Position numbers and translations under genes: made by a program
The notes under the pieces: generated by a model
What the model saw: the letters and a program-made list of their open reading frames with translations, nothing else
What the model was told of the DNA's origin: nothing
Databases searched by the model: none
Source: Sulfurovum sp. TSL6
GTDB lineage: Bacteria > Campylobacterota > Campylobacteria > Campylobacterales > Sulfurovaceae
Assembly: GCF_019972115.1 (NCBI RefSeq)
Contig: NZ_BPFJ01000002.1
Span: forward strand, 496,001 to 560,000
Length of the DNA: 64,000 nucleotides
Direction of reading: 5' to 3'
In this document: positions 1 to 64,000 of the stretch, one piece after another
Layout of the letters: every line of letters starts with the position of its first letter
How positions within the stretch are numbered: position 1 is the stretch's first letter

Positions 1-21
1 CTGTGAATTGTTCAAAACTGA

Positions 22-51
22 TAGAACAGGGTGGGAGTCTACACTGTTCTA
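22..51. repeat. Short inverted repeat upstream of aguB
   Basis: An 8-bp perfect inverted repeat, TAGAACAG (22-29) with CTGTTCTA (44-51), lies before aguB. It may be the end-of-transcript hairpin of a gene outside the window or a leader structure. Nothing else is seen in bases 1-82. Confidence 0.4.
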
Positions 52-82
52 CGATGCAGATAGCCTATTAAAAAGGATTTTT

Positions 83-955
83 ATGAAAACAGCACTGATT
101 CAACAAGCCTACCATGGCAGTAAAGATAAAACCCTTCAAGTCACTACAGAGAAGATAAAAGAAGCTGCACAAAACGGTGCAGAACTTGTTGTCTTACAGG
201 AACTGCATCAAACAGAGTACTTCTGTCAAAGTGAAGATACCAAATTTTTTGATTATGCGGCCCACTTTGATTCTGATGTAGTATTTTGGGGTAATATTGC
301 CAAAGAGTACAATGTGGTTCTGGTCACGTCACTTTTTGAAAAACGGACAGCAGGCCTCTACCATAATACCGCCGTCGTCTTTGAAAAAGATGGGTCTGTC
401 GCAGGAAAATACCGGAAGATGCATATCCCTGATGATCCAGGATTTTACGAGAAGTTCTACTTTACGCCAGGTGATCTTGGTTTTGAACCTATACAAACTT
501 CTGTGGGGAAACTAGGTGTACTTGTCTGCTGGGACCAATGGTACCCTGAAGCTGCACGGGCTATGACACTCAAAGGGGCAGACATACTTATCTATCCTAC
601 GGCTATAGGCTGGTTTGAAGCAGACAGTGAAGACGAAAAAGCAAGACAACTTGACAGCTGGATCACCATACAGCGTTCTCATGCCATTGCAAACGGATTA
701 CCCGTACTAAGCTGTAACCGTGTAGGTTTTGAAGCCGATAGTGCCGGTGTGATGGCTGGTACGCGTTTTTGGGGGAACTCTTTTGTATGTGGCGCACAAG
801 GAGAGATGCTTGTACATGCAGATGATAAGAGCGAAACCATACTTTATGCAGACATTGAACATGAGCGTACCAAAGAAGTACGTGATATCTGGCCGTTTTT
901 ACGTGACAGACGTATAGAAGCGTATGAGTGTTTACTGAAAAGATATTGTGACTAA
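83..955 (+). CDS. aguB: N-carbamoylputrescine amidase
   Basis: Cytosolic nitrilase-superfamily enzyme that hydrolyses N-carbamoylputrescine to putrescine, CO2 and ammonia, the last step of the arginine-agmatine route to polyamines. The catalytic triad is visible as Glu40 (LQELHQ), Lys112 (YRKMHIP) and Cys149 (LVCWDQWYPE). The 290-residue length is usual for AguB. The ATG at 83 is chosen because AAAAGGA sits at 71-77 with 5-base spacing and the protein then begins MKTALIQ like its family; an in-frame extension to base 8 has no such support. It appears to be transcribed alone; the next gene converges on it. Confidence 0.93.
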   Translation: MKTALIQQAYHGSKDKTLQVTTEKIKEAAQNGAELVVLQELHQTEYFCQSEDTKFFDYAAHFDSDVVFWGNIAKEYNVVLVTSLFEKRTAGLYHNTAVVFEKDGSVAGKYRKMHIPDDPGFYEKFYFTPGDLGFEPIQTSVGKLGVLVCWDQWYPEAARAMTLKGADILIYPTAIGWFEADSEDEKARQLDSWITIQRSHAIANGLPVLSCNRVGFEADSAGVMAGTRFWGNSFVCGAQGEMLVHADDKSETILYADIEHERTKEVRDIWPFLRDRRIEAYECLLKRYCD

Positions 956-974
956 CGTATCATTTCCGATACGT
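955..974. terminator. Hairpin between convergent genes
   Basis: ACGTATC (955-961) and GATACGT (968-974) form a 7-bp stem with a 6-base loop between the convergent ends of aguB and the NUDIX gene. There is no clear T-tract, so terminator function is inferred from position. Confidence 0.4.
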
Positions 975-996
975 ATTATAGAGGGTATTGTGAAGA

Positions 997-1560
997 TCAC
1001 TGCTTCTCGAACCACCACATAAAGGCGAACATGAGTCCTGGTGTTTTTGCGATACTTTCATCATAGAGAAGCTTCTTTGCTTCCTCTATGGGCAAATAGA
1101 CAACCTCTATCTGTTCATGGTCTACACCACCGCCTTCACTCACCTTCATACTCTCATCGAGTTCGGCAAAGTAGAGTGTCTGTTTACTTCCTGCGAAGCC
1201 TACTGAGGTATGAAAAGAAGTGATTCTCTCGATGTTTTGGAGTGGGATATCATATCCACACTCTTCTTCTACCTCTTCTTTTGCAATTTCTGCCAGAGAA
1301 AGTTCTTTATCCACGATACCCGCACACAGTTCTATTGTCATACCAATATCATTGTTCAAGTAGACCGCAGGACGGAACTGTCTCACCAAAACAAATGATC
1401 TTTTTTCTTTATGGTAAAGAAGAATGGCAACACTATCATGTGCTTCAACGATCTCCCATGATTTTTGAATACCTTCTTGTTCGTATGTCGCAAATGCTGT
1501 TGATATAAACTTGGCATTGACCAAAGGCTGAAGTTTAAAGTGCTTGATCCGTTTTTCCAT
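997..1560 (-). CDS. NUDIX hydrolase, UDP-sugar diphosphatase (NUDT14)-like
   Basis: A 187-residue NUDIX-family protein. The NUDIX box spans residues 81-103: Gly81, Glu96, Glu99, Glu100 and Gly102 are kept, but Leu87 stands where the usual first Glu lies (Glu86 is next to it) and Glu95 stands where Arg is usual. The segment ELCAGIVDKELSLAEIA resembles the UDP-glucose pyrophosphatase/NUDT14 branch, so a nucleoside-diphosphate-sugar substrate is likely but not shown. Its first 26 bases overlap the end of the upstream peptidase gene, so the two are probably co-transcribed. ADP-ribose pyrophosphatase activity is the main alternative. Confidence 0.8.
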   Translation of the reverse strand: MEKRIKHFKLQPLVNAKFISTAFATYEQEGIQKSWEIVEAHDSVAILLYHKEKRSFVLVRQFRPAVYLNNDIGMTIELCAGIVDKELSLAEIAKEEVEEECGYDIPLQNIERITSFHTSVGFAGSKQTLYFAELDESMKVSEGGGVDHEQIEVVYLPIEEAKKLLYDESIAKTPGLMFAFMWWFEKQ

Positions 1561-2830
1561 CTTCTACTCTCATGCTTGTTTGTTCATATCCATCCCACAC
1601 AAAAGGGGTACTTTCTTCTTTGAGATATGCCAACATTCTTTCTTTCTTCTCTTTTGCATTCTTGATCACGACTTTTTTGTATTTTGTTGTGGACACATCC
1701 TTATATTTGGTAAATTTCTTTAAAACAGTATCTTTGATTGATGCCTTACGTAATACTCGCATTGGGTTTACCCATCTTCCATGTTTCTTCATTCCAAAAT
1801 GCAGATGGGGTCCTGTACTTCGTCCTGTACTCCCAACATACCCTATAATCTGACCTTTCTTCACGCGCTGTCCTCTTTTAACACGTATACGACTCTGATG
1901 TGCGTACAGTGATTCATATCCACCGGGATGTTTGATCTTTACGACTTTACCATACCCACCCAAGCGACCCGAAAAAGTAACTTTTCCAGAATTTACTGCA
2001 AGAAGCGGTGTCCCTCTTCTTGCTCCAAAGTCTGTACCATGATGCGGGCGGTACCGTTTCAATATCGGATGATATCGTCTATGACTGAATGAGGAAGTGA
2101 TACGAACATGACGTAAAGGCATACCAAAACGAGAAGAGATACTTTTGATGGGGACCCTACGGTAATAAGTCACTTTTTCCTTATCTTTAACCGTATATGC
2201 TTGAGACTTTTTAGTACTCGTGTAGCCATAGCCATCTTTATCTGCATAGATGAACTGCCGTTTCTTATGAGATTCATACGTAGCTATTTTAATATATGGC
2301 ATAGAGTGTGGTTGACCCATTCTCGTTTTTTGTGAATAGAGAAAAGAAACTTTATCTCCCTTTTGAAACTTTCTCGTATTCACAGTACCCTTAAAAAGCT
2401 GTCCGATCTTATCTGCCAGAGCTGGATGATGTAATGCATTGTTCACATCTGTATAAAGATTTTGTTCTATGGTAACCGTAGCACCATGTTCTTTTTCTTT
2501 ATACTCTATAGGAATAATATCGAAACTATACACATCACTGTTATGCGCTTTAGCCAATCTTATTTGCATCTCTTCCCCTATAGGGATCAATGCCTGCTCT
2601 AGTGTATCCTTGCTGTCTTTCAACTCATAAAAGAGTTGACCACCCTCAATTTCGGAGAGAAACTGAATATCTGCTTTTGAAATATCATTGAGTATCTCTT
2701 TAGAGATCTTTTTGGAGTCTAAATACTCTGAAAATGTTTCCCCTTTTTTCCAATATCCAAGCGTTACTTTCGCACCAAATAAGGAACTTGATATCAAGAT
2801 CCATACCACTATATTTTTAAGACTTCCCAT
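1535..2830 (-). CDS. M23 (LytM) peptidoglycan DD-endopeptidase, Csd3/Pgp3-like
   Basis: Periplasmic zinc metallopeptidase that trims peptidoglycan cross-links; relatives Csd3/HdpA (Helicobacter) and Pgp3 (Campylobacter) set cell shape. Residues 1-20 form a signal peptide (IVVWILISSSLFGA). The C-terminal LytM domain has zinc ligands His263 and Asp267 (HHGTD) and His344 (PHLHF), with catalytic His311 (LYAHQS) and His342. The long N-terminal half (about 30-220) matches the inhibitory/OB region of the Csd3 type. The length of 431 residues is near the 400 or so of Csd3. It is the first gene of a two-gene unit with the NUDIX gene. Confidence 0.87.
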   Translation of the reverse strand: MGSLKNIVVWILISSSLFGAKVTLGYWKKGETFSEYLDSKKISKEILNDISKADIQFLSEIEGGQLFYELKDSKDTLEQALIPIGEEMQIRLAKAHNSDVYSFDIIPIEYKEKEHGATVTIEQNLYTDVNNALHHPALADKIGQLFKGTVNTRKFQKGDKVSFLYSQKTRMGQPHSMPYIKIATYESHKKRQFIYADKDGYGYTSTKKSQAYTVKDKEKVTYYRRVPIKSISSRFGMPLRHVRITSSFSHRRYHPILKRYRPHHGTDFGARRGTPLLAVNSGKVTFSGRLGGYGKVVKIKHPGGYESLYAHQSRIRVKRGQRVKKGQIIGYVGSTGRSTGPHLHFGMKKHGRWVNPMRVLRKASIKDTVLKKFTKYKDVSTTKYKKVVIKNAKEKKERMLAYLKEESTPFVWDGYEQTSMRVEDGKTDQAL

Positions 2831-2865
2831 TCTCTACCATTATCCCTACTGCTTAGTTGGATATA

Positions 2866-2871
2866 ATTATA
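2866..2871 (-). promoter_or_regulatory. -10 box for the M23 peptidase gene
   Basis: TATAAT read on the minus strand, 36 bases upstream of the start codon at 2830. No -35 is evident, as is usual in this phylum. Confidence 0.5.
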
Positions 2872-2934
2872 ACTTAAGTAGGTTAATCTACCCGCAACAA
2901 TAAAGACATCAATAAACTTTTACTATATTACTTG

Positions 2935-2940
2935 TATAAT
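2935..2940 (+). promoter_or_regulatory. -10 box for the PgbA-like gene
   Basis: TATAAT, directly preceded by TTG, lies 33 bases upstream of the start at 2973 in the 142-bp divergent intergenic region. Confidence 0.5.
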
Positions 2941-2972
2941 CAATACCATTATTTAACACTTAAAGGACCGCT

Positions 2973-3656
2973 ATGCACAAAATAGCTCTTATCGCTCTAC
3001 TCTCTTTACCACTTTTTGCAGGTTTTTTCCCTCAAACAGTACACACTTCTGTTAAATCTGTAAAAGGAAATACCATTACACTCAACAAAAAGTTTCCTAT
3101 CAATGGTATGAGTGGTGTGGTGATTCATAATTACGGCAATGACCTGACAGCTATCACCAGTCGTATCGCCCAAACTTCATCGGATGAATCCATTGCCTTG
3201 GTCAGTAAAGATATCCTGCATCATGATGAACTTCCTACCATCAAAACACCTGTTTCACCCAAAGACAAGGTCATTGGCGGATACCTTTATAATAATGTGC
3301 TTGTTTTAGCACCGGATGCAGATACCTATGCAAAAATCACCTCTGCACATCATAAAAAATGGATACATCCAGACCTTTTTGCCTTATATCTTTCTGTCGA
3401 AGGAGAAGAGAAGCCAACCAGAGAAAACCTTGCACGTTTTGCAAAAAAATATCAAGTAGGACTTGTCTATATCGTACGTAAAAACTCTGCTGTACTTTTA
3501 GACCCTGTTTCTGAAAAAATAGTCTCTCAAAAGTCTATGACAAATCTACCTGCCAAAGGAGTATTTCCTTTCTATATGCGTTTTAAAAAACGTGGTTCAG
3601 GATGGTTCGGCAGCGATGTTGAGGGTAATTATTACAACACAATGGAATCTTTATAA
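2973..3656 (+). CDS. PgbA-like exported protein
   Basis: A 227-residue protein with a signal peptide (MHKIALIALLSLPLFAG) that resembles the N-terminal domain of the Helicobacter plasminogen-binding proteins PgbA/PgbB. The segment from VKSVKGNTITLNK through VIGGYLYNNVLVLAPD is the family hallmark. It lacks the long charged C-terminal tail of PgbA, and plasminogen binding depends on C-terminal lysine there, so the name marks kinship rather than function. In an environmental organism the role is unknown, probably a cell-envelope one. AAAGGA precedes the ATG. glcD follows after 12 bases, so they are likely co-transcribed. Confidence 0.75.
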   Translation: MHKIALIALLSLPLFAGFFPQTVHTSVKSVKGNTITLNKKFPINGMSGVVIHNYGNDLTAITSRIAQTSSDESIALVSKDILHHDELPTIKTPVSPKDKVIGGYLYNNVLVLAPDADTYAKITSAHHKKWIHPDLFALYLSVEGEEKPTRENLARFAKKYQVGLVYIVRKNSAVLLDPVSEKIVSQKSMTNLPAKGVFPFYMRFKKRGSGWFGSDVEGNYYNTMESL

Positions 3657-3668
3657 GGGAACACTATC

Positions 3669-5057
3669 ATGTTAGATAACAAACATATAAAATATTTTGA
3701 AAAAATTGTCGGAAAAGAGAATGTCTATAGTGATAAAGCACACCTCATCGCATACTCTTATGATGCTACACGCACACGCTTTGAACCTGAAGCAGTGGTC
3801 TTCCCTAGAGATGAAGCGGATGTAAGTGCCATACTCAAATACTGTAATGAGCATCATATTGTTATTACACCAAGAGGCGCAGGTTCTGGATTTACAGGCG
3901 GTGCTCTGCCGACGCAAGGCGGTATCACCTTAGGTATGGAAAAGCACATGAATAAGATCCTTGAGGTCGATATGGAAAACATGGTAGCCGTCGTACAGCC
4001 AGGTGTCATCAATATGGATCTTCAAAAAGCGGTTGAAGAAGTAGGACTTTTTTATCCGCCTGATCCAGCCAGTGAAGAGTACTCAACCATCGGTGGAAAT
4101 GTGAGTGAAAATGCAGGAGGCATGCGTGCTGCGAAGTATGGTATTACCAAAGACTATGTGATGGCGCTTCGTGCTGTACGTGCGAATGGAGATATCATCC
4201 GTGCAGGGAAACGTACTATCAAAGATGTAGCCGGATACAATATAGCGGGTATCCTCATTGCCAGTGAAGGAACACTTGCAGTCATTACTGAGATCACAGT
4301 GAAGCTCATACCTAAACCGAAGTTTACTAAAGCCTATATGGGGATATTCCCTTCTGTAGATGATGCGATGAATGCCGTATTCAAATCACTTGCAGCGGGT
4401 GCAAACCCTGTGGCTATGGAATTTATGGATGATCTGGTGGTCCAGGCATTGAAAGAGAAACTGGGCATCAAACTGCCGGAAGATGCAGGTGCACTGCTCA
4501 TAGGTGATGTCGATGGAAATGTGATAGAAGAGGTAGAGTTTCAACTTGATACTCTGGAAAGATCATTTAAAGAGAATGGTGCCCAAGAGTTCATTGTTGC
4601 ACATAATGCAGAAGAGAGAAATGAACTCTGGTATGCAAGACGTAATGCTTCCCCGTCCATCACGATCTTTGGAAGCAAAAAACTCAACGAAGATATCTCT
4701 GTGCCAAGAAGTATGCTGCCTGAAGCACTTGAGCGTATCTATGCCATAGGTGATAAATATGGATTTAAAGTACCATGTTTCGGACATGCAGGTGATGGTA
4801 ATATTCACGTCAATGTTATGGTTGATGGTTCGGATGAGCAACAACTTCACGATGGTCACAAAGCCATAGAAGAGATCTTTGAACTCGTCGTAGAGATGGG
4901 AGGAACACTCAGTGGTGAACATGGTATCGGTACAAGTAAGGCACCGTTCATGAACATTGCATTTAATGAGCTTGAACTAGACCTGTTTAAGAGTATCAAA
5001 CACTCTTTTGACCCTAACAACATACTCAACCCGGGTAAAATGGGATTACCCAACTAA
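3669..5057 (+). CDS. glcD: FAD-linked oxidase, glycolate/D-lactate dehydrogenase GlcD-type
   Basis: A VAO-family flavoprotein that oxidises a 2-hydroxy acid (glycolate or D-lactate) and passes electrons to the quinone pool or a partner Fe-S subunit. The FAD domain shows PRGAGSGFTGGA (about 75-86) and GGNVSENAGGMRAAKYG. The C-terminal FAD-oxidase domain has FGHAGDGNIHVN and GEHGIGTSKAP, where the histidines are metal and substrate ligands. At 462 residues it is a single-subunit-sized GlcD. No glcE/glcF partner is adjacent, so D-lactate dehydrogenase is equally possible. Confidence 0.88.
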   Translation: MLDNKHIKYFEKIVGKENVYSDKAHLIAYSYDATRTRFEPEAVVFPRDEADVSAILKYCNEHHIVITPRGAGSGFTGGALPTQGGITLGMEKHMNKILEVDMENMVAVVQPGVINMDLQKAVEEVGLFYPPDPASEEYSTIGGNVSENAGGMRAAKYGITKDYVMALRAVRANGDIIRAGKRTIKDVAGYNIAGILIASEGTLAVITEITVKLIPKPKFTKAYMGIFPSVDDAMNAVFKSLAAGANPVAMEFMDDLVVQALKEKLGIKLPEDAGALLIGDVDGNVIEEVEFQLDTLERSFKENGAQEFIVAHNAEERNELWYARRNASPSITIFGSKKLNEDISVPRSMLPEALERIYAIGDKYGFKVPCFGHAGDGNIHVNVMVDGSDEQQLHDGHKAIEEIFELVVEMGGTLSGEHGIGTSKAPFMNIAFNELELDLFKSIKHSFDPNNILNPGKMGLPN

Positions 5058-5114
5058 TTATTCACCCTCTTTGACATAACCTCTAGAGGTATGTCACTTT
5101 GATTGAATGTATAC

Positions 5115-5137
5115 ATTCCCGTCAAAAACACGGGAAT
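5115..5137. repeat. REP-like palindrome, copy 1
   Basis: ATTCCCGT (5115-5122) and ACGGGAAT (5130-5137) form a perfect 8-bp stem with a 7-base loop in the gap between glcD and the YihY gene. Related copies lie at 7362, 51889 and 56394. Confidence 0.6.
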
Positions 5138-5150
5138 AGCGGAGGAATCA

Positions 5151-5990
5151 ATGAACATGCAAAATAATCCTCAATTCACAAAAATATTAAAACACTATTA
5201 CATCTTTTTACGTGACTTTTTAGGGGATCTTTTTGACAGTAGGCTGGGGCATTATGCATCCAGTTTGAGTTGGAGTACACTTTTCTCCATCATTCCTTTC
5301 TTAGTGATCATGCTTGCTATCTTTACTACTATGCCTCTGTTTCATACCATGTATGCAAAAGTGGAAGAACTCATTTTTGCCAACCTCTTACCTACAGAAT
5401 CAACAGTCATTATGGAATACCTTAATACCTTTGTAGCCAACTCTGATAAATTGGGTTATATGGGTGCATTGTATGTGATATTTGCTGCAGTCATGTTTTT
5501 CAAAGACTATGATTATATCGTGAATGATATCTTTTCAACATCCAAACGAACTATTTGGCAAGCCATTAAAACCTATCTTTTACTTATCATCGCCATACCA
5601 GCCATGATGGCTGCTTCTTTTTATCTCTCCGCTGAGATACAAGTGTATCTTGATAAAAGCAGTATCACCAGTATCATACATCTCTACGAAGTTATCCCTT
5701 ATTTCATCATATGGATGATGTTTTACATTGCCTACCAACTCTCTCCAAATACCCCTATAGAGGTCTCCGCTGCCCTGATAAGTTCCTTCATTGCTTCTCT
5801 TGTATGGTATCTTTCTAAAAGTGCTTTTGTCTTCTATGTTATCCATAATAAGACCTATGCAAGTATCTATGGCAGTATCAGTATTGCACTTTTTTTCTTT
5901 TTATGGATCTATATCTCATGGGCTATCTTCATCCATGGGCTTAAATTTTGTGACCTACTGAACAAAAATGAAGAGATAGACCATATATGA
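5151..5990 (+). CDS. YihY/BrkB family inner-membrane protein
   Basis: A 279-residue protein of the YihY/virulence-factor-BrkB family (once misnamed ribonuclease BN). About six hydrophobic helices are seen, with the family pattern HYASSLSWSTLFSIIPFL near the first helix and a final LFFFLWIYISWAIFIHG. The molecular role in the family is unknown. The ATG at 5151 is preferred because GGAGGA precedes it at 5141-5146; starting at 5103 would run translation through the REP-like palindrome. Confidence 0.83.
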   Translation: MNMQNNPQFTKILKHYYIFLRDFLGDLFDSRLGHYASSLSWSTLFSIIPFLVIMLAIFTTMPLFHTMYAKVEELIFANLLPTESTVIMEYLNTFVANSDKLGYMGALYVIFAAVMFFKDYDYIVNDIFSTSKRTIWQAIKTYLLLIIAIPAMMAASFYLSAEIQVYLDKSSITSIIHLYEVIPYFIIWMMFYIAYQLSPNTPIEVSAALISSFIASLVWYLSKSAFVFYVIHNKTYASIYGSISIALFFFLWIYISWAIFIHGLKFCDLLNKNEEIDHI

Positions 5991-6031
5991 AAACCGTAAG
6001 TAAATGACAACAGTTTGTCATTTATAGGTTT
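5991..6031. terminator. Bidirectional hairpin between YihY gene and comEC
   Basis: TAAATGACAA (6001-6010) and TTGTCATTTA (6015-6024) form a perfect 10-bp stem with loop CAGT, flanked by AAACC (5991-5995) and GGTTT (6027-6031). It lies between convergent genes and suits a two-way terminator. Confidence 0.55.
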
Positions 6032-6079
6032 GGAACCGAAATGGTGGAGCAAGGCGACCCATGAAGGAAGACCCAGTAT

Positions 6080-7345
6080 TCATAATAAAAAAAGATACAT
6101 AGCATACAATAATGCTAAACCTTTAAGTGACCAAAAAAGTTTTTTACTCCATACAGCCCCTAGAGATATACCTATATATCCAAGTATTGCCCAGATAGGT
6201 AAAAGTGACTCTGTACTGCTTTTTGGAAGAGCAAACAATACTAACAACCCCGTATCAAAAAGACTACCCATACCCAATAGATGTAACCCCATCACACAAG
6301 GGTAAAAAGGAATGAACAGCAATGAAAGCAGAGGTGACAAAAGTTGATATCCATTCATCACAGGAAACACAGTATGTACAATAGGAAGCATCAAAAGAAA
6401 GATACCCAAAGGGATAAAAATAAGTGAAATGATCCATGTTTTAACACCTTTACTGTACTGCAGCAATAAAAAGATATAAAATACCCCTGCCACAGAAAGC
6501 CCAAAACTAAGGGAAACAAGCAAAGAAGGAAAGAGTGCCACAAGTATCAAGATGATTGTAGTTAAGAAGGTAAAACTCATTAGTTCCAACCCCAACAGAA
6601 GTACTATCCATCCGACCAGTACCATAGCATAGGAACGTACCAAAGAGGGAGGAAAATCTACAAACCATACATAAGTACCTAGCAGAATCATTGCCGTCAA
6701 TCCTACATCAAAAAGTGCATGACGATAAGGGAAATAGTGTTGCTGCAGTGGTCTATAGAGTAACAAAATCAAACCATACACCAACCCCCACAATATCCCT
6801 AAATGAAACCCGCTTAAAGCAACAAGATGACTCACACCCAGCATACTGATCTTCTCTCTTAACTCTTTCTCCAAAAGGGTAGCAAAAAATATAGCATTGT
6901 AAAATGACTGCAAAGAGGACTTTTCATGTTGTGAAGCCACGTTCACCAATAGCCTGTCTTTAAAAGTTACAGGGAGAAGTTCTTGTGCTTTAATGCGGCT
7001 TTTCACATAAAAGGTACCTATATAATCAACAAAGGATATGTTCTTATTTGGAAATATCTGTAGACGAAGACGTTTGTGATCGAAAAGATCTTTACTGTAG
7101 TTCGTAGTATAAAAAGTCAAACCCTCTTTACTTCGAAGTTTAAGCACTTGATAACGTTTATTTTCTTTAGACTTTTGATAGGCATTCAATACTTTTGCAT
7201 GGGTATAGTAAAAAGGTTTTGAAATAAACTGTTGATACGCTTGATATTCAAAAAAGAGCCGGATCAGTATCACCAATAGAAAAAAGAGTATCACCCAAAT
7301 AAATGTTTTCTTTTCTGGGAATAGTTTTGGTTTTTCTAATTGCAT
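6080..7345 (-). CDS. comEC: ComEC/Rec2 family DNA-uptake channel
   Basis: Inner-membrane channel that passes single-stranded DNA into the cytoplasm during natural transformation. The competence motif HLVALSGFHLGI is followed by many hydrophobic helices. At 421 residues it has the short form usual in Campylobacterota (HP1361 in Helicobacter is similar in size), without the C-terminal metallo-beta-lactamase domain of the long Bacillus form. It lies downstream of dnaB on the same strand across a 69-bp gap that holds a REP-like palindrome. The prepilin genes 4.5 kb upstream could belong to the same uptake process. Confidence 0.88.
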   Translation of the reverse strand: MQLEKPKLFPEKKTFIWVILFFLLVILIRLFFEYQAYQQFISKPFYYTHAKVLNAYQKSKENKRYQVLKLRSKEGLTFYTTNYSKDLFDHKRLRLQIFPNKNISFVDYIGTFYVKSRIKAQELLPVTFKDRLLVNVASQHEKSSLQSFYNAIFFATLLEKELREKISMLGVSHLVALSGFHLGILWGLVYGLILLLYRPLQQHYFPYRHALFDVGLTAMILLGTYVWFVDFPPSLVRSYAMVLVGWIVLLLGLELMSFTFLTTIILILVALFPSLLVSLSFGLSVAGVFYIFLLLQYSKGVKTWIISLIFIPLGIFLLMLPIVHTVFPVMNGYQLLSPLLSLLFIPFYPCVMGLHLLGMGSLFDTGLLVLFALPKSSTESLLPIWAILGYIGISLGAVWSKKLFWSLKGLALLYAMYLFLL

Positions 7346-7361
7346 GATGTTATATCCTTAG

Positions 7362-7384
7362 ATCCCCATATCAGGTACGGGAAT
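7362..7384. repeat. REP-like palindrome, copy 2 (degenerate)
   Basis: ATCCCCAT followed by TCAGGT and ACGGGAAT, then GACGAA. It shares the right arm and flank of the copies at 51889 and 56394 and has two mismatches in the left arm. It lies between dnaB and comEC. Confidence 0.5.
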
Positions 7385-7414
7385 GACGAAATAACATTAT
7401 ACGTAATATTCTTA

Positions 7415-8845
7415 TTATATAGCAGGTAAGTCTATATTTCCTGTATTCATAGGAATATCTGCATCTTCATACTCTATTTCAAAGGCTGGTCCTGTTGGCG
7501 CATCGACAAAACGTGTAAAGTTCTTTTGGAAAATAAGATTAACGGTACCCGTAGGTCCATTTCTCTGTTTCCCTATGATGATTTCTGCATCTTCCTCAGG
7601 TTTTTTTCTAAACTCGGACGTGTACTCTTTACCTTCGGCTTTGGCTTTCATCTCTTTTTCTTTCTCTTGCGCCTCACGATAGACATCATCACGATAGACA
7701 AAAAGGATGATATCGGCATCTTGTTCTATAGCTCCGGACTCACGCAGATCGGAGAGCATCGGACGCTTGTTATCCCTGCTTTCCACACCACGGTTAAGCT
7801 GAGAGAGTGCGATGATGGGTATCTGAAGTTCTCTGGCCAACTGTTTGAGCCCTCTTGAAATTTCAGAGACTTCCTGCTGTCTTCCTTCCCGTCCTTCACC
7901 ACTCATCAATTGCAAGTAGTCTATAATGGCTACAGAGATTTCAGGGTGTTGTGCTTTCAGTTTACGCAGTTTACTACGTACATGGTGAATAGTTGCATAT
8001 CCGCCGTCATCTACAAAAAGTTTTTTTGAAGAGAGATCCTGTGTCGCAGCAGAAAGATCACTCCACTGCTCATCTTTAAGGTCACCTACTCTCAGTGCCT
8101 GAAGAGGTATGGAGGTTTTTGCAGAAAGCAGTCTAAGCATCAGCTGTTCTGCCGGCATTTCCAGTGAGAAAAAAGCCACCCCTTCATTACGCTCTATCGC
8201 TTTGAGTGCCATGTTAAGGACAAATGCTGTTTTCCCCATCGCAGGACGTGCAGCGATGATCACCAGGTCACCTTTACCAAATCCTGACGTCTTATCATTC
8301 AGGTTTCTAAATCCCGTATCTGTACCGATCAGTTTAGAATTTCCGAGCGCTTTGAGACGTTCTATTTCCGCCATCATGGCCAAAGTGATCTCTTTAGATT
8401 CTCTAAAGTCATCTGATGTTGAGTTTTGTGTGATCTCGTAAAGCTTTTTCTCTACCAGATTCATCACCTCTTCAGCAGGCAGATCATCTTCTATCGTGAC
8501 CTTTTTGATCTCTGTGGCAAGTGTAGCCAACGCCCTTTTGCTTGATTTTGCTTTGATCTCTTTGAGGTAAGCCGCTGTATTGGTAATAGGATTTGCTGAG
8601 AGAAGATCCAACATCGCTACTTCATCAAACTTACCCATAGCATTGAGTTTTGAACGTAGAAACTCATCATCCAATGGTTTCTCTTCTACCGAAAGTTCTT
8701 CCATCGCAGCAAAAACATGCTGATGAAAAGGCAGGTAAAAGTCATGTGGCTTTAACTTCGCCGCGATCTCTTCATAGATTTCAGGATCAAAAATAATGGC
8801 AGAGAGTACTGCTCTTTCGATATTTAGGTTGTACATGTTTTCCAT
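7415..8845 (-). CDS. dnaB: Replicative DNA helicase DnaB
   Basis: Hexameric 5'-3' helicase of the replication fork. The N-terminal primase-interacting domain (about 1-110) begins NIERAVLSAIIFDP. The RecA-like C-terminal domain has Walker A AARPAMGKTAF, the FFSLEMP segment, Walker B VAIIDYLQLMSG and the DnaB signature around LSQLNRGVESR and LRESGAIEQDAD. It is 476 residues long with no intein. The start ATG overlaps the ispG stop as TAATG, so translation is coupled. Confidence 0.97.
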   Translation of the reverse strand: MENMYNLNIERAVLSAIIFDPEIYEEIAAKLKPHDFYLPFHQHVFAAMEELSVEEKPLDDEFLRSKLNAMGKFDEVAMLDLLSANPITNTAAYLKEIKAKSSKRALATLATEIKKVTIEDDLPAEEVMNLVEKKLYEITQNSTSDDFRESKEITLAMMAEIERLKALGNSKLIGTDTGFRNLNDKTSGFGKGDLVIIAARPAMGKTAFVLNMALKAIERNEGVAFFSLEMPAEQLMLRLLSAKTSIPLQALRVGDLKDEQWSDLSAATQDLSSKKLFVDDGGYATIHHVRSKLRKLKAQHPEISVAIIDYLQLMSGEGREGRQQEVSEISRGLKQLARELQIPIIALSQLNRGVESRDNKRPMLSDLRESGAIEQDADIILFVYRDDVYREAQEKEKEMKAKAEGKEYTSEFRKKPEEDAEIIIGKQRNGPTGTVNLIFQKNFTRFVDAPTGPAFEIEYEDADIPMNTGNIDLPAI

Positions 8846-9906
8846 TATTTATTATCCTCTGCGAATTTCTCTACTTCTTGCACAAATCTCTCAACCAACT
8901 CTTCTTCAGGGAGTCTTGCAACCACCTCTCCTTTAAGCATGACCAGTCCTGAGCCTTTGCCATACGCTATAGCAACATCCGCATGTTTGGCTTCACCAAT
9001 AGCATTGACCACACAACCCATCACAGAAACATCCATAGGTGTTTTGATGTGTGCCGTTCGTTTTTCTACTTCTGCTACAGCTGTTACCAAATCCGCCTCT
9101 ATTCGTCCGCAGGTTGGACAGGAGATGATGTTTAGTCCTTCTTTCATCCTGCCGCTGTCTTTGAGTATGGCTTTACCGACTTTGATCTCTTCTTCTAACT
9201 CACCGGTGATGGAGACTCTCATCGTATCCCCTATCCCGTCAAGCAACAAAGCCCCCAAACCTATGGAAGACTTTATCGTTGCATGGAAAATAGTACCTGC
9301 TTCTGTCACACCCAAGTGAAAAGGATATTCATTTCTGGGGCGTAACATTCTGTAGGCATCTACGGTTCTATCTACATCTGAAGCTTTAAGTGACACTTTG
9401 ATATCTGTAAATCCAAGATCTTCCAAAAATTTGATGTTGTACTCTGCAGAAGCAACCATACCCTCTGCTGTTGCACCATACTTTTGATCAAACTCTTTTT
9501 CCAATGAACCGGCATTCACCCCTATACGTATAGGCAGGTTTCTATCCTGGCAGGCTTTGACGATCTCTTTTATACGTGATTTCTCACCGATATTCCCAGG
9601 ATTCAGACGTATACAGTCCACCCATTTTGCTGCTTCCAGTGCAAGCTTATAGTTAAAATGAATATCTGCAATGAGAGGTAAAGAGATCTGTTCCTTAATG
9701 GCTTTAAGTGCAAATGCATCCTGCATCTCAGGTACCGCCACACGTACCATATCAGCCCCGGCAAAATGCAGACGGTTGATCTGCTCTACTGTCTCTGCTA
9801 TGTTATGTGTATCACTGTATGTCATAGACTGTACAGAGATAGGTGCATCTCCGCCTACAGCGACATTACCTACATAAATTTTTTTGGTTTTCACTCTTTC
9901 TTTCAC
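8845..9906 (-). CDS. ispG: 4-hydroxy-3-methylbut-2-enyl diphosphate synthase IspG
   Basis: Iron-sulphur enzyme of the non-mevalonate isoprenoid pathway that reductively dehydrates methylerythritol cyclodiphosphate to HMBPP. The [4Fe-4S] cysteines are in [13 protein letters not shown] and [14 protein letters not shown]. The Ala-Ile in that last motif replaces the common Gly-Pro, as in other Campylobacterota. GTG at 9906 is preferred: AAAAGG lies 6 bases upstream, and the protein then begins [10 protein letters not shown] like Helicobacter IspG (MLENRVKTKQI). An in-frame TTG at 9942 is the alternative. The product has 353 residues. Confidence 0.95.
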
Positions 9907-9959
9907 GGTTTGCCTTTTGAATAATTCTCTTATTTTACCCAAACAACCTACAACAGATA

Positions 9960-11807
9960 TTAAGAGAATTCAACCGGGTCGAAATCTATCTCTATCTCTC
10001 TACAATCTACACGATGTAACGCCTTGAGTAAAGGGACTCTGTGCTTGGCTCTCAATAATATATGAAACCTGAATTTATTGGCTATTTTCTCTACGGGTGC
10101 TTTACCGTGTCCCACGATCTCCACCTCTTCAAATGCTTTGAGTTTCGTCACGGTATCCAGTGTGATTTTGCTTGCTTTGGTTTCATCTTTATGTGCGATG
10201 AGTATACGTGCCAATGAAGCAAAAGGAGGATAATCAGCCATCTCTAAAAATGCCAGTTCATCTTTAATGAAAAGTTCATAATCAGCCAGATAGGTTTGAA
10301 AAAATTCCGGATCACCGGTCTGTACTATGATCTGCGCTGCTTTTGCCCGTCCGCTTCGACCGGCAATTTGAAAGAGTAAGGACATCGCTCTCTCACGTGC
10401 TCTATAATCGGCCAGTCCCAAGATGTAATCAAGTCCCATAATGATACTCAAGGTAATATTTGCATAGTCATGGCCCTTACTCAGCATCTGTGTACCCAAA
10501 AGCAGTTGACTCTCGCCGCTTTCAAAACGTTTCAATGCCTCTTTCAGTTTTTTAGCCGTCGTGATACTGTCTTTATCAAACTGTTCTATTTGTATGCCTT
10601 CTACCGCCTCAGAGATCACTTCTATGGCTTCCACTGTTCCCATACGTTCGCTTTTGAGCGGTGTGTGCCCACAGTGGGTACAAGTATCCACTATCGCTTC
10701 CGTATAGTTGCAGTAGTGACATTTCAAGTGTCTGTGTTTTCTATGCAATGCCATACCGACGGAACAGTAAGGACACAAATGTGTCTTTCCACAGCTCTCA
10801 CAATAAAGGTACTTAAAGTTCCCACGTGTAGGAAGAAACAGCAGTGACTGATCTCCCGCTTTATAGTGTGTATGTATGGCATCCAACATCGTATGGTTGA
10901 TCCTGTCACCGGAAATGAACTTGTAATTTTTTTCTGTCTGAACATACGGTTTATCGAGCTTGACCACATCATATTTATAGTACGAACTCATCGAAGGTGT
11001 TGCAGAGGCCAATACCACTTTAGCACCCAGTTTACTCCCCATCAACACAGCCACATCGCGTGCATGGTAACGAGGTCTGGTCATCGCCTTATAGCTATCA
11101 TCATGCTCTTCATCTACAATAATGAGCCCAAGGTTGGACAATGGCACAAAAAGAGCAGAACGTGCCCCTGCCACTATGCGTATTTCTCCTGTTTCTATGC
11201 CTTTGAGAATAGACTCTTTTTTCTTCTTGGTCAACTTAGAATGCCACATTGCCACGCACTCACCAAAATAGACCTTGAGACGTGTTTCCATTTGCGGTGT
11301 CAGTGAGATTTCGGGCATGAGAAAGATAGAAGTTTTCTCCTCTTCCAGCATCTTAGCCATGAGAGAAATGAAAATCTCTGTCTTCCCCGAACCCGTGACA
11401 CCAAAAAGAAGCGCTTTGTCTTTTTTGGAGAGTTGCTCATAGGCTTTTTGTTGTATTTCACTTAACTTCGGAAGCATATTGCTTTCTATGCTTCCCGAAG
11501 ATAATTCTGTTGCGGAAGAAAGTTTAAATGGAATAAAGAGAGAAAGTGCTTCACCCAAAGAAGAAAAATAATACTCAGAGATAAACTTTGCTACTTCCAT
11601 CTGTTGATCACTATAATAACTGTCTGAAATAGAAGCGATCTCTGCTGTTTCAAACTCAGGCTTTGCCACCTCTTCGATGACAACAGCATCTTTGAGCGTA
11701 CTCTTTAAAGGCACAGAAAGCACTGTACCCTTTTTTACTGTATAGTTAGATGCATAAGTCAAGCTAGGAGCACTTGACCTGAGAAGAAGAATTTTATAAA
11801 AATGCAA
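9960..11807 (-). CDS. priA: Primosomal protein N' (replication restart helicase PriA)
   Basis: 3'-5' helicase that reloads the replisome at stalled forks. Walker A is GVTGSGKT (136-143) and the DEAH-like motif is [11 protein letters not shown]. Zinc-binding cysteines appear in [13 protein letters not shown] and [18 protein letters not shown]. At 615 residues it is shorter than the 732 of E. coli at the N-terminal DNA-binding part, as in related genera. The start is TTG at 11807, two bases after the stop of the last prepilin gene and with no clear ribosome-binding site, so translation may depend on coupling to that gene. The N-terminus [18 protein letters not shown] fits PriA. Confidence 0.93.
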
Positions 11808-11808
11808 G

Positions 11809-12273
11809 TTATTGAGTCAAAATTTTACAATTCGCATCCGAGGGGTCACAGTCAAAACGGCTACTTGTAATATTAAAATCAGCATAACCTGATACAGGCA
11901 TCATAAATCTATAGTTAGTACCAACCACCTTCCAGCATCCCTGTGACTTTCCTAATGTTGCACACTTAGGAACAGGGTATTCTAAAACTCTTCCTGTATT
12001 TCCATCTGCATCTGCGTTAAAAACATCAAAAGCATTATTAGCTGAATGTAAAGTAGTGATAGGGTGTGTAAAATCACCTTTTAAAATACGTTTTTGTCTT
12101 TCTGTCGCAATAGCACTTCGTACAGATCCTATCGTTGCTTTAGCTTTTGCAATTTCTGCATCCCCTCTAGTAGCCGCAAATTTTGGTATAGCTATAGCCG
12201 ATAATATACCAATCACGACAATAACAAATACAAGTTCAATCATTGTAAATGCTTTATGATCTTTATGAAACAT
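11809..12273 (-). CDS. Type IV/II prepilin-like protein (1)
   Basis: A 154-residue prepilin with a short leader ending KA, then FTMIELVFVIVVIGILSAIAIP, the conserved N-terminal helix with Glu at +5. Ala instead of Gly precedes the cleavage site. The C-terminal part has two Cys pairs (KCATLGKSQGC and FDCDPSDANC). It is the last of four tandem prepilin genes and abuts priA. The family role is as a pilus or pseudopilus subunit, for adhesion, motility, secretion or DNA uptake. AAGGA precedes the ATG. Confidence 0.85.
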   Translation of the reverse strand: MFHKDHKAFTMIELVFVIVVIGILSAIAIPKFAATRGDAEIAKAKATIGSVRSAIATERQKRILKGDFTHPITTLHSANNAFDVFNADADGNTGRVLEYPVPKCATLGKSQGCWKVVGTNYRFMMPVSGYADFNITSSRFDCDPSDANCKILTQ

Positions 12274-12313
12274 GGTTAATCCTTCCCTCTTTTTTATGAT
12301 TATATCATAAATT

Positions 12314-12799
12314 TTACTCTAAACTATAAACTCTTGTTCCACCGGCTGTACTTATATCATTAAGTTTTCGTATGAGTTTAGAAGCGGTCACTGCCGCGGG
12401 TGTAATAGTTGGATTTAAGTCGGTTACGGTTAAGTTATATTCAGCACCCGCATGTATACCTTGTATTTCAACAATATCCTCACCATTACACATATATGTT
12501 ATCCCATTGTTTACAAAAGAACCTTGAGGACTGGAAACGCCATCTCCCTCTACTACTGCTATATTAAGGTTTGTCATCTCTTCTATTCCTGTCGTAGAAA
12601 ATTCCCTATAGCCCTGCACCGCATAGTGATGACTCATTTCAGAAAGAAGCTGCTGTACTTCCTGTGTACATTTTGCAGCATTCGCATCATCTCTACTTGC
12701 TGCCAATTTAGGTATGGCCACTACTGCCAATATGCCGACTACAAGCATTACAAAGATTAATTCTATCTGAGTAAATGCTTTACGCTGATTACTGTTCAT
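12314..12799 (-). CDS. Type IV/II prepilin-like protein (2)
   Basis: A 161-residue prepilin. The leader ends RKA and the helix begins FTQIELIFVMLVVGILAVVAIP, with Glu at +5 and Ala at -1. Cys44 and Cys104 (YMCNGED) are shared in position with the next two pilins and could form a disulphide. It diverges from copies 3 and 4 in the middle but keeps the order helix, KLAASRDDA, Cys, Y-C-GED, so the three are paralogues. GGAG precedes the ATG. Confidence 0.85.
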   Translation of the reverse strand: MNSNQRKAFTQIELIFVMLVVGILAVVAIPKLAASRDDANAAKCTQEVQQLLSEMSHHYAVQGYREFSTTGIEEMTNLNIAVVEGDGVSSPQGSFVNNGITYMCNGEDIVEIQGIHAGAEYNLTVTDLNPTITPAAVTASKLIRKLNDISTAGGTRVYSLE

Positions 12800-12875
12800 A
12801 TTGGCTCCCTAATGAATTATACATTTTATAATAACATTTTATTATTAAAAATTAAAAGAAAGATGTATTTTTAAA

Positions 12876-13337
12876 TTAAAGTCCAAATATTTTTGAAGAG
12901 CTGCCCCCAAGGATATTTTGAGTAACATCTTGCGCTACAATTTGAGATACAGGTGTGGTTCCTGCAGTTACCGTAACAGTCAAATTATAGTCTGCACCAG
13001 CATTTTCTCCTACCATACTCACAACATCTTCATTACCACACACATAGGTAATACCTCTGGTGTCCACTACTGTATCTGCTTTGATACCTTTTGAATCACC
13101 CGCAGAGTATATACGAATATTTGTCATATCTGATATAGTTGTAGACTTAAAAGTTGCATTTCCCAGTTTTGCATATTCGGATGCAATTTCAGAAAGAAGC
13201 TGCCCTACTTCATGCACACAGACTGATGCTTCTGCATCATTTCTACTAGCCGCCAATTTAGGCATAGCAACCGCAGCCAAAATTCCAATAATAACAATGA
13301 CAAAGATCAGTTCGATCATTGTGAATCCACGTCTCAT
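12876..13337 (-). CDS. Type IV/II prepilin-like protein (3)
   Basis: A 153-residue prepilin with leader MRRG and helix FTMIELIFVIVIIGILAAVAMP; Gly at -1 is canonical. Cys40 and Cys100 (ITYVCGNEDVV) match the cysteines of copies 2 and 4. Closest to copy 4 at the N-terminus (RRGFTMIELIFVIVIIGIL). It has its own AAGGA Shine-Dalgarno. It is preceded by a 236-bp gap with two hairpins, so its expression may be lower than that of copy 4. Confidence 0.87.
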   Translation of the reverse strand: MRRGFTMIELIFVIVIIGILAAVAMPKLAASRNDAEASVCVHEVGQLLSEIASEYAKLGNATFKSTTISDMTNIRIYSAGDSKGIKADTVVDTRGITYVCGNEDVVSMVGENAGADYNLTVTVTAGTTPVSQIVAQDVTQNILGGSSSKIFGL

Positions 13338-13471
13338 CTATTATCCTTTATTCTTTAAATGATGCAACGGAAAATCACATCCATGAGAGGTAAGTATAGC
13401 ATTAAAATGTCAAATATTATATATTAATGAGGGATAGTAAATAGTCAAAAGTTATATATCAAATGTAGAAA

Positions 13472-13507
13472 TGTATTCCTTCCCACCTAACAGTGGAAAT
13501 GAATACA
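13472..13507 (-). repeat. 15-bp imperfect inverted repeat downstream of pilin 4
   Basis: Arms 13472-13486 and 13493-13507 pair at 13 of 15 positions around loop CTAACA. It lies between pilin genes 4 and 3 and is probably an RNA hairpin acting as an mRNA 3'-end stabiliser or a second attenuator. Confidence 0.5.
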
Positions 13508-13521
13508 CTAATGCGCCTAAA

Positions 13522-13548
13522 ACTGTGAAAGAAAATTCCCTTCACAGT
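13522..13548 (-). terminator. Terminator or attenuator after pilin 4
   Basis: On the minus strand ACTGTGAA and TTCACAGT form a perfect 8-bp stem followed by TTTT, 27 bases after the stop of the first pilin gene. The T-tract is short, so partial read-through is likely. Confidence 0.55.
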
Positions 13549-13574
13549 ACAGCACGAGAATGAACTATAATGTT

Positions 13575-14060
13575 TTATAGTTCGTATTGCTTAGGCGAAG
13601 TTCCACCAATATTCTCCAAGACACCTTCTGCAGCTTTTACAGCAGCTGGTGAAGTAGGGGTAGTAATATCTGTTGAAACTGATAAGTTAAAATCTCCACC
13701 ACCAATTTCAGCAGTTACAACCATTACGTCTTCACCACCACATACATAAGTGATAGTATCACCATCTTGAGCTAACTTAGCAGTTGCAGCATCACTAATT
13801 CCGTTCTCTGTAGTACCAGCTGCTACTTTTATATTTGTCATATCTGCAATATCTGTAAGGATAAAGTCTGCATAACCTAATTTTGTATACTGCGCTGATA
13901 TTTCCTGTACCAATTGACCAGACTCATGTATACAAGTTGATGCTTGTGCGTCATCTCTAGTTGCTGCCAATTTAGGTATTGCTACCGCTGCTAAAATCCC
14001 GATAATTACAATTACAAAGATCAATTCGATCATTGTGAATCCGCGTCTCATGTTAGTCAT
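13575..14060 (-). CDS. Type IV/II prepilin-like protein (4), first in the array
   Basis: A 161-residue prepilin, first of the four in transcription order. Leader MTNMRRG, helix FTMIELIFVIVIIGILAAVAIP with Gly at -1 and Glu at +5. Cys43 and Cys107 (ITYVCGGEDVM) form the likely disulphide of this set. AGGAG precedes the ATG at 14060. Position before a terminator-like hairpin suggests it is the most abundant, so possibly the major subunit, with the other three as minor pilins. No assembly ATPase, platform protein or prepilin peptidase is in the window. Confidence 0.88.
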   Translation of the reverse strand: MTNMRRGFTMIELIFVIVIIGILAAVAIPKLAATRDDAQASTCIHESGQLVQEISAQYTKLGYADFILTDIADMTNIKVAAGTTENGISDAATAKLAQDGDTITYVCGGEDVMVVTAEIGGGDFNLSVSTDITTPTSPAAVKAAEGVLENIGGTSPKQYEL

Positions 14061-14346
14061 GATTAACTCCTGTTAAAATAAATTAGTATCAATTCAATAA
14101 TTGACCTCGTTAAGTATACTCAAATAAATGTCAAAAAAAAGTAAAAAGTAATAAAAAATTGTAAAAAAGTATCTTTATTGTTTACTTTATGGGACATTTT
14201 AATATAATTTTTCATTATTTAATAACTTTTTATTTTTTAATTAAATAAATTTCTTTATCTCATAACTACCTTTATACAATCTTTATCTTTTACAAGTATA
14301 ATCTATGAAAAGCTTCTTAAAACTCTTTACTTTAAAGGATTATCCT
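14061..14346. other. AT-rich divergent promoter region
   Basis: A 286-bp very AT-rich stretch between the first pilin gene and the GGDEF-like gene. On the minus strand a TATACT box at 14113-14118 is a candidate pilin promoter. No gene is seen here. Confidence 0.5.
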
Positions 14347-15348
14347 ATGAAAATACAAAAAGAATGGTCATCATTTAGACTTACGCTTTTACTTTACGCA
14401 ATTATTTTTATCATACCTCTCACTTTTTATTTTGTATATACTTCATTTAATACTCTAGATGCCGATACTAAGGCCATACGTACTGCTGGGTGGTTAGAGG
14501 GTGCTGCTATGACTCTAGCCATAGATCCTTCTGATCAAAACAATCAACAGATGGTAAAGCATATTGATGATGCATTGCATAAATTATCTGCTTGGGTGAT
14601 TCAAAATAATGATTCAGAGTTTTACATAGGAGGACAAACGCTTGTAAAAGACCTCTCAAATGTCACTAATGATTGGAATGTATACAAACAAGCACTGTCA
14701 AATCATGATATTGGTACAAATATTAAAGAAAATAGTTTAAAGTGGGACGACTCTGTAAGAAATTTAACCATTATCATTGAAAATATGATTTATCTAAAAC
14801 AAAATAAATTGATCAATATGTTTTATTGGAATCTGGCTGCTGCCATGCTGTTTGCATTACTCTTGATCTACTTGGTTAGAGCCTATATCCATCAACAGAT
14901 GAAGAAACATGCCATTCATGACCATGATACCAAACTCTTTAACAAAAAATATTTTTGTGCAGAACTGAAAACATCTTGTGCCAGAGCAGCACGAAACAAC
15001 GCCCCCCTCTCTTTACTTTCTATTGCGATCGATGATCTGGGGGACGAGAGTAAGCACTATAGTCAAAAAATGCAAGCATATATACTTAAAACCTTTGGAG
15101 GGCTGATCACTTCTTTGACTAGAGAAAGTGATGTGGCATGCCGGTATGACGAAAATCACTTTTCTATACTTTTGCCTGATACCTCAGAAGAAAATGCATT
15201 GGTTTTAGAGAAACGTGTACGTGAAGCACTTGAGAAACATGATTTTGGTGTGGTTCCGGAACTCAACTTCAAGTTCGCAACAGCCCATCTCAACTTCAAA
15301 GAGTCAGCTGAAGCATTCAGAACCCGTACAGAAGGGTTGTTAAAATAA
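14347..15348 (+). CDS. Membrane protein with degenerate GGDEF domain
   Basis: A 333-residue inner-membrane protein: helix at about 11-32, a periplasmic segment of about 120 residues, a second helix at about 157-178, then a diguanylate-cyclase-like domain from HDHDTKLFNKKYF (191-203). The catalytic GG(D/E)EF loop is replaced by DENHF (268-272, within CRYDENHF), so cyclase activity is unlikely; the domain may bind GTP or c-di-GMP or serve in signalling contacts. ATG at 14347 has AAAGGA 7 bases upstream; an ATG at 14305 lacks one. It diverges from the pilin array, so a role in pilus control is conceivable but unproven. Confidence 0.75.
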   Translation: MKIQKEWSSFRLTLLLYAIIFIIPLTFYFVYTSFNTLDADTKAIRTAGWLEGAAMTLAIDPSDQNNQQMVKHIDDALHKLSAWVIQNNDSEFYIGGQTLVKDLSNVTNDWNVYKQALSNHDIGTNIKENSLKWDDSVRNLTIIIENMIYLKQNKLINMFYWNLAAAMLFALLLIYLVRAYIHQQMKKHAIHDHDTKLFNKKYFCAELKTSCARAARNNAPLSLLSIAIDDLGDESKHYSQKMQAYILKTFGGLITSLTRESDVACRYDENHFSILLPDTSEENALVLEKRVREALEKHDFGVVPELNFKFATAHLNFKESAEAFRTRTEGLLK

Positions 15349-15364
15349 ACGATGGAATGGTTTT

Positions 15365-15586
15365 TTATAGACCATCCAGCGTTTCAATAAGCAGTTCGAT
15401 CTCATCTTCGTAAGAAGTAGCCTGTTTGGCTAAACGCAGATAGGCCTTGAGCAGTTTATCTGGCTTGTTATCTTGATATAGATTGACGCCTGCTGCTTCT
15501 AAGTCTTTGTTTACAAAGTCTGCAAACTCATCTTCCAGTTTTATCTCATAACGATTTCCTGAAACAGTAAGTGCAACATTTTTCAT
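15365..15586 (-). CDS. Small conserved protein, ZapA-like at best
   Basis: A 73-residue acidic protein, not confidently recognised. The N-terminal pattern VALTVSGNRYEIKLEDEFADFV followed by a C-terminal helix faintly recalls ZapA, the FtsZ-ring protein, but it is shorter. AAGGG precedes the ATG. It lies 17 bases after a small coiled-coil gene on the same strand, and the two look like an operon divergent from uvrB. The ZapA idea is speculation. Confidence 0.7.
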   Translation of the reverse strand: MKNVALTVSGNRYEIKLEDEFADFVNKDLEAAGVNLYQDNKPDKLLKAYLRLAKQATSYEDEIELLIETLDGL

Positions 15587-15603
15587 GATATCCCTTTATA
15601 TGC

Positions 15604-15822
15604 TTATGCTAAGAGTGCTTCGACCTGTGCAATGATCTTTTCTATCTCTGAATCTTTCTCTTCAAGTTCACGTTTAAGTGCTGCTATTTGTGCCTCTTGT
15701 GCATTTTGAGACCCTGATACATTTGCAAGCTCTGCTTTAAGTTGTGTATTTTCACTTTTCAGTGCTTCATGATCTGCTTTCCACTGTGTGATCTTCTCTT
15801 GTAATTTTTGTAATGCCGCCAT
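15604..15822 (-). CDS. Small coiled-coil protein
   Basis: A 72-residue protein that is almost wholly heptad coiled coil (LQKLQEKITQWKADHEALKSE through LKRELEEKDSEIEKIIAQVE). It resembles ZapB in size and character, though any short coiled coil would. ATG at 15822 is preferred because GGAG lies 6 bases upstream; an in-frame ATG at 15834 is possible. It is first in a two-gene unit with the 73-residue protein. Confidence 0.7.
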   Translation of the reverse strand: MAALQKLQEKITQWKADHEALKSENTQLKAELANVSGSQNAQEAQIAALKRELEEKDSEIEKIIAQVEALLA

Positions 15823-15844
15823 TTCATTCTCCATAATTTCTTTG

Positions 15845-15853
15845 TGTTATAAT
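15845..15853 (+). promoter_or_regulatory. Extended -10 promoter for uvrB
   Basis: TGTTATAAT, matching TGnTATAAT exactly, 42 bases before the uvrB start. Confidence 0.65.
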
Positions 15854-15895
15854 AGCGAAAATTTAAAAAGAAACAACATAAAGTAGAGGTTTATT

Positions 15896-17869
15896 TTGCC
15901 AAATTTCACGGTAGCCAGTCCATACCAACCAGCCGGTGACCAGCCCAAAGCCATAGAAACACTTTGTCATTCCATAGAAGCAGGAAATCAGTACCAAACA
16001 CTGCTGGGTGTTACGGGTTCAGGTAAAACCTATACGATGGCAAAAGTCATAGAAAAGACCAGAAAACCCACCCTTATCATGACACATAACAAAACGTTGG
16101 CAGCACAACTTTACTCTGAGTTTAAAAGTTTTTTTCCGAACAACCATGTCGAATACTTTATCTCTTACTATGACTACTATCAGCCTGAAGCCTATCTTCC
16201 ACGACAAGATCTGTTTATAGAAAAAGATTCTTCCATCAACGAAGAGTTGGAACGTTTGCGTTTAAGTACGACTGCGAACCTGCTGTCACATGATGATGTC
16301 ATTGTCATCGCTTCTGTTTCTGCCAATTATGGATTGGGGTCGCCCGATGATTACCGTTCCATCGTACAGAAACTTTGTGTGGGTGATGAGTACAACCAAA
16401 AAGCCCTGCTCCTCAGACTGGTAGATATGGGGTACAAACGCAATGATGAATTTTTTGACAGGGGTGATTTTCGGGTTACGGGTGAAGTCATAGACATTTA
16501 CCCCGCTTACTCTGAAGAGTTTGCCATACGTATAGAATTTTTTGGTGATGAGATAGAAGCTATCTATGAGTTTAATTCACTCACGGGAGAAAAAGAAGAA
16601 GGTATCAAAGAAGCTACCATCTACTCGGCCAACCAGTTCATCGTCTCTAAAGAAAAACTTGCCCGTGCGGTCAAAAGCATAGAAGAGGAGCTTGAGGAGA
16701 GACTTGCCTATTACCAAAAAGAAGACCGTATGATAGAGTACAACCGTCTTAAACAGCGTACAGAGTTCGACCTGGAAATGCTGGAAGGTACAGGGATGTG
16801 TAAAGGTATCGAAAACTACTCCAGGCACCTTACCGGGAAAAAAGCAGGAGAGACACCTTATACCATGATGGACTACTTTGAAGCCATGCATGATGATTAT
16901 CTCGTCATTGTTGATGAGTCCCATGTCTCTTTGCCACAGTTCAGGGGAATGTATGCCGGAGACAGAAGCCGAAAAGAAGTGCTTGTTGACCACGGTTTCA
17001 GACTCCCTTCTGCACTGGACAACCGTCCCTTGATGTTTGACGAATATATCCATAAAGCACCTCACTTTCTCTTTGTTTCTGCTACTCCTGCCCCGCTTGA
17101 ACTTGAGCTTTCCTCTGCAGTAGCCCAACAAGTCGTACGACCTACAGGGCTGCTTGACCCAGAGATAGAAGTGATCGACAGTACGTACCAGGTGGAAAAC
17201 CTGCATGACAGGATGAAACCGGTCATAGCACGTGGTGAACGTGTGCTTGTCACAGTATTGACAAAAAAGATGGCAGAAGAGTTGACCACTTACTACAATG
17301 ATCTTGGGCTTAAAGCCCGGCATATGCACTCAGATATGGATGCCATAGAACGTAACCAGACCATACGTTCCTTACGTTTAGGTGAGTTTGATATCTTAGT
17401 AGGTATTAACCTGCTTAGAGAAGGACTTGACCTTCCTGAAGTCAGTCTCGTAGCTATTCTCGATGCAGACAAAGAAGGTTTTTTACGTTCACGGACTTCT
17501 CTCATACAAACAGCAGGAAGGGCTGCAAGAAATGCCAACGGGCATGTGCTTATGTATGCTAAAAAGATCACAGATTCTATGCAGTTCACCATCGATACCA
17601 CACAAGCCAGACGAGAAACACAAATAGCCTATAATAAAGAACATGGCATTACCCCACAAACCACACTCAGGGTCCTTGACACAGACCTCAAAGTAGAAGA
17701 CGCAGGTGAACTCTACAATAAACAAAGTAAACTGGACAAAATGCCAAAAGCAGAACGTCAACAAATGGTCAAAGAACTCAAAGCAAAGATGCTTGCTGCA
17801 GCAAAAAATCTGGACTTTGAAGAGGCTGCCAGACTGCGTGACCAGATAGCAAAAATCAAAAAATTGTAG
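15896..17869 (+). CDS. uvrB: Excinuclease ABC subunit UvrB
   Basis: Damage-recognition helicase of nucleotide excision repair that loads from UvrA2 and recruits UvrC. Walker A is [12 protein letters not shown], the DNA-gripping beta-hairpin is [12 protein letters not shown], the DEAD-like box is VDESHV, and motif VI is QTAGRAARN. The C-terminal UVR domain that contacts UvrC is present ([16 protein letters not shown]). At 657 residues it is full length. Start is TTG at 15896 with GAGGT 5 bases upstream. Confidence 0.97.
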
Positions 17870-17874
17870 GTTTT

Positions 17875-17883
17875 TGCTATAAT
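17875..17883 (+). promoter_or_regulatory. Extended -10 promoter for ppk1
   Basis: TGCTATAAT directly after the uvrB stop and 33 bases before the ppk1 start. Confidence 0.65.
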
Positions 17884-17916
17884 ACACGTAAATCTTAAAG
17901 TATATAGGCAAAATGC

Positions 17917-20004
17917 ATGGCGTTAGATCTCTCTTCTTCACAACTCTATTTTAACCGTGAACTCTCATGGCTGCAGTTTAACTCACGTGTTCTGGCACAG
18001 GCACTGGATGAACAGCTACCACCACTGGAACGCCTTAAGTTTCTTGCTATCTACGGAACGAACCTTGATGAATTTTATATGATACGCGTTGCAGGGCTGA
18101 AGGCACTCTATAAAGCAGGCGTACAGGAGACTGGACCGGACAAGCTGACGCCAAGCCAACAACTCGACCAAATACATGGTTACCTTCATAAAGAGCACAA
18201 AGTGTTGGAGTCATGTTATACTTCTATCATCTCGGAACTTCATATACATGGGGTCAATGTAAAGAACTATGATGCGCTCAACCAGGAAGAACAAGAGGAA
18301 GTAAAAGAAAAATTCTTTCATGAGATATATCCTGTGATCATCCCCATAGCTGTAGATGCGACACACCCTTTCCCCCACCTCAACAATCTTAGTTTTGGTT
18401 TGGCACTTACACTGGAAGATGACTCCAAACATATCAAACATGGACTTGTGCGTATCCCTAGAATACTCCCAAGATTTGTCCAGTTAGGACAAACATTTAT
18501 TCCCATAGAGTCTGTGGTTGAGTACTTTGCCTCTGAACTTTTTCCTGGGTTCAGTCCACTGGCTTCAACACCTTTCAGGGTCACAAGAAATGCGGATATC
18601 GAGATAGAAGAGGAAGAAGCGGATGACTTTTTGGAGATCCTCCAGGAAGGTTTACGCTCCAGAAACAAAGGTTCGCTTATCCGTCTTGAACTCAACGATG
18701 GGGCAGATGAAAATCTTATAAACTTTTTACTTTCGCATCTTAACCTTGATGACAAAGACATTTACTCCTACAAAAGTCTTTCTCTCAACCTGGGAAGCCT
18801 ATGGCAGATCGTAGGAGATAAAGCACTTTCACACCTTGTACTGCCTACTTTTGCACCCAAAATACTTCCTCCGTTAAACAGTGAAGATATCTTTAAGGCT
18901 ATCGAGAAACAGGATGTCCTTCTTTACCATCCTTTTGACAGTTTTGAACCCGTAGTGCAATTCATCAAACAGGCAGCAGCCGACCCTGAAACGATCACTA
19001 TACGGATGACACTCTATCGTGCAGGTCCAAACTCTCCTATCGTAAAAGCACTCATAGATGCAGTTCGTGATGGGAAACAGGTGATGGTACTTGTTGAGCT
19101 CAAAGCAAGATTTGATGAGGAGAATAACTTGCGTTGGGCAAGATTGCTTGAAGATGTTGGAGCACACGTAGTCTATGGTATACCTGGACTCAAAGTGCAT
19201 GCTAAGATCGCTCAGGTGATCAAAAGACAAAATGGAAAGCTGAAAAGTTATGTCCATTTAGCCACAGGGAATTATAATCCGAGTACATCGAAGATCTATA
19301 CCGATATATCATATTTTACAACCAAAGAAATTTTCAGTACAGATGCCACACACTTTTTTCACTTCCTCACAGGTTTCTCTACGCATACAAAATTAGATAC
19401 ACTTTTCATGTCACCTACACAGATCAAACCAAAGCTTCTCAAACTCATAGAGAAAGAGTATAAATATGGATCCGAGGGGCACATCATTCTTAAAGCGAAC
19501 TCTTTAGTGGATACGGATATCATCAAAGCACTTTATATTGCTTCTCAAAAAGGATGTAAAGTTGATCTTATCATCCGTGGTATCTGTTGTTTAAAACCGG
19601 GGATCAAAGGCATTAGTGAAAACATTACTGTCTCTTCTGTCATAGGAAAATACTTGGAACATGCACGTATCTACTTTTTTAAACATGACAAAATCAAATG
19701 CTACATTGCTTCTGCGGACCTCATGCCACGTAACCTTGTAAGGCGTGTTGAACTTATGACACCTATCTTGGAAGAGACCCTTAGACAAAAGATAGAACAG
19801 ATCTTGATGTTACAACTTGCAGATAATGCCTTACGCTGGGAACTGCAAGAAGATGGAAACTACACAAAAGTACCGCCTCTGGGTAAAACGGTAAACAACC
19901 ATTTTGTCTTAGAAGAGTATGTCAACAAGATTCATGATAAAACAAAAAAAGAGACACCTGACTACGTAAGCCGTTTAGCAAATCGTATATTGAAGGAGAG
20001 TTAA
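17917..20004 (+). CDS. ppk1: Polyphosphate kinase 1
   Basis: Membrane-associated enzyme that makes polyphosphate reversibly from ATP. The N-terminal domain begins YFNRELSWLQFNSRVL. The two active-site histidines are in GLKVHAKIA and YVHLATGNYNPSTSKIYTD, and the ATP-binding segment has IRMTLYRAG. The length of 695 residues is usual. It overlaps the start of the next gene as TAATGA, so the two are translationally coupled. Confidence 0.96.
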   Translation: MALDLSSSQLYFNRELSWLQFNSRVLAQALDEQLPPLERLKFLAIYGTNLDEFYMIRVAGLKALYKAGVQETGPDKLTPSQQLDQIHGYLHKEHKVLESCYTSIISELHIHGVNVKNYDALNQEEQEEVKEKFFHEIYPVIIPIAVDATHPFPHLNNLSFGLALTLEDDSKHIKHGLVRIPRILPRFVQLGQTFIPIESVVEYFASELFPGFSPLASTPFRVTRNADIEIEEEEADDFLEILQEGLRSRNKGSLIRLELNDGADENLINFLLSHLNLDDKDIYSYKSLSLNLGSLWQIVGDKALSHLVLPTFAPKILPPLNSEDIFKAIEKQDVLLYHPFDSFEPVVQFIKQAAADPETITIRMTLYRAGPNSPIVKALIDAVRDGKQVMVLVELKARFDEENNLRWARLLEDVGAHVVYGIPGLKVHAKIAQVIKRQNGKLKSYVHLATGNYNPSTSKIYTDISYFTTKEIFSTDATHFFHFLTGFSTHTKLDTLFMSPTQIKPKLLKLIEKEYKYGSEGHIILKANSLVDTDIIKALYIASQKGCKVDLIIRGICCLKPGIKGISENITVSSVIGKYLEHARIYFFKHDKIKCYIASADLMPRNLVRRVELMTPILEETLRQKIEQILMLQLADNALRWELQEDGNYTKVPPLGKTVNNHFVLEEYVNKIHDKTKKETPDYVSRLANRILKES

Positions 20005-20528
20005 TGATACTAAAATTTAAAGAGTGGACACCCAAGCTCGGACCTAATGCCTGGATAGCAGAAGGATCTTCTGTCATAGGACGTGTAACCATGGGAGAAG
20101 ATTCTGCTGTATGGTTTGGCTGTGTCGTACGTGGTGATGTACACCACATTTCCATAGGAGACAGAACGAATATCCAAGATCTCAGTATGGTACATGTCAC
20201 ACATCATAAAAAAGCAGATATGTCAGATGGACATCCTACTGTCATAGGTAATGATGTCACGGTAGGTCACCGTGTCATGCTTCATGGCTGTACGATAGAA
20301 GATGCCTGTCTCATAGGTATGTCGGCCACCATACTTGATGGTGCAGTCATAGGAAAAGAATCTATCGTGGGGGCAGACAGCCTCGTCACAAAAAACAAAG
20401 TTTTTCCTCCTCGAAGTCTCATCATGGGAAGTCCTGCAAAAGTTGTACGTGGGTTAACTGACAAAGAAGTAGAAGAACTTTATGCCTCTGCTGAACGTTA
20501 TGTCAGTTTTAAAAATGAATATCAGTAA
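20004..20528 (+). CDS. Gamma-carbonic-anhydrase-like (YrdA family) hexapeptide protein
   Basis: A 174-residue left-handed beta-helix protein built of hexapeptide repeats (VIGRVTMGEDSAVWFGCVVRGD). Candidate zinc histidines are in MVHVTHH and VTVGHRVMLHGC. Bacterial YrdA/PaaY homologues may be carbonic anhydrases or thioesterases, or structural. In a likely autotroph carbonic anhydrase activity would make sense, but this is not shown. Coupled to ppk1. Confidence 0.85.
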   Translation: MILKFKEWTPKLGPNAWIAEGSSVIGRVTMGEDSAVWFGCVVRGDVHHISIGDRTNIQDLSMVHVTHHKKADMSDGHPTVIGNDVTVGHRVMLHGCTIEDACLIGMSATILDGAVIGKESIVGADSLVTKNKVFPPRSLIMGSPAKVVRGLTDKEVEELYASAERYVSFKNEYQ

Positions 20529-20537
20529 ACATAAAGT

Positions 20538-21200
20538 ATGAAGAAAATGCAACAGATCATAACGAAAAGTCTGCAGGACATGCTCTCTAAGGATGTCATC
20601 CTATTTGTCATCAAAATAGGATTTATTTCATTCGCCGTTACACTGCTGTTCGCATGGAGTATGTGGGGTCTAGTAACCAATATCATTGCTTCCTATCTTT
20701 CATGGATCCCATGGACATGGGTACAAACATCAGGCGCATCTATAGCAACCTTTTCCTTTACCTATATGCTTTTTATCATCATAGTTGCATTGCTTACCTC
20801 ACTTTACAGTGAAAAATTACTTATCGCCTTAGCCAAAAAACGTTATCCTGATGTTCCTGTAGTCGGCAGTGCAAATATCACTACTTCTATCCTCTTAACC
20901 CTGAAAGCCAGTATCGTTTTTCTACTGCTTTTCATCATCACACTGCCTTTACTTTTTATACCCCTGTTTGGTCAGGTACTGATACTCTACTTGTGGTCTA
21001 TCCTACTGAAGGAACCTACTATTTATGATGTAGGGGCACTCTTCATCAATGACAAAAAAACACTCAAAGAAAAAAAGAAAAAAACAAGGGTTTTGGCTAT
21101 GATAGCTGCACTCTTTAACTATATTCCCTTAGTCAATATCTTTGCCCCTGTATTTGCTCAGATACTGTTTTTGCACCATATACTAGGAAAAGAAAAATAG
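20538..21200 (+). CDS. EI24 domain-containing membrane protein
   Basis: A 220-residue protein with several hydrophobic helices and the EI24/CysZ-type character (ITLPLLFIPLFGQVLILYLWSILLKEPTIYD, then a helix after a lysine-rich loop). CysZ is a sulphate permease, but the key features are not distinct enough to assign transport. It follows the carbonic-anhydrase-like gene by 9 bases and likely shares its transcript. The ribosome-binding site is weak; a second ATG at 20547 is possible. Confidence 0.75.
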   Translation: MKKMQQIITKSLQDMLSKDVILFVIKIGFISFAVTLLFAWSMWGLVTNIIASYLSWIPWTWVQTSGASIATFSFTYMLFIIIVALLTSLYSEKLLIALAKKRYPDVPVVGSANITTSILLTLKASIVFLLLFIITLPLLFIPLFGQVLILYLWSILLKEPTIYDVGALFINDKKTLKEKKKKTRVLAMIAALFNYIPLVNIFAPVFAQILFLHHILGKEK

Positions 21201-21203
21201 AGT

Positions 21204-22001
21204 TTATTCACTCTTTTTTTCTTTTTTCACCCTTCTCTCTTTCTTACTGGAGACGGAAAAACGTAATAACTCATCTGCACTCTTTACATACTCTGGCAGT
21301 GTTTCTAAACTTTTTTCCATTACCTTCGCAGCACATACAGCATCACTGAAAGCACGATGATGCGTAGCCGTTTCTATCTCTAAAAAATCTATAAGATAGG
21401 CAAGCCCATAACGTTCGCTCTCAAAGGTACGTCTAGCAAGATCGATCGTACAGAGTTTAGGGTTACCTATATGTCCCAAGCCAAACCTGTCAAAAGAGGC
21501 ATTCAAAAAACTATAATCAAAATTTGCATTATGTGCGACAAACACAGCATCACCCATAAAATGGCGTAAGGCTGTTAACGCCTCTTTTCTTGTGGGTGCA
21601 CCTATAAGGTCCGTAGGTTCTATGCCTGTGATCTTGGTAATATATTCTGGTAAAAAAGCACATTCGACAAAGGTTTCAAAACGGTCTATCACTTCCCCAT
21701 TTTGCAACATCACTGCACCGATCTCTATGACTTGAGAAGTACCGGGCTTAGATCCGTTAGTTTCTATGTCTATGACACAATAACGCTGTTCTTTATGTGA
21801 AGTAAAACATGTCTCAAGTCTATAGTGTTCTTCATTTGATTGGGTGATAGGATAGCCTGAAGCTTGAAGAAGAATGAAGATCGTTTCAGGATCTTCCAAT
21901 AGTGTGGTATGCTTTGTAACGATATGTCTGTATTGTTCTTCATGCAGCACTCCCTCATTTTTGCGAAATGCTGTGGTGAGTTCTTCAAAGACTTTTTGCA
22001 T
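21204..22001 (-). CDS. DEDDh 3'-5' exonuclease (DnaQ/PolC epsilon-like)
   Basis: A 265-residue protein. The exonuclease domain starts at about residue 73 with YCVIDIETNG (Exo I, Asp and Glu), then HNANFDYSFL (Exo II) and HHRAFSDAVCAAKV (Exo III, His and Asp). This could be the proofreading subunit of DNA polymerase III or a related repair exonuclease; the N-terminal 70 residues are of unknown role. The start overlaps the trpF stop by 17 bases, so it belongs to an rpe-trpF-exonuclease unit. Confidence 0.85.
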   Translation of the reverse strand: MQKVFEELTTAFRKNEGVLHEEQYRHIVTKHTTLLEDPETIFILLQASGYPITQSNEEHYRLETCFTSHKEQRYCVIDIETNGSKPGTSQVIEIGAVMLQNGEVIDRFETFVECAFLPEYITKITGIEPTDLIGAPTRKEALTALRHFMGDAVFVAHNANFDYSFLNASFDRFGLGHIGNPKLCTIDLARRTFESERYGLAYLIDFLEIETATHHRAFSDAVCAAKVMEKSLETLPEYVKSADELLRFSVSSKKERRVKKEKKSE

Positions 22002-22575
22002 TGGCTATAAATTGCTGCACTTTTTTAGGATCTTTTTTCCCTTTAATGGATTCTACGCCGGAACTTACATCCACACCATAAAAACCAAGTTGTTTGACTT
22101 GGGCCAGATTTTCAGGAGTCAAGCCCCCTGCCAAAACGATCTTAGAACAGTCTACACCATTGAACCATTCAAGGTTCAGACGTTTTCCCGTACCGCCATA
22201 CGCTTCACTGTATGCATCTACCAAACGATACCTGTCTTTAAATTTTGTTAAATCTTCCGGGCCTTTTGCACGTACTACAGGCAGTGTTTGTAAGCCGATG
22301 GCAGCCAAAGACTCTTCATCCACATCAAAATGGATCTGTGCGCGTGAAATATCAGAGTATCTACACACTGTATCTATCGTCTCCACACCTTCATTGACAA
22401 AAAGCCCTACTCTTTCCACAAACGGGGGGAGTTGATCAATGATTCTTTTCGCTGCTGCAGGTGTAATGTAGCGTGGTGATTTATTATAAAAAACAAAACC
22501 CAATGCATCAGCTCCACACTCTACAGCATGTAAAGCATCTTTTAAATTGGTAATTCCACAAATCTTTACACGCAT
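21985..22575 (-). CDS. trpF: Phosphoribosylanthranilate isomerase
   Basis: TIM-barrel enzyme of tryptophan synthesis (PRA to CdRP). It begins MRVKICGITN with the catalytic Cys, has the general-acid Asp in the RLVDAYS region, and the phosphate-binding end LAGGLTPENL and GVDVSSGVESIKGKKD. At 196 residues it is normal. No other trp gene is nearby; it sits between rpe and an exonuclease gene. Confidence 0.95.
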   Translation of the reverse strand: MRVKICGITNLKDALHAVECGADALGFVFYNKSPRYITPAAAKRIIDQLPPFVERVGLFVNEGVETIDTVCRYSDISRAQIHFDVDEESLAAIGLQTLPVVRAKGPEDLTKFKDRYRLVDAYSEAYGGTGKRLNLEWFNGVDCSKIVLAGGLTPENLAQVKQLGFYGVDVSSGVESIKGKKDPKKVQQFIANAKSL

Positions 22576-22587
22576 AATATCTTCCCC

Positions 22588-23229
22588 TTACTTTAATGCA
22601 GAAATTGCTTTTTCTATGCCATCTGGATGCTTATAGACGAACGAGCCAGCCACAACAACATCAACACCTGCTGCCTCCAGCTCTTTGACATTTTCATCAT
22701 TCACTCCACCATCTACTTCTATCAGACATTTTGGATTTCGCTTCTCTATCAGTGCTTTTAAACGCTGTGCTTTCTCTAAAACCGAAGAAATGAATTTTTG
22801 TCCGCCATAACCTGGATTCACACTCATAAGAAGGACCATATCGACCTCTTCAATTAAAAATTCTATCGCTTCAATCGGTGTATGTGGATTCAGTGTGATT
22901 GCAGGACGTATACCCAATCCACGTATTTTTTGTATGAGTCGATGAGGATGTTTCTCTTCTTCGATATGAAATGATATAAATTCTGGTTTCAAAGGGGCAA
23001 AAAGGTCAACAAAAAATGTGTTGTTCTCTACCATAAGGTGTATATCCAAAGGTTTGGTTGCCACTTGAGCTACTGCTTCCACAACAACAGGTCCTATGGT
23101 AAGGTTTGGTACATAATGCCCATCCATCACATCTACATGTACAAGATCACAACCACCTTCACAAATGGCTGCAACATCATGAGCCAAATGTCCAAAATCA
23201 GCTGAAAGTATACTTGGGGCTACTAACAT
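22588..23229 (-). CDS. rpe: Ribulose-phosphate 3-epimerase
   Basis: TIM-barrel epimerase linking ribulose-5-phosphate and xylulose-5-phosphate. Motifs: VAPSILSADFGHL, HVDVMDGHYVPN, HLMVEN, VLLMSVNPGYGGQKF and EVDGGVNDENV with metal-binding His and Asp residues. 213 residues. It is first in the rpe-trpF-exonuclease unit, with AAGAGGA before the ATG. Confidence 0.96.
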   Translation of the reverse strand: MLVAPSILSADFGHLAHDVAAICEGGCDLVHVDVMDGHYVPNLTIGPVVVEAVAQVATKPLDIHLMVENNTFFVDLFAPLKPEFISFHIEEEKHPHRLIQKIRGLGIRPAITLNPHTPIEAIEFLIEEVDMVLLMSVNPGYGGQKFISSVLEKAQRLKALIEKRNPKCLIEVDGGVNDENVKELEAAGVDVVVAGSFVYKHPDGIEKAISALK

Positions 23230-23325
23230 AAATATCCTCTTGTGTTATTTTAATTTATTATAGCAAAATCAAACTTTTGACCTTGCGCCATACGCATACG
23301 ATTTACGAAAGAATAATATTCGCCA

Positions 23326-23341
23326 CACTCTCATGAGAGTG
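23326..23341. repeat. Perfect 16-bp palindrome upstream of rpmB
   Basis: CACTCTCATGAGAGTG, 178 bases before the rpmB start, in a 289-bp gap that otherwise holds only a promoter box. It may be a protein-binding site or an RNA hairpin. Confidence 0.55.
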
Positions 23342-23437
23342 CTGCTTTCGGGTTTGTTTTCTCTTTTCATGCAAAACTTCTGCAAAACTTCAAGGAGAGC
23401 GACAAACATCTTAAGCAAATTTTATGCTCAAATTGTC

Positions 23438-23443
23438 TATAAT
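23438..23443 (+). promoter_or_regulatory. -10 box for rpmB
   Basis: TATAAT in AATTGTCTATAATCCC, 76 bases before rpmB. Confidence 0.5.
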
Positions 23444-23518
23444 CCCACAAAATATTCATCGTTTTACACTGAACTTGTAAAAAAGTGTAACCGGGATGAT
23501 CAACTTAAAGGACATACT

Positions 23519-23728
23519 ATGGCAAGAAGATGTGACATTACGGGTAAAGGCCCATTAACAGGAAACAACGTTTCTCACGCAAACAACAAAACAAAAAGAA
23601 GACAACTTCCAAACTTAAGATCTGTGAAGATCACACTTGAAGATGGAACAAGTAAAAGAGTTAAAGTTGCTGCTTCTACACTTAGAACCATGAAAAAACG
23701 TGCTGCTCAAGCTGCAACAGCTGAGTAA
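23519..23728 (+). CDS. rpmB: 50S ribosomal protein L28
   Basis: A 69-residue large-subunit protein beginning [25 protein letters not shown], with [18 protein letters not shown] lies 6 bases before the ATG. An open frame extends upstream to 23333 but has no ribosome-binding site and is not L28. Followed by a potassium channel gene, the same order as HP0491-HP0490. Confidence 0.97.
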
Positions 23729-23746
23729 GTCCCTACTTTTGGGACT
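23728..23746 (+). repeat. Small hairpin between rpmB and kch
   Basis: AGTCCC (23728-23733) pairs with GGGACT (23741-23746) across a 7-base loop. It lacks a T-tract, and the channel gene starts 6 bases later, so it may tune read-through. Confidence 0.35.
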
Positions 23747-23751
23747 CGGCT

Positions 23752-24882
23752 TTGAAAGCCATACAAAACCTTAAAAAGTTTCTCGGTTGGAGAAGCGCAC
23801 CCAAACCTCATATTACACTAAATGACGAGTATTATGGTCATTTAGCCCCTTTTAGACTACCCCTTATACTTACTGTCATTGTTATGCTTATCGGCACAAT
23901 GGGATATATGGTCATTGACGGTTTCCCGCTTATGGATGCCATTTACCAAACAGGTATAACATTTACGACCGTAGGTTTCGGAGAGATACAACCTATTTCT
24001 GATACAGGACGTATTTTCACTATCACCCTTATTATCTTTGGCTTTGTTGTCTTTTCTATCGCCGTGGGTATTATTGCAGAAGTCGTCAAAAAAGGTGAAT
24101 TTCAAAAAACAGCTAAGGAGCGTAAAATGCTTTACGAAATTGCTAGACTTAAACACCATTTTGTTGTCTGTTATCATAATGAATTTACGATACAGGTGAC
24201 CAAACAACTTCGTGCCAACCACATCCCTTTTGTGGTTGTGGACCCTAGAGAAGATATGGAAGAGATAGCAAAAAAATACCATTACCCTTACTTTGTAACA
24301 GCAGAACCCCATACAGAAGAAGGTATCTTAAAGTCGCATCTCTCTTCAGCAAAAGGTGTCATTACCCTCGCAGATAACGTAGCAGACAATATTGCAACTA
24401 TCGCATCTGCCAGACTCTATGAATCAGAGATACACCGTGGGAAAAAATTCCTTATCATTGCCAATGCCAAAAGCAATGAAGATGATCAAAAACTGCTTAA
24501 ACTTGGGGCTGACAAGGTAGTCACGGCAACAAAACTTATGGCACAACGTATCAATGCTATGGCGGCACGTCCAGACATGGAAAACCTTCTCCAAGAGTTT
24601 CTTTATAAAAAAGATACCCCGCTTGATATGGAAGAGGCAAAGATCTTTAAAACATCATGGCTTGCACTCAAAAAGATAAAAACTGCACGTTTTAGAGACG
24701 TCGCAAATGTGACTGTTATCGGTATACGTCACAAAGATGGTAAATTTATTCCTATGCCTAAAGGTGATACGATCATCATGCCGCAGTCTAAGCTTTTACT
24801 TATCGGTACCGGTGAAGGTATCGCTAAAGCTAAAAAGATCATGCGTAAAAAAGAAAAACCTGAGGAACTTAAATATGTTTAA
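23752..24882 (+). CDS. kch: Potassium channel with RCK (TrkA-N/TrkA-C) domain
   Basis: A 376-residue inner-membrane potassium channel with two transmembrane helices around a pore loop whose selectivity filter is TVGFG (73-77, in FTTVGFGEIQP). A cytoplasmic RCK/NAD-binding domain follows from about residue 130 (HHFVVCYHNEFTIQV), then a TrkA-C-like domain near 300-365. The start is TTG at 23752. Order and domain structure match HpKchA (HP0490). The end overlaps argJ by 8 bases. Confidence 0.88.
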   Translation: MKAIQNLKKFLGWRSAPKPHITLNDEYYGHLAPFRLPLILTVIVMLIGTMGYMVIDGFPLMDAIYQTGITFTTVGFGEIQPISDTGRIFTITLIIFGFVVFSIAVGIIAEVVKKGEFQKTAKERKMLYEIARLKHHFVVCYHNEFTIQVTKQLRANHIPFVVVDPREDMEEIAKKYHYPYFVTAEPHTEEGILKSHLSSAKGVITLADNVADNIATIASARLYESEIHRGKKFLIIANAKSNEDDQKLLKLGADKVVTATKLMAQRINAMAARPDMENLLQEFLYKKDTPLDMEEAKIFKTSWLALKKIKTARFRDVANVTVIGIRHKDGKFIPMPKGDTIIMPQSKLLLIGTGEGIAKAKKIMRKKEKPEELKYV

Positions 24883-26086
24883 ACTTATTCCACTTGAAAA
24901 TGGTCTGAACAATGTACAAGGCTTCTTCTGTGGTGCAACCAATGTGGGGATGAGAACAAACCCTGCCAACTCTGGTAACAGTGATATAGATGGTGATGTT
25001 GCGTTCATACGAAGTGAACAACCTTGTGACATTTCCGCTGTATTTACAAGCAATACATTTCAAGCTGCACCTATCAAACATTTTCAAAAATATCCTAAAG
25101 ATTTTCAAACCGACTTTGTTCTCATCAATGCCAAAAATGCCAATGCCATGACAGGTGAAAAAGGCATAGAAGATATAGAATCCATACTATCTACACTCAC
25201 CACCAAACAAAATGTACTGAACCCTGTGATGAGTTCTACGGGTGTCATAGGATACCGTTTGCCTGTAGATAAAATCACCTCTGCTTTTGATGCACTTGAT
25301 TTCAATGCTTCAAATTCACATCAAGCAGCCCGTGCCATAATGACGACAGACAGCTTTAAAAAAGAGTTGGCGTATAAAGTAGAACTTGAAGACGGCAACA
25401 CATTTAATATTGCAGCCATCTGTAAAGGTGCCGGCATGATAAACCCTGCTATGGCTACCATGCTCTGTTTTGTCATTACCGATGCCAACATCCCCAAGTC
25501 TGATATGGATGCACTGCTCACAGAAGCCACAGAAAGTTCATTTAACCGTATCTCTGTGGATGGTGACACCTCTACGAATGATACGGTCATGCTGCTTGCA
25601 AACAAACAAAGTGCAAAGTACGATAAAGAAGCCTTTGCTGGAGCCCTCAATAAGATCATGTTCGAACTGGCAATGCTTATACTCAAAGATGGGGAAGGTG
25701 CGAACAAACTGGTAGCCTTTGAAGTCAAGGGAGCCAAAAGTGAAGAAGATGCGAAGAAAGCAAGTATGGCTTTAAGTAACTCTCTTCTGGTAAAAACTGC
25801 GCTCTTTGGAGAAGATCCAAACTGGGGACGTATCGCTTCCACCATAGGTGCATCCGGTATAGCCTGTGATGATGAAACACTTACCATACATTATGATGAC
25901 CTTCTTATCTACTCTAGTGAATTTAGAGAATTAGACAAAGAACGTGAAAACAAAGCATACAAGATCATGAAACAAGAGCATTTTAAAGTGACTTGTGACA
26001 TTGGCTTAGGTGATGCAAATTATACTTCATATGGCTGTGACCTGAGTTACGAATATGTAAAAATAAATGCAGAATACCGAACGTAA
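24875..26086 (+). CDS. argJ: Glutamate N-acetyltransferase / amino-acid acetyltransferase ArgJ
   Basis: Recycles the acetyl group from N-acetylornithine to glutamate in arginine synthesis and may also make N-acetylglutamate. The self-cleavage site is the Thr of KGAGMINPAMATMLCF. Other hallmarks: GFFCGATNVGMR near the N-terminus, NPVMSSTGVIG, RISVDGDTSTNDT and GEDPNWGR. 403 residues. ATG at 24875 fits the family start and has GAGGA upstream. Confidence 0.94.
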   Translation: MFKLIPLENGLNNVQGFFCGATNVGMRTNPANSGNSDIDGDVAFIRSEQPCDISAVFTSNTFQAAPIKHFQKYPKDFQTDFVLINAKNANAMTGEKGIEDIESILSTLTTKQNVLNPVMSSTGVIGYRLPVDKITSAFDALDFNASNSHQAARAIMTTDSFKKELAYKVELEDGNTFNIAAICKGAGMINPAMATMLCFVITDANIPKSDMDALLTEATESSFNRISVDGDTSTNDTVMLLANKQSAKYDKEAFAGALNKIMFELAMLILKDGEGANKLVAFEVKGAKSEEDAKKASMALSNSLLVKTALFGEDPNWGRIASTIGASGIACDDETLTIHYDDLLIYSSEFRELDKERENKAYKIMKQEHFKVTCDIGLGDANYTSYGCDLSYEYVKINAEYRT

Positions 26087-26124
26087 AAAGTTTTCATTTT
26101 AACTTTTTCCCAACACAAAAAAGT

Positions 26125-26130
26125 TATAAT
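26125..26130 (+). promoter_or_regulatory. -10 box for the YdcH-like gene
   Basis: TATAAT 28 bases before the start codon. Confidence 0.5.
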
Positions 26131-26157
26131 ATAGAAATCTTAATACTAGGAATGAAC

Positions 26158-26376
26158 ATGTTACACGAATACAGAGATGAAATACACGAACTTAAACAAA
26201 GCAATGCACACTTTGCAAATATCTTTGATAAGCACAATGCACTTGATAAACAAGTAGAAGATGCAGAAGCGGGTCGTACTGTTTTAACGGATGTAGAGCT
26301 TGAAACACTTAAGAAAGAAAAACTTCTTTTAAAAGACGAAGCTTATAAAATGATCTTAGACTATAAAAAAGCGTAA
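26158..26376 (+). CDS. YdcH (DUF465) family small protein
   Basis: A 72-residue helical protein of the YdcH family, recognisable from MLHEYRDEIHELKQSNAHFANIFDKHN and the C-terminal LKKEKLLLKDEAYKMI. Function in the family is unknown. ATG at 26158 matches the family start and has TAGGA 6 bases upstream; an ATG at 26152 is less likely. Confidence 0.88.
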   Translation: MLHEYRDEIHELKQSNAHFANIFDKHNALDKQVEDAEAGRTVLTDVELETLKKEKLLLKDEAYKMILDYKKA

Positions 26377-26401
26377 GCTTAATCGTAGTCTTCAATCTCC
26401 C

Positions 26402-26417
26402 ATGGGCTCTTGCCCAT
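26402..26417 (+). repeat. Short hairpin after the YdcH-like gene
   Basis: ATGGGC and GCCCAT with loop TCTT. It is 25 bases after the stop, with no T-tract; a possible weak terminator. Confidence 0.35.
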
Positions 26418-26435
26418 ATATTAACCTTCTTACCC

Positions 26436-26441
26436 TATAAT
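26436..26441 (+). promoter_or_regulatory. -10 box for the periplasmic OB-fold-like gene
   Basis: TATAAT 28 bases before the ATG at 26469. Confidence 0.5.
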
Positions 26442-26468
26442 ATCTTGAATCACAGCATAGGAATACCC

Positions 26469-27236
26469 ATGAAATTATTACCCTTCATACTTATGACCCT
26501 GTTTACAACAACGATCCATGCTGCAGAAGCCGGACAAGAGAAACAGACCCATGAAAATACAGCGCATACTGCACCTCAAGCCATCTACTATGGCAAAGTA
26601 TTAGAGATACAAGGTGTCAGAGGATACAAATATCTTAAAGTAGATGAAAATGGTACCCAACATTGGGTTGCCATAGCCAATGCACCAGTTTCGGTGGGTG
26701 ACAGGATCGGCTATGATAAAAGAACCATTATGCATGACTTTGAAAGTAAATCTCTAGGTAAAACATTTAAAGAGATTATCTTTGCCTCAGATGTCTATCT
26801 TTCTCAAAAAGTACAAAAACCTCAAAGTATGAAAGATATATTGGGGCTTGGCAATAAAGATCCGCACAAAGGCATGGGAGTAGACACGTCACCAGAAGAT
26901 GAGGGAAAACCTACAAAACCTTTCATGAAAAAAGATACTTATACGGTTGAAGAGGTACATATGTGGAGAAAGAGTCTGGAAGGTCAGACCATCTCTCTAG
27001 AAGGTACAGTCTTTAAAGTCTCTCATCAGATCATGAAACGTGACTGGGTTCACTTAGGTGATGGCACAGGCATCGAGAAAGAACTTACCGATGACCTGGT
27101 ATTTACCGCTGCTTCAACCGATATCAAAGCTGGGGACAAGGTCATTGCCAAAGGTAAAGTCATTGTCAACAAAAATTTTGGATATGGCTACTTCTATAAA
27201 GTACTTATCCAGGATGCTACATTTGAGGTCAAATAA
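26469..27236 (+). CDS. Exported two-domain protein, NrfJ/OB-fold-like
   Basis: A 255-residue protein with a signal peptide (MKLLPFILMTLFTTTIHA). The first domain (about 35-115) has IYYGKVLEIQGVRGYKYLKV and HWVAIANAPVSVGDRIGY; the second (about 160-255) has SLEGTVFKVSHQIMKRDWVHLGDG and VIAKGKVIVNKNFGYG, both like small periplasmic OB-fold domains seen in NrfJ-related proteins. No catalytic residues are evident. Start chosen at the ATG with AGGA upstream; an in-frame TTG at 26445 would spoil the signal peptide. dbpA begins two bases after its stop. Confidence 0.7.
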   Translation: MKLLPFILMTLFTTTIHAAEAGQEKQTHENTAHTAPQAIYYGKVLEIQGVRGYKYLKVDENGTQHWVAIANAPVSVGDRIGYDKRTIMHDFESKSLGKTFKEIIFASDVYLSQKVQKPQSMKDILGLGNKDPHKGMGVDTSPEDEGKPTKPFMKKDTYTVEEVHMWRKSLEGQTISLEGTVFKVSHQIMKRDWVHLGDGTGIEKELTDDLVFTAASTDIKAGDKVIAKGKVIVNKNFGYGYFYKVLIQDATFEVK

Positions 27237-27237
27237 T

Positions 27238-28599
27238 ATGGCAGCTTTTAAGAGTATCGAAGCATTCCCAGAGGCGCTTTTAGAAACACTGAATACACTG
27301 AACTTCACAACGATGACTGAAATACAGGAAAAGGCCATCAGCCCTATTCTGGAAGGTAAAGACATCTTAGCGCAATCCAAGACAGGTTCGGGGAAAACAT
27401 TGGCCTTTGGATTACCCTGTGTGGTACATACAGATACCAACACCTATAAACCACAAACCATCATCATTACCCCTACTCGTGAACTGGCAGATCAAATAGC
27501 TGTTGAACTGAGAAAAGTTGCAGCCTATAAGGCTAACCTCAAAATACTCACACTCTATGGGGGTGTACCACTTCGTACTCAAGCCGAATCACTTGCAAAA
27601 GGGGCACATATACTCATCGGTACACCTGGACGTATACAAGACCACTTGGCTAAAGAAACACTGGTACTTGACAGTATCAAAACACTGGTACTTGATGAAG
27701 CAGATCGTATGCTGGATATGGGTTTTTATGATGAGATAGTCAAAATAGGTTCCAACATGCCACGTACTAAACAAACCCTGCTCTTCTCAGCGACATTCCC
27801 GGATAAAATAGAAAAGCTTGCTAAAGCACTATTGAAACAGCCCATTACCATCAAAGTAGACACGGTTCAAGAGAGCGATAAGATAGATGAAATAGTCTAT
27901 GAGACATCTGATAAATTGAAGACTCTTACAGCCCTGATCCAATCCTATAAACCAGAGTCACTGCTTATTTTTTGTAATACCAAAGCAGAAGTTATCTCAC
28001 TCACTGATACTTTACATCAACGTGGGCATTCTGCCATCGACATCCATGGTGACCTTGAACAAAGAGATCGCAACGAATCAGTGATCGCTTTTTCCAATGG
28101 TTCCAAACGCATTATGGTAGCTACAGATGTAGCTTCAAGAGGTTTGGATATCAAAGACATTGAACTGGTCATTAACTATGATCTGCCTTTTGACCAAGAA
28201 GTCTATACTCACCGTATCGGTCGTACAGGACGTGCAGATGCCAAAGGTACTGCTATATCCCTCTATGGTCCAAGAGACAGTGAGAAATGCGCTTACATTA
28301 CTTCCGCAGCACGTAAAGGAGAGATGAAAGATTTACGTGTAGACGCGACTTTTAAAATGGTCTCTAAGTATGATACACTTTGTATTAACGGCGGTAAAAA
28401 AACCAAACTTCGTGCGGGAGATATACTCGGTACTTTATGTAAAGAGATAGACATTGACCCCAAAATGATAGGAAAGATAAATATCACAGATACGAAATCT
28501 TATGTTGCGCTACATCATACTGTAACGGACAAAGTATTTAAAGCATTAAAGAAAACACCGATCAAAAAGAAAAAATATGTCACCTGGATATTGAACTAA
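27238..28599 (+). CDS. dbpA: DEAD-box RNA helicase, DbpA type
   Basis: A 453-residue RNA helicase: Q motif FTTMTEIQEKAI, motif I AQSKTGSGKT, DEAD box VLDEADRMLDMG, SAT motif FSATFP and motif VI HRIGRTGR. The C-terminal 75 residues (INGGKKTKLRAGDILGTLCKE) form the DbpA RNA-recognition fold that binds 23S rRNA hairpin 92, so a role in 50S assembly is likely. The ATG at 27238 gives the family N-terminus; the open frame upstream overlaps the previous gene and is not used. Confidence 0.92.
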   Translation: MAAFKSIEAFPEALLETLNTLNFTTMTEIQEKAISPILEGKDILAQSKTGSGKTLAFGLPCVVHTDTNTYKPQTIIITPTRELADQIAVELRKVAAYKANLKILTLYGGVPLRTQAESLAKGAHILIGTPGRIQDHLAKETLVLDSIKTLVLDEADRMLDMGFYDEIVKIGSNMPRTKQTLLFSATFPDKIEKLAKALLKQPITIKVDTVQESDKIDEIVYETSDKLKTLTALIQSYKPESLLIFCNTKAEVISLTDTLHQRGHSAIDIHGDLEQRDRNESVIAFSNGSKRIMVATDVASRGLDIKDIELVINYDLPFDQEVYTHRIGRTGRADAKGTAISLYGPRDSEKCAYITSAARKGEMKDLRVDATFKMVSKYDTLCINGGKKTKLRAGDILGTLCKEIDIDPKMIGKINITDTKSYVALHHTVTDKVFKALKKTPIKKKKYVTWILN

Positions 28600-29210
28600 T
28601 CTTCTAATATCTTTTGTCTTCTTTTGTGTCTTACTATATAGAAAAGTGTGATCAATACTACACAAAATAGCGCGATCAATGTAGCAGAGTGAAGATACTC
28701 AGAGATAAGCGCTTCATTTGAGCCCAGAAGATACCCTAAGGCCACCAGAACGATCACCCAGATACCTGCACCCAAACCTGAATAAAAAGCAAATTTAGCC
28801 ATATGCATACGTGCAAGTCCGGCAGGAAGAGAAATGAGTTGTCGTATCCCCGGAATAAGTCTTCCATTGAAAGTGGAGAGTTCCCCATGTTTGATGAAAA
28901 AAGTTTCAAGTCTGTCTAACGTTTCTTCTTTAATCAAAAAGTATCTGCCATAGCGCAAAATGAATTTTCTTCCAAAGTGCATCGCCAGATAGTAGTTAAA
29001 AAGTGCCCCTGCCACAGACCCTACTATACCTGCTAAAACAACCATATAAAGATTCATTTCACCTTTGAATGCTAAATATCCAGCAGGTATCATGACAATT
29101 TCACTGGGAAAAGGGAAAAAGGTACTCTCAAGAAACATGAGAAGAAAGATACCCCAGTAGCCCATATCACCAATGTAACTTACAATGGTTTGGGCTATCT
29201 CGTGTATCAT
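28596..29210 (-). CDS. DedA family membrane protein
   Basis: A 204-residue inner-membrane protein with the DedA/SNARE-associated pattern: FLESTFFPFPSEIVMIPAG, GSVAGALFNYYLAMHFGR and FNGRLIPGIRQLISLPAG. The family acts in membrane-lipid (undecaprenyl phosphate or phospholipid) flipping and proton homeostasis. It follows accA by 16 bases in the acpP-fabF-accA direction, and its end overlaps that of dbpA by 4 bases tail to tail. Confidence 0.9.
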   Translation of the reverse strand: MIHEIAQTIVSYIGDMGYWGIFLLMFLESTFFPFPSEIVMIPAGYLAFKGEMNLYMVVLAGIVGSVAGALFNYYLAMHFGRKFILRYGRYFLIKEETLDRLETFFIKHGELSTFNGRLIPGIRQLISLPAGLARMHMAKFAFYSGLGAGIWVIVLVALGYLLGSNEALISEYLHSATLIALFCVVLITLFYIVRHKRRQKILED

Positions 29211-29226
29211 AAAAAGGGGTTAGTCA

Positions 29227-30162
29227 CTATTCGCTATATGCGCCAACGGCGGTAAGTCTTTTATACCGCTGATCAAGCATTTCATCTTCAGAAAGTTCTC
29301 TCAGTGCTTGTACACTCTCCAGGAAATACTTTTTAAGTGCATCTGCTGCTGTTTCTTTATCGCGATGCGCACCTATCAGAGGCTCATCAAGTACATCATC
29401 TATCAAACCATGTTCAAGTAGATAATTTGGTGTGATCTTCAATGCTTTCGTCGCAGCTTCTACTTTGCTTGGGTCATTCCATAAGATCGCAGAACACCCT
29501 TCAGGTGAAATCACGGCAAATACAGAGTAACGCATCATGGCAAGTTTATCTGCAACACCGATAGCAAGTGCTCCACCTGAACCACCTTCACCTATCACAA
29601 CAGAAACCATGGGTACTTTCACAGAAGCAAATTCAAAGAGATTTTTAGCAATAGCCTCACTCTGACCTCTCTCTTCTGCCCCAAGTCCAGGGTATGCACC
29701 CGGAGTGTCAATGAGCATCAGTACAGGAATGTCGAACTTTTCTGCCATTTTGACTGCACGAAGTGCTTTTCTATACCCTTCAGGGTTTGGCATACCAAAG
29801 TTTCTTTTGATCTTATTTTTAACACCACGTCCCTTTTGTTCACCGATGAGCATCGTCTTCTGACCATTGATCCAACCAATGTAACATAAAATAGCCGGGT
29901 CATCTCTAAATGCACGATCACCGTGAATTTCATACGCATCATCCATTAAAAGTCTTATGTAGTCTAATGCATAAGGTCTATCCGGGTGACGGGCAAGCTG
30001 AAGTTTTTGAAAGTCAGTCAGTGAACTAAAAGTTTTTTGTACTTCTTTATCCAACTCATCTTGATACTTATTTACAGCCTCGAAATTTCCTATGGCATGA
30101 GCCGATACGATCTCTTCCTGTATCGATTCAATTTTACTTTCAAAGTCTAAATAAGTTGCCAT
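29227..30162 (-). CDS. accA: Acetyl-CoA carboxylase carboxyltransferase alpha subunit
   Basis: Alpha subunit of the carboxyltransferase half that makes malonyl-CoA for fatty acids. Motifs include [55 protein letters not shown] and [17 protein letters not shown]. 311 residues, usual. It sits 10 bases downstream of fabF in a fatty-acid synthesis cluster. Confidence 0.97.
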
Positions 30163-30172
30163 ACATGAATCC

Positions 30173-31390
30173 TTATATTTTCTTAAAGATAACTACGCCG
30201 TTTGTCCCACCAAAACCAAATGAATTACTCATAACAATATTTACATCTGCTTTTCTCGCTTCATTAGGTACATAATCCAAATCACAGTTTTCATCCGGCG
30301 TTGTATAATTGATCGTCGGAGGAAGTACGCCATCTCTCATAGCCATAAGAGATACTACTGCTTCTATAGCACCTGCAGCACCAAGACAGTGACCCACTTG
30401 ACCCTTGATAGAACTTACCGGAGGACAATTCTCTTTACCACCAAACAATTCTTTAAGCGCTGCTGTTTCATTTTTATCATTGATCGGTGTGGATGTACCA
30501 TGTGCATTGACATAGTCTACTTTTGGCTCACCTGCCATCTTATAAGCACCCTTCATCGCTCGAAGAGGCCCATCCATAGTCGGTGTAGTAATATGATTTG
30601 CATCACCACTTTCACCAAATCCGATCAGTTCACCATAGATCGTTGCACCTCTTGCAACAGCATCTTCATAAGTCTCTAATACCAGTGCTGCTGCACCTTC
30701 ACCCATTACAAAACCATCACGATCAGTATCAAATGGTCTAGACGCAGTTTGAGGATCATCATTTCTTGTAGAAAGTGCTTTCATTGCAGCAAATCCACCA
30801 ATACCTACTTCACAAATAGCAGATTCTGCACCAACGACCAACATTTTATCTGCAGTACCAACCATAATGGACTTTGCAGCCTCACCAATAGCATGTGTAC
30901 CTGCAGCACAAGCAGTTACTGAAGAAAGGTTTGGACCTTTAAGTCCTTGATAAATAGAGATAAATCCACCCAGCATATTGACAAGAGAAGAAGGAATGAA
31001 GAACGGAGAAATTCTTCTTGGTCCTCTTGTAGCACATACCACTGAGTTTTTTTCGATATTTGGTAATCCACCAATTCCTGAAGCAGAAGCCACACCGAAT
31101 CTTTCCATATCTACATCTTCCGGAAGTTTAGCATCTTCCATAGCTTCCAAAGCAGCTTTAAGACCAAGCTGTATAAATCTGTCTGCTTTCTTTGCTTCTT
31201 TTGCATCAAGCACAGTGAGTGGGTCAAAGTCTGTTATTTCACCAGCGATGCTCACAGAATGCTTTTCTGTATCAAATAACTCGATATTCTTGATACCGCA
31301 TTTCCCTTCTACGATCGCTGAAAATGCACTTTCTTTATCTAGTCCTAGAGAATTTATCATTCCTAAACCTGTAACTACAACTCTTTTCAC
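30173..31390 (-). CDS. fabF: 3-oxoacyl-ACP synthase II
   Basis: Beta-ketoacyl-ACP synthase of chain elongation. The catalytic Cys is in [14 protein letters not shown] and the two His in [12 protein letters not shown] and [15 protein letters not shown]. 405 residues. GTG start at 31390 with AGGAG upstream. It lies 92 bases after acpP; an AT-rich 20-bp inverted repeat fills much of that gap. Confidence 0.96.
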
Positions 31391-31412
31391 TGGCTCTCCT
31401 ATTCCACTTTAT

Positions 31413-31458
31413 ATAAAATATATATGAGTATTTCAAAAAATATTCATATATATTTTAT
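31413..31458. repeat. 20-bp near-perfect inverted repeat between acpP and fabF
   Basis: Arms 31413-31432 and 31439-31458 pair at 19 of 20 positions around TCAAAA. The stem is almost all A/T. It could fold in the acpP-fabF RNA or bind a regulator. Confidence 0.65.
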
Positions 31459-31482
31459 CAAATCCCCCGAGGGGAACTTAAC

Positions 31483-31710
31483 TTATACGTTTTCGATAAA
31501 TTTGATAGCGTCAGCTACAGTTGCAATTGCTTCTGCTTGATCATCAGGAATTTCGATATCGAATTTCTCTTCAAGTGCCATTACCAATTCAACAACATCA
31601 AGACTATCAGCCCCAAGATCTTCTACGAATTTTGACTCTTCTTTTACCTCATCCGGGCTCACGTTTAGTTGTTCAACAACTACTTCTTTTACATCATCAA
31701 ATAATGCCAT
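31483..31710 (-). CDS. acpP: Acyl carrier protein
   Basis: A 75-residue acidic carrier of fatty-acyl chains. Ser36 in [11 protein letters not shown] receives the phosphopantetheine arm. The helix III segment [11 protein letters not shown] is typical. It is first of the acpP-fabF-accA group and has a strong promoter, AAGGAG before the ATG, and a hairpin separating it from fabF, as fits a very abundant protein. Confidence 0.97.
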
Positions 31711-31745
31711 TGACTTTCTCCTTAGGTTTGTTAAAAATACGGGTA

Positions 31746-31754
31746 ATTATAACA
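31746..31754 (-). promoter_or_regulatory. Extended -10 promoter for acpP
   Basis: TGTTATAAT on the minus strand, 36 bases upstream of the acpP start. Confidence 0.6.
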
Positions 31755-31832
31755 AAAAAAGTATAAAAAGCTTATATTTTTGATGAAATAGCTATTTGTA
31801 AAGTCGTAAAGTTGATTTTTTACTTGTGTAGT

Positions 31833-31858
31833 GGGAAGAGAAAGGCACATCTCTTCCC
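31833..31858 (-). terminator. Hairpin after the TonB-dependent receptor gene
   Basis: GGGAAGAG and CTCTTCCC form a perfect 8-bp stem with a 10-base loop, 13 bases after the receptor stop. No T-run follows directly, so it may be a stabilising 3' hairpin. Confidence 0.45.
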
Positions 31859-31870
31859 GGTAGTATTAGG

Positions 31871-33898
31871 TTAAAATTTGTATTTTATGTTCGTATAAAA
31901 ATAACGTCCAGGTTCATTCAGTAGCATCACATCACCTGTTGTACCTGTAGAAAGTAGCGTTAAGTCTTTGTAAGTGTTCGATACTGCATAGGTTTTGTCA
32001 AGTACATTATCTACCCCTACAGTAAGTTCAAAGTTTTTACCAAATTCTTTAGTTCCTTTCAAATTCACTACTGCATAGGCATCCAATTCTTGTTCACCAT
32101 TATCAAAGTCATAATCAGACCAAGTGTCTGAAGCGATCACTTCTGCTTTTAGCTTCAATGTATCATCATAATCATAGTTCACAGCAGCATTGAATTTAAA
32201 TGGTGGTATTTCTGGCATGTCACTATCAGGCTGAGTTGTTGTTACATCTTCTTTCTTGCCTCTTTGATACGCCATACCGTAATCAAAATAGAGTGCATCT
32301 GTTGCTATATAGCTACCGCTGAGTTCAAAACCGTAGATAGTTGCATCTAGATTTTCAAAACTTTTCGAGATATCACTATAGGCAATGAAATTGTCTAGTC
32401 TAGAATAGAATGCTTTTATTTTAACCGTTGCATTTTCATATTGTTTTTCTGCCCCTATATCAAACTCATCATTCACTGTATTTTGTAAGTTATCTGTTCC
32501 AATAACCTTTCCTTTGCTGCTTATGAAGTAAAGTTCTCTGGCATCAGGCACTCTAGATGATCTACCCACTCCAGCAAAATATTTTGTACTCTCATTTGCC
32601 TGGTATGTTCCAAATATATAACCAGTTAATTCATTATAGCTATTGTCTTGTTGCGCAGTGTTATTATTTGTAATTTCTGTATCATCATAACGAAGTGCCA
32701 TATCTACTTCAAATTTATCTAATGCTATTTTATCTTTGATGAAAACACCCATATTCTTGGTATCTGCATCATCAATACTTTTTGGGAATGTCATCATCGG
32801 ATTATTATCCATATAGTATCTACCATCCCAGTTTCTTTTACTATAATCTAATCCGGCTGTAATGGTATGGTTATCCATGTCAAAACTGTTTTTCAGTTTT
32901 GCACCCTGCATCTTAGTGGTCAAGTGGGATGTCATAGCCTTATTTGAATCCCAAATACCATCTTTCATACTTGCAGAGGCATTTGAATCAGCCATAACTC
33001 TATATCTGGTGGTCATAGGGTGATCTACCTCAGACTGATAAACTTGTAAGTTCAACTCTTTCGAGTACTTACTAAGATCTTTAGCTATATATTCTGCATT
33101 ATAAATATCTGAATCATCATACAAAGCATCCATTTTAGAAGAGGGATAAAGTACATCATTACTTCTGTTGGCCGTGTAGCTCAGTCTTAATTCTTGATTG
33201 TCCGCGATATCCCAGAAAAGTTTTGCCATAAATGTCTTTTTAGTATACGCATCCATATCTTGGTATGCAGGCTGATATCGTGTGCCCATAGGAATTGAAG
33301 CCTCTTCCATCTGCTCTACAAAGTCATTTCCCTCACCATCTTCATATTGTTCACTTGTTTCAGTTGAACCAGAAAGTAAAACTCTTACTTTGCCTGTTCC
33401 CCCGCTCAAAGCAAAGGCACCTTTTTGATATCCCCAGCTTCCTAAACCTAAGTTCAACTCTCCTGCAAACGCTTCTTCTGGTTTAATGGTATGAATCTTC
33501 ACATCCCCACTGAGTGAACCAAAATCTTCGACATTAAACGGACCTTCATTGATCTCAATATAATCCACATTGTTCGTCAAAATATGAGAAACTGGAGGAT
33601 CCATTCTATTTGGACAAGCACCATAGACTTTCGCTCCGTCTATCGTTATGTTGATATTGTCTTTTTTTTGTCCCCTTAAAATAATATCATTTGCAATACC
33701 TGACCTTCTTCCAAGTGAAACACTTGCTGACTGTTTGAACAGTGCTTCTGCCAAATCTGCTGATTTTATATCTTCTCCACTAACATCTTTAACCACTTCT
33801 GTATCTACTTTCGTAGCTACGTTTATCGTTTCTAGCTCTACTTCGGCAGCATTCATCCATAATGAACATGCCAAAGAGAGGTAAATTCCCTTTTTCAT
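31871..33898 (-). CDS. TonB-dependent receptor, OprC/NosA-like (probable copper)
   Basis: A 675-residue outer-membrane receptor: signal peptide ending near NAA (17-18), a plug domain and a 22-strand barrel ending in aromatic Phe (YKF). The plug has GACPNRMDPP, giving the CxxxM pair Cys95/Met99 that in Pseudomonas OprC binds copper, and DHPM gives His293/Met295, matching OprC's HxM ligands. This makes copper import likely (known family: OprC, NosA). It is transcribed after an upstream set of three 11-bp-spaced GTGT repeats and lies next to tonB, a DUF2202 gene and a two-component system. Confidence 0.85.
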   Translation of the reverse strand: MKKGIYLSLACSLWMNAAEVELETINVATKVDTEVVKDVSGEDIKSADLAEALFKQSASVSLGRRSGIANDIILRGQKKDNINITIDGAKVYGACPNRMDPPVSHILTNNVDYIEINEGPFNVEDFGSLSGDVKIHTIKPEEAFAGELNLGLGSWGYQKGAFALSGGTGKVRVLLSGSTETSEQYEDGEGNDFVEQMEEASIPMGTRYQPAYQDMDAYTKKTFMAKLFWDIADNQELRLSYTANRSNDVLYPSSKMDALYDDSDIYNAEYIAKDLSKYSKELNLQVYQSEVDHPMTTRYRVMADSNASASMKDGIWDSNKAMTSHLTTKMQGAKLKNSFDMDNHTITAGLDYSKRNWDGRYYMDNNPMMTFPKSIDDADTKNMGVFIKDKIALDKFEVDMALRYDDTEITNNNTAQQDNSYNELTGYIFGTYQANESTKYFAGVGRSSRVPDARELYFISSKGKVIGTDNLQNTVNDEFDIGAEKQYENATVKIKAFYSRLDNFIAYSDISKSFENLDATIYGFELSGSYIATDALYFDYGMAYQRGKKEDVTTTQPDSDMPEIPPFKFNAAVNYDYDDTLKLKAEVIASDTWSDYDFDNGEQELDAYAVVNLKGTKEFGKNFELTVGVDNVLDKTYAVSNTYKDLTLLSTGTTGDVMLLNEPGRYFYTNIKYKF

Positions 33899-33926
33899 AG
33901 TACTCTCCTAAATAATTTGAGTTATA

Positions 33927-33955
33927 GTGTCATAATTGTGTTAATTAAGTGTTAA
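33927..33955 (-). promoter_or_regulatory. Tandem operator repeats before the receptor gene
   Basis: GTGTCAT (33927), GTGTTAA (33938) and GTGTTAA (33949), each 11 bp apart, as read on the plus strand. They lie 29-57 bases upstream of the start at 33898. On the gene strand TATAAC follows directly and fits a -10 box. The 11-bp spacing is that of OmpR/PhoB-family direct-repeat operators. Confidence 0.6.
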
Positions 33956-33957
33956 AT

Positions 33958-34731
33958 TTATCTAAGTTGATAGCGAAGTGTGATATTAATACTCTTTGGT
34001 AGTGAAATAGGTGCATTTTTCACATTGACGGGGAAAGCACTTTCAACAGCATTGCGTGCAGACCGGTGAAATACTTTAGGTCCACTTACAGAGATATTTC
34101 CTACATTTCCATCGCTCAAAATAGTGAATTCAACCTTGACCGTACCTTGCATACCTCTTTTTTGTGCAATACGAGGATAAGACTTGTGCTTATTTATTTT
34201 AGCCCTGATATTTGCAAGAAATTGATTTTTTTGAGCAGGACTGATGTTTGATCCTCTGGAAGATGCTTTTTGGCTTCGTTTCTTTTTCTTAGCAGTTTTC
34301 TTTCTAACTTTTTTCTTAGCTTTGGTTTTTGACTTTTTCTTGACTTCCTTTACGATCGGTTTAGGTATCACTTTTTGTACTACAGGTTCAGGAATAAGTT
34401 CTTTTTTGACTTCAGGCTCTTCTTCTGGGATAGGTTCTTTAATGATCTCAGGTTCAACAACAGGCTTTTCATCAACGATAGGTTCTTCTTCAACGATAGG
34501 TTTCTCTATCTCTTTTACCTCTTCTATCTTCTCTTGCTCCACCTGTTCTACGGAAGTAACAACTTCAGATTGAAAAGAACACAGACAAAGCTGCGTCGTT
34601 CTCTCTTCTGTGTTTTTTGTTGACACAAGATAACGATTTTGTGCATAAAAGAACAAACTTATCATGAAAAGATATACAATTGAAGTGCTAAAATAAGAGA
34701 TAAAATGACGATGTTTTAGCAAGTTTATCAT
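33958..34731 (-). CDS. tonB: TonB energy-transducing protein
   Basis: A 257-residue protein that couples the proton-motive force to outer-membrane receptors. One N-terminal helix (about 11-29), then a Pro/Glu-rich stretch (EEPIVDEKPVVEPEI), a Lys-rich segment, and the C-terminal TonB domain from about 170 with YPRIAQKRGMQGTVKVEFTI. The Cys pair CLC at about 48-50 is unusual. No exbB/exbD is adjacent. The gene is preceded by its own 11-bp-spaced repeat and probably serves the receptor next to it. Confidence 0.9.
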   Translation of the reverse strand: MINLLKHRHFISYFSTSIVYLFMISLFFYAQNRYLVSTKNTEERTTQLCLCSFQSEVVTSVEQVEQEKIEEVKEIEKPIVEEEPIVDEKPVVEPEIIKEPIPEEEPEVKKELIPEPVVQKVIPKPIVKEVKKKSKTKAKKKVRKKTAKKKKRSQKASSRGSNISPAQKNQFLANIRAKINKHKSYPRIAQKRGMQGTVKVEFTILSDGNVGNISVSGPKVFHRSARNAVESAFPVNVKNAPISLPKSINITLRYQLR

Positions 34732-34767
34732 AGAAAAGTCTTTTTTGGGATGTATTATGGCGGAAAA

Positions 34768-34785
34768 ACGTTAAGGAAGTGTTAA
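34768..34785 (-). promoter_or_regulatory. Operator repeats before tonB
   Basis: ACGTTAA (34768-34774) and GTGTTAA (34779-34785) 11 bp apart, 37-54 bases upstream of the tonB start. ATAATAC on the gene strand at 34752-34758 is a candidate -10 box. Confidence 0.5.
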
Positions 34786-34842
34786 AAAGAACAGAAGGAC
34801 TTTGTATTTAAAAGGGGGAGTATAAATACAAGACACCTTCTG
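34786..34842 (-). terminator. Terminator of the DUF2202 gene
   Basis: CAGAAGG...TTGTATTTA (34792-34810) pairs with TAAATACAA...CCTTCTG (34823-34842), 9 and 7 bp separated by a small internal loop. On the minus strand TTCTTTTT follows the stem. Confidence 0.65.
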
Positions 34843-34871
34843 CGCTTCACTTATTTCGACGTGAAAGAATT

Positions 34872-34900
34872 ATGACACAGAAGTGTTAATTTAGTGTTAA
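34872..34900. promoter_or_regulatory. Third operator-like repeat, between DUF2202 gene and tonB
   Basis: GTGTTAA (34883-34889) and GTGTTAA (34894-34900), a perfect pair with 11-bp spacing; ATGACAC, the complement of GTGTCAT, stands at 34872. It lies 20 bases after the DUF2202 stop and 152 bases before tonB, so its target gene is unclear. Confidence 0.5.
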
Positions 34901-34919
34901 GTAAAATGGATACTTTGTA

Positions 34920-35633
34920 TTACTTTGAATTTGGGTACTCAGGATGACAATATTCAGTGCCAAGTGAACAACAACCATCAGCAACATTTTGATTTTTAAG
35001 CCCTTTATCAAATGACCAGTAATGATTATAGCTACCATCACGTAAGAAATTAAATACTGTAACAATATCTGTTGCACCTTCAGACTCTGCTAATGCAATA
35101 TCACGGTTCAAATCATTTACATCTACTACTTCAATAATACATCCTACTTTCAACGCATCTATCTCAGATGTAGAACCTTGTGCAACAAGATCATCATAAA
35201 GTTTTTGTATGACTGCAATGTCATATGTTCCTGCTTCCATATCTTCTATACTCGAGTTCATATAGCCTAATGGCGGTAGATCAATATTGGTAAAATTCAC
35301 ATCATCACTCAATTTATATTTTTGAATAAGCTCTTGTACTGCGGTGATATGTTGATATTCTCCATTGGTAGCAATTTTTGTAAATTGTTCTGTTCCATAT
35401 TGTGCATACAATACATTATAGACATCATAGGCAAGTCTTTCTTCATTTCCCATATACGCAAGTGTATCAGTTAACTCTTGAGACAATTTTGAAACAGGTG
35501 CATCTATCGCAATTTCTACTTCTATAGGTAGTTCAGATGTTTCTACCACACTAGAAGATCCACCTCCACAACCAACTACACTAAAAACTGTACTGACAAC
35601 CCACAAACTTTTTACTAAACTTCTTTTCATCAA
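34920..35633 (-). CDS. DUF2202 lipoprotein (ferritin-like)
   Basis: A 237-residue exported protein. The leader ends FSVVGC, a lipobox, so it should be a lipoprotein with the lipidated Cys at 22. The DUF2202 core (about 58-205) has GNEERLAYDVYNVLY and NGEYQHITAVQELIQKY, helical motifs with Glu and His that resemble ferritin-like metal sites. The tail GCCSLGTEYCHPEY adds three Cys and a His. Function is unknown in the family. Its place beside a copper-type receptor and the shared operator repeats suggest a metal-related envelope role. Confidence 0.82.
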   Translation of the reverse strand: MMKRSLVKSLWVVSTVFSVVGCGGGSSSVVETSELPIEVEIAIDAPVSKLSQELTDTLAYMGNEERLAYDVYNVLYAQYGTEQFTKIATNGEYQHITAVQELIQKYKLSDDVNFTNIDLPPLGYMNSSIEDMEAGTYDIAVIQKLYDDLVAQGSTSEIDALKVGCIIEVVDVNDLNRDIALAESEGATDIVTVFNFLRDGSYNHYWSFDKGLKNQNVADGCCSLGTEYCHPEYPNSK

Positions 35634-35671
35634 TCCATACCTTTTACTTTTTACATAACTATAGTAAAGAA

Positions 35672-35689
35672 GTGTTAAGTAAGTGTGAA
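35672..35689 (-). promoter_or_regulatory. Operator repeats before the DUF2202 gene
   Basis: GTGTTAA (35672-35678) and GTGTGAA (35683-35689), 11 bp apart and 39-56 bases before the start codon. TATAGT on the gene strand at 35658-35663 is the candidate -10. Confidence 0.55.
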
Positions 35690-35718
35690 ATTTATATAAA
35701 AAATAATATAACCTAATA

Positions 35719-36570
35719 TTATGAAGTGGCGTGTACCTTGGACATATTTAAACTCACATGGGTTCCAACACCTTTTTCCGACTTAAAATGGATATCTATA
35801 CCCTCTTCATCACAATAGGCTTTGACCAAAGCAAGTCCTATGCCTTCTCCATCTTTTCTATCATCTGCCTGATAATAGCGTTCATGCATACGTAAAAGTT
35901 CTGTAGTCCCCATCCCCACACCTTCATCTTCCACATTTAGTATATTATTGTGCAATATCACACGTATAGGTGAATCCTTGGAGGAATACTTCATGGCATT
36001 GGAAACAATATTATCAAACATTTGTTCAAAGCCTATCTTGTCCACTTCTATCTCATAAGGTTCTAAAGTGAGTTCAAAAGGATTGCGCTGCTGTTCTTTA
36101 AATACTTCGATCCGTTCTTCTACCAAAGCTTGGAGGTCAAAACGTTCTTTTTCTATAGTATGCATCTCTTTATGAATGCTATAAACCAACTCATCATAGA
36201 GTTTTTTGAGTCTTACACTGGCATCTTCTATACGTTTGATACGCTTTAAAGATTTTTCATCTTCCATGGTTTTTTTTAACATGGCCGTATTGGCTTTGAT
36301 CGTAGAAAGAGGAATATTAAGTTCATGAATAATGTCATTAGTAAGAGACGTAAGCGTATCTTCCATCTGTTTTTTAGGTGCAAAAATAAGCGTAGAGAGG
36401 ACATACCCCCATCCTATAGCTACGAGTAAAACCAAAGCGCCCGCTATAAAAAAATTAATCTCAGTAAGATTCCAACTCCCTAAAAAACGAGATACTGCAG
36501 TAATCAGCGTAAACATGGTCACAAAGTAGATGACCGTACCAAAGATAATCTCTTTTTTACGACTCAGCAT
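35719..36570 (-). CDS. Sensor histidine kinase
   Basis: A 283-residue kinase with two helices (about 9-29 and 39-62) and only a very short loop between them, so it has no large periplasmic sensor and probably senses within or near the membrane. Phosphoacceptor His82 is in NDIIHELNIPLS. The N box is FDNIVSNAMKYS, G1 is DEGVGMG and G2 GEGIGLALVKAY. ATG at 36570 has AGGA 6 bases upstream; the ATG at 36585 does not. It follows the regulator gene by 126 bases and is the presumed partner. Signal unknown; copper is inferred from context. Confidence 0.87.
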   Translation of the reverse strand: MLSRKKEIIFGTVIYFVTMFTLITAVSRFLGSWNLTEINFFIAGALVLLVAIGWGYVLSTLIFAPKKQMEDTLTSLTNDIIHELNIPLSTIKANTAMLKKTMEDEKSLKRIKRIEDASVRLKKLYDELVYSIHKEMHTIEKERFDLQALVEERIEVFKEQQRNPFELTLEPYEIEVDKIGFEQMFDNIVSNAMKYSSKDSPIRVILHNNILNVEDEGVGMGTTELLRMHERYYQADDRKDGEGIGLALVKAYCDEEGIDIHFKSEKGVGTHVSLNMSKVHATS

Positions 36571-36581
36571 TTCACATCCTT

Positions 36582-36671
36582 TCATTTAGTGAAAAGATTG
36601 CATCAGGCTTTAGCCTAGAAGTTCCTCGCTTGTACTGAACTTCACATAAATCATTTAGTGATTTATTGCAT
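36582..36671. repeat. Repeat-bearing spacer between regulator and kinase genes
   Basis: A split direct repeat, TCATTTAGTGA...ATTGCAT, occurs at 36582-36603 and 36651-36671, and encloses two hairpins: AGGCT/AGCCT (36605-36616) and GAAGTTC/GAACTTC (36618-36643). It lies between the two genes of a single two-component pair. Confidence 0.45.
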
Positions 36672-36696
36672 TGTATTTTAATACTTATAATTCTTG

Positions 36697-37350
36697 TCAT
36701 TTAATACTCATTTGGTAACCTACTCCACGTACATTCTGTATCTGCGTAGGGAAATATTTTTTAAGTTGCGCGATATACACTCTTAATGCCCCATCACTAG
36801 CTTCTTCTGAAGAACTCCAAAGACGTTCTTTTATTTGATCTAAAGGGACCACTCGTCCCTGGCCTTCTAACAAAGTAAGAAGAAGTTCGCTCCCTTTCAT
36901 ACTCAATTCCAATGCTTTATCGTTCTGATACAAGGTCTTTGTCAAGATATCGAACTGATAGGTATCTATCTGTACGATCTCACTACGTACCTGTCTGCGT
37001 AGTACAGCCTGCATACGCAAGAAAAGTTCATCCAGATCTACAGGCTTATGGATGTAATCATCCCCTCCTTTTTCAAAACCCTCTTTGAGTGATGCTTTGT
37101 CTTCTCTGGAGGTAATAAAGATACAAGGTGTATCATCCCCGCTTTGACGTAATTTTTCTAAAAGTTCAAAACCATTTTCATAGGGTAGGTTGACATCAAA
37201 AAGATAGAGGTCAAACACATGTTCATAGGTGAGATCAAGTGCACTATAAGGATCTAAAGCACAGTGTATGACATGCCCTTCTTCTTCTAAAAAGTCTTCC
37301 AGTGTCTCATTGAACAGTTTATCATCTTCTAATACCAGTATACGTGCCAA
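36697..37350 (-). CDS. OmpR-family response regulator
   Basis: A 217-residue regulator. The receiver domain has Asp9/Asp10, phosphoacceptor Asp52 (LYLFDVNLP), Thr80/Ser81 and Lys102 (YIHKPVD). The C-terminal winged-helix domain (about 125-217) has LELSMKGSELLLTLLEG and DGALRVYIAQLKKYF. Such regulators bind tandem direct repeats with 11-bp spacing, matching the GTGTTAA repeats before the receptor, tonB and DUF2202 genes downstream. No such repeat lies before this gene itself. Confidence 0.9.
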   Translation of the reverse strand: MARILVLEDDKLFNETLEDFLEEEGHVIHCALDPYSALDLTYEHVFDLYLFDVNLPYENGFELLEKLRQSGDDTPCIFITSREDKASLKEGFEKGGDDYIHKPVDLDELFLRMQAVLRRQVRSEIVQIDTYQFDILTKTLYQNDKALELSMKGSELLLTLLEGQGRVVPLDQIKERLWSSSEEASDGALRVYIAQLKKYFPTQIQNVRGVGYQMSIK

Positions 37351-37421
37351 TACTTTCTCTCTTTTTATTGTTTTATCCCATGATTATACCTCAAAATTAT
37401 TTACATGATACGCCAATATCA

Positions 37422-37430
37422 TGTTATAAT
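37422..37430 (+). promoter_or_regulatory. Extended -10 promoter
   Basis: TGTTATAAT 30 bases before the transporter-like gene at 37460, flanked by two ATATCAT repeats (37416-37422 and 37434-37440). Confidence 0.5.
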
Positions 37431-37459
37431 CTGATATCATAGACTATATAGAGGATACA

Positions 37460-38119
37460 TTGTTGAAACCCGATCATTCATTTTTAAAACAAAAAGAGGG
37501 CCAGATCCTGTTTCTGGGGCTTATGTTATTAGGTGGCTATTTCATCCTTGTATTACTTTGCGCTATTTTTTATTCAAATTATTTTCAAGAGCTGCTCAGT
37601 ATTACGGTCACCAATATTATATTTGGTCGAATGGCCGGACTCTCCATAGGTGTCGCTTCACAAATGAATACTACCTTTCTTGTACTCTTCAACTTTTTTA
37701 TTGAATCCATTATGGTACTCATTCTCTACCCGCTTTTTGTATTCAGCTGGAACAAACTTGACTTTGTTTCATACCCGCCACTTATCCGTTATCTAGAACG
37801 TTCTAAACTGAATGCACACAAATATGAGCCCCTGATTAAACGTTATGGTGTGATTGGACTGATTTTATTTGTATTGACACCCTTTGCAATGACTGGCCCT
37901 GTAGTAGGAAGTTTTGTAGGATTTTTGATCGGATTTCGTCATCGTGTGACTCTAGCTATTGTACTCTCCAGTACATTGATTGCTATTATTCTATGGATCT
38001 ATTTAATTAAGAATTTTGAAGAAGAGCTGATTGCTTACAGTGACATGCTTATGATAGGTGTCTTCATAGCAATCGCTGTATTATTATTGTGGTATTTTGT
38101 CAAGAAAACTTTTCGTTAA
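37460..38119 (+). CDS. Small multi-drug export (COG2426) family membrane protein
   Basis: A 219-residue membrane protein with about six helices. YGVIGLILFVLTPFAMTGPVVGSFVGFLIG is the family's conserved segment. Despite the family name, no substrate is known. The start is TTG (37460, or the next codon, also TTG), with AGAGGA shortly upstream. It diverges from the two-component genes and may or may not relate to them. Confidence 0.8.
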   Translation: MLKPDHSFLKQKEGQILFLGLMLLGGYFILVLLCAIFYSNYFQELLSITVTNIIFGRMAGLSIGVASQMNTTFLVLFNFFIESIMVLILYPLFVFSWNKLDFVSYPPLIRYLERSKLNAHKYEPLIKRYGVIGLILFVLTPFAMTGPVVGSFVGFLIGFRHRVTLAIVLSSTLIAIILWIYLIKNFEEELIAYSDMLMIGVFIAIAVLLLWYFVKKTFR

Positions 38120-38136
38120 AAAAGTTTTCTTGGCCA

Positions 38137-38880
38137 TTACATGAACATCCCGCCGTTCACCTTGAGTGTCTCACCCGTGATGTAAGAAGAGTGGTCAGAG
38201 AGTAAAAAAGCTACGGCTTCAGCTACCTCTTTTGATTCACCGAATCTAGCCATCGGTATCTTTGCAGTGAAAGCATCTTTCACTTCATCTTTAAGCACAT
38301 CTGTCATTTCTGTCGCGATGAAGCCTGGAGTGATCGTATTATAACGGATACTTCTAGGTGCTGCCTCTATCGCAAAACTTTTTGTCATCGCGATCGTTCC
38401 ACCTTTACTTGCAGCATAGTTTGTCTGTCCCGCATTCCCAGTTTCCCCTACGATGGAAGAGATATTCACCACAGAACCAAAACGCTTTTTCCCCATCACT
38501 TTGAGTGCTTCACGACAGCCTATAAATGTTGAGGTTAAGTTTGCATTGATCACATCCATGAACTCTTCTGTTTTCATACGCATCGCCAGTTTATCTTTGG
38601 TAATACCTGCATTGTTCACAAGATACGAAAGCTCACCATCTGCTTCAACGATGCTCTTCACCGCTTCTACAAAGGCTTCATCATTACTTACATCAAAACC
38701 GATCACTTCAGCTTTACCGCCTTCAGCTTCTATAGCTGCCTTCACAGCATTTGCTTCAGCCTCTCCAGAACGATAATTGACCCATACTTTTAAACCGAAA
38801 GCCGCAAGACTTTTTGCTATCTCTGCTCCTATACCTCTACTTGCTCCTGTGACTAAGACATTATTACCCGTAAATTTCAT
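38137..38880 (-). CDS. fabG: 3-oxoacyl-ACP reductase
   Basis: NADPH-dependent reductase of fatty-acid elongation. The nucleotide-binding motif is VTGASRGIGAEIA; NNAG, the catalytic Ser (VNISSIVG) and YAASKGG (Tyr-x3-Lys) are present. 247 residues. It is apart from acpP-fabF-accA and seems to be expressed alone; the region before it holds a 10-bp inverted repeat. Confidence 0.96.
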   Translation of the reverse strand: MKFTGNNVLVTGASRGIGAEIAKSLAAFGLKVWVNYRSGEAEANAVKAAIEAEGGKAEVIGFDVSNDEAFVEAVKSIVEADGELSYLVNNAGITKDKLAMRMKTEEFMDVINANLTSTFIGCREALKVMGKKRFGSVVNISSIVGETGNAGQTNYAASKGGTIAMTKSFAIEAAPRSIRYNTITPGFIATEMTDVLKDEVKDAFTAKIPMARFGESKEVAEAVAFLLSDHSSYITGETLKVNGGMFM

Positions 38881-38925
38881 TTTGACCCTTTTGTATTCTT
38901 TAATAAATTTAGTAAAATTAATAAA

Positions 38926-38951
38926 ATTGTACCATTTTTTTATGGTACAAT
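38926..38951. promoter_or_regulatory. 10-bp inverted repeat in the fabG divergent region
   Basis: ATTGTACCAT (38926-38935) and ATGGTACAAT (38942-38951) are perfect complements around six T. Placed between divergent start codons, it could be an operator. Confidence 0.45.
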
Positions 38952-38966
38952 GGCAGAAAGGTCAAA

Positions 38967-39308
38967 ATGATGGAAAAGAAAATTAAAAAATCAGTAGCTA
39001 CTTTACTTGCACACATCATCAAAATGGATGATAGAGATATAGAAAAAGAAACACCGCTTTTCTGTAAATTTATGGAAATGGATTTTGATTGGGATGCGGA
39101 GGAAGCAAAAGAGTTTCTCAAACGAACGATAGAAGAAGGATATGATCTTGATGCACATATCGCTATCATCAATGAGGCTTTATGCGATGATAAACTTTCT
39201 AAAATGCATATCCTAGAGCAGCTTAATCATATTATCTATTCAGATACCATTACACCCAAAGACTACGAAGAGTTTGAAAAGATCAAAAAAGCCCTTTTCT
39301 CCTGCTGA
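38967..39308 (+). CDS. TerB-like helical protein
   Basis: A 113-residue all-helical protein resembling TerB-family domains: two halves with acidic helix caps (KMDDRDIEKETPLFCKFM and DTITPKDYEEFEKI). The family is named for tellurite resistance but is widespread with varied roles. Divergent from fabG across a palindrome. The assignment is by pattern and is tentative. Confidence 0.72.
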   Translation: MMEKKIKKSVATLLAHIIKMDDRDIEKETPLFCKFMEMDFDWDAEEAKEFLKRTIEEGYDLDAHIAIINEALCDDKLSKMHILEQLNHIIYSDTITPKDYEEFEKIKKALFSC

Positions 39309-39322
39309 TCTAGAAATGTGTC

Positions 39323-40801
39323 TTAGATCAGTGGTGCATCCATCTCTTCAGGTATCTCCAATCCCATGAGTTGAAGTACCGTAGGTGCAACGTTATTGAG
39401 TCCACACCCCTCTTTCACTTCTGTTACGCCTTCAGCCATAACAAAACACCATACTTCACCTACCGTGTGATTGGTCAGTACATGTCCTTCACTATCCCGC
39501 ATCTCTTCACAGTTTCCATGATCAGAAGTAAGTACCACCGCATAACCATCTTCTTTTGCCTTGTTAAATATCAAACCCAATTCCGTATCAACCGCAGTCA
39601 CCGCTTGACGTGCTGCTCCATAGTTACCCGTATGACCTACCATATCTCCATTCGCAAAATTCACTACGATAAAATCATAAGATTCGTCCATAGCCGTACG
39701 TACAGCTTCACCTACCTGGGGTGCTGACATCTCTGGTTTCATATCATAGGTTTTCACATCTGGACTGGGAATAAGTACTCTGCTCTCTCCTATCATAGGC
39801 TCTTCTACACCGCCATTTAAGAAGAAGGTAACATGTGCATACTTTTCAGTCTCCGCCGTATGAAGTTGTCTCAGTCCTGCATCAGAGATCACTTCTGCCA
39901 ATGTATGCTTCGGTGTCTCTTTAGGAAAAAGTATCGGGTACGGAAAATTTGCATCATACTTTGTCATCGTTGCGATATTGAGTGGTGTAGACTTACATGC
40001 GAACTCATCAAAATATTCATCTCCCAAAGCTGCTGTGATTTCCCGTACTCTATCTGAACGGAAATTCGTTATCAGTACCACATCATCTTCTTCCATACCT
40101 CCATACGCTCCAAAGGCAACAGGTTCCATAAATTCATCGGTTTCATTTTTTGCATAACTTGCATCAATATACGCTTCTGGGCTCAATGGTGTTGACGGTG
40201 TAGCCTCAGCAATAGCACGATACCCCTTTTCCACTCTCTCCCAACGGTTATCTCTGTCCATCGTAAAGAAACGGCCGCCTATACTCGCGATAGAGATATC
40301 TTCATCACAGATATCTTCTATTTGATCCACATAGGTTTTAGCTGAAGTAGGACTCACATCTCTACCATCTGTGATCAAATGCAAGAAAACTTTTTTCCCT
40401 CTGCTTTTTGCAAGTTTTGCCAAACCTATAGTATGTTCTATATGAGAGTGCACTCCCCCGTCACTCAGTAAACCTATCAAATGCACACGGTCACTTTTTT
40501 CCAAAATATCATTGAGTGCTTGATTCTGCTCTATACTTCCATCTTCAAGTGCCAAAGAGATCTTTACCAGGTCCTGATACAAAATACGGCCGGATCCTAT
40601 GGTCATATGCCCAACTTCAGAGTTTCCCATTTGTCCCTCTGGTAGACCTACGCTCAAACCATGTGTAGAGATGAGTGCACTGGGTACTGTTTCAAAAAGT
40701 GTGTCATAAGTGGGTTTTGTGGCATCTTTAAATGCATTACACGTACTGTCAGGCTTACACCCAATGCCATCGGTGATGATTAAAACTGTTTTTTGTTTCA
40801 T
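39323..40801 (-). CDS. gpmI: Cofactor-independent phosphoglycerate mutase
   Basis: Two-metal enzyme that interconverts 3- and 2-phosphoglycerate. The phosphoserine is in GNSEVGHMTIGSGR, with IITDGIG at the N-terminus and SDHGNCEEM supplying metal ligands. 492 residues. It is separate from gap-pgk-tpiA 11 kb away, which completes the same pathway segment. Confidence 0.96.
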   Translation of the reverse strand: MKQKTVLIITDGIGCKPDSTCNAFKDATKPTYDTLFETVPSALISTHGLSVGLPEGQMGNSEVGHMTIGSGRILYQDLVKISLALEDGSIEQNQALNDILEKSDRVHLIGLLSDGGVHSHIEHTIGLAKLAKSRGKKVFLHLITDGRDVSPTSAKTYVDQIEDICDEDISIASIGGRFFTMDRDNRWERVEKGYRAIAEATPSTPLSPEAYIDASYAKNETDEFMEPVAFGAYGGMEEDDVVLITNFRSDRVREITAALGDEYFDEFACKSTPLNIATMTKYDANFPYPILFPKETPKHTLAEVISDAGLRQLHTAETEKYAHVTFFLNGGVEEPMIGESRVLIPSPDVKTYDMKPEMSAPQVGEAVRTAMDESYDFIVVNFANGDMVGHTGNYGAARQAVTAVDTELGLIFNKAKEDGYAVVLTSDHGNCEEMRDSEGHVLTNHTVGEVWCFVMAEGVTEVKEGCGLNNVAPTVLQLMGLEIPEEMDAPLI

Positions 40802-40890
40802 AGTCTTTTCTTTTCGTAGTATTTAATTGAAATAATAGTAAAATAAACTTTCTTAATTCTTTAATACAAAATTTTAAATGAAAGTTGCCC

Positions 40891-41949
40891 ATGCTATACG
40901 AACTCTCCCAGCTCTTAGATATCAATCTTTTCGGATACATTTCAGTACGTGCAGGTATTGCATTTTTCCTCGCTTTTATGATGACACTGTTTATCATGCC
41001 AAAATACCTCGCCTGGGCTATCTCCAAAAATGCAAATCAACCTATCAGCAAATATGTCCCTGCACATGAAGGAAAAAGACATACACCAACCATGGGGGGC
41101 GCAGTATATCTCATCGCTACACTCTTGGCTGCTTTGCTTACGGTAGATCTATCCAACATCTATATACTGGGTGGATTTATCACCCTTATTGGCTTTGGTT
41201 TGGTGGGCTTTAAGGATGACCTGGGAAAAGTACTTGCAGGTGACAACCTTGAAGGACTTACACCTAGAGGCAAGATGGGATTACAGGCTCTCATTGCAGC
41301 ACTTGCAACAGGACTGCTTCTTTACGGAGGCTTTCCAACAGAATTCTATGTACCATTTCTCAAAACACCTCTGTTTGACCTAGGGTTTGCAGCCATCCCT
41401 TTTTGGGTACTTGTCTTTCTCGCCACCACCAATGCCGTCAACCTAACCGATGGACTTGATGGTCTGGCAACGGTACCTTCGATCATTGCCTTGGTTTCAC
41501 TTGGACTGATCATCTATGTCACAGGTCATGCCATCTTCAGTCAGTATCTGCTGGTTCCCAACATCAAAGGTGTGGGTGAAGTAATGATACTTGCTGCTGC
41601 GCTTATCGGTGGTTTGTTCGGGTTCTTATGGTACAACTGCTACCCTGCAGAGATCTTTATGGGAGATACAGGCAGCCTTGCTATCGGCGGTTTTTTAGCC
41701 TATCTTGCCATTTTAGGAAAAAGTGAAATCCTGCTTATCCTTATAGGTCTCATCTTTGTCATTGAAACCGTCTCTGTGATACTGCAGGTAGGAAGTTTTA
41801 AACTGCGCGGTAAACGTGTTTTCCTTATGGCGCCCATTCACCACCATTTTGAACTCAAAAAATGGGCTGAGAATAAGATCATCATACGTTTTTGGATGAT
41901 CTCTTTCATTGCAAATGTACTTGCACTCATCTCCTTTAAGTTCAGATAA
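40891..41949 (+). CDS. mraY: Phospho-N-acetylmuramoyl-pentapeptide transferase
   Basis: Makes lipid I at the inner membrane in peptidoglycan synthesis. Ten helices; the catalytic [23 protein letters not shown] and the APIHHHFE end are present. ATG at 40891 gives MLYELSQLL, which matches relatives; an upstream TTG at 40885 is less likely. The end overlaps murD by one base (TAATG). Confidence 0.96.
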
Positions 41950-43166
41950 TGATGGAACAGATAAAACCCACACTCTTTGGTTACGGACTCACCACCAAAG
42001 CCATCGCAAAGAAATTAGGTGGAGGATGTACTTTTTTTGATGACAATGTCACAGAAGCCTATACCGACGAAGCAGGTAATCATATATTTCCTTCCGCTCT
42101 TTTTGATCCTGAAAAAAGTCACTTGGAAGTCACCACACCCAGTCTCAAACCCGATCATCCGCTGATCACATCTGCAAAAAACCTGCTCAGCGAATATGAT
42201 TACTTTGACAAAGAGATGCCTTTTAGCATCTGGATATCCGGAACCAACGGTAAAACAACGACCACACAGATGCTCACACACCTTTTGTCCAAACGTGGTG
42301 CACTCAGCGGAGGGAACATCGGTACACCTTTGGCAGAACTCGATACTAATGCCCCTATCTGGGTACTTGAAAGCTCATCCTTTGCGCTGCATCATACCAA
42401 GAAAGCATCACCTGACATTTATCTCTTGCTTCCTATCACTCCAGATCATCTGGACTGGCATGAAACACCGGAACAGTATGAGGCAGACAAACTCAGACCT
42501 CTGCTGACCATGAAAGAGGGGGAACTGGCACTGGTACCCAAAGGGTTGAACCTTCCAAAGACAAATGCCTATGTCGTTGAGTATGACAGTAACGAATTTG
42601 TCGAAGCCTATTTCAAACTAGACTGCACCCAGTTACGATTTAAAGCCGCCTTCTTACAGGATGCCCTTCTTGCGCTTGCTGTCACCAAAGTGCTTTTTGA
42701 TGAAGCAGACTATGCGTTGATGAATACCTTTACACTTGATGCCCATAGACAAGAAGAACTTAAAGATGATCAAGGCAGACTCTGGATCAATGACTCCAAA
42801 GCAACCAATCTAGATGCCACCATACAGGCAGTCAAAGGCTATGCCGACAAGCACATCCATCTCATCTTGGGTGGGGATGACAAAGGAGTGGATCTGACAC
42901 CGCTTTTTGAAGTCATGGAGCCACTTAACCTTACACTATATACTATAGGGGCAAATTCTGACAGACTTTTAGCCCTTGCAAAAACCTATAATGTTAATGC
43001 TATAGAATCACAAACCATTCAAAATGCTGTCAAGCAGATAGACAGAGTGCATACGCTAGAGAGCGTTGCCCTGTTGTCTCCTGCTGCTGCCAGTTTTGAT
43101 CAGTTCAAATCTTACAAGCACAGAGGTGACACTTTTATGGAATTGGTAAAAGCATTAAAAAAATAA
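41949..43166 (+). CDS. murD: UDP-N-acetylmuramoylalanine--D-glutamate ligase
   Basis: Adds D-Glu to UDP-MurNAc-L-Ala. P-loop SGTNGKTTTTQML, then LESSSFALHH and the C-terminal INDSKATNLDATIQAVKG and HLILGGDDKGVDL. 405 residues is shorter than the 438 of E. coli, with a reduced N-terminal domain as in related genera. Coupled to mraY. Confidence 0.95.
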   Translation: MMEQIKPTLFGYGLTTKAIAKKLGGGCTFFDDNVTEAYTDEAGNHIFPSALFDPEKSHLEVTTPSLKPDHPLITSAKNLLSEYDYFDKEMPFSIWISGTNGKTTTTQMLTHLLSKRGALSGGNIGTPLAELDTNAPIWVLESSSFALHHTKKASPDIYLLLPITPDHLDWHETPEQYEADKLRPLLTMKEGELALVPKGLNLPKTNAYVVEYDSNEFVEAYFKLDCTQLRFKAAFLQDALLALAVTKVLFDEADYALMNTFTLDAHRQEELKDDQGRLWINDSKATNLDATIQAVKGYADKHIHLILGGDDKGVDLTPLFEVMEPLNLTLYTIGANSDRLLALAKTYNVNAIESQTIQNAVKQIDRVHTLESVALLSPAAASFDQFKSYKHRGDTFMELVKALKK

Positions 43167-43205
43167 TTTATTTTTTATTTTATTTGCTGTCTTTTAAGTT
43201 TGAGC

Positions 43206-43214
43206 TGTTATAAT
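43206..43214 (+). promoter_or_regulatory. Extended -10 promoter for tRNA-Phe
   Basis: TGTTATAAT 35 bases before the tRNA 5' end. Confidence 0.6.
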
Positions 43215-43249
43215 TCTATCCACTTAAACAGACATCCTGTCTTTAAGTT

Positions 43250-43325
43250 GGCTCCATAGCTCAGTTGGTAGAGCAAAGGATTGAAAATCCTTGTGTCGGC
43301 GGTTCGATTCCGTCTGGCGCCACCA
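43250..43325 (+). tRNA. tRNA-Phe (GAA)
   Basis: A complete cloverleaf of 76 nt with encoded CCA. D-stem GCTC/GAGC, anticodon stem AAGGA/TCCTT around TTGAAAA (anticodon GAA), T-stem GGCGG/CCGTC with loop TTCGATT. The acceptor GGCTCCA/TGGCGCC has a T4-C69 mismatch. Confidence 0.96.
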
Positions 43326-43515
43326 TTCCCTTCAATAATCATCCAAAAATATTCAAAATCATTAACCAAAACCTTGAAAACAACTGTTTTACTTAAAAAA
43401 ACCGTTAAAAATGCCTTCAATCTTTACTTTCTTTATCATCTTATCACCTAAAATATACCGTATACAGGGACTTCTACACAATTATTAACTTTTTGTTAAC
43501 TAATTATTAATTTTA

Positions 43516-43545
43516 TTGACATAATTCAAGAATTTAGGTTATACT
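43516..43545 (+). promoter_or_regulatory. Promoter of the porin gene
   Basis: TTGACA (43516-43521), 18-base spacer, TATACT (43540-43545), 36 bases before the start. It is the most consensus-like promoter in the window and fits an abundant outer-membrane protein. Confidence 0.7.
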
Positions 43546-43580
43546 TATGTTGTATTCAAACAAAATTTAAGGAGATTACA

Positions 43581-44846
43581 ATGAAAAAAACATTATTACT
43601 TTCAGTAGTAGCGTCAACAATGATCATGGCTGGTGGAGATATCGCTCCAGTTGAGCCAGTGGTAGAGGCACCAGCAGCAGCTGCTGCATGGGAATTCAGT
43701 GGAAATGCAGTAGTTTACTACCAAACAGACGATGCAGTACAAGTTTCAGGACTTGGTGCAACTGGTGGTGATCTTTTTGATCAAGATACATCTGCAGCAG
43801 ACGCTGGTATCCAACTTAGAGCAGCTAACAAAGATGTTGTTGCTGGAATTGGTGCAGGTTTTGCAGTAAACGGACTTTCTACACTTAACCTAGAAAATAC
43901 TATAGTATCTAATACTCCACAAGGTACTGGTAATGGTGACATCGATGATATGACTGATGGTGGTTGGATTGCTGAAGCTTACTTGACTTACGAGTTTGGT
44001 AACACAGGTATCAAAGCGGGTCGTCAAACACTTCCACAATCACTCTCTCCATTTGCATACTCAGAAAACTGGAACGTATTTGCAAATACATTTGATGCGG
44101 TAACAGTGGTAAATACTGATATTTCAAACACAACTATCGTTGGTGGATGGATCGCTGGTGCTAACACAAATGCTTGGGGTGCAACAAACAACATAACTGA
44201 CTTCAATTCATTGAATGATGAAGACGGTGTTTGGATGATTACTGCACAAAACAAGTCTATCGAAAACTTGACATTAACAGGTACTTACTACTTTGGTTCA
44301 GATATGGCTGTAACTGCTACTGGTACTGATGATTTAAGTATCCTATGGGGTGATGCTGCATACGATGCAGGTAGCTTCGGTGTTGCTATTCAGGGTGGTC
44401 AAGTTGATGCAGGTTCATTTGCTGCTCAAGCTGATGATATGACTGCATTTGGTGCAAAATTAACAGGTACAGTTAGCGGTATCAACCTTATGGGTGCATA
44501 CTCTACAGTATCAGATGGTGCTATGGGTCAAATTGGTGGTTCAACATCAGCACTCTACACAAACACAGTTATCGATCAACTTGTAGGTAGAGAAATGGAT
44601 GAAGATAAGTTTGTTGTAGGTGCGAACATGGATGCACTTGGTGGAAACATTGCTGCGGCATATGCAAACGTTTCAGCTGATAAACCAGTTACAAATCTTT
44701 CTGCTGACTCTGACGAAATCGATGTTGTTTATGCAACAAACCTTACAGATTCTCTAGGTTTAACTGCAGCTTACGTTTATTATGATGCAGATGATATGGT
44801 TGACTCAGTTAACCTTGTACGTATTATTGCAAACTACAACTTCTAA
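43581..44846 (+). CDS. Major outer-membrane porin
   Basis: A 421-residue barrel protein with signal peptide MKKTLLLSVVASTMIMAGG and a C-terminal aromatic Phe (IIANYNF) typical of outer-membrane barrels. The mature part starts with a Pro/Ala-rich linker, then alternating strands (AWEFSGNAVVYYQT, GGWIAEAYLTYEFGNTGIKAGRQTLPQSLSPFAYSE). It resembles the Opr/MOMP-like porins of Campylobacterota. Codon use (GGT, ACA, GCA, AAC) and the strong promoter suggest high expression. Confidence 0.85.
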   Translation: MKKTLLLSVVASTMIMAGGDIAPVEPVVEAPAAAAAWEFSGNAVVYYQTDDAVQVSGLGATGGDLFDQDTSAADAGIQLRAANKDVVAGIGAGFAVNGLSTLNLENTIVSNTPQGTGNGDIDDMTDGGWIAEAYLTYEFGNTGIKAGRQTLPQSLSPFAYSENWNVFANTFDAVTVVNTDISNTTIVGGWIAGANTNAWGATNNITDFNSLNDEDGVWMITAQNKSIENLTLTGTYYFGSDMAVTATGTDDLSILWGDAAYDAGSFGVAIQGGQVDAGSFAAQADDMTAFGAKLTGTVSGINLMGAYSTVSDGAMGQIGGSTSALYTNTVIDQLVGREMDEDKFVVGANMDALGGNIAAAYANVSADKPVTNLSADSDEIDVVYATNLTDSLGLTAAYVYYDADDMVDSVNLVRIIANYNF

Positions 44847-44875
44847 GAATCACTTCTTAAAGTTTTACTTGCTTT

Positions 44876-44916
44876 AGAGTTCAGGCTTTTGCCTGGCTCT
44901 ATCCTTTCTTTTTTCT
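44876..44916 (+). terminator. Rho-independent terminator of the porin gene
   Basis: AGAG..CAGGC, loop TTTT, GCCTG..CTCT (44876-44900), then a T-rich run to 44916. Confidence 0.7.
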
Positions 44917-44965
44917 TTCCAAATCCTTTAAATTTTTTCACTCTTATACCTTTATCTTATCTTTT

Positions 44966-44974
44966 TGCTATAAT
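44966..44974 (+). promoter_or_regulatory. Extended -10 promoter for rimO
   Basis: TGCTATAAT 32 bases before the rimO start. Confidence 0.6.
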
Positions 44975-45006
44975 GCTGAAAAAGTTTAACATACAAACGG
45001 ATACCA

Positions 45007-46323
45007 ATGAACAGTAAAAAATTACACTTGGTCAGCCTGGGCTGTACCAAAAACCTTGTTGACAGTGAAGTGATGCTTGGCCGCCTTAAAGAGTATGAGA
45101 TCACCGATAACAACACTGAGGCCGATGTCATTATCGTGAACACCTGCGGCTTCATCGATGCGGCAAAAGAAGAGAGTATCAACACTGTACTCAACCTCCA
45201 TGACGAACGTAAAGAGAACTCTATCCTGGTGATGAGCGGATGTCTAAGCGAACGGTACAAAGAAGAACTTCAGGCAGATATGCCAGAGATAGACATCTTT
45301 ACCGGTGTGGGTGACTATGAGAAGATCGATGAGCTCATCGCTTCCAAACAGAGTACCTTCTCTCCGGAAGTCTACCTTGCTACGGAAACCTCTGGAAGGG
45401 TCATTACAGGGTCTAACTACCATGCCTACATCAAGATAGCAGAGGGGTGTAACCAGGCATGTTCTTTTTGTGCGATTCCAAGCTTTAAAGGAAAACTGCA
45501 CTCACGTTCACTCTCGTCCATCATCAAAGAAGTCGAAAATCTTGTTTCTCAAGGGTTTTATGACTTTTCTTTCATCTCACAGGACAGTTCGAGCTACGGA
45601 CGTGACATGGGACTTAAAGATGGCCTTGTAGACCTCATCAAAGGAGTGGAAGCCATAGAGGGTGTCAAGTCTGCACGTATCTTGTACCTCTACCCTAGTA
45701 CTACTACCTTTGATCTTATCGATGCCATTGCTGACTCTGAGGTATTTCAAACCTATTATGATATGCCTATCCAGCATATCGATGATGCGATGCTCAAGGT
45801 CATGAAACGTGGGTTTGGAGAGAAGAAGACCATAGAGCTGCTCGAATACATGAAAAGCAAACCTAATGCCTTTTTACGTACCTCTGTGATCGCAGGACAC
45901 CCTGGTGAAAGCGAAGAGAGCTTTCAGCGCCTGTGTGACTTTATGGAAACCTTCGAGTTTGACAGATTTAACACCTTCCACTACTCCAATGAAGAGACTA
46001 CCGCTGCTTATAACATGGAGCAGGTTGATGAAGAGACGATCGACCAAAGAGCACAGGTGCTTGGAGAGATAGCAGAAAGAAGTACCCTCAAATCGCTTGA
46101 AAAGATGGTCGGGCAAACTGTCACTCTTGTCATCGATGGCGAAAGTGATGAACACGAGTACCTGCTTTCAGCAAGACCACTCATCTGGGCAGTAGACATC
46201 GATGGAGAGATACTCATTAATGATACTTCTGATCTTCCTGTAGAGTACGGAAAAAGATATGAGGCAAAAGTCACAGAGTTAGTGGGTACCCAACTGCTTG
46301 CCACACTCATCAAAGCACTCTAA
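45007..46323 (+). CDS. rimO: Ribosomal protein S12 methylthiotransferase
   Basis: Radical-SAM enzyme that methylthiolates Asp in ribosomal protein S12. The N-terminal MTTase domain has SLGCTKNLVDSEVM and VNTCGFIDAAKEES cysteines. The radical-SAM cluster is CNQACSFCAIPSFKG, and a TRAM domain ends it. The GFIDAAKEES sequence separates RimO from MiaB (a MiaB is at 48802). 438 residues. tilS follows after 7 bases. Confidence 0.95.
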   Translation: MNSKKLHLVSLGCTKNLVDSEVMLGRLKEYEITDNNTEADVIIVNTCGFIDAAKEESINTVLNLHDERKENSILVMSGCLSERYKEELQADMPEIDIFTGVGDYEKIDELIASKQSTFSPEVYLATETSGRVITGSNYHAYIKIAEGCNQACSFCAIPSFKGKLHSRSLSSIIKEVENLVSQGFYDFSFISQDSSSYGRDMGLKDGLVDLIKGVEAIEGVKSARILYLYPSTTTFDLIDAIADSEVFQTYYDMPIQHIDDAMLKVMKRGFGEKKTIELLEYMKSKPNAFLRTSVIAGHPGESEESFQRLCDFMETFEFDRFNTFHYSNEETTAAYNMEQVDEETIDQRAQVLGEIAERSTLKSLEKMVGQTVTLVIDGESDEHEYLLSARPLIWAVDIDGEILINDTSDLPVEYGKRYEAKVTELVGTQLLATLIKAL

Positions 46324-46330
46324 CAAGCCT

Positions 46331-47314
46331 ATGCTCATACCAGATCTCTCACACCTCAAAGGAAAAAAGAATTTATTGGCTTTTTCTGCAGGTGTGGACT
46401 CCTCTGCACTTTTCTTTTTACTCTTAGAGAACGATATCAAATTCGATATCGCCATAGTCAATTATGGTACACGTGAAGCAAGTGACAAAGAAGAGGCACA
46501 TGCAAGAGCCCTTGCTAAAAAACATAAACTCTTCTGCCACAATATTAAAGCACCTGCATTTCACAGCCATTTTGAAAAACAGGCTAGAGACTTTCGCTAT
46601 GAATTTTTTGAATCTCTCATCAGCATAGAGGGTTACGATACCCTGATCACGGCACATCAGCTTAACGATCAGCTGGAATGGCTGCTTATGCGTCTTAGCA
46701 AAGGAGCGGGTTTAAGTGAACTTCTCGGTCTTGAACCTGTCACACAAAAAGCACACTATACACTCATCCGTCCGCTGCTTGCTTACAGTAAAGAAGAGTT
46801 GCTCCAGTATCTGAAAAGTAACGGGCATCCCTATTTTGTGGATAAAAGCAACAATGATGAAAGCTATGAACGCAATAAGTTCAGGAAACAGTTTTCCGAT
46901 GCACTGATAGCTGAATATAAAGAAGGTATCCAACGCAGTATGGATTACTTGAGAAAAGACAAAGAGACACTTGAAAGCGGCTTTGAAACGATCTATAGCA
47001 ACAAGCTGCTGCATATTGTCAAGCTGCATATCCCAACTGCCAAGGTCAAAGCTGCTGACTTGACACTCAAAAAGCTGGGTTATCTCCTCTCTGCTTCTCA
47101 ACGTCAAGAGATAGAAAAAGAATCCTCTTTGGTCATAGGCGGAGAGTGGACTGTAGCCATTCAAGATGACTTGCTCTTCATCGCACCCTACCTCAGAATC
47201 GATATGCCAAAGAAATTTAAAGAGGTGTGCAGGGTTTTAAAAGTACCAGGTAAGATCAGACCCTACCTTTTCAAAGAGCATATAGACCCTTCAGGGCTTT
47301 CTTTCCACAGTTAA
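46331..47314 (+). CDS. tilS: tRNA(Ile)-lysidine synthase
   Basis: Converts C34 to lysidine in tRNA-Ile(CAU) so that it reads AUA. The PP-loop is FSAGVDSSALFF, with Ala where Gly is usual (SGGxDS). ITAHQLNDQLEWLLMRLSKGAG is the HxxxDQ motif region. 327 residues, the short form without the full C-terminal domain. ATG at 46331 is favoured over an upstream start that would overlap rimO. Confidence 0.92.
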   Translation: MLIPDLSHLKGKKNLLAFSAGVDSSALFFLLLENDIKFDIAIVNYGTREASDKEEAHARALAKKHKLFCHNIKAPAFHSHFEKQARDFRYEFFESLISIEGYDTLITAHQLNDQLEWLLMRLSKGAGLSELLGLEPVTQKAHYTLIRPLLAYSKEELLQYLKSNGHPYFVDKSNNDESYERNKFRKQFSDALIAEYKEGIQRSMDYLRKDKETLESGFETIYSNKLLHIVKLHIPTAKVKAADLTLKKLGYLLSASQRQEIEKESSLVIGGEWTVAIQDDLLFIAPYLRIDMPKKFKEVCRVLKVPGKIRPYLFKEHIDPSGLSFHS

Positions 47315-47317
47315 TTG

Positions 47318-48166
47318 TCACTCTAACATATCTTTGGTATCGGCCAAAGGGTGTGCTTTCATGTACTCTTGCATTTTTTTCACGGATCCAAGCTTCGTAT
47401 AGACCTGTGTGGTTGCCATCGTTTCATGCCCGAGCAGTTCACTCACATCTGAGATACGTGCGCCGTTATTGAGCAGATGTGTGGCAAACGAGTGGCGCAG
47501 TTGATGCGGCGTCACTTTCAAGCCCTGTGCTTTAAAAAGTTTTGTAAGGATGTAGCGTAACTGCGCAGCGTTCATAGGCGCAGAGCCTTTTTCAAAGAGG
47601 TACTTTATAGGAGACATTCTTTTTGTATACAAGCTAATGAGTTCTTGTACACTCTCCAACACAGGCAACTCTCTTACCTTGTTTCCTTTACCATGGATCT
47701 GTATCCATCCCCCTTTGATATCCTCAAGTTTGAGATGACTCAGTTCAGAGATCCGCAACCCCAATCCATACAGCATAAAAATAAGCAATTTCTCTTCTAC
47801 ATTGGCATGGTTCAGTACCTCTTCAATATATCTCTCTTCTATGGGCTTAGGAAGGCTTTGAGGTACCTTTATAGACTCATCTCCGATAAGTTTGATACGC
47901 AGTTGACACTGCTCTTCCAAATATTTTGAAAAAGAGTGTACAGCAGAGAGCTTTTTTACGATAGTTTTTTTATGGTTTCTAACGATTTGAAGACGAAAAG
48001 GGGTAAGATCCAAGACGATGAAGCCATCTTCTTCATAGACATGGCTCTTTTCAAGCATTTGCCTCAAAACTATCTCATATGTTACTATGGAAGTTTCAGA
48101 ATAACCTCTTACATCCAATAGATAATTCAAAAACTCCTCGGATGCCTCTTGAAGTTTAGATTTCAT
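47318..48166 (-). CDS. Tyrosine recombinase, Xer family
   Basis: A 282-residue site-specific recombinase with the catalytic set Arg (GLGLRISELSHL), Lys (HGKGNKVRELPV), HxxR (TPHQLRHSFATHLL), His and Tyr (LGHETMATTQVYTKL). An N-terminal SAM-like core-binding domain is present. It is probably the chromosome-dimer resolvase, as Campylobacterota use one Xer protein (XerH), but it is shorter than Helicobacter XerH; no dif site was found in this window. Last gene of the nuclease-miaB-DUF374-xer unit. Confidence 0.88.
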   Translation of the reverse strand: MKSKLQEASEEFLNYLLDVRGYSETSIVTYEIVLRQMLEKSHVYEEDGFIVLDLTPFRLQIVRNHKKTIVKKLSAVHSFSKYLEEQCQLRIKLIGDESIKVPQSLPKPIEERYIEEVLNHANVEEKLLIFMLYGLGLRISELSHLKLEDIKGGWIQIHGKGNKVRELPVLESVQELISLYTKRMSPIKYLFEKGSAPMNAAQLRYILTKLFKAQGLKVTPHQLRHSFATHLLNNGARISDVSELLGHETMATTQVYTKLGSVKKMQEYMKAHPLADTKDMLE

Positions 48167-48169
48167 CTT

Positions 48170-48793
48170 TTAGTGCACCGTATGTGCCAACATTTTGTTT
48201 CTAAGAAATGTTCTGGCTTCATCGAACTCCATGCCTTCAAGAGAGATATTTTCCAAATAAAAATTGATCGTGCTGAAAGGTTTGGGAATCACAAATTTAT
48301 CCCAACTGCCAAGTTGCCAGTATGACTCGGGGATATAGTTCACTATCAATACAGGTGCCTTGGCTTTATGTGCCAATGCGATAGCCCCATCTCCAATAGT
48401 ATGTCTTGGCCCTCTAGGACCATCAGGTGTGACCAGGAGGTCATCCCCTTTTTTCAATGCTCTGAATGCTTCTAAGAGCACTTGTGCAGCTCCACGACTG
48501 CTTGAACCTCTTAAAGGCGATATAGAGAAGTACATTAGCATCCTTGCGATCATCTCACCATCAAAATGCCTGGAGATGATCCCGGAAGCCAACTGTCTTT
48601 TGTGAAAATACCGATAGGCTTGCGGAGACATGAGAAGTTCACCATGCCAACAGACAACGATAGACTGTTCCTGGCTTATCTCCTCTGCAATATGAAAGTT
48701 TTTCTTTGAAGTGTGCCAGAAGAAACGCATCAGTAGATAGCCCAGTGGGGGGACTATGACTTGAGCAATGCTTCGTGATAGTGTTTTAAACAT
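48170..48793 (-). CDS. DUF374 lysophospholipid-acyltransferase-like protein
   Basis: A 207-residue membrane-associated protein of the DUF374 group. VVCWHGELL, SRHFDGEMIARML, LRGSSSRGAAQVLLEAFRAL and LLVTPDGPRGPRH replace the HX4D and other acyltransferase blocks. It is thought to act on lipid A or phospholipid acylation, but substrate is unknown. It sits between miaB and xer, an order like HP0269-HP0270. Confidence 0.85.
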   Translation of the reverse strand: MFKTLSRSIAQVIVPPLGYLLMRFFWHTSKKNFHIAEEISQEQSIVVCWHGELLMSPQAYRYFHKRQLASGIISRHFDGEMIARMLMYFSISPLRGSSSRGAAQVLLEAFRALKKGDDLLVTPDGPRGPRHTIGDGAIALAHKAKAPVLIVNYIPESYWQLGSWDKFVIPKPFSTINFYLENISLEGMEFDEARTFLRNKMLAHTVH

Positions 48794-48801
48794 TGGGTAT
48801 C

Positions 48802-50100
48802 CTAAACAAGTACTCCATCAAGAGCACCCCGAGAGGTTTTAGTCACTTTGACATCTACTATTTTACCTAAAAGCTCTTCACTTCCCTGAACAAAGAAGAG
48901 TTTACCATCATCTGAACGTCCAGAAACCCTTCCGTTAGGTTTGAGTTCATCAAAATAGACTTTATGCACTGTACCTAACTGGGCATCCATGATCTCATCC
49001 AGGATTTCTGTATGTCTTGCCTGAAGACGGGTTAATCTCTCTCCTGCTACAGCGCTGTCGATTTGATTGTCAAACTCTGCTGCTTCTGTATGCGGACGAG
49101 GAGAGTACTTAAATGAGAACATCTGCTCAAAACGTACTTTTTCCAGTACATCCATCGTATCTTCAAAGTCTGCATCACTTTCACCCGGAAATCCAACGAT
49201 AATATCTGTAGAGATAGTTGCTTCAGGACACAGTGTACGTATCTTTTCACAGCGGTTCAGGAAGTTCTCTTTGGTATAGCCTCTTTTCATATCTTTCAGC
49301 AGTGAAGTGGATCCGCTTTGCAAAGGTACATGTATCTGTTTACATATCTTAGGATTAGAGACGAACTCTTGGATGAACGCATCATCCATATGTAAAGGGT
49401 GTGGAGAGGTAAATCGTATACGTTCCAAACCTTCTATCTTAGAGATCTTTTGCAACAACTGTGTAAAGTCACAACGCTCTTCAGAGGATCCAAATCGTCT
49501 TCCGTAATTGTTGACATTCTGTCCAAGAAGCATCACTTCCTTTGCCCCGGTAGCGACTGCCTTTTTGATCTCCTGTACAATAAGGTCAGAAGGGATAGAT
49601 ATCTCATCTCCACGTGTTGCCGGTACGATACAGAAGGTACAGGACTTATCGCATCCTATGGAGATATTGACCATGGCTTTAAACGGATTGCTTCTGTATT
49701 CACCAAAGGCATAGGTACTTTCATCAAAGTCTGTACTGACCTCTACTGCATGTTTTTTATTGACCACTTCAGTGATCTTCGATACATTTCTTGCGCCCAG
49801 TACAAAATCCACCGAAGGTGCGCGTTTAATGATCTCATCTCCTAAATGGGATGCGGTACATCCTGTCACACCTATCTTGGCGGAAGATTTTTTATGCTTG
49901 TTAAAGACACCGATCTCTGAAAAAAGTTTTGCTACAGGCTTTTCTCTTACAGAACAGGTATTTATAATGATAAGATCAGCATCTTTTAGATTTTCAGTGA
50001 TTTCGTAGGATTCTTTTTGGTTCAGTTCTGCGATCATATGTTCACTGTCACGAACATTCATCGCACAACCAAGTGTTTCTATAAATAATTTTTTACTCAA
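48802..50100 (-). CDS. miaB: tRNA-2-methylthio-N6-dimethylallyladenosine synthase
   Basis: Radical-SAM methylthiotransferase that completes ms2i6A37 in tRNA. Cysteines in [13 protein letters not shown] and [14 protein letters not shown], the radical-SAM [15 protein letters not shown] and a TRAM domain near the end. 432 residues. Second in the operon headed by the HP0268-like gene, with a hairpin pair in the 84-bp gap before it. Confidence 0.95.
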
Positions 50101-50123
50101 ATGTTATCTCTTCTTTAATGGGG

Positions 50124-50182
50124 TAGTTTTTTGAACTTTAGTTCAAAAAACTATGCTGGCGCCAAGCCTGCTTTAGAAGCAG
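50124..50182 (-). repeat. Strong stem-loops between HP0268-like gene and miaB
   Basis: TAGTTTTTTGAAC (50124-50136) and GTTCAAAAAACTA (50141-50153) form a perfect 13-bp stem with loop TTTA. CTGCTT/AAGCAG (50168-50182) forms a second stem. The block AAGCAGTCTTATGCGA recurs nearly at 52693. Likely a terminator or processing site that lowers miaB expression relative to the nuclease. Confidence 0.6.
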
Positions 50183-50184
50183 TC

Positions 50185-50424
50185 TTATGCGATAATATGT
50201 ACTTCGTAGATATATTCATTTTCATCAAGTCCGTACTTGACTTCTCTCATATATACAGAGAAACCTTTTTCTTCAAAATATTCGATCAACTCTTTCAGCT
50301 CTTTATGCGAGTTATCTTTATCAAAATAAAATATAGATTTATTCGCTAGCTCGTCTTCTAATTTTTGTAAATCGATCGTCTTTGGTTTCGCTTTAAGTGT
50401 TGTTCTAGCAAGTTTTAATTTCAT
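50185..50424 (-). CDS. HP0268-family small nuclease
   Basis: A 79-residue protein that resembles Helicobacter HP0268, reported as a nicking endonuclease and purine-specific ribonuclease: MKLKLARTTLKAKPKTIDL, KSIFYFDKDNSHKELKELIEYFEEKGFSVY and YEVHII. Order before miaB is the same as in Helicobacter. Activity here is inferred. Confidence 0.82.
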   Translation of the reverse strand: MKLKLARTTLKAKPKTIDLQKLEDELANKSIFYFDKDNSHKELKELIEYFEEKGFSVYMREVKYGLDENEYIYEVHIIA

Positions 50425-50517
50425 CTATGTTTACCTTTTAATTATATTATTTATTCTTCCGCTTTATGTAAGAATTATACTTTATTTTCTGTAAAGCTTT
50501 GGTTAGCTATAATATTC

Positions 50518-50523
50518 CACTTC
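50518..50523 (+). promoter_or_regulatory. -10 box for nusA
   Basis: TATAAT (preceded by TAGC) 101 bases before nusA, giving a long leader. Confidence 0.45.
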
Positions 50524-50624
50524 AAAAACAACACCCCCCAAGACGTTATTAACACTGTTATGTTACCTCTTGTAGCGGTATATTGTATTGATTATTAAAA
50601 CATTTATGAAATTAGGAAATAATT

Positions 50625-51788
50625 ATGGAAAAAATATTAGACATCATAGAAGCCATTGCACATGAAAAAAATATCTCTAAAGAGCATGCATTAGATGCTT
50701 TCAAAGAGGCTTTGATCAACACGGCTAAGAAACTAACAAGCTTTACAAGTACCTTTGAAGTTACTATAAACAATGATACAAAAACCTACTCTGTCTATAA
50801 AGTCATTACTGTTGTAGCTGATGATGATGAACAACTTTTTGTAGAGGTCGGAAAAGATGACAACAAACAAAAAATTGAATCAGATAGCTTTATTTCTCTT
50901 TCCGAAGCAAAAGAGTTTGATGATTCTTTAGAATTGGGAGATCAACTTAAAGAAGAGTTTATTCTCGAAGAACATGGACGTACAGCCTCAGCAAACCTTT
51001 TTAGAGAGCTTGAATACCATGTGCAAAGACGTATCGAACAAGATCTCTTTGAAAAATATAGAGAAAAAGTAGGTACGGTGATGCTAGGTACAGTGAACCG
51101 TGTTGATGCAGAGGAGAACACTCATGTTGAGATCGGTGAACTTAAAGGGATTCTTACACAGAGAAACCGTATCAAAGGTGAGAAGTTTAAACGTGGAGAC
51201 TCTATCCGTGCACTTCTAAGATATGTAAGTGTTGACCCTGAGTATGGTCTTTTCCTAGAACTCACAAGAACTTCACCTAAGTTCCTTGAAGCCCTTATGG
51301 CAAGTGAAGTACCGGAAATTGATGATGGCGTAGTAGAGATCGTAGCTGCAGCAAGAATCCCGGGAGAAAGAGCAAAAATAGCACTGAAGACAGAGCAGAT
51401 GAATGTGGATCCTATCGGTGCAGCTGTGGGTGTTAAAGGTGTACGTATCAATGCAGTAAGTGAAGAACTTAATGGTGAAAATATCGACTGTATTGAATTT
51501 TCACCTATCCCTGAAGTTTTCGTTACACGTGCATTAAGTCCTGCCATTTCTCAGAGTATCAAAGTAGATGCTGATGAGAAAAAAGCTGTTGTCAACATTA
51601 CAGGTGATCAAAAAGCAAAAGCGATCGGTAAATCTGGAATTAATATCCGCCTAGCCTCTATGCTTACAGGATATACCATAGAATTAAACGAAATTGAAGG
51701 GGTAACAGAAAGACAAGTAGATAGTTCAGAAACTACTGAAGCAGCAAAAACGACTGATACCTCAGCACTAGAGGATCTCTTTAAATAA
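50625..51788 (+). CDS. nusA: Transcription termination/antitermination factor NusA
   Basis: RNA-polymerase-binding factor for pausing and termination. N-terminal domain (1-120) is followed by S1 (VGTVMLGTVNRVDAEENTHVEIGE), then KH1 and KH2 (RIPGERAKIAL, VGAAVGVKGVRINAVSEELNGENID and AIGKSGINIRLASMLTGYTIEL). 387 residues, without the acidic repeats of E. coli. It is not in the usual rimP-nusA-infB operon here. Confidence 0.95.
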   Translation: MEKILDIIEAIAHEKNISKEHALDAFKEALINTAKKLTSFTSTFEVTINNDTKTYSVYKVITVVADDDEQLFVEVGKDDNKQKIESDSFISLSEAKEFDDSLELGDQLKEEFILEEHGRTASANLFRELEYHVQRRIEQDLFEKYREKVGTVMLGTVNRVDAEENTHVEIGELKGILTQRNRIKGEKFKRGDSIRALLRYVSVDPEYGLFLELTRTSPKFLEALMASEVPEIDDGVVEIVAAARIPGERAKIALKTEQMNVDPIGAAVGVKGVRINAVSEELNGENIDCIEFSPIPEVFVTRALSPAISQSIKVDADEKKAVVNITGDQKAKAIGKSGINIRLASMLTGYTIELNEIEGVTERQVDSSETTEAAKTTDTSALEDLFK

Positions 51789-51810
51789 AACGATGAACTA
51801 AAAGCGAGTC

Positions 51811-51858
51811 ATCCTCGGACTTGCACCCCAAGGGCATTTCCTCCGGGCACCCGAGGAT
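51811..51858. repeat. Inverted repeat after nusA
   Basis: ATCCTCGG (51811-51818) and CCGAGGAT (51851-51858) are perfect complements, with further pairing of GCACCC and GGGC within. It ends 31 bases before the REP-like palindrome at 51889. It may terminate nusA. Confidence 0.55.
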
Positions 51859-51888
51859 CCATAGCTATTGAGAATATTAAATTGATAG

Positions 51889-51911
51889 ATTCCCGTGTCA
51901 GGTACGAGAAT
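51889..51911. repeat. REP-like palindrome, copy 3
   Basis: ATTCCCGT (51889-51896), spacer GTCAGGT, ACGAGAAT (51904-51911): one mismatch in the stem. It shares TCAGGTAC with copy 2. Confidence 0.55.
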
Positions 51912-51923
51912 GATGAAAGAAAA

Positions 51924-52613
51924 CTAAGCTAGGATCATCTCGGAAAAACTCTCTGCATCCAAAGAAGCAGATCCTACTAAAACACCATCCACACCGCGAA
52001 TAGCAGTGATCTCTTTAATGTTTGTTGTCTTAACACTGCCTCCATAGAGTAGTGGCTTTTGTACGGTTTGTTTTAATGCTTGATGCGTAGTTGCTATCTC
52101 TTCAACCGTAGCAGATCTTCCTGTTCCTATAGCCCAGATGGGTTCGTAGGCAACGATAAGATTTTTATAGCTGATATCAATACCGTCAAACTGTGCGAGC
52201 AGATACTCCATTACAGCTTCGTCACCCTTTTCTCTTATCTCAAGCGGTTCGCCGATACAGTAGAGTATTTCATACCCCTGTTCTTTAAAAAATGCAAATT
52301 TTTGTGCTACTTTTTCTTGAGACTCACCTAAATGTTCTCGTCTTTCACTGTGTCCGATGAGTATGGTTTTAATGTCAAATTCTTCAAGTTGCTCTGTGCC
52401 TATTTCTCCGGTAAATGCACCGTTTTGTATAGGATAAGCATTTTGTGCACCGATAGTAAAATCACCCTCATACTTGCCTAAAGCTGTTGCAGGAGGAAAG
52501 ATATAGACTTGGTCTTCAGGTTTTTTTGCAAGCAACTTTTTATGCAATACGTCAATGTATTGTTCTGTTGATGCTCTGGTATGATTCGTTTTAAAGTTTG
52601 CTGCAAAAATCAT
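51924..52613 (-). CDS. tpiA: Triosephosphate isomerase
   Basis: TIM-barrel enzyme of glycolysis/gluconeogenesis. Lys12-region NFKTN, catalytic His in IGHSERRE, Glu in VAYEPIWAIGTG and the phosphate-binding YGGSV. 229 residues, slightly short, as in Campylobacterota. It follows gap and pgk but is split from pgk by 173 bp with several hairpins. Confidence 0.95.
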   Translation of the reverse strand: MIFAANFKTNHTRASTEQYIDVLHKKLLAKKPEDQVYIFPPATALGKYEGDFTIGAQNAYPIQNGAFTGEIGTEQLEEFDIKTILIGHSERREHLGESQEKVAQKFAFFKEQGYEILYCIGEPLEIREKGDEAVMEYLLAQFDGIDISYKNLIVAYEPIWAIGTGRSATVEEIATTHQALKQTVQKPLLYGGSVKTTNIKEITAIRGVDGVLVGSASLDAESFSEMILA

Positions 52614-52786
52614 AAAATTCCTTTTTTATTTTTCAATGCGATCAATCGCATGAACCTGCTGTTGACAAGTAACTAAATTATAGTGCAAGTGAGGCACTAA
52701 ATGCCGAATCGTAAGCAGTCTTAGCGACAGTGTAGTTTTTGGAGCTTTGCTCTAATAGCAGGCTGCAAAAATCAATCAAAATCCTT
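52614..52786. other. Hairpin-rich gap between pgk and tpiA
   Basis: Holds ATGCGA/TCGCAT (52636-52651), TAGTGC/GCACTA (52681-52699) and the block AAGCAGTCTTAGCGA at 52693-52707 that recurs at 50177. It probably separates tpiA expression from pgk. No gene is seen. Confidence 0.5.
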
Positions 52787-53977
52787 TTACTGAAGTGCTT
52801 CCAGACCCGGCAAAGAATCACCTTCTATCAATTTCAGGCTTGCGCCACCACCTGTACTTACGAAGGTCATCTCATCTGCATCACCGGCACGTTGTGTCAC
52901 ATCGGCAGTGTCTCCACCCCCTACGATCGTCGTTGCATGTGTTTGTGCAATGTTGTTTGACATGGCGAAACTACCTTTTGAATATTTGTCCATCTCATAA
53001 ACTCCCATAGGACCGTTCCATATGATCGTTTGTGCATCATTGAGTGCTTCACGGAAAAGCCTTGAGGATGCAGGACCTATATCCAGTCCCATCCAACCGA
53101 CTGGTATCTCTTGTATAGGGAGGAATTTCACTGTCGTCTTCTCTGAAAACTCTGGTGCCACCACGACGTCAACCGGTAAATAGAATTTGACCCCCAGCTC
53201 TTTGGCTTTGGTCATAATGCCTTTTGCTTCATCCAACAGATCATCTTCAACCAATGAATCACCTACTTCATACCCTTGTGCCTTAAGAAAAGTAAATGCC
53301 ATTCCACCACCTATGATGATCTTGTCTACTTTATTAATAAGGTTTGTCAATGCTTGGAGTTTACCGGATACCTTAGAACCACCAACCACTGCAATAAAGG
53401 GACGAACAGGGTTTTCAAGTACTTTAGAAAAGAAATTGATCTCTTTGCTCATAAGAAAACCTGCTGCTTTATGGTCGGTGTCAAAGAATTTGGTGATCGC
53501 ATCGATAGAAGCATGTTTTCTATGACAAGCACCAAATGCATCATTGATGTAAAACTCTGCAAAATTTGCCAGCTGCTCTGAAAATGCCATATCATTTTCC
53601 GTTTCACCTGCTTCATAACGAAGATTTTCAAGTAAAAGTACATCACCCTCTTTCAGTGTCGCTGCTTTGGCTTTAGCATCTTCACCCACAACATCTTCTG
53701 CCATAAAGATATCATTATCCATTTTGAGTAATGTACGCAGTCTTTTTGCTATAGGTGCCAATGAGTACTTCTCTTCATACTTCCCGGGTTCTGGTCTTTC
53801 ATAATGGGAAGCAAGAATAAGTTTACAATCTCTGTCTATACAATAACGGATGGTCGCCAAAGCAGAACGTATACGTCTGTCATCTGTAATGTTCCCAAAT
53901 TCATCTTTAGGTACATTAAAATCACATCTTATAAAAACTCTTTTACCGTCAATATTTAAATCTTTTAATGTTTTCAT
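52787..53977 (-). CDS. pgk: Phosphoglycerate kinase
   Basis: Substrate-level ATP-forming kinase. [52 protein letters not shown] and the C-terminal GGGDTAD are all present. 396 residues. It follows gap by 12 bases. Confidence 0.97.
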
Positions 53978-53989
53978 CTATTCCCTGTC

Positions 53990-54985
53990 TTACTTTTTAC
54001 TTACATGTACTGCCATATCTACCAAACGGCGAGAGTATCCCCACTCATTGTCATACCAGGAGAGTACTTTTACCATGTTGTCTCCTATGACCTGGATCGT
54101 ATCGAGTGGCACGACTGCACTTAACTCTTCGCCCACAAAATCTTGAGAAACACGGTACTCTTCATCCACACCTAAAATACCTTTGTGTGAACCTTCACTG
54201 GCCGTTTTAAATGCGGCTTGTATCTCATCAACAGTCACGTTTGTGTTGAGTGTGACAGTCAAATCGACCATAGAGACATCCGGTGTTGGTACTCTTATTG
54301 CCTGTCCGTTTATCTTGCCTGTAAGATTTGGCAGCACTTTAGAGATGGCTTTAGCTGCACCTGTTGTCGTAGGTACCAGGTTTGTTGCCCCAGAACGTCC
54401 TTTTCTCGGATCTTTTTTATGTTTTGCATCCAGGATAGGCTGTGAAGAGGTATAGGAGTGGATCGTGGTCATCAAACCTTTCTCTATACCAAATGCATCA
54501 TCCAAAACTTTTGCTACAGGAGCTAGTCCATTGGTCGTACAGCTTGCATTTGAAATGATAGTTTCACCTGCATAATCATCTGCATTGGCTCCAAGTACGA
54601 ATGTCGCTGTATCATCTTTTGCCGGTGCAGAAAAAAGTACTTTCTTTACACCATTGTCCAAATAAGGCTGTACACTCTCTGCCGTTAAAAATGCACCGGT
54701 ACATTCCAACACAAGGTCCGCACCGCAAGAGGCAAAATCCAGCTTAGAGAGGTCACGTTCAGCAAAGATCTTTGCTTTAGTCCCGCCGATATTCAGATAT
54801 CCGTTGGCTACACTGACATCATTATGTCTTCCATGGACAGAGTCATATTTTAGGTTGTATTGGATCATCTCATCTGTACCAGAAGCATTCACTGCAACAA
54901 GTTCAATGTCATCTCTATCTGCAATAATACGCGCCACACATCTACCGATTCTTCCAAGTCCGTTAATTGCTACTTTTACAGCCAT
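53990..54985 (-). CDS. gap: Glyceraldehyde-3-phosphate dehydrogenase
   Basis: Type I GAPDH: INGLGRIGR, catalytic Cys in SNASCTTNGLAPVAK, and the C-terminal WYDNEWGYSRRLVD. 331 residues. First of gap-pgk. Its ribosome-binding site AAGGG is clear. Confidence 0.97.
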   Translation of the reverse strand: MAVKVAINGLGRIGRCVARIIADRDDIELVAVNASGTDEMIQYNLKYDSVHGRHNDVSVANGYLNIGGTKAKIFAERDLSKLDFASCGADLVLECTGAFLTAESVQPYLDNGVKKVLFSAPAKDDTATFVLGANADDYAGETIISNASCTTNGLAPVAKVLDDAFGIEKGLMTTIHSYTSSQPILDAKHKKDPRKGRSGATNLVPTTTGAAKAISKVLPNLTGKINGQAIRVPTPDVSMVDLTVTLNTNVTVDEIQAAFKTASEGSHKGILGVDEEYRVSQDFVGEELSAVVPLDTIQVIGDNMVKVLSWYDNEWGYSRRLVDMAVHVSKK

Positions 54986-55046
54986 ACTTTACCCTTATGA
55001 TTATTATGCTAAAATTACGCAATTTTACAGTAAATGAGGTTAGTAT

Positions 55047-55964
55047 TTGGTTAATCATAAAAAGCCTACTATAGCTATCTTTGGAGGGAGTTTTGACCCT
55101 CCGCACAAAGGACATCAACTTATCGTTGAAAAAGCTGTAGCAAACTTGCAAATTGACCAACTGTTCGTAGTACCTGCTTATTTGAACCCTTTTAAAACAT
55201 CTACACTGGCTGATGCCGCTACACGACTTGCATGGTGTCATACACTATTTGATCCTATAGACCGTGTCAAAGTAGATGATTATGAGATCAAAGAAGGCAA
55301 AAGTACAGTAACCTCACAAAGTGTAAAACATTTTAACCAGACATACGATGTCAAGTATCTGATCATAGGATCTGACAACTTGTCAACATTGACAAAATGG
55401 CATGCATTTGAATGGCTGAATGAAACAGTGACTTGGGTTATAGTAACACGAGACAATCATCATTTAGATACGGATGAACTTAAGAGTTGGGAGCTACTAC
55501 CTATAGAAGCGCCTGTAAGTTCAACCCAAATAAGAGAAGAAAAAGATTTACAATTTATTGACGAAAAGATCAGAGAATCTGTCAAACATATATTAGAAGG
55601 GCAACACCATATGACAATAGACGAAAGAATAGCAAACATCGTAAAAATACTTGACGATAAAAAAGCTGAAGAGATAGAAGTATTTAACCTTGATGATGCA
55701 GATTATATCGCAAAACGTGTAGTGATCGCTAACTCACTCAACGGGAAACATACACTTGCACTTTTTGACCATCTTAAAAAAGAGCTCAAAAAACAAGGTG
55801 ATGAATTTCTTGCATCAGACTCCAGTGATGAATGGTCCGTAGCTGACCTGGGAGATATCCTTATCCATATTATGATACCTGAATACAGACAACGTTATTC
55901 ACTTGAAACATTTTTAAATGAACTTGTTGAAAATCAGAAAAAGCAAGATACAGATCCTGCATAA
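55047..55964 (+). CDS. nadD-rsfS: Fused nicotinate-nucleotide adenylyltransferase and ribosomal silencing factor
   Basis: A 305-residue fusion. Residues 1-186 are NadD, which makes nicotinate adenine dinucleotide in NAD synthesis: IFGGSFDPPHKGHQ (nucleotide-binding HxGH) and the C-terminal SSTQIRE. Residues 189-300 are RsfS, which binds L14 and blocks 50S joining: MTIDERIANIVKILDDKKAEE and VVIANSLNGKH, GEWSVADLGDILIHIM-like DEWSVADLGD. No stop separates them. The junction has ATG at 55611 with AGAAGG about 10 bases before it, so RsfS could also be made alone. Start is TTG at 55047 with GAGGT upstream. Divergent from gap. Confidence 0.9.
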   Translation: MVNHKKPTIAIFGGSFDPPHKGHQLIVEKAVANLQIDQLFVVPAYLNPFKTSTLADAATRLAWCHTLFDPIDRVKVDDYEIKEGKSTVTSQSVKHFNQTYDVKYLIIGSDNLSTLTKWHAFEWLNETVTWVIVTRDNHHLDTDELKSWELLPIEAPVSSTQIREEKDLQFIDEKIRESVKHILEGQHHMTIDERIANIVKILDDKKAEEIEVFNLDDADYIAKRVVIANSLNGKHTLALFDHLKKELKKQGDEFLASDSSDEWSVADLGDILIHIMIPEYRQRYSLETFLNELVENQKKQDTDPA

Positions 55965-56047
55965 TCATTAAACATGAGGGGCAAGTTAGCACCTGCATGG
56001 ATATCCTTTGGTTACAATACTATAAACGACAAGCCATTGTCGTTTAC

Positions 56048-56374
56048 CTAACCTACCTCATGCCCTGAGCCTGTTAACAACTCCAATAACAAAAACAACC
56101 CTATAGTCACCAGCGGTGACAAAATAATCCATCCGTAATATTTATCTCTTACAAGATAGAGTATCAATCCACCCCATGAAACAACTGTCAACATCATATG
56201 TGCCAGGTATATGGGCATGACCTGTCGTGTTACATTCCCCAAGACTGCCAATGAAATGATAACGCCAAACGTGAGAAGTGCTATAAAAAGTTTTTTAAGA
56301 TTTTTGTTTCGCGTATACTGAAAAAAGATGATGCCCAGCGTAGCAAAGATCGCTAAAATAATGAATACTTTCAT
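56048..56374 (-). CDS. Small integral membrane protein, unknown
   Basis: A 108-residue protein with four hydrophobic helices (MKVFIILAIFATLGIIFF; LFIALLTFGVIISLAVLG; IYLAHMMLTVVSWGGLILYLV; IILSPLVTIGLFLLLELL). Not recognised. The HMM in helix 3 might bind metal or heme, but nothing supports this further. AGGGAG precedes the ATG. It follows argS on the same strand across a REP-like palindrome. Confidence 0.65.
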   Translation of the reverse strand: MKVFIILAIFATLGIIFFQYTRNKNLKKLFIALLTFGVIISLAVLGNVTRQVMPIYLAHMMLTVVSWGGLILYLVRDKYYGWIILSPLVTIGLFLLLELLTGSGHEVG

Positions 56375-56393
56375 ATAAATTTCTCCCTTACCA

Positions 56394-56424
56394 CGTCATC
56401 CCCGTGCCTAGCACGGGAATGACG
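56394..56424. repeat. REP-like palindrome, copy 4 (longest)
   Basis: CGTCATCCCCGTGC (56394-56407), loop CTA, GCACGGGAATGACG (56411-56424): a 14-bp stem with one mismatch. The best-preserved copy of the family in the window. Confidence 0.7.
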
Positions 56425-56435
56425 AGTACACAATA

Positions 56436-58133
56436 CTATAACTTATCTACAGTCTCGATCCCGAGTATCTCTAAGCCTTGTTTGATCGTCTTAGCTGTCA
56501 GATCGGCCAAGAGTAAACGACTCATCTTTGTTGCTTCTTCTACACCCTCTTTAAGTATAGGGTTCTGCTCATAAAAACGCATAAACAACGTTGCCAGATC
56601 ATACAGATAGGTAGTGATCTGATTCGGTGAGGCATCGACTGCTGCACGGTTCAGTACATCTTCAAAACGAAGGAGCATCGTAGAAAGTCTATGCTCCAAC
56701 GCGTCACCGATGATAATATCACCCTCCATAGGACCATCATACTTTCTGAAGATACTTTGGATCCTTGCATAGGCATACTGCATATAGAGTGAAGTATTAC
56801 CTTCAAAACTCAACATCTTGTCCCAGTTAAAAATGTAGTTCGATTCACGGTTGATCGCAAGATCTGCATACTTGACTGCTCCAATACCTATGATCTTGGC
56901 CAATCTTTCCAACTCTTCTTCCGAATAGTGCTCTTTGTCATTGATCGTATCTTTGGCTTTCACAACAGCCTCATCAAGGAGTTCAATCAGCTTGACCGTT
57001 CCGCCTTCACGTGTTTTAAATGGTTTTCCATCTTTGCCCATCATCGTACCAAAGGCAATATGTTCAAGCTTCACATCTTCAGGAACAAAACCAGCCTCTT
57101 TTGCCACTCTGAACACGTGTTTAAAGTGTTCACCCTGTCTTGCGTCTACCACATAAGAGATACGCTGTGCACCTAATGTCTTTGCTCTATAACGCAATGC
57201 TGCAAGGTCGGTCGTGGCATAAAGGTAACCTCCATCACCTTTTTGAACGATCACCGGGACTTCCTCACCTTCTAAAAATACACATTGCGCACCATCGCTC
57301 TGCGTTAATAATCCTTTTGCATCCAGATCACTGATCACAGTATGCAGGTCATCATTGTAAAAACTCTCTGCACGAACATCCTCACGTGTCAGATCGACAC
57401 CCAGTTTTTCATACACCTCTTCACAGTGTCCCAAGGAGATATCTATAAATTTTTGCCAAAGTTCTAAACAATGACTGTCACCGCTCTGTATCTTCACCAC
57501 ATATTCTCTGGCTTTATTTGCAAATCCCTCATCTTCATCAAAACGCCCTTTAGCATCCTTATAGAACTGCTCCAGATCTTTCAAATTTACCGCACCCTCT
57601 TCATGTATCTCTTCAAGGTAAGCAATAAGCATTCCAAACTGTGTACCCCAGTCTCCAATGTGGTTTTGGCGTATGACCTCATCTCCAAGATAGATTAAAA
57701 GGTTTGCCAATGTATCACCAATGATCGTTGAACGCAAGTGTCCTACGTGCATCTGCTTAGCCATATTCGGACCAGAATAATCTACCACTACCTTGATAGG
57801 TGTTTCACGCTCTTCTACCCCAAGCCTACTATCTTTACGTGCTAATTCACATTGTGAAGCAAGCCAAAAAGGATTCAGCCATAAGTTGATAAAACCTGGA
57901 CCTGCTATCTCTGCTTTTGCCAGTATTCCGGTTAAGTCAAGATTCTCTATAATTTGTGTTGCGATCTCTCTTGGATTTTTACCCAATTTTTTAGACAAGG
58001 CCATCGCACCATTAAACTGAAAGTCTCCAAACTCAGGTTTGGTCGCTTCAGTGACACTCATAGGCTCGTGTTCTATGCCCGCTTTTATAAAAGCTTCTTT
58101 GATCACGTTATTGATTTGTAATTTTAATTTCAT
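56436..58133 (-). CDS. argS: Arginyl-tRNA synthetase
   Basis: Class I synthetase: HIGH variant MHVGHLRSTIIGD in GPNMAKQMHVGH, the region MMGKDGKPFKTREG in place of KMSKS, and a DALR anticodon-binding end. 565 residues. First of a group with the order argS-tatA-gmk-polyE that is known from Helicobacter HP0319-HP0322, though transcription here runs from the poly-Glu gene towards argS. Confidence 0.95.
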   Translation of the reverse strand: MKLKLQINNVIKEAFIKAGIEHEPMSVTEATKPEFGDFQFNGAMALSKKLGKNPREIATQIIENLDLTGILAKAEIAGPGFINLWLNPFWLASQCELARKDSRLGVEERETPIKVVVDYSGPNMAKQMHVGHLRSTIIGDTLANLLIYLGDEVIRQNHIGDWGTQFGMLIAYLEEIHEEGAVNLKDLEQFYKDAKGRFDEDEGFANKAREYVVKIQSGDSHCLELWQKFIDISLGHCEEVYEKLGVDLTREDVRAESFYNDDLHTVISDLDAKGLLTQSDGAQCVFLEGEEVPVIVQKGDGGYLYATTDLAALRYRAKTLGAQRISYVVDARQGEHFKHVFRVAKEAGFVPEDVKLEHIAFGTMMGKDGKPFKTREGGTVKLIELLDEAVVKAKDTINDKEHYSEEELERLAKIIGIGAVKYADLAINRESNYIFNWDKMLSFEGNTSLYMQYAYARIQSIFRKYDGPMEGDIIIGDALEHRLSTMLLRFEDVLNRAAVDASPNQITTYLYDLATLFMRFYEQNPILKEGVEEATKMSRLLLADLTAKTIKQGLEILGIETVDKL

Positions 58134-58236
58134 AGGTTTTCCGTCATAGTTAATATGGAATTGTAGTAGAAAATAGCTTCATAGCTATTTGGAGGAATAG
58201 TCTCAACACTGAGTCACAAAGTACTCAGTATTAAAA

Positions 58237-58458
58237 TTAAGCGTTTTCGCTTTTTTTCTCTTCGATTTTTGCCTCAGATTCTTCTGTATCATTCTTTGCA
58301 ATCTCTTTAGGCTCTTCTTCATCTTCTTTAATTGCTTTTTTGAAGTCTTTAATACCTTTTCCCATACCTTTAGCAAGATCTGGAATTTTCTTTGCTCCAA
58401 AGAGAAGCACAACAATCGCCAATACGATTAGTAATTCTGGCATACTTGGCATACCCAT
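58237..58458 (-). CDS. tatA: Twin-arginine translocase subunit TatA
   Basis: A 73-residue pore-forming Tat component: one helix ([22 protein letters not shown]), the [16 protein letters not shown] amphipathic hinge and an acidic tail. AAGGA precedes the ATG. Tat substrates here include the RR-signal protein at 61595. Confidence 0.94.
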
Positions 58459-58524
58459 GTCAATCCTTTATATTTCGCTACATTGAGCATTAATTTGAAT
58501 AATTATACTGCAATATGTTTAATG

Positions 58525-59142
58525 TTAGTTATTTGATAACCATTGTCTTATAAATTTTTCTTCATCTTCTGTACTTTGTTTCAATCTTGCAGCCTTGGCC
58601 ACGATCACAAAACGTTTTGTCGCTTCCTCTACTGTATCATTAATAATCGTAAAGTCATACTCACCGACGGCTTGTATCTCACATTTTGCATTCTCAATGC
58701 GTTTCACTATGACGGACTCATCATCTGTAGATCGTGCCCGAAGTCTTGTCTCCAATGCTTTAAGTGTCGGCGGGGTGATAAATGCAGAGGTTGTAATGTC
58801 ATTCATCTTTGCACGTACAAGTCTGTGGCCCTGTACATCTATGTCAAATATCACAAGTTTCCCCTCTTCCAAAGCTTCTCTTACAGGCTTGAGCGATGTA
58901 CCATAATAGTTACCGTGCACTTCCGCATACTCAAGAAAATTTCCCGCCTTGATATCTTCTTCAAAACTCTCTTTTGTGACAAAAAAATAATCTTTACCAT
59001 CTTCTTCTCCTACTCTGGGAGCACGTGTGGTCGTCGATATAGAAAAATAATATTCACCTATCTCATCTGATGCTGCGTTGATAATGGTACTTTTACCCGC
59101 ACCGCTTGGGCCTGAGAGCACTAAAATAGCACCTTTTTGCAT
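58525..59142 (-). CDS. gmk: Guanylate kinase
   Basis: Phosphorylates GMP to GDP. P-loop LSGPSGAGKSTI, STTTRAPRVGEEDGKDYFFV and EVHGNYYGTS for GMP binding, and IFDIDVQG. 205 residues. The start overlaps the stop of the poly-Glu gene as TAATG. Confidence 0.96.
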   Translation of the reverse strand: MQKGAILVLSGPSGAGKSTIINAASDEIGEYYFSISTTTRAPRVGEEDGKDYFFVTKESFEEDIKAGNFLEYAEVHGNYYGTSLKPVREALEEGKLVIFDIDVQGHRLVRAKMNDITTSAFITPPTLKALETRLRARSTDDESVIVKRIENAKCEIQAVGEYDFTIINDTVEEATKRFVIVAKAARLKQSTEDEEKFIRQWLSNN

Positions 59143-60038
59143 TATTGATCATCCTCTAATTTTATTTTGACTTTTGTCTCTTTGCCTTTTAACAGCTTTT
59201 TTATCTTTTTAGGCTTCATTTGACTTAGCGTAGCCAAGATCGCTTCTTCAATACGAGAAAGCTCCTCTTCATTCAATCCAGTCTCTTCTTTTAGCTTCTT
59301 CTTTGTTTTACTTTTCTTAGAAAGTGTCTCATCTGCTTCTTCAACATTTACAGTATCATGACTCAACTCTTCGACTATTTCATCTTCTTCTACGATCTCT
59401 AATCCATCAGCGATCAGTTGTTCTTTGATCACTTTTACTTTGCGTGCTTCATATTCATCATCGCTCAAAGAGACAGCATCTTCATGCTCTGATATCTCAT
59501 CATCCATATCTAGCAATGCTTTGATTTTTGCTATTTCATCACTGTCCAGTACTTTTGGGAGGCTCACATTTTCTTCCAGCTCCAGCAGTTCACCTGTCTC
59601 TTTCTCTTCTGTAGACATAGGAAAAATATCCGGTAAAATCTCACCCTCTGTCTCTTCATTTTCTGAAGACAATGGAAAAATAGAAATATCTTCTTCTACT
59701 GCAATTTTTCCTTCTTTTTCACCAGAATCATTCACAGTGATACTTTTAATAATATTGATAATTTGTGAAGGTAAAAATGGTTTTTTGACAGTCTCATCAA
59801 AGCCTCTCATCGCTTCACCAGCGTAAGAAATAAAAACTTTCTTTCTTACTTCTAATACTTCAAGTAAGTCTTGAACATCATTGACATAAGAAGCTTCATC
59901 GACAAAAACGATGTCATAGGAAAAATTCTCTACTGTCTCTGCACTCACTACTTCATCCAAACCTATCTGTTCATCTCTTGTACAAAGCCCAAACAATCTT
60001 GAGACGACAGGATTGATGTTAATGAGTAAAATTTTCAT
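59142..60038 (-). CDS. Poly-Glu-rich protein with receiver-like domain (HP0322-like)
   Basis: A 298-residue acidic protein before gmk, as is Helicobacter HP0322. Residues 1-105 look like a response-regulator receiver fold (MKILLININPVVSRLF, VFVDEASY with Asp, VKKPFLPSQII with Lys) but the acidic pair near the start is absent, so phosphorylation is doubtful. The rest is Glu/Ser-rich and probably disordered, with a C-terminal helix (LNEEELSRIEEAILATLSQ) and a basic end. ATG at 60038 with GGGAG upstream is preferred to one at 60071. Function unknown. Confidence 0.78.
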   Translation of the reverse strand: MKILLININPVVSRLFGLCTRDEQIGLDEVVSAETVENFSYDIVFVDEASYVNDVQDLLEVLEVRKKVFISYAGEAMRGFDETVKKPFLPSQIINIIKSITVNDSGEKEGKIAVEEDISIFPLSSENEETEGEILPDIFPMSTEEKETGELLELEENVSLPKVLDSDEIAKIKALLDMDDEISEHEDAVSLSDDEYEARKVKVIKEQLIADGLEIVEEDEIVEELSHDTVNVEEADETLSKKSKTKKKLKEETGLNEEELSRIEEAILATLSQMKPKKIKKLLKGKETKVKIKLEDDQ

Positions 60039-60087
60039 TGATGGAAACTCCCTAAAGTTATTCAATATCATTATAATATAAATCTGG

Positions 60088-60219
60088 TTAGGACTTGGTT
60101 GTAAAGAGGATCAAATAAAAACCTGAAAAAGAAAGCAAATGATACGCTTCATTTACCAATCTAGCTTTTTCTATCATAGCCTCTGGTTGAAATTCAGGTC
60201 TTATTCCGTGAATTTTCAT
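60088..60219 (-). CDS. Small open frame, possible remnant
   Basis: A 43-codon frame beginning MKIHGIRPEFQPEAMIEKAR and ending in FTTKS. GGGGGAG lies 11 bases before the ATG. It has no family I recognise. It could be a small protein or the start of a gene that was cut off; it lies upstream of the poly-Glu gene on the same strand. Confidence 0.35.
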   Translation of the reverse strand: MKIHGIRPEFQPEAMIEKARLVNEAYHLLSFSGFYLILFTTKS

Positions 60220-60569
60220 TGTAATTTTTCTCCCCCAAGAATAAATTTATCTATTTATTACTCGCTAATGTTATGACATATATTCATATGATTAGTTGAT
60301 ATCGTCAAATATTTAGATATCTGACACTCACTTTAGTTGACTGAATTATAAGCACTTTTATTCATACGTTAAACGCATATGATTCCTTGTTTCCTACTCA
60401 TTAACAATAGGAGATCGTGAAGATATATTCTAGACAGTATTCCAATTAATTAAGTCTACAAATACATTGTAAAAATTATATAAACTTATTTAAACAGAAT
60501 TTTTTTATGATGAGAACTCTCCTAAAAAGCTAAGAAGGGAAAGGTGTAACCCCTCTTAACTATTAAAGC
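60220..60569. other. AT-rich gap downstream of the multicopper pair
   Basis: A stretch of 350 bases without a gene except the terminator at 60524-60560. It is more AT-rich than the surrounding genes. Confidence 0.5.
60524..60560 (-). terminator. Terminator of the multicopper oxidase pair
   Basis: On the minus strand TTAAGAGGGG and CCCTTCTTAG pair with G-T wobbles around TTACACCTTT, then CTTTTTAGG. It starts 10 bases after the stop at 60570. Confidence 0.6.
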
Positions 60570-61583
60570 TTAAGCAGTAACAATAACGTTAGTTTTAACA
60601 GTGCCTAATACTTCCATAGTAATCCAATCTTTAATATCACAAGTGATAATGTATTCACCCGGCTCAGTTGGTTCAAAAATCACATCATAACGTTCAGCTG
60701 AAACAGCATCAAGAGATGTTACTTGAATCGGATTTGGTAAATTACGACCATCTGAAATATGCACAGTACCCGTTAAGCCACCAAAATCAATATGTTGAGG
60801 ATGGTAACCTGCACAGATATAACGAGCTAACAGTTTCTCACCTACTTGTACCGTAGCTGAAATTGGTGCTGTATTCATAGCTGAAGTACCTGTACCATCA
60901 ACACCTGTAATAACAAAGTAGTCTGGTTCAAGTCTGTTCAGTCCTACATCTTCACCACAAGTACCAGCATCCCACGCAAGCGTATGCCATCTTGAATCAA
61001 TCTCATCCACAACCCAAAATGCTTCCACATCATATGTTACTGCAGGATTACCGCCTGTAGCTGATACTAAAGTACCCGGACCTTCTGGCGGGTCAACGAT
61101 AAGTGCACCATACATACCCATTTCAGCATGTAATACCGTATTGGTATGACAGTGATAAAAATAGGTACCTGGGTGCATTGGACGCCATTGATAAGTGTAT
61201 GTACCATCAACGTCCCAAGTAATATGACCAACTCCATCAGAGTGATCTGCTGGCTCAATACCATGATGGTGTATGGTGTGTAACCACATACCGCCTTGTA
61301 CATTTAGTACTGAATGTACAATTGTTCCTGCATTAATACGCATTGGTGGTGAAGGAAAAGTTCCTGCACCCATACCACCACCCATGCCGCCATCACTACC
61401 AAAGCCCCACATGTTGATGGTTGTTCCATCATCCATGGTGATTGGAATTTGCATATCAATATTAAGGTTATAAGTCACATCTGCTGTTACGATTCCCGGT
61501 GTAGCCGGTGATGCTGGATAGAAATAACATCCACTACCCATTCCGCCGCCGCCACCCATGCCGCCGCCTCCATTCATTCCCAT
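60570..61583 (-). CDS. Multicopper oxidase-like two-cupredoxin protein (B), no signal peptide
   Basis: A 337-residue protein of two cupredoxin domains. Domain 1 has HTIHHHGIEP (His102, 105, 106, 107) and YFYHCHTNTVLHAEMGM: His144-Cys145-His146, His152 and Met157, a type-1 copper Cys with the paired His of a trinuclear site. Domain 2 keeps only YHPQHIDFGG (His261, His264) and TCDIKDW (Cys315), without the canonical HCH. The N-terminus is Gly/Met-rich (MGMNGGGGMGGGGGMGS), with a second such loop at 62-74, but there is no signal peptide. It follows its partner by 11 bases with its own AAGGAG. Confidence 0.8.
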   Translation of the reverse strand: MGMNGGGGMGGGGGMGSGCYFYPASPATPGIVTADVTYNLNIDMQIPITMDDGTTINMWGFGSDGGMGGGMGAGTFPSPPMRINAGTIVHSVLNVQGGMWLHTIHHHGIEPADHSDGVGHITWDVDGTYTYQWRPMHPGTYFYHCHTNTVLHAEMGMYGALIVDPPEGPGTLVSATGGNPAVTYDVEAFWVVDEIDSRWHTLAWDAGTCGEDVGLNRLEPDYFVITGVDGTGTSAMNTAPISATVQVGEKLLARYICAGYHPQHIDFGGLTGTVHISDGRNLPNPIQVTSLDAVSAERYDVIFEPTEPGEYIITCDIKDWITMEVLGTVKTNVIVTA

Positions 61584-61594
61584 ATCATTCTCCT

Positions 61595-62596
61595 TTATTC
61601 AAAATAGATGTCGGTCATTGAACCGAACATATAGAAGCCGCCGCCGGCAGTCTGAGACATCTCTGTGTGTAAGTGCATTGGATAGGTACCTGTACTTACC
61701 GGAGGCCATGCATCCGGTGGTGTTTCAAATGGAAAAATCACATCTATCTGTCCACCATTCGCATCCAATGGAATAACATCTTTCCTCCATACATCCGGAC
61801 AAACTACACCATTGCTTGTTAACCACTCCATATGATTTGCATGGGTATGTACTGCTTGTTGACACATACCTGCGTTTATCACACGAACCAATGTTCTATC
61901 ACCAATATGCCCATGTAGTGCTGAACGTGGATCTGCCATGGCATCTAGATTGGGGTCATGAGAACCTGGTGCTCCTGGAGGACGTCCACCCAGACCATTG
62001 ATTGTAAAATAACGTGGTACAAATGGTGTTGTTGGTGTTTGACCATTTTGTACTGCATTATTCCAAACTGGGTCTATATCATTAAATACCCAAAATTGTT
62101 GTTGCACAAATGTTAAACTACCTGGGTAAAGTTCATTAGCACTATCTCTTGGCATAATTGCCATACCACCATGTAAACCACATAAACGGTTATAAGGAGC
62201 ATTGAGCTTATCATAATACATAAATGAACCAGATCTTGTTGCAATAAAACTAAGGTCCTTAGTTGTACCACCTGCAATTATTCCACTATCCACAATACCA
62301 TCAATCACAAAACTGTGTGGTGTTTGCAATGTATTCACGATAGTTATCTCAACTGTATCGCCTTCTTGAACTATAAATGACTCACCTGGGATATTAAGTG
62401 TCGATGGCGAGCTGCTATACCCCATAAAATATACATCTTCGCCAGTCATTTGAGTGATGAACCCTTCTGTTATATAAAGGGTTCTGTTTATTGTTGCCGC
62501 CTGAGCCGATGTGGCCCATACGGTGAGACTTGAGCCTGCGATTGCAGTACGTGCAAAACTGGCCATGCTAAACTTTAAAAAGTTTCTGCGCTTCAT
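61595..62596 (-). CDS. Multicopper oxidase-like two-cupredoxin protein (A), Tat-exported
   Basis: A 333-residue protein with a twin-arginine signal (KRRNFLKFSMASFA, cleavage near AQA-A at 31-34). Domain 1 has an amicyanin-like type-1 copper set: His94 (TPHSF), Cys139, His142 and Met145 (CGLHGGM). Domain 2 keeps HTH (His250/His252) and HLH (His308/His310), the pairs that supply half of a trinuclear centre, with Leu where a type-1 Cys would be. It is the first gene of the pair, with AAGGAG before the ATG. Nitrite reductase-like folding is an alternative, but the ligand pattern is unlike NirK. Confidence 0.8.
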   Translation of the reverse strand: MKRRNFLKFSMASFARTAIAGSSLTVWATSAQAATINRTLYITEGFITQMTGEDVYFMGYSSSPSTLNIPGESFIVQEGDTVEITIVNTLQTPHSFVIDGIVDSGIIAGGTTKDLSFIATRSGSFMYYDKLNAPYNRLCGLHGGMAIMPRDSANELYPGSLTFVQQQFWVFNDIDPVWNNAVQNGQTPTTPFVPRYFTINGLGGRPPGAPGSHDPNLDAMADPRSALHGHIGDRTLVRVINAGMCQQAVHTHANHMEWLTSNGVVCPDVWRKDVIPLDANGGQIDVIFPFETPPDAWPPVSTGTYPMHLHTEMSQTAGGGFYMFGSMTDIYFE

Positions 62597-62946
62597 GTTA
62601 ACACCTCTCCTTGTTAATTTTTATTCTATAAGTAAAAATATCCTAGTTATTCTTCTTTAAGAATAGTTAATGAGGCATCATCGTAGCTAGAAATTGTAAA
62701 GAAAGTGTAAATAAAATAATATTTAAATATAATAAATATTTATTTTTAAAGTTTAAATATAATTTTATAAGGTTGCCTAGAGGCTATTTACTAATGAATT
62801 ACTGAAGAAACAATGCAACTTTTTTTTAACTTTATTGACTTAATAAAAATGATGGGATATTACAAAAGTGGTAGGTAGACTAATCTAAAAAAATTTCAAC
62901 TTCTTGTTAAAAGTAATTTACAAACGGTATATTCAGTGTTTAAAGG
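62597..62946. other. AT-rich gap between the oxidase pair and tRNA-Arg
   Basis: A 350-bp AT-rich region upstream of gene A and beyond the 3' end of tRNA-Arg. No gene, no copy of the tRNA 3' end and no confident promoter were seen. Confidence 0.5.
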
Positions 62947-63023
62947 TGGTACACCCATCAGGATTCGAACCTGAGACCTTCGGTACCGCAAACCGATGCT
63001 CTATCCAGCTGAGCTATGAGTGC
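62947..63023 (-). tRNA. tRNA-Arg (GCG)
   Basis: A 77-nt cloverleaf with encoded CCA. Acceptor GCACTCA/TGGGTGT with wobble pairs at 1-72 and 5-68, D-stem GCTC/GAGC, anticodon stem TCGGT/ACCGA around TTGCGGT (anticodon GCG), T-stem TCAGG/CCTGA. A at the D-loop (GGATA) fits arginine identity. Confidence 0.93.
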
Positions 63024-63058
63024 ACATTTAAAGTGTAGTAGCGATAATTTAGAGCGCA

Positions 63059-63067
63059 ATTATAGCA
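63059..63067 (-). promoter_or_regulatory. Extended -10 promoter for tRNA-Arg
   Basis: TGCTATAAT on the minus strand, 35 bases before the tRNA 5' end. Confidence 0.6.
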
Positions 63068-63076
63068 GAGAAATCT

Positions 63077-63778
63077 TTATTTATCAAGTAAGTTCATAGG
63101 TCCGAATAATTCGAGTGCCTTGGGGTTGGAAATAAACGTATGATTGTAAGGATGTTCCAATTCTATCGTTTCAAATTTATTAAGTGTAAATTGTTTCTTT
63201 AAGTCCTTTGCATGTGCACCGAACAAGATGAGTTTCGGTGCATTCTCTTCCATAGCATTTAACAGTGTCTGCACAAAGGGTTGCCATGCTTTTACATGTT
63301 TTTTCGTACTTTTTTTGTCTGTAAAAATCAGTGCTGTATTTAAAAGCAGTACCCCATTTTTTTCAAAATTACGCCGTAAATCATCTATAGAATCGATCAT
63401 TTGCGTTTTATCTAACTTGCTAATGGCTTCTTGCGAAGTATCGTCTATGGTCAATCTATGACTGGCGACAAGCGCCATTTTCATAAAGTTACGTAAACTT
63501 GTTGCACGATTGACCTCTTTACTTAGACCGGAGACTGAAAAAAGGTTCTGTACTTTGGTATCTATAAAGGCATATCCTCCGGCACTCTCTTTTCTTGGAT
63601 AGGGATCCTGACCGAACAAGATGTATTTGACTTTCTCTTTAGGTAGGGTGTTAAAGGCATTGAAGTAGTTTGCTTTTGAAGGGAAGTAGTGTTCATCTTC
63701 TTCTAAAAACCTTTGATACTCTGCCTCAAGAGAGGCATACGCTTCTAATAAAACTGTCTCCCATGAGCTTTTGGACAT
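63077..63778 (-). CDS. Uracil-DNA glycosylase-like protein
   Basis: A 233-residue protein resembling family 1 uracil-DNA glycosylases, which remove uracil from DNA: FGQDPYPRKESAGGYAF (Asp58) and LLLNTALIF. The His after GQDPY is replaced by Pro61. The second motif HPSPLS is HPYNHTF (His209), keeping His-Pro only. Hence it may have altered specificity or activity. The ATG overlaps the stop of the upstream gene as TAATG. Confidence 0.78.
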   Translation of the reverse strand: MSKSSWETVLLEAYASLEAEYQRFLEEDEHYFPSKANYFNAFNTLPKEKVKYILFGQDPYPRKESAGGYAFIDTKVQNLFSVSGLSKEVNRATSLRNFMKMALVASHRLTIDDTSQEAISKLDKTQMIDSIDDLRRNFEKNGVLLLNTALIFTDKKSTKKHVKAWQPFVQTLLNAMEENAPKLILFGAHAKDLKKQFTLNKFETIELEHPYNHTFISNPKALELFGPMNLLDK

Positions 63779-64000
63779 TAATCTCTCTTTTTTAGTTTAT
63801 CAAACTTGATGATCAGCTCTATCTTGCTCACCGGGATGCCCAGTTTCTTAGAGACAGAAGCTTTACTTTCACCCGCATTGATAAGTTCCATCACTTCATC
63901 AAGAGAAGAGAAGTTGTCTATCACATCTTTCACGGCAACACGTGATGCTTCATAGTTTGCTATCGTCACATTTTTTACTTCCAGTATCTCATTGAGCTTT
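63778..64000 (-). CDS. Partial gene with C-terminal HTH-like segment
   Basis: The frame stays open to the window edge, so the gene probably begins outside. A start inside the window is possible at GTG 63969, with GGAAG 8 bases upstream. The visible end has a helix-turn-helix look (VMELINAGESKASVSKKLGIPVSKIELI) and a basic tail. Not identified. Translationally coupled to the glycosylase-like gene. Confidence 0.6.
   Translation of the reverse strand, partial: KLNEILEVKNVTIANYEASRVAVKDVIDNFSSLDEVMELINAGESKASVSKKLGIPVSKIELIIKFDKLKKRD

Follow-up and report, generated by a model that had tools for sequence, protein, structure and literature searches.

Two adjacent genes, here called A and B, very probably encode the obligate subunits of a single heteromeric multicopper oxidase that is co-exported through the Tat pathway. 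They lie in the analysed window, i.e., the whole stretch of 64,000 nucleotides from Sulfurovum sp. TSL6. This estimate leaves the physiological role of the enzyme aside. The observations made here concern gene pairing, complementary loss of copper ligands, the pattern of export signals and the gene context.

Both genes are intact and are encoded on the minus strand, with A (61595..62596, 333 aa) upstream and B (60570..61583, 337 aa) 11 bp further on, at the coordinates given in an initial annotation of this DNA. The TAA stop codon of A is followed by an 11-bp gap (61584..61594, minus strand), which contains AGGAG as a ribosome-binding-like sequence, and then by the ATG of B. Both products are composed of multicopper-oxidase/cupredoxin domains (Pfam Cu-oxidase domains), and each half also gave matches at the level of the fold. 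Judged from sequence, domain matches and alignment, A is a Tat-type two-domain cupredoxin subunit with the domain-2 half of a trinuclear copper site, and B is a signal-less two-domain cupredoxin subunit with a type-1 copper set and the domain-1 half. In the alignments, the trinuclear-site ligands of A are His250-x-His252 (61841..61849, minus) and His308-x-His310 (61667..61675, minus). Those of B comprise His105 and His107, next to the type-1 ligand His102 (61263..61280, minus), and the pair His144/His146 within His144-Cys145-His146...His152...Met157 (61113..61154, minus), a segment that also supplies the type-1 Cys, His and Met. The residues initially named (A His250/252 and 308/310; B His105/107, His144/146 and Cys145) were all found as given.

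In order to compare the ligands, 57 A-B pairs were aligned with homologous one-gene type-C enzymes. All four domain-2 trinuclear His were kept in 56 of the 57 A proteins (one A, L142, apparently lacks its last His pair, with a frame error being possible), and at most one of the four domain-1 trinuclear His was found in the A protein of any pair. The four domain-1 His and the type-1 His-Cys-His-Met set of B were complete in 57/57, and at most one of the four domain-2 trinuclear His was present in B, with one B ending at a contig end before domain 2. In the one-gene two-domain reference oxidase, all eight trinuclear positions are occupied by His. In the close family, the trinuclear His of A were invariant in 36–37 of 37 rows (the remainder being gaps) and the B ligands in 35 of 35; furthermore, the split was constant across clades that are only about 30% identical. 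Since the ligands are invariant in the close family and nearly so in the wide one, this pattern is not due to chance, and the complementary halves first described for the window alone are fixed across the 57 aligned pairs. In the phylogenetic tree, A rows and B rows formed two separate clades (support 95/95 for A and 100/99 for B), both of which contain Proteobacteria and a divergent Sulfurimonas pair; the split between A and B therefore predates these lineages.

A second type-1 set, consisting of His94, Cys139, His142 and Met145, had initially been proposed for A. The letters are present, but the site is not supported by homologues. The column of Cys139 contains V (15), L (14), C (3) and T (2), with Cys in 3 of 36 sequences, all three of the Sulfurimonas type. 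Moreover, the type-1 Cys column, at which A has Asp, lies ten columns upstream of Cys139, and the domain-1 type-1 ligands of B are missing from A in the alignment. A second electron-entry site in A was therefore rejected, as Cys139 is both unconserved and off the type-1 position.

When species genomes were scanned, 35 loci with A (53–76% identity) were found, hosted by Sulfurimonas as well as by many Gamma- and Betaproteobacteria, of which several belong to sulfur-oxidising groups. B (52–81% identity) was located immediately 3' of A at all loci with a continuing contig; in two loci (L041 and L052) the contig stops inside B, the start of which is still readable, and one locus (L053) carries two A-B pairs in tandem. 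Among 369 sampled genomes from the class of G064, 23 contained A, 23 contained B and 22 contained both, and in the single A-only genome (G863) as well as in the single B-only genome (G855) the gene lies at a contig end. The conserved A-B gene pairs for which the initial annotation had proposed a search were thus found wherever the contig continues, with at least 57 pairs sampled, and an occurrence of B without A, which it had listed as counter-evidence, came down to that one contig end. As far as sequence can test it, its central idea of a heteromeric oxidase survives the refuting observations that it had itself set out. Within the order to which the window belongs, A was detected at E 1e-20 or better in only two of 249 genomes, and its distribution there is therefore patchy.

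Several more distant arrangements were also recorded. A divergent A-B pair (L097:486-2382, minus strand; 29–33% identity) with the same signatures is situated behind a response regulator in another genome of the window's genus. On an Arthrobacter plasmid (L100:3719-6066, plus strand), A reads on without a frame shift into the first part of B, after which the frame breaks, a junction that suggests a natural fusion, and Nramp and metal-dependent regulator genes are close by. Two three-gene relatives with Sec-like N-termini (L102:1895-6456, plus strand; L103:1-6348, minus strand) encode a two-domain protein with type-1 ligands and the domain-1 half, a two-domain protein with the domain-2 half and a larger protein with neither; they may represent a split six-domain ring. 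In L147:702-3152 (minus strand), A-type domains form the end of a very long open frame, whose repeated segments look Cna-like.

Export signals were assessed by eye and by hydrophobicity rather than with a trained predictor. The N-terminus of A, MKRRNFLKF, is of the twin-arginine type (signal MKRRNFLKF...AQA, about residues 1–33; 62498..62596, minus), and the RR-x-F motif was present in 35 of 35 close A homologues. B begins with MGMNGGGGMGG and has no hydrophobic signal; its Gly/Met-rich residues 1–18 (61530..61583, minus) take up the stretch in which a signal peptide would be expected, and most close homologues have similar N-termini of low hydrophobicity that are rich in Gly and mostly also in Met, Ser or Thr. 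Tracing the close B frames back to the preceding stop revealed no signal, if stretches lying over A in a different frame are set aside. A twin-arginine signal on A and none on B, as claimed at the outset, was hence borne out in the window and in the close family. Clades II and III also combine a Tat-type A with a signal-less B. In clade IV (L136, L145 and L146), a Sec-type A is accompanied by a B that likewise has a Sec-type signal (the B of L147 is also signal-bearing, the start of its A lying out of view), and in clade IIIb (L141 and L143) A has the RR pair while B apparently has a separate Tat-lipoprotein signal. Signal-less B was seen only beside Tat-type A, wherever the start of A was readable, which supports co-export; clade IIIb indicates that co-export is not universal. 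The earlier proposal that B hitchhikes on the Tat signal of A fits clades I–III and needs qualifying for the divergent clades IV and IIIb, where B has its own signal. When the tree was rooted on type-C enzymes, the B-like proteins of the three-gene relatives, followed by clade IV B, branched off near the base (94/95, with the fork left open), which suggests, short of proof, that loss of the B signal is a derived state. Tat hitch-hiking is established for HybOC and PaoABC in the passages of PMC4273604 devoted to them; like A-B, they have a twin-arginine signal on one partner and none on the other, but the cofactors of such hitch-hikers are Fe-S, Ni, FAD or Mo, with no copper oxidase among the examples given in those passages. 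Cys19 (61527..61529, minus) and Cys209 (60957..60959, minus) of B, possible disulfide partners according to the alignments, are invariant in close B proteins and both missing from the divergent B of L097, a joint pattern that would be expected for a disulfide of an exported protein.

Because the 11-bp gap in the window puts B in a different frame from A, structure models were built for the A-B read-through chains of L039 and L037, in which A and B share a frame, with the A stop read as Gln. These fused models reached pLDDT values of 84.9 and 85.7, respectively, and a pTM of 0.87, obtained from shallow alignments (55 and 45 rows) with few paired rows and from an artificial chain that itself imposes proximity of the two halves. 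The best whole-length Foldseek matches of both were ceruloplasmin, MnxG and factor V/VIII, the Z-ranked matches of L037 being to single halves only, and 502 of 641 residues of the L039 model aligned with factor V residues 1–656 at 4.3 Å. Within the limit set by the fusion, the models are consistent with two-domain units lying side by side in the style of ceruloplasmin, factor V or MnxG. They also fit domain 2 of A adjoining domain 1 of B, the type of interface at which two-domain enzymes hold the trinuclear centre, the related one-gene enzymes being homotrimers (PMC13151041). The B half of the model fitted the two-domain oxidase 3g5w best (Z 24.4), with which domain 1 of B aligns ligand for ligand.

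From these results we infer a complex that would be assembled, loaded with copper, exported and active as follows. Domain 2 of A (His250, 252, 308 and 310) would pack on domain 1 of B (His105, 107, 144 and 146), and the two would hold one trinuclear copper centre between them. Electrons from the substrate would enter at the type-1 copper of B (His102, Cys145, His152 and Met157) and, by analogy with the multicopper-oxidase family, would pass through the His-Cys-His bridge to the trinuclear centre, where O2 would be reduced to water. The two remaining domains, which have lost their ligands, would be structural. The signal-less B would bind A while still in the cytoplasm, and the twin-arginine signal of A would carry it out. 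A point against this picture is that, in the three-fold geometry of known two-domain enzymes, one place is unfilled by A and B; correspondingly, a ceruloplasmin-like ring would have a third two-domain place beyond them.

A and B score well short of all curated cut-offs for oxidases and nitrite reductases. Membership in the CopA/CueO three-domain cuprous oxidases was rejected on the scores for TIGR01480 (54.9 and 21.7 bits for A and B, respectively, vs. 478.95) and for the CueO model (23.3 and 15.2 vs. 525); CopA/PcoA and CueO resemble A-B in their Tat-type signal, in the multicopper chemistry predicted for A-B and in their copper-resistance context, but are three-domain single chains. The type-C two-domain oxidases (3g5w from Nitrosomonas europaea, and 2zwn) also have two cupredoxin domains per chain and type-1 copper in domain 1, the position it would have in B, with an interchain domain 1/domain 2 trinuclear centre like that proposed here. 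However, they are homotrimers of one gene product with all eight His, whereas the halves of A-B are in two genes, each chain being degenerate; since the one-gene definition of that family does not apply, A-B was filed as a heteromeric variant. In the six-domain oxidases (ceruloplasmin, MnxG and bacterial members; PMC3600357), two-domain units form a ring in which a single trinuclear site has been kept and the others have been lost. In the bacterial ones it lies between domains 2 and 3, matching A domain 2/B domain 1 (PMC3600357). They are nevertheless single polypeptides, unlike the two genes and four domains of A-B, and their type-1 site is reported in domain 2 in bacterial members rather than in the third domain in order, domain 1 of B. 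Certain fungal laccases, termed heterodimeric copper oxidases, come close to A-B in name; in those, the large subunit alone carries all coppers.

Two rival readings concern the nature of the proteins. A and B could be separate homo-oligomeric cupredoxins that share an operon, B being a type-1 electron carrier and A a copper-binding or structural protein, as each retains a coherent sub-site and the related one-gene enzymes are homotrimers (PMC13151041). We regard this as improbable, because all eight trinuclear ligands are invariant although each half would be without a partner, B retains trinuclear His for which a simple type-1 carrier would have no use, and the gene pairing is strict. Even less credible is a relative of copper nitrite reductase instead of an oxidase, a reading prompted by NirK among the PDB and NCBIfam matches of A and B. 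NirK has a single type-2 copper, with two ligand His in one domain and a third supplied by the neighbour, whereas A and B have four plus four invariant His, with His flanking the type-1 Cys on both sides. Together with TIGR02376 (NirK) scores of 35.2 and 29.5 bits against a cut-off of 296.3, these eight conserved trinuclear His led us to reject membership in this family. A third reading concerns export only and is unlikely, if less so than the other two: B might leave by a hidden signal, by non-classical export or with another partner. The Sec-type or apparent Tat-lipoprotein signals on B of divergent relatives speak for such a route; against it, close B frames hold no signal-like stretch other than those overlapping the A coding sequence, and every signal-less B examined adjoins a Tat-type A where the start of A is readable.

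With regard to the role of the proposed heteromeric enzyme, which is the least certain step, copper detoxification by periplasmic Cu(I) oxidation beside CusA/CusB-type efflux appears most likely. It is favoured by the CusA/CzcA- or CusB-type genes near 14 of the 35 loci; in several betaproteobacterial loci the order is A-B-CusB-CusA in the same orientation, and other arrangements with Cus genes occur elsewhere. No Cus genes were found nearby in 21 of the 35 loci or near A-B in the window, the genome of which has further CusA/CzcA-type genes, as well as further long multicopper-oxidase frames, at other places. Oxidation of Fe, Mn or an organic substrate is a serious contender, to which we assign somewhat under an even chance. 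The limited share of loci with Cus genes would suit it, as would the Nramp genes near Arthrobacter-type relatives and the resemblance of the three-gene relatives (L102/L103) to Sideroxydans Slit_1816-1818, the expression of which is higher on magnetite (PMC12016527). That cluster likewise consists of adjacent cupredoxin genes, one without oxidase motifs, but differs from A-B in having three genes and a predicted extracellular location, and the passages of PMC12016527 that treat it contain no split-site proposal. The co-oriented A-B-CusB-CusA loci, together with Met-rich segments in B that would suit Cu(I), weigh on the side of copper.

Taken more broadly, and with a probability that we place only slightly above one half, A-B would belong to an unrecognised, widespread class of multicopper oxidases that are obligate heteromers. 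Two gene products (two of three in the three-gene relatives) would together make up one trinuclear centre, and export of the assembly would have switched between Sec, with a signal on each subunit, and Tat, with one signal for both. Such enzymes would represent a surviving stage between two-domain enzymes that form homotrimers and six-domain chains of the ceruloplasmin type. If this is true, an active site normally made from identical subunits has been split between diverged subunits through complementary loss, the kind of step proposed en route to ceruloplasmin and the clotting factors V and VIII. In addition, the natural Sec/Tat comparison series would make the role of Tat in the export of pre-assembled copper enzymes directly testable, and a likely copper-stress oxidase of sulfur- and metal-oxidising bacteria would have been recognised where sequence models show only two weak oxidase-domain proteins. 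A search of the open-licence literature returned no descriptions of split, heteromeric or heterodimeric multicopper oxidases under those names.

In the window, A-B lies between a tRNA-Arg(gcg) gene and an acidic-protein gene that adjoins gmk. In L108, from the same genus, the acidic-protein gene follows the tRNA-Arg(gcg) gene 56 bp on with no A-B between them, and A-B was therefore probably gained at this site in the window's lineage. The 3' side of tRNA-Arg(gcg) (window 62947-63023, minus strand) looks like an insertion spot, being empty in L108 and occupied by another gene in L107. In a Sulfurimonas locus (L037:1088-2179, minus strand), integrase-like and toxin-antitoxin-like genes occur within 4–5 kb of A-B. 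Finally, a small open frame (MKIHGIRPEFQPEAMIEKARL...), preceded by a purine-rich site, was noted between B and the acidic-protein gene (window 60092-60219, minus strand).
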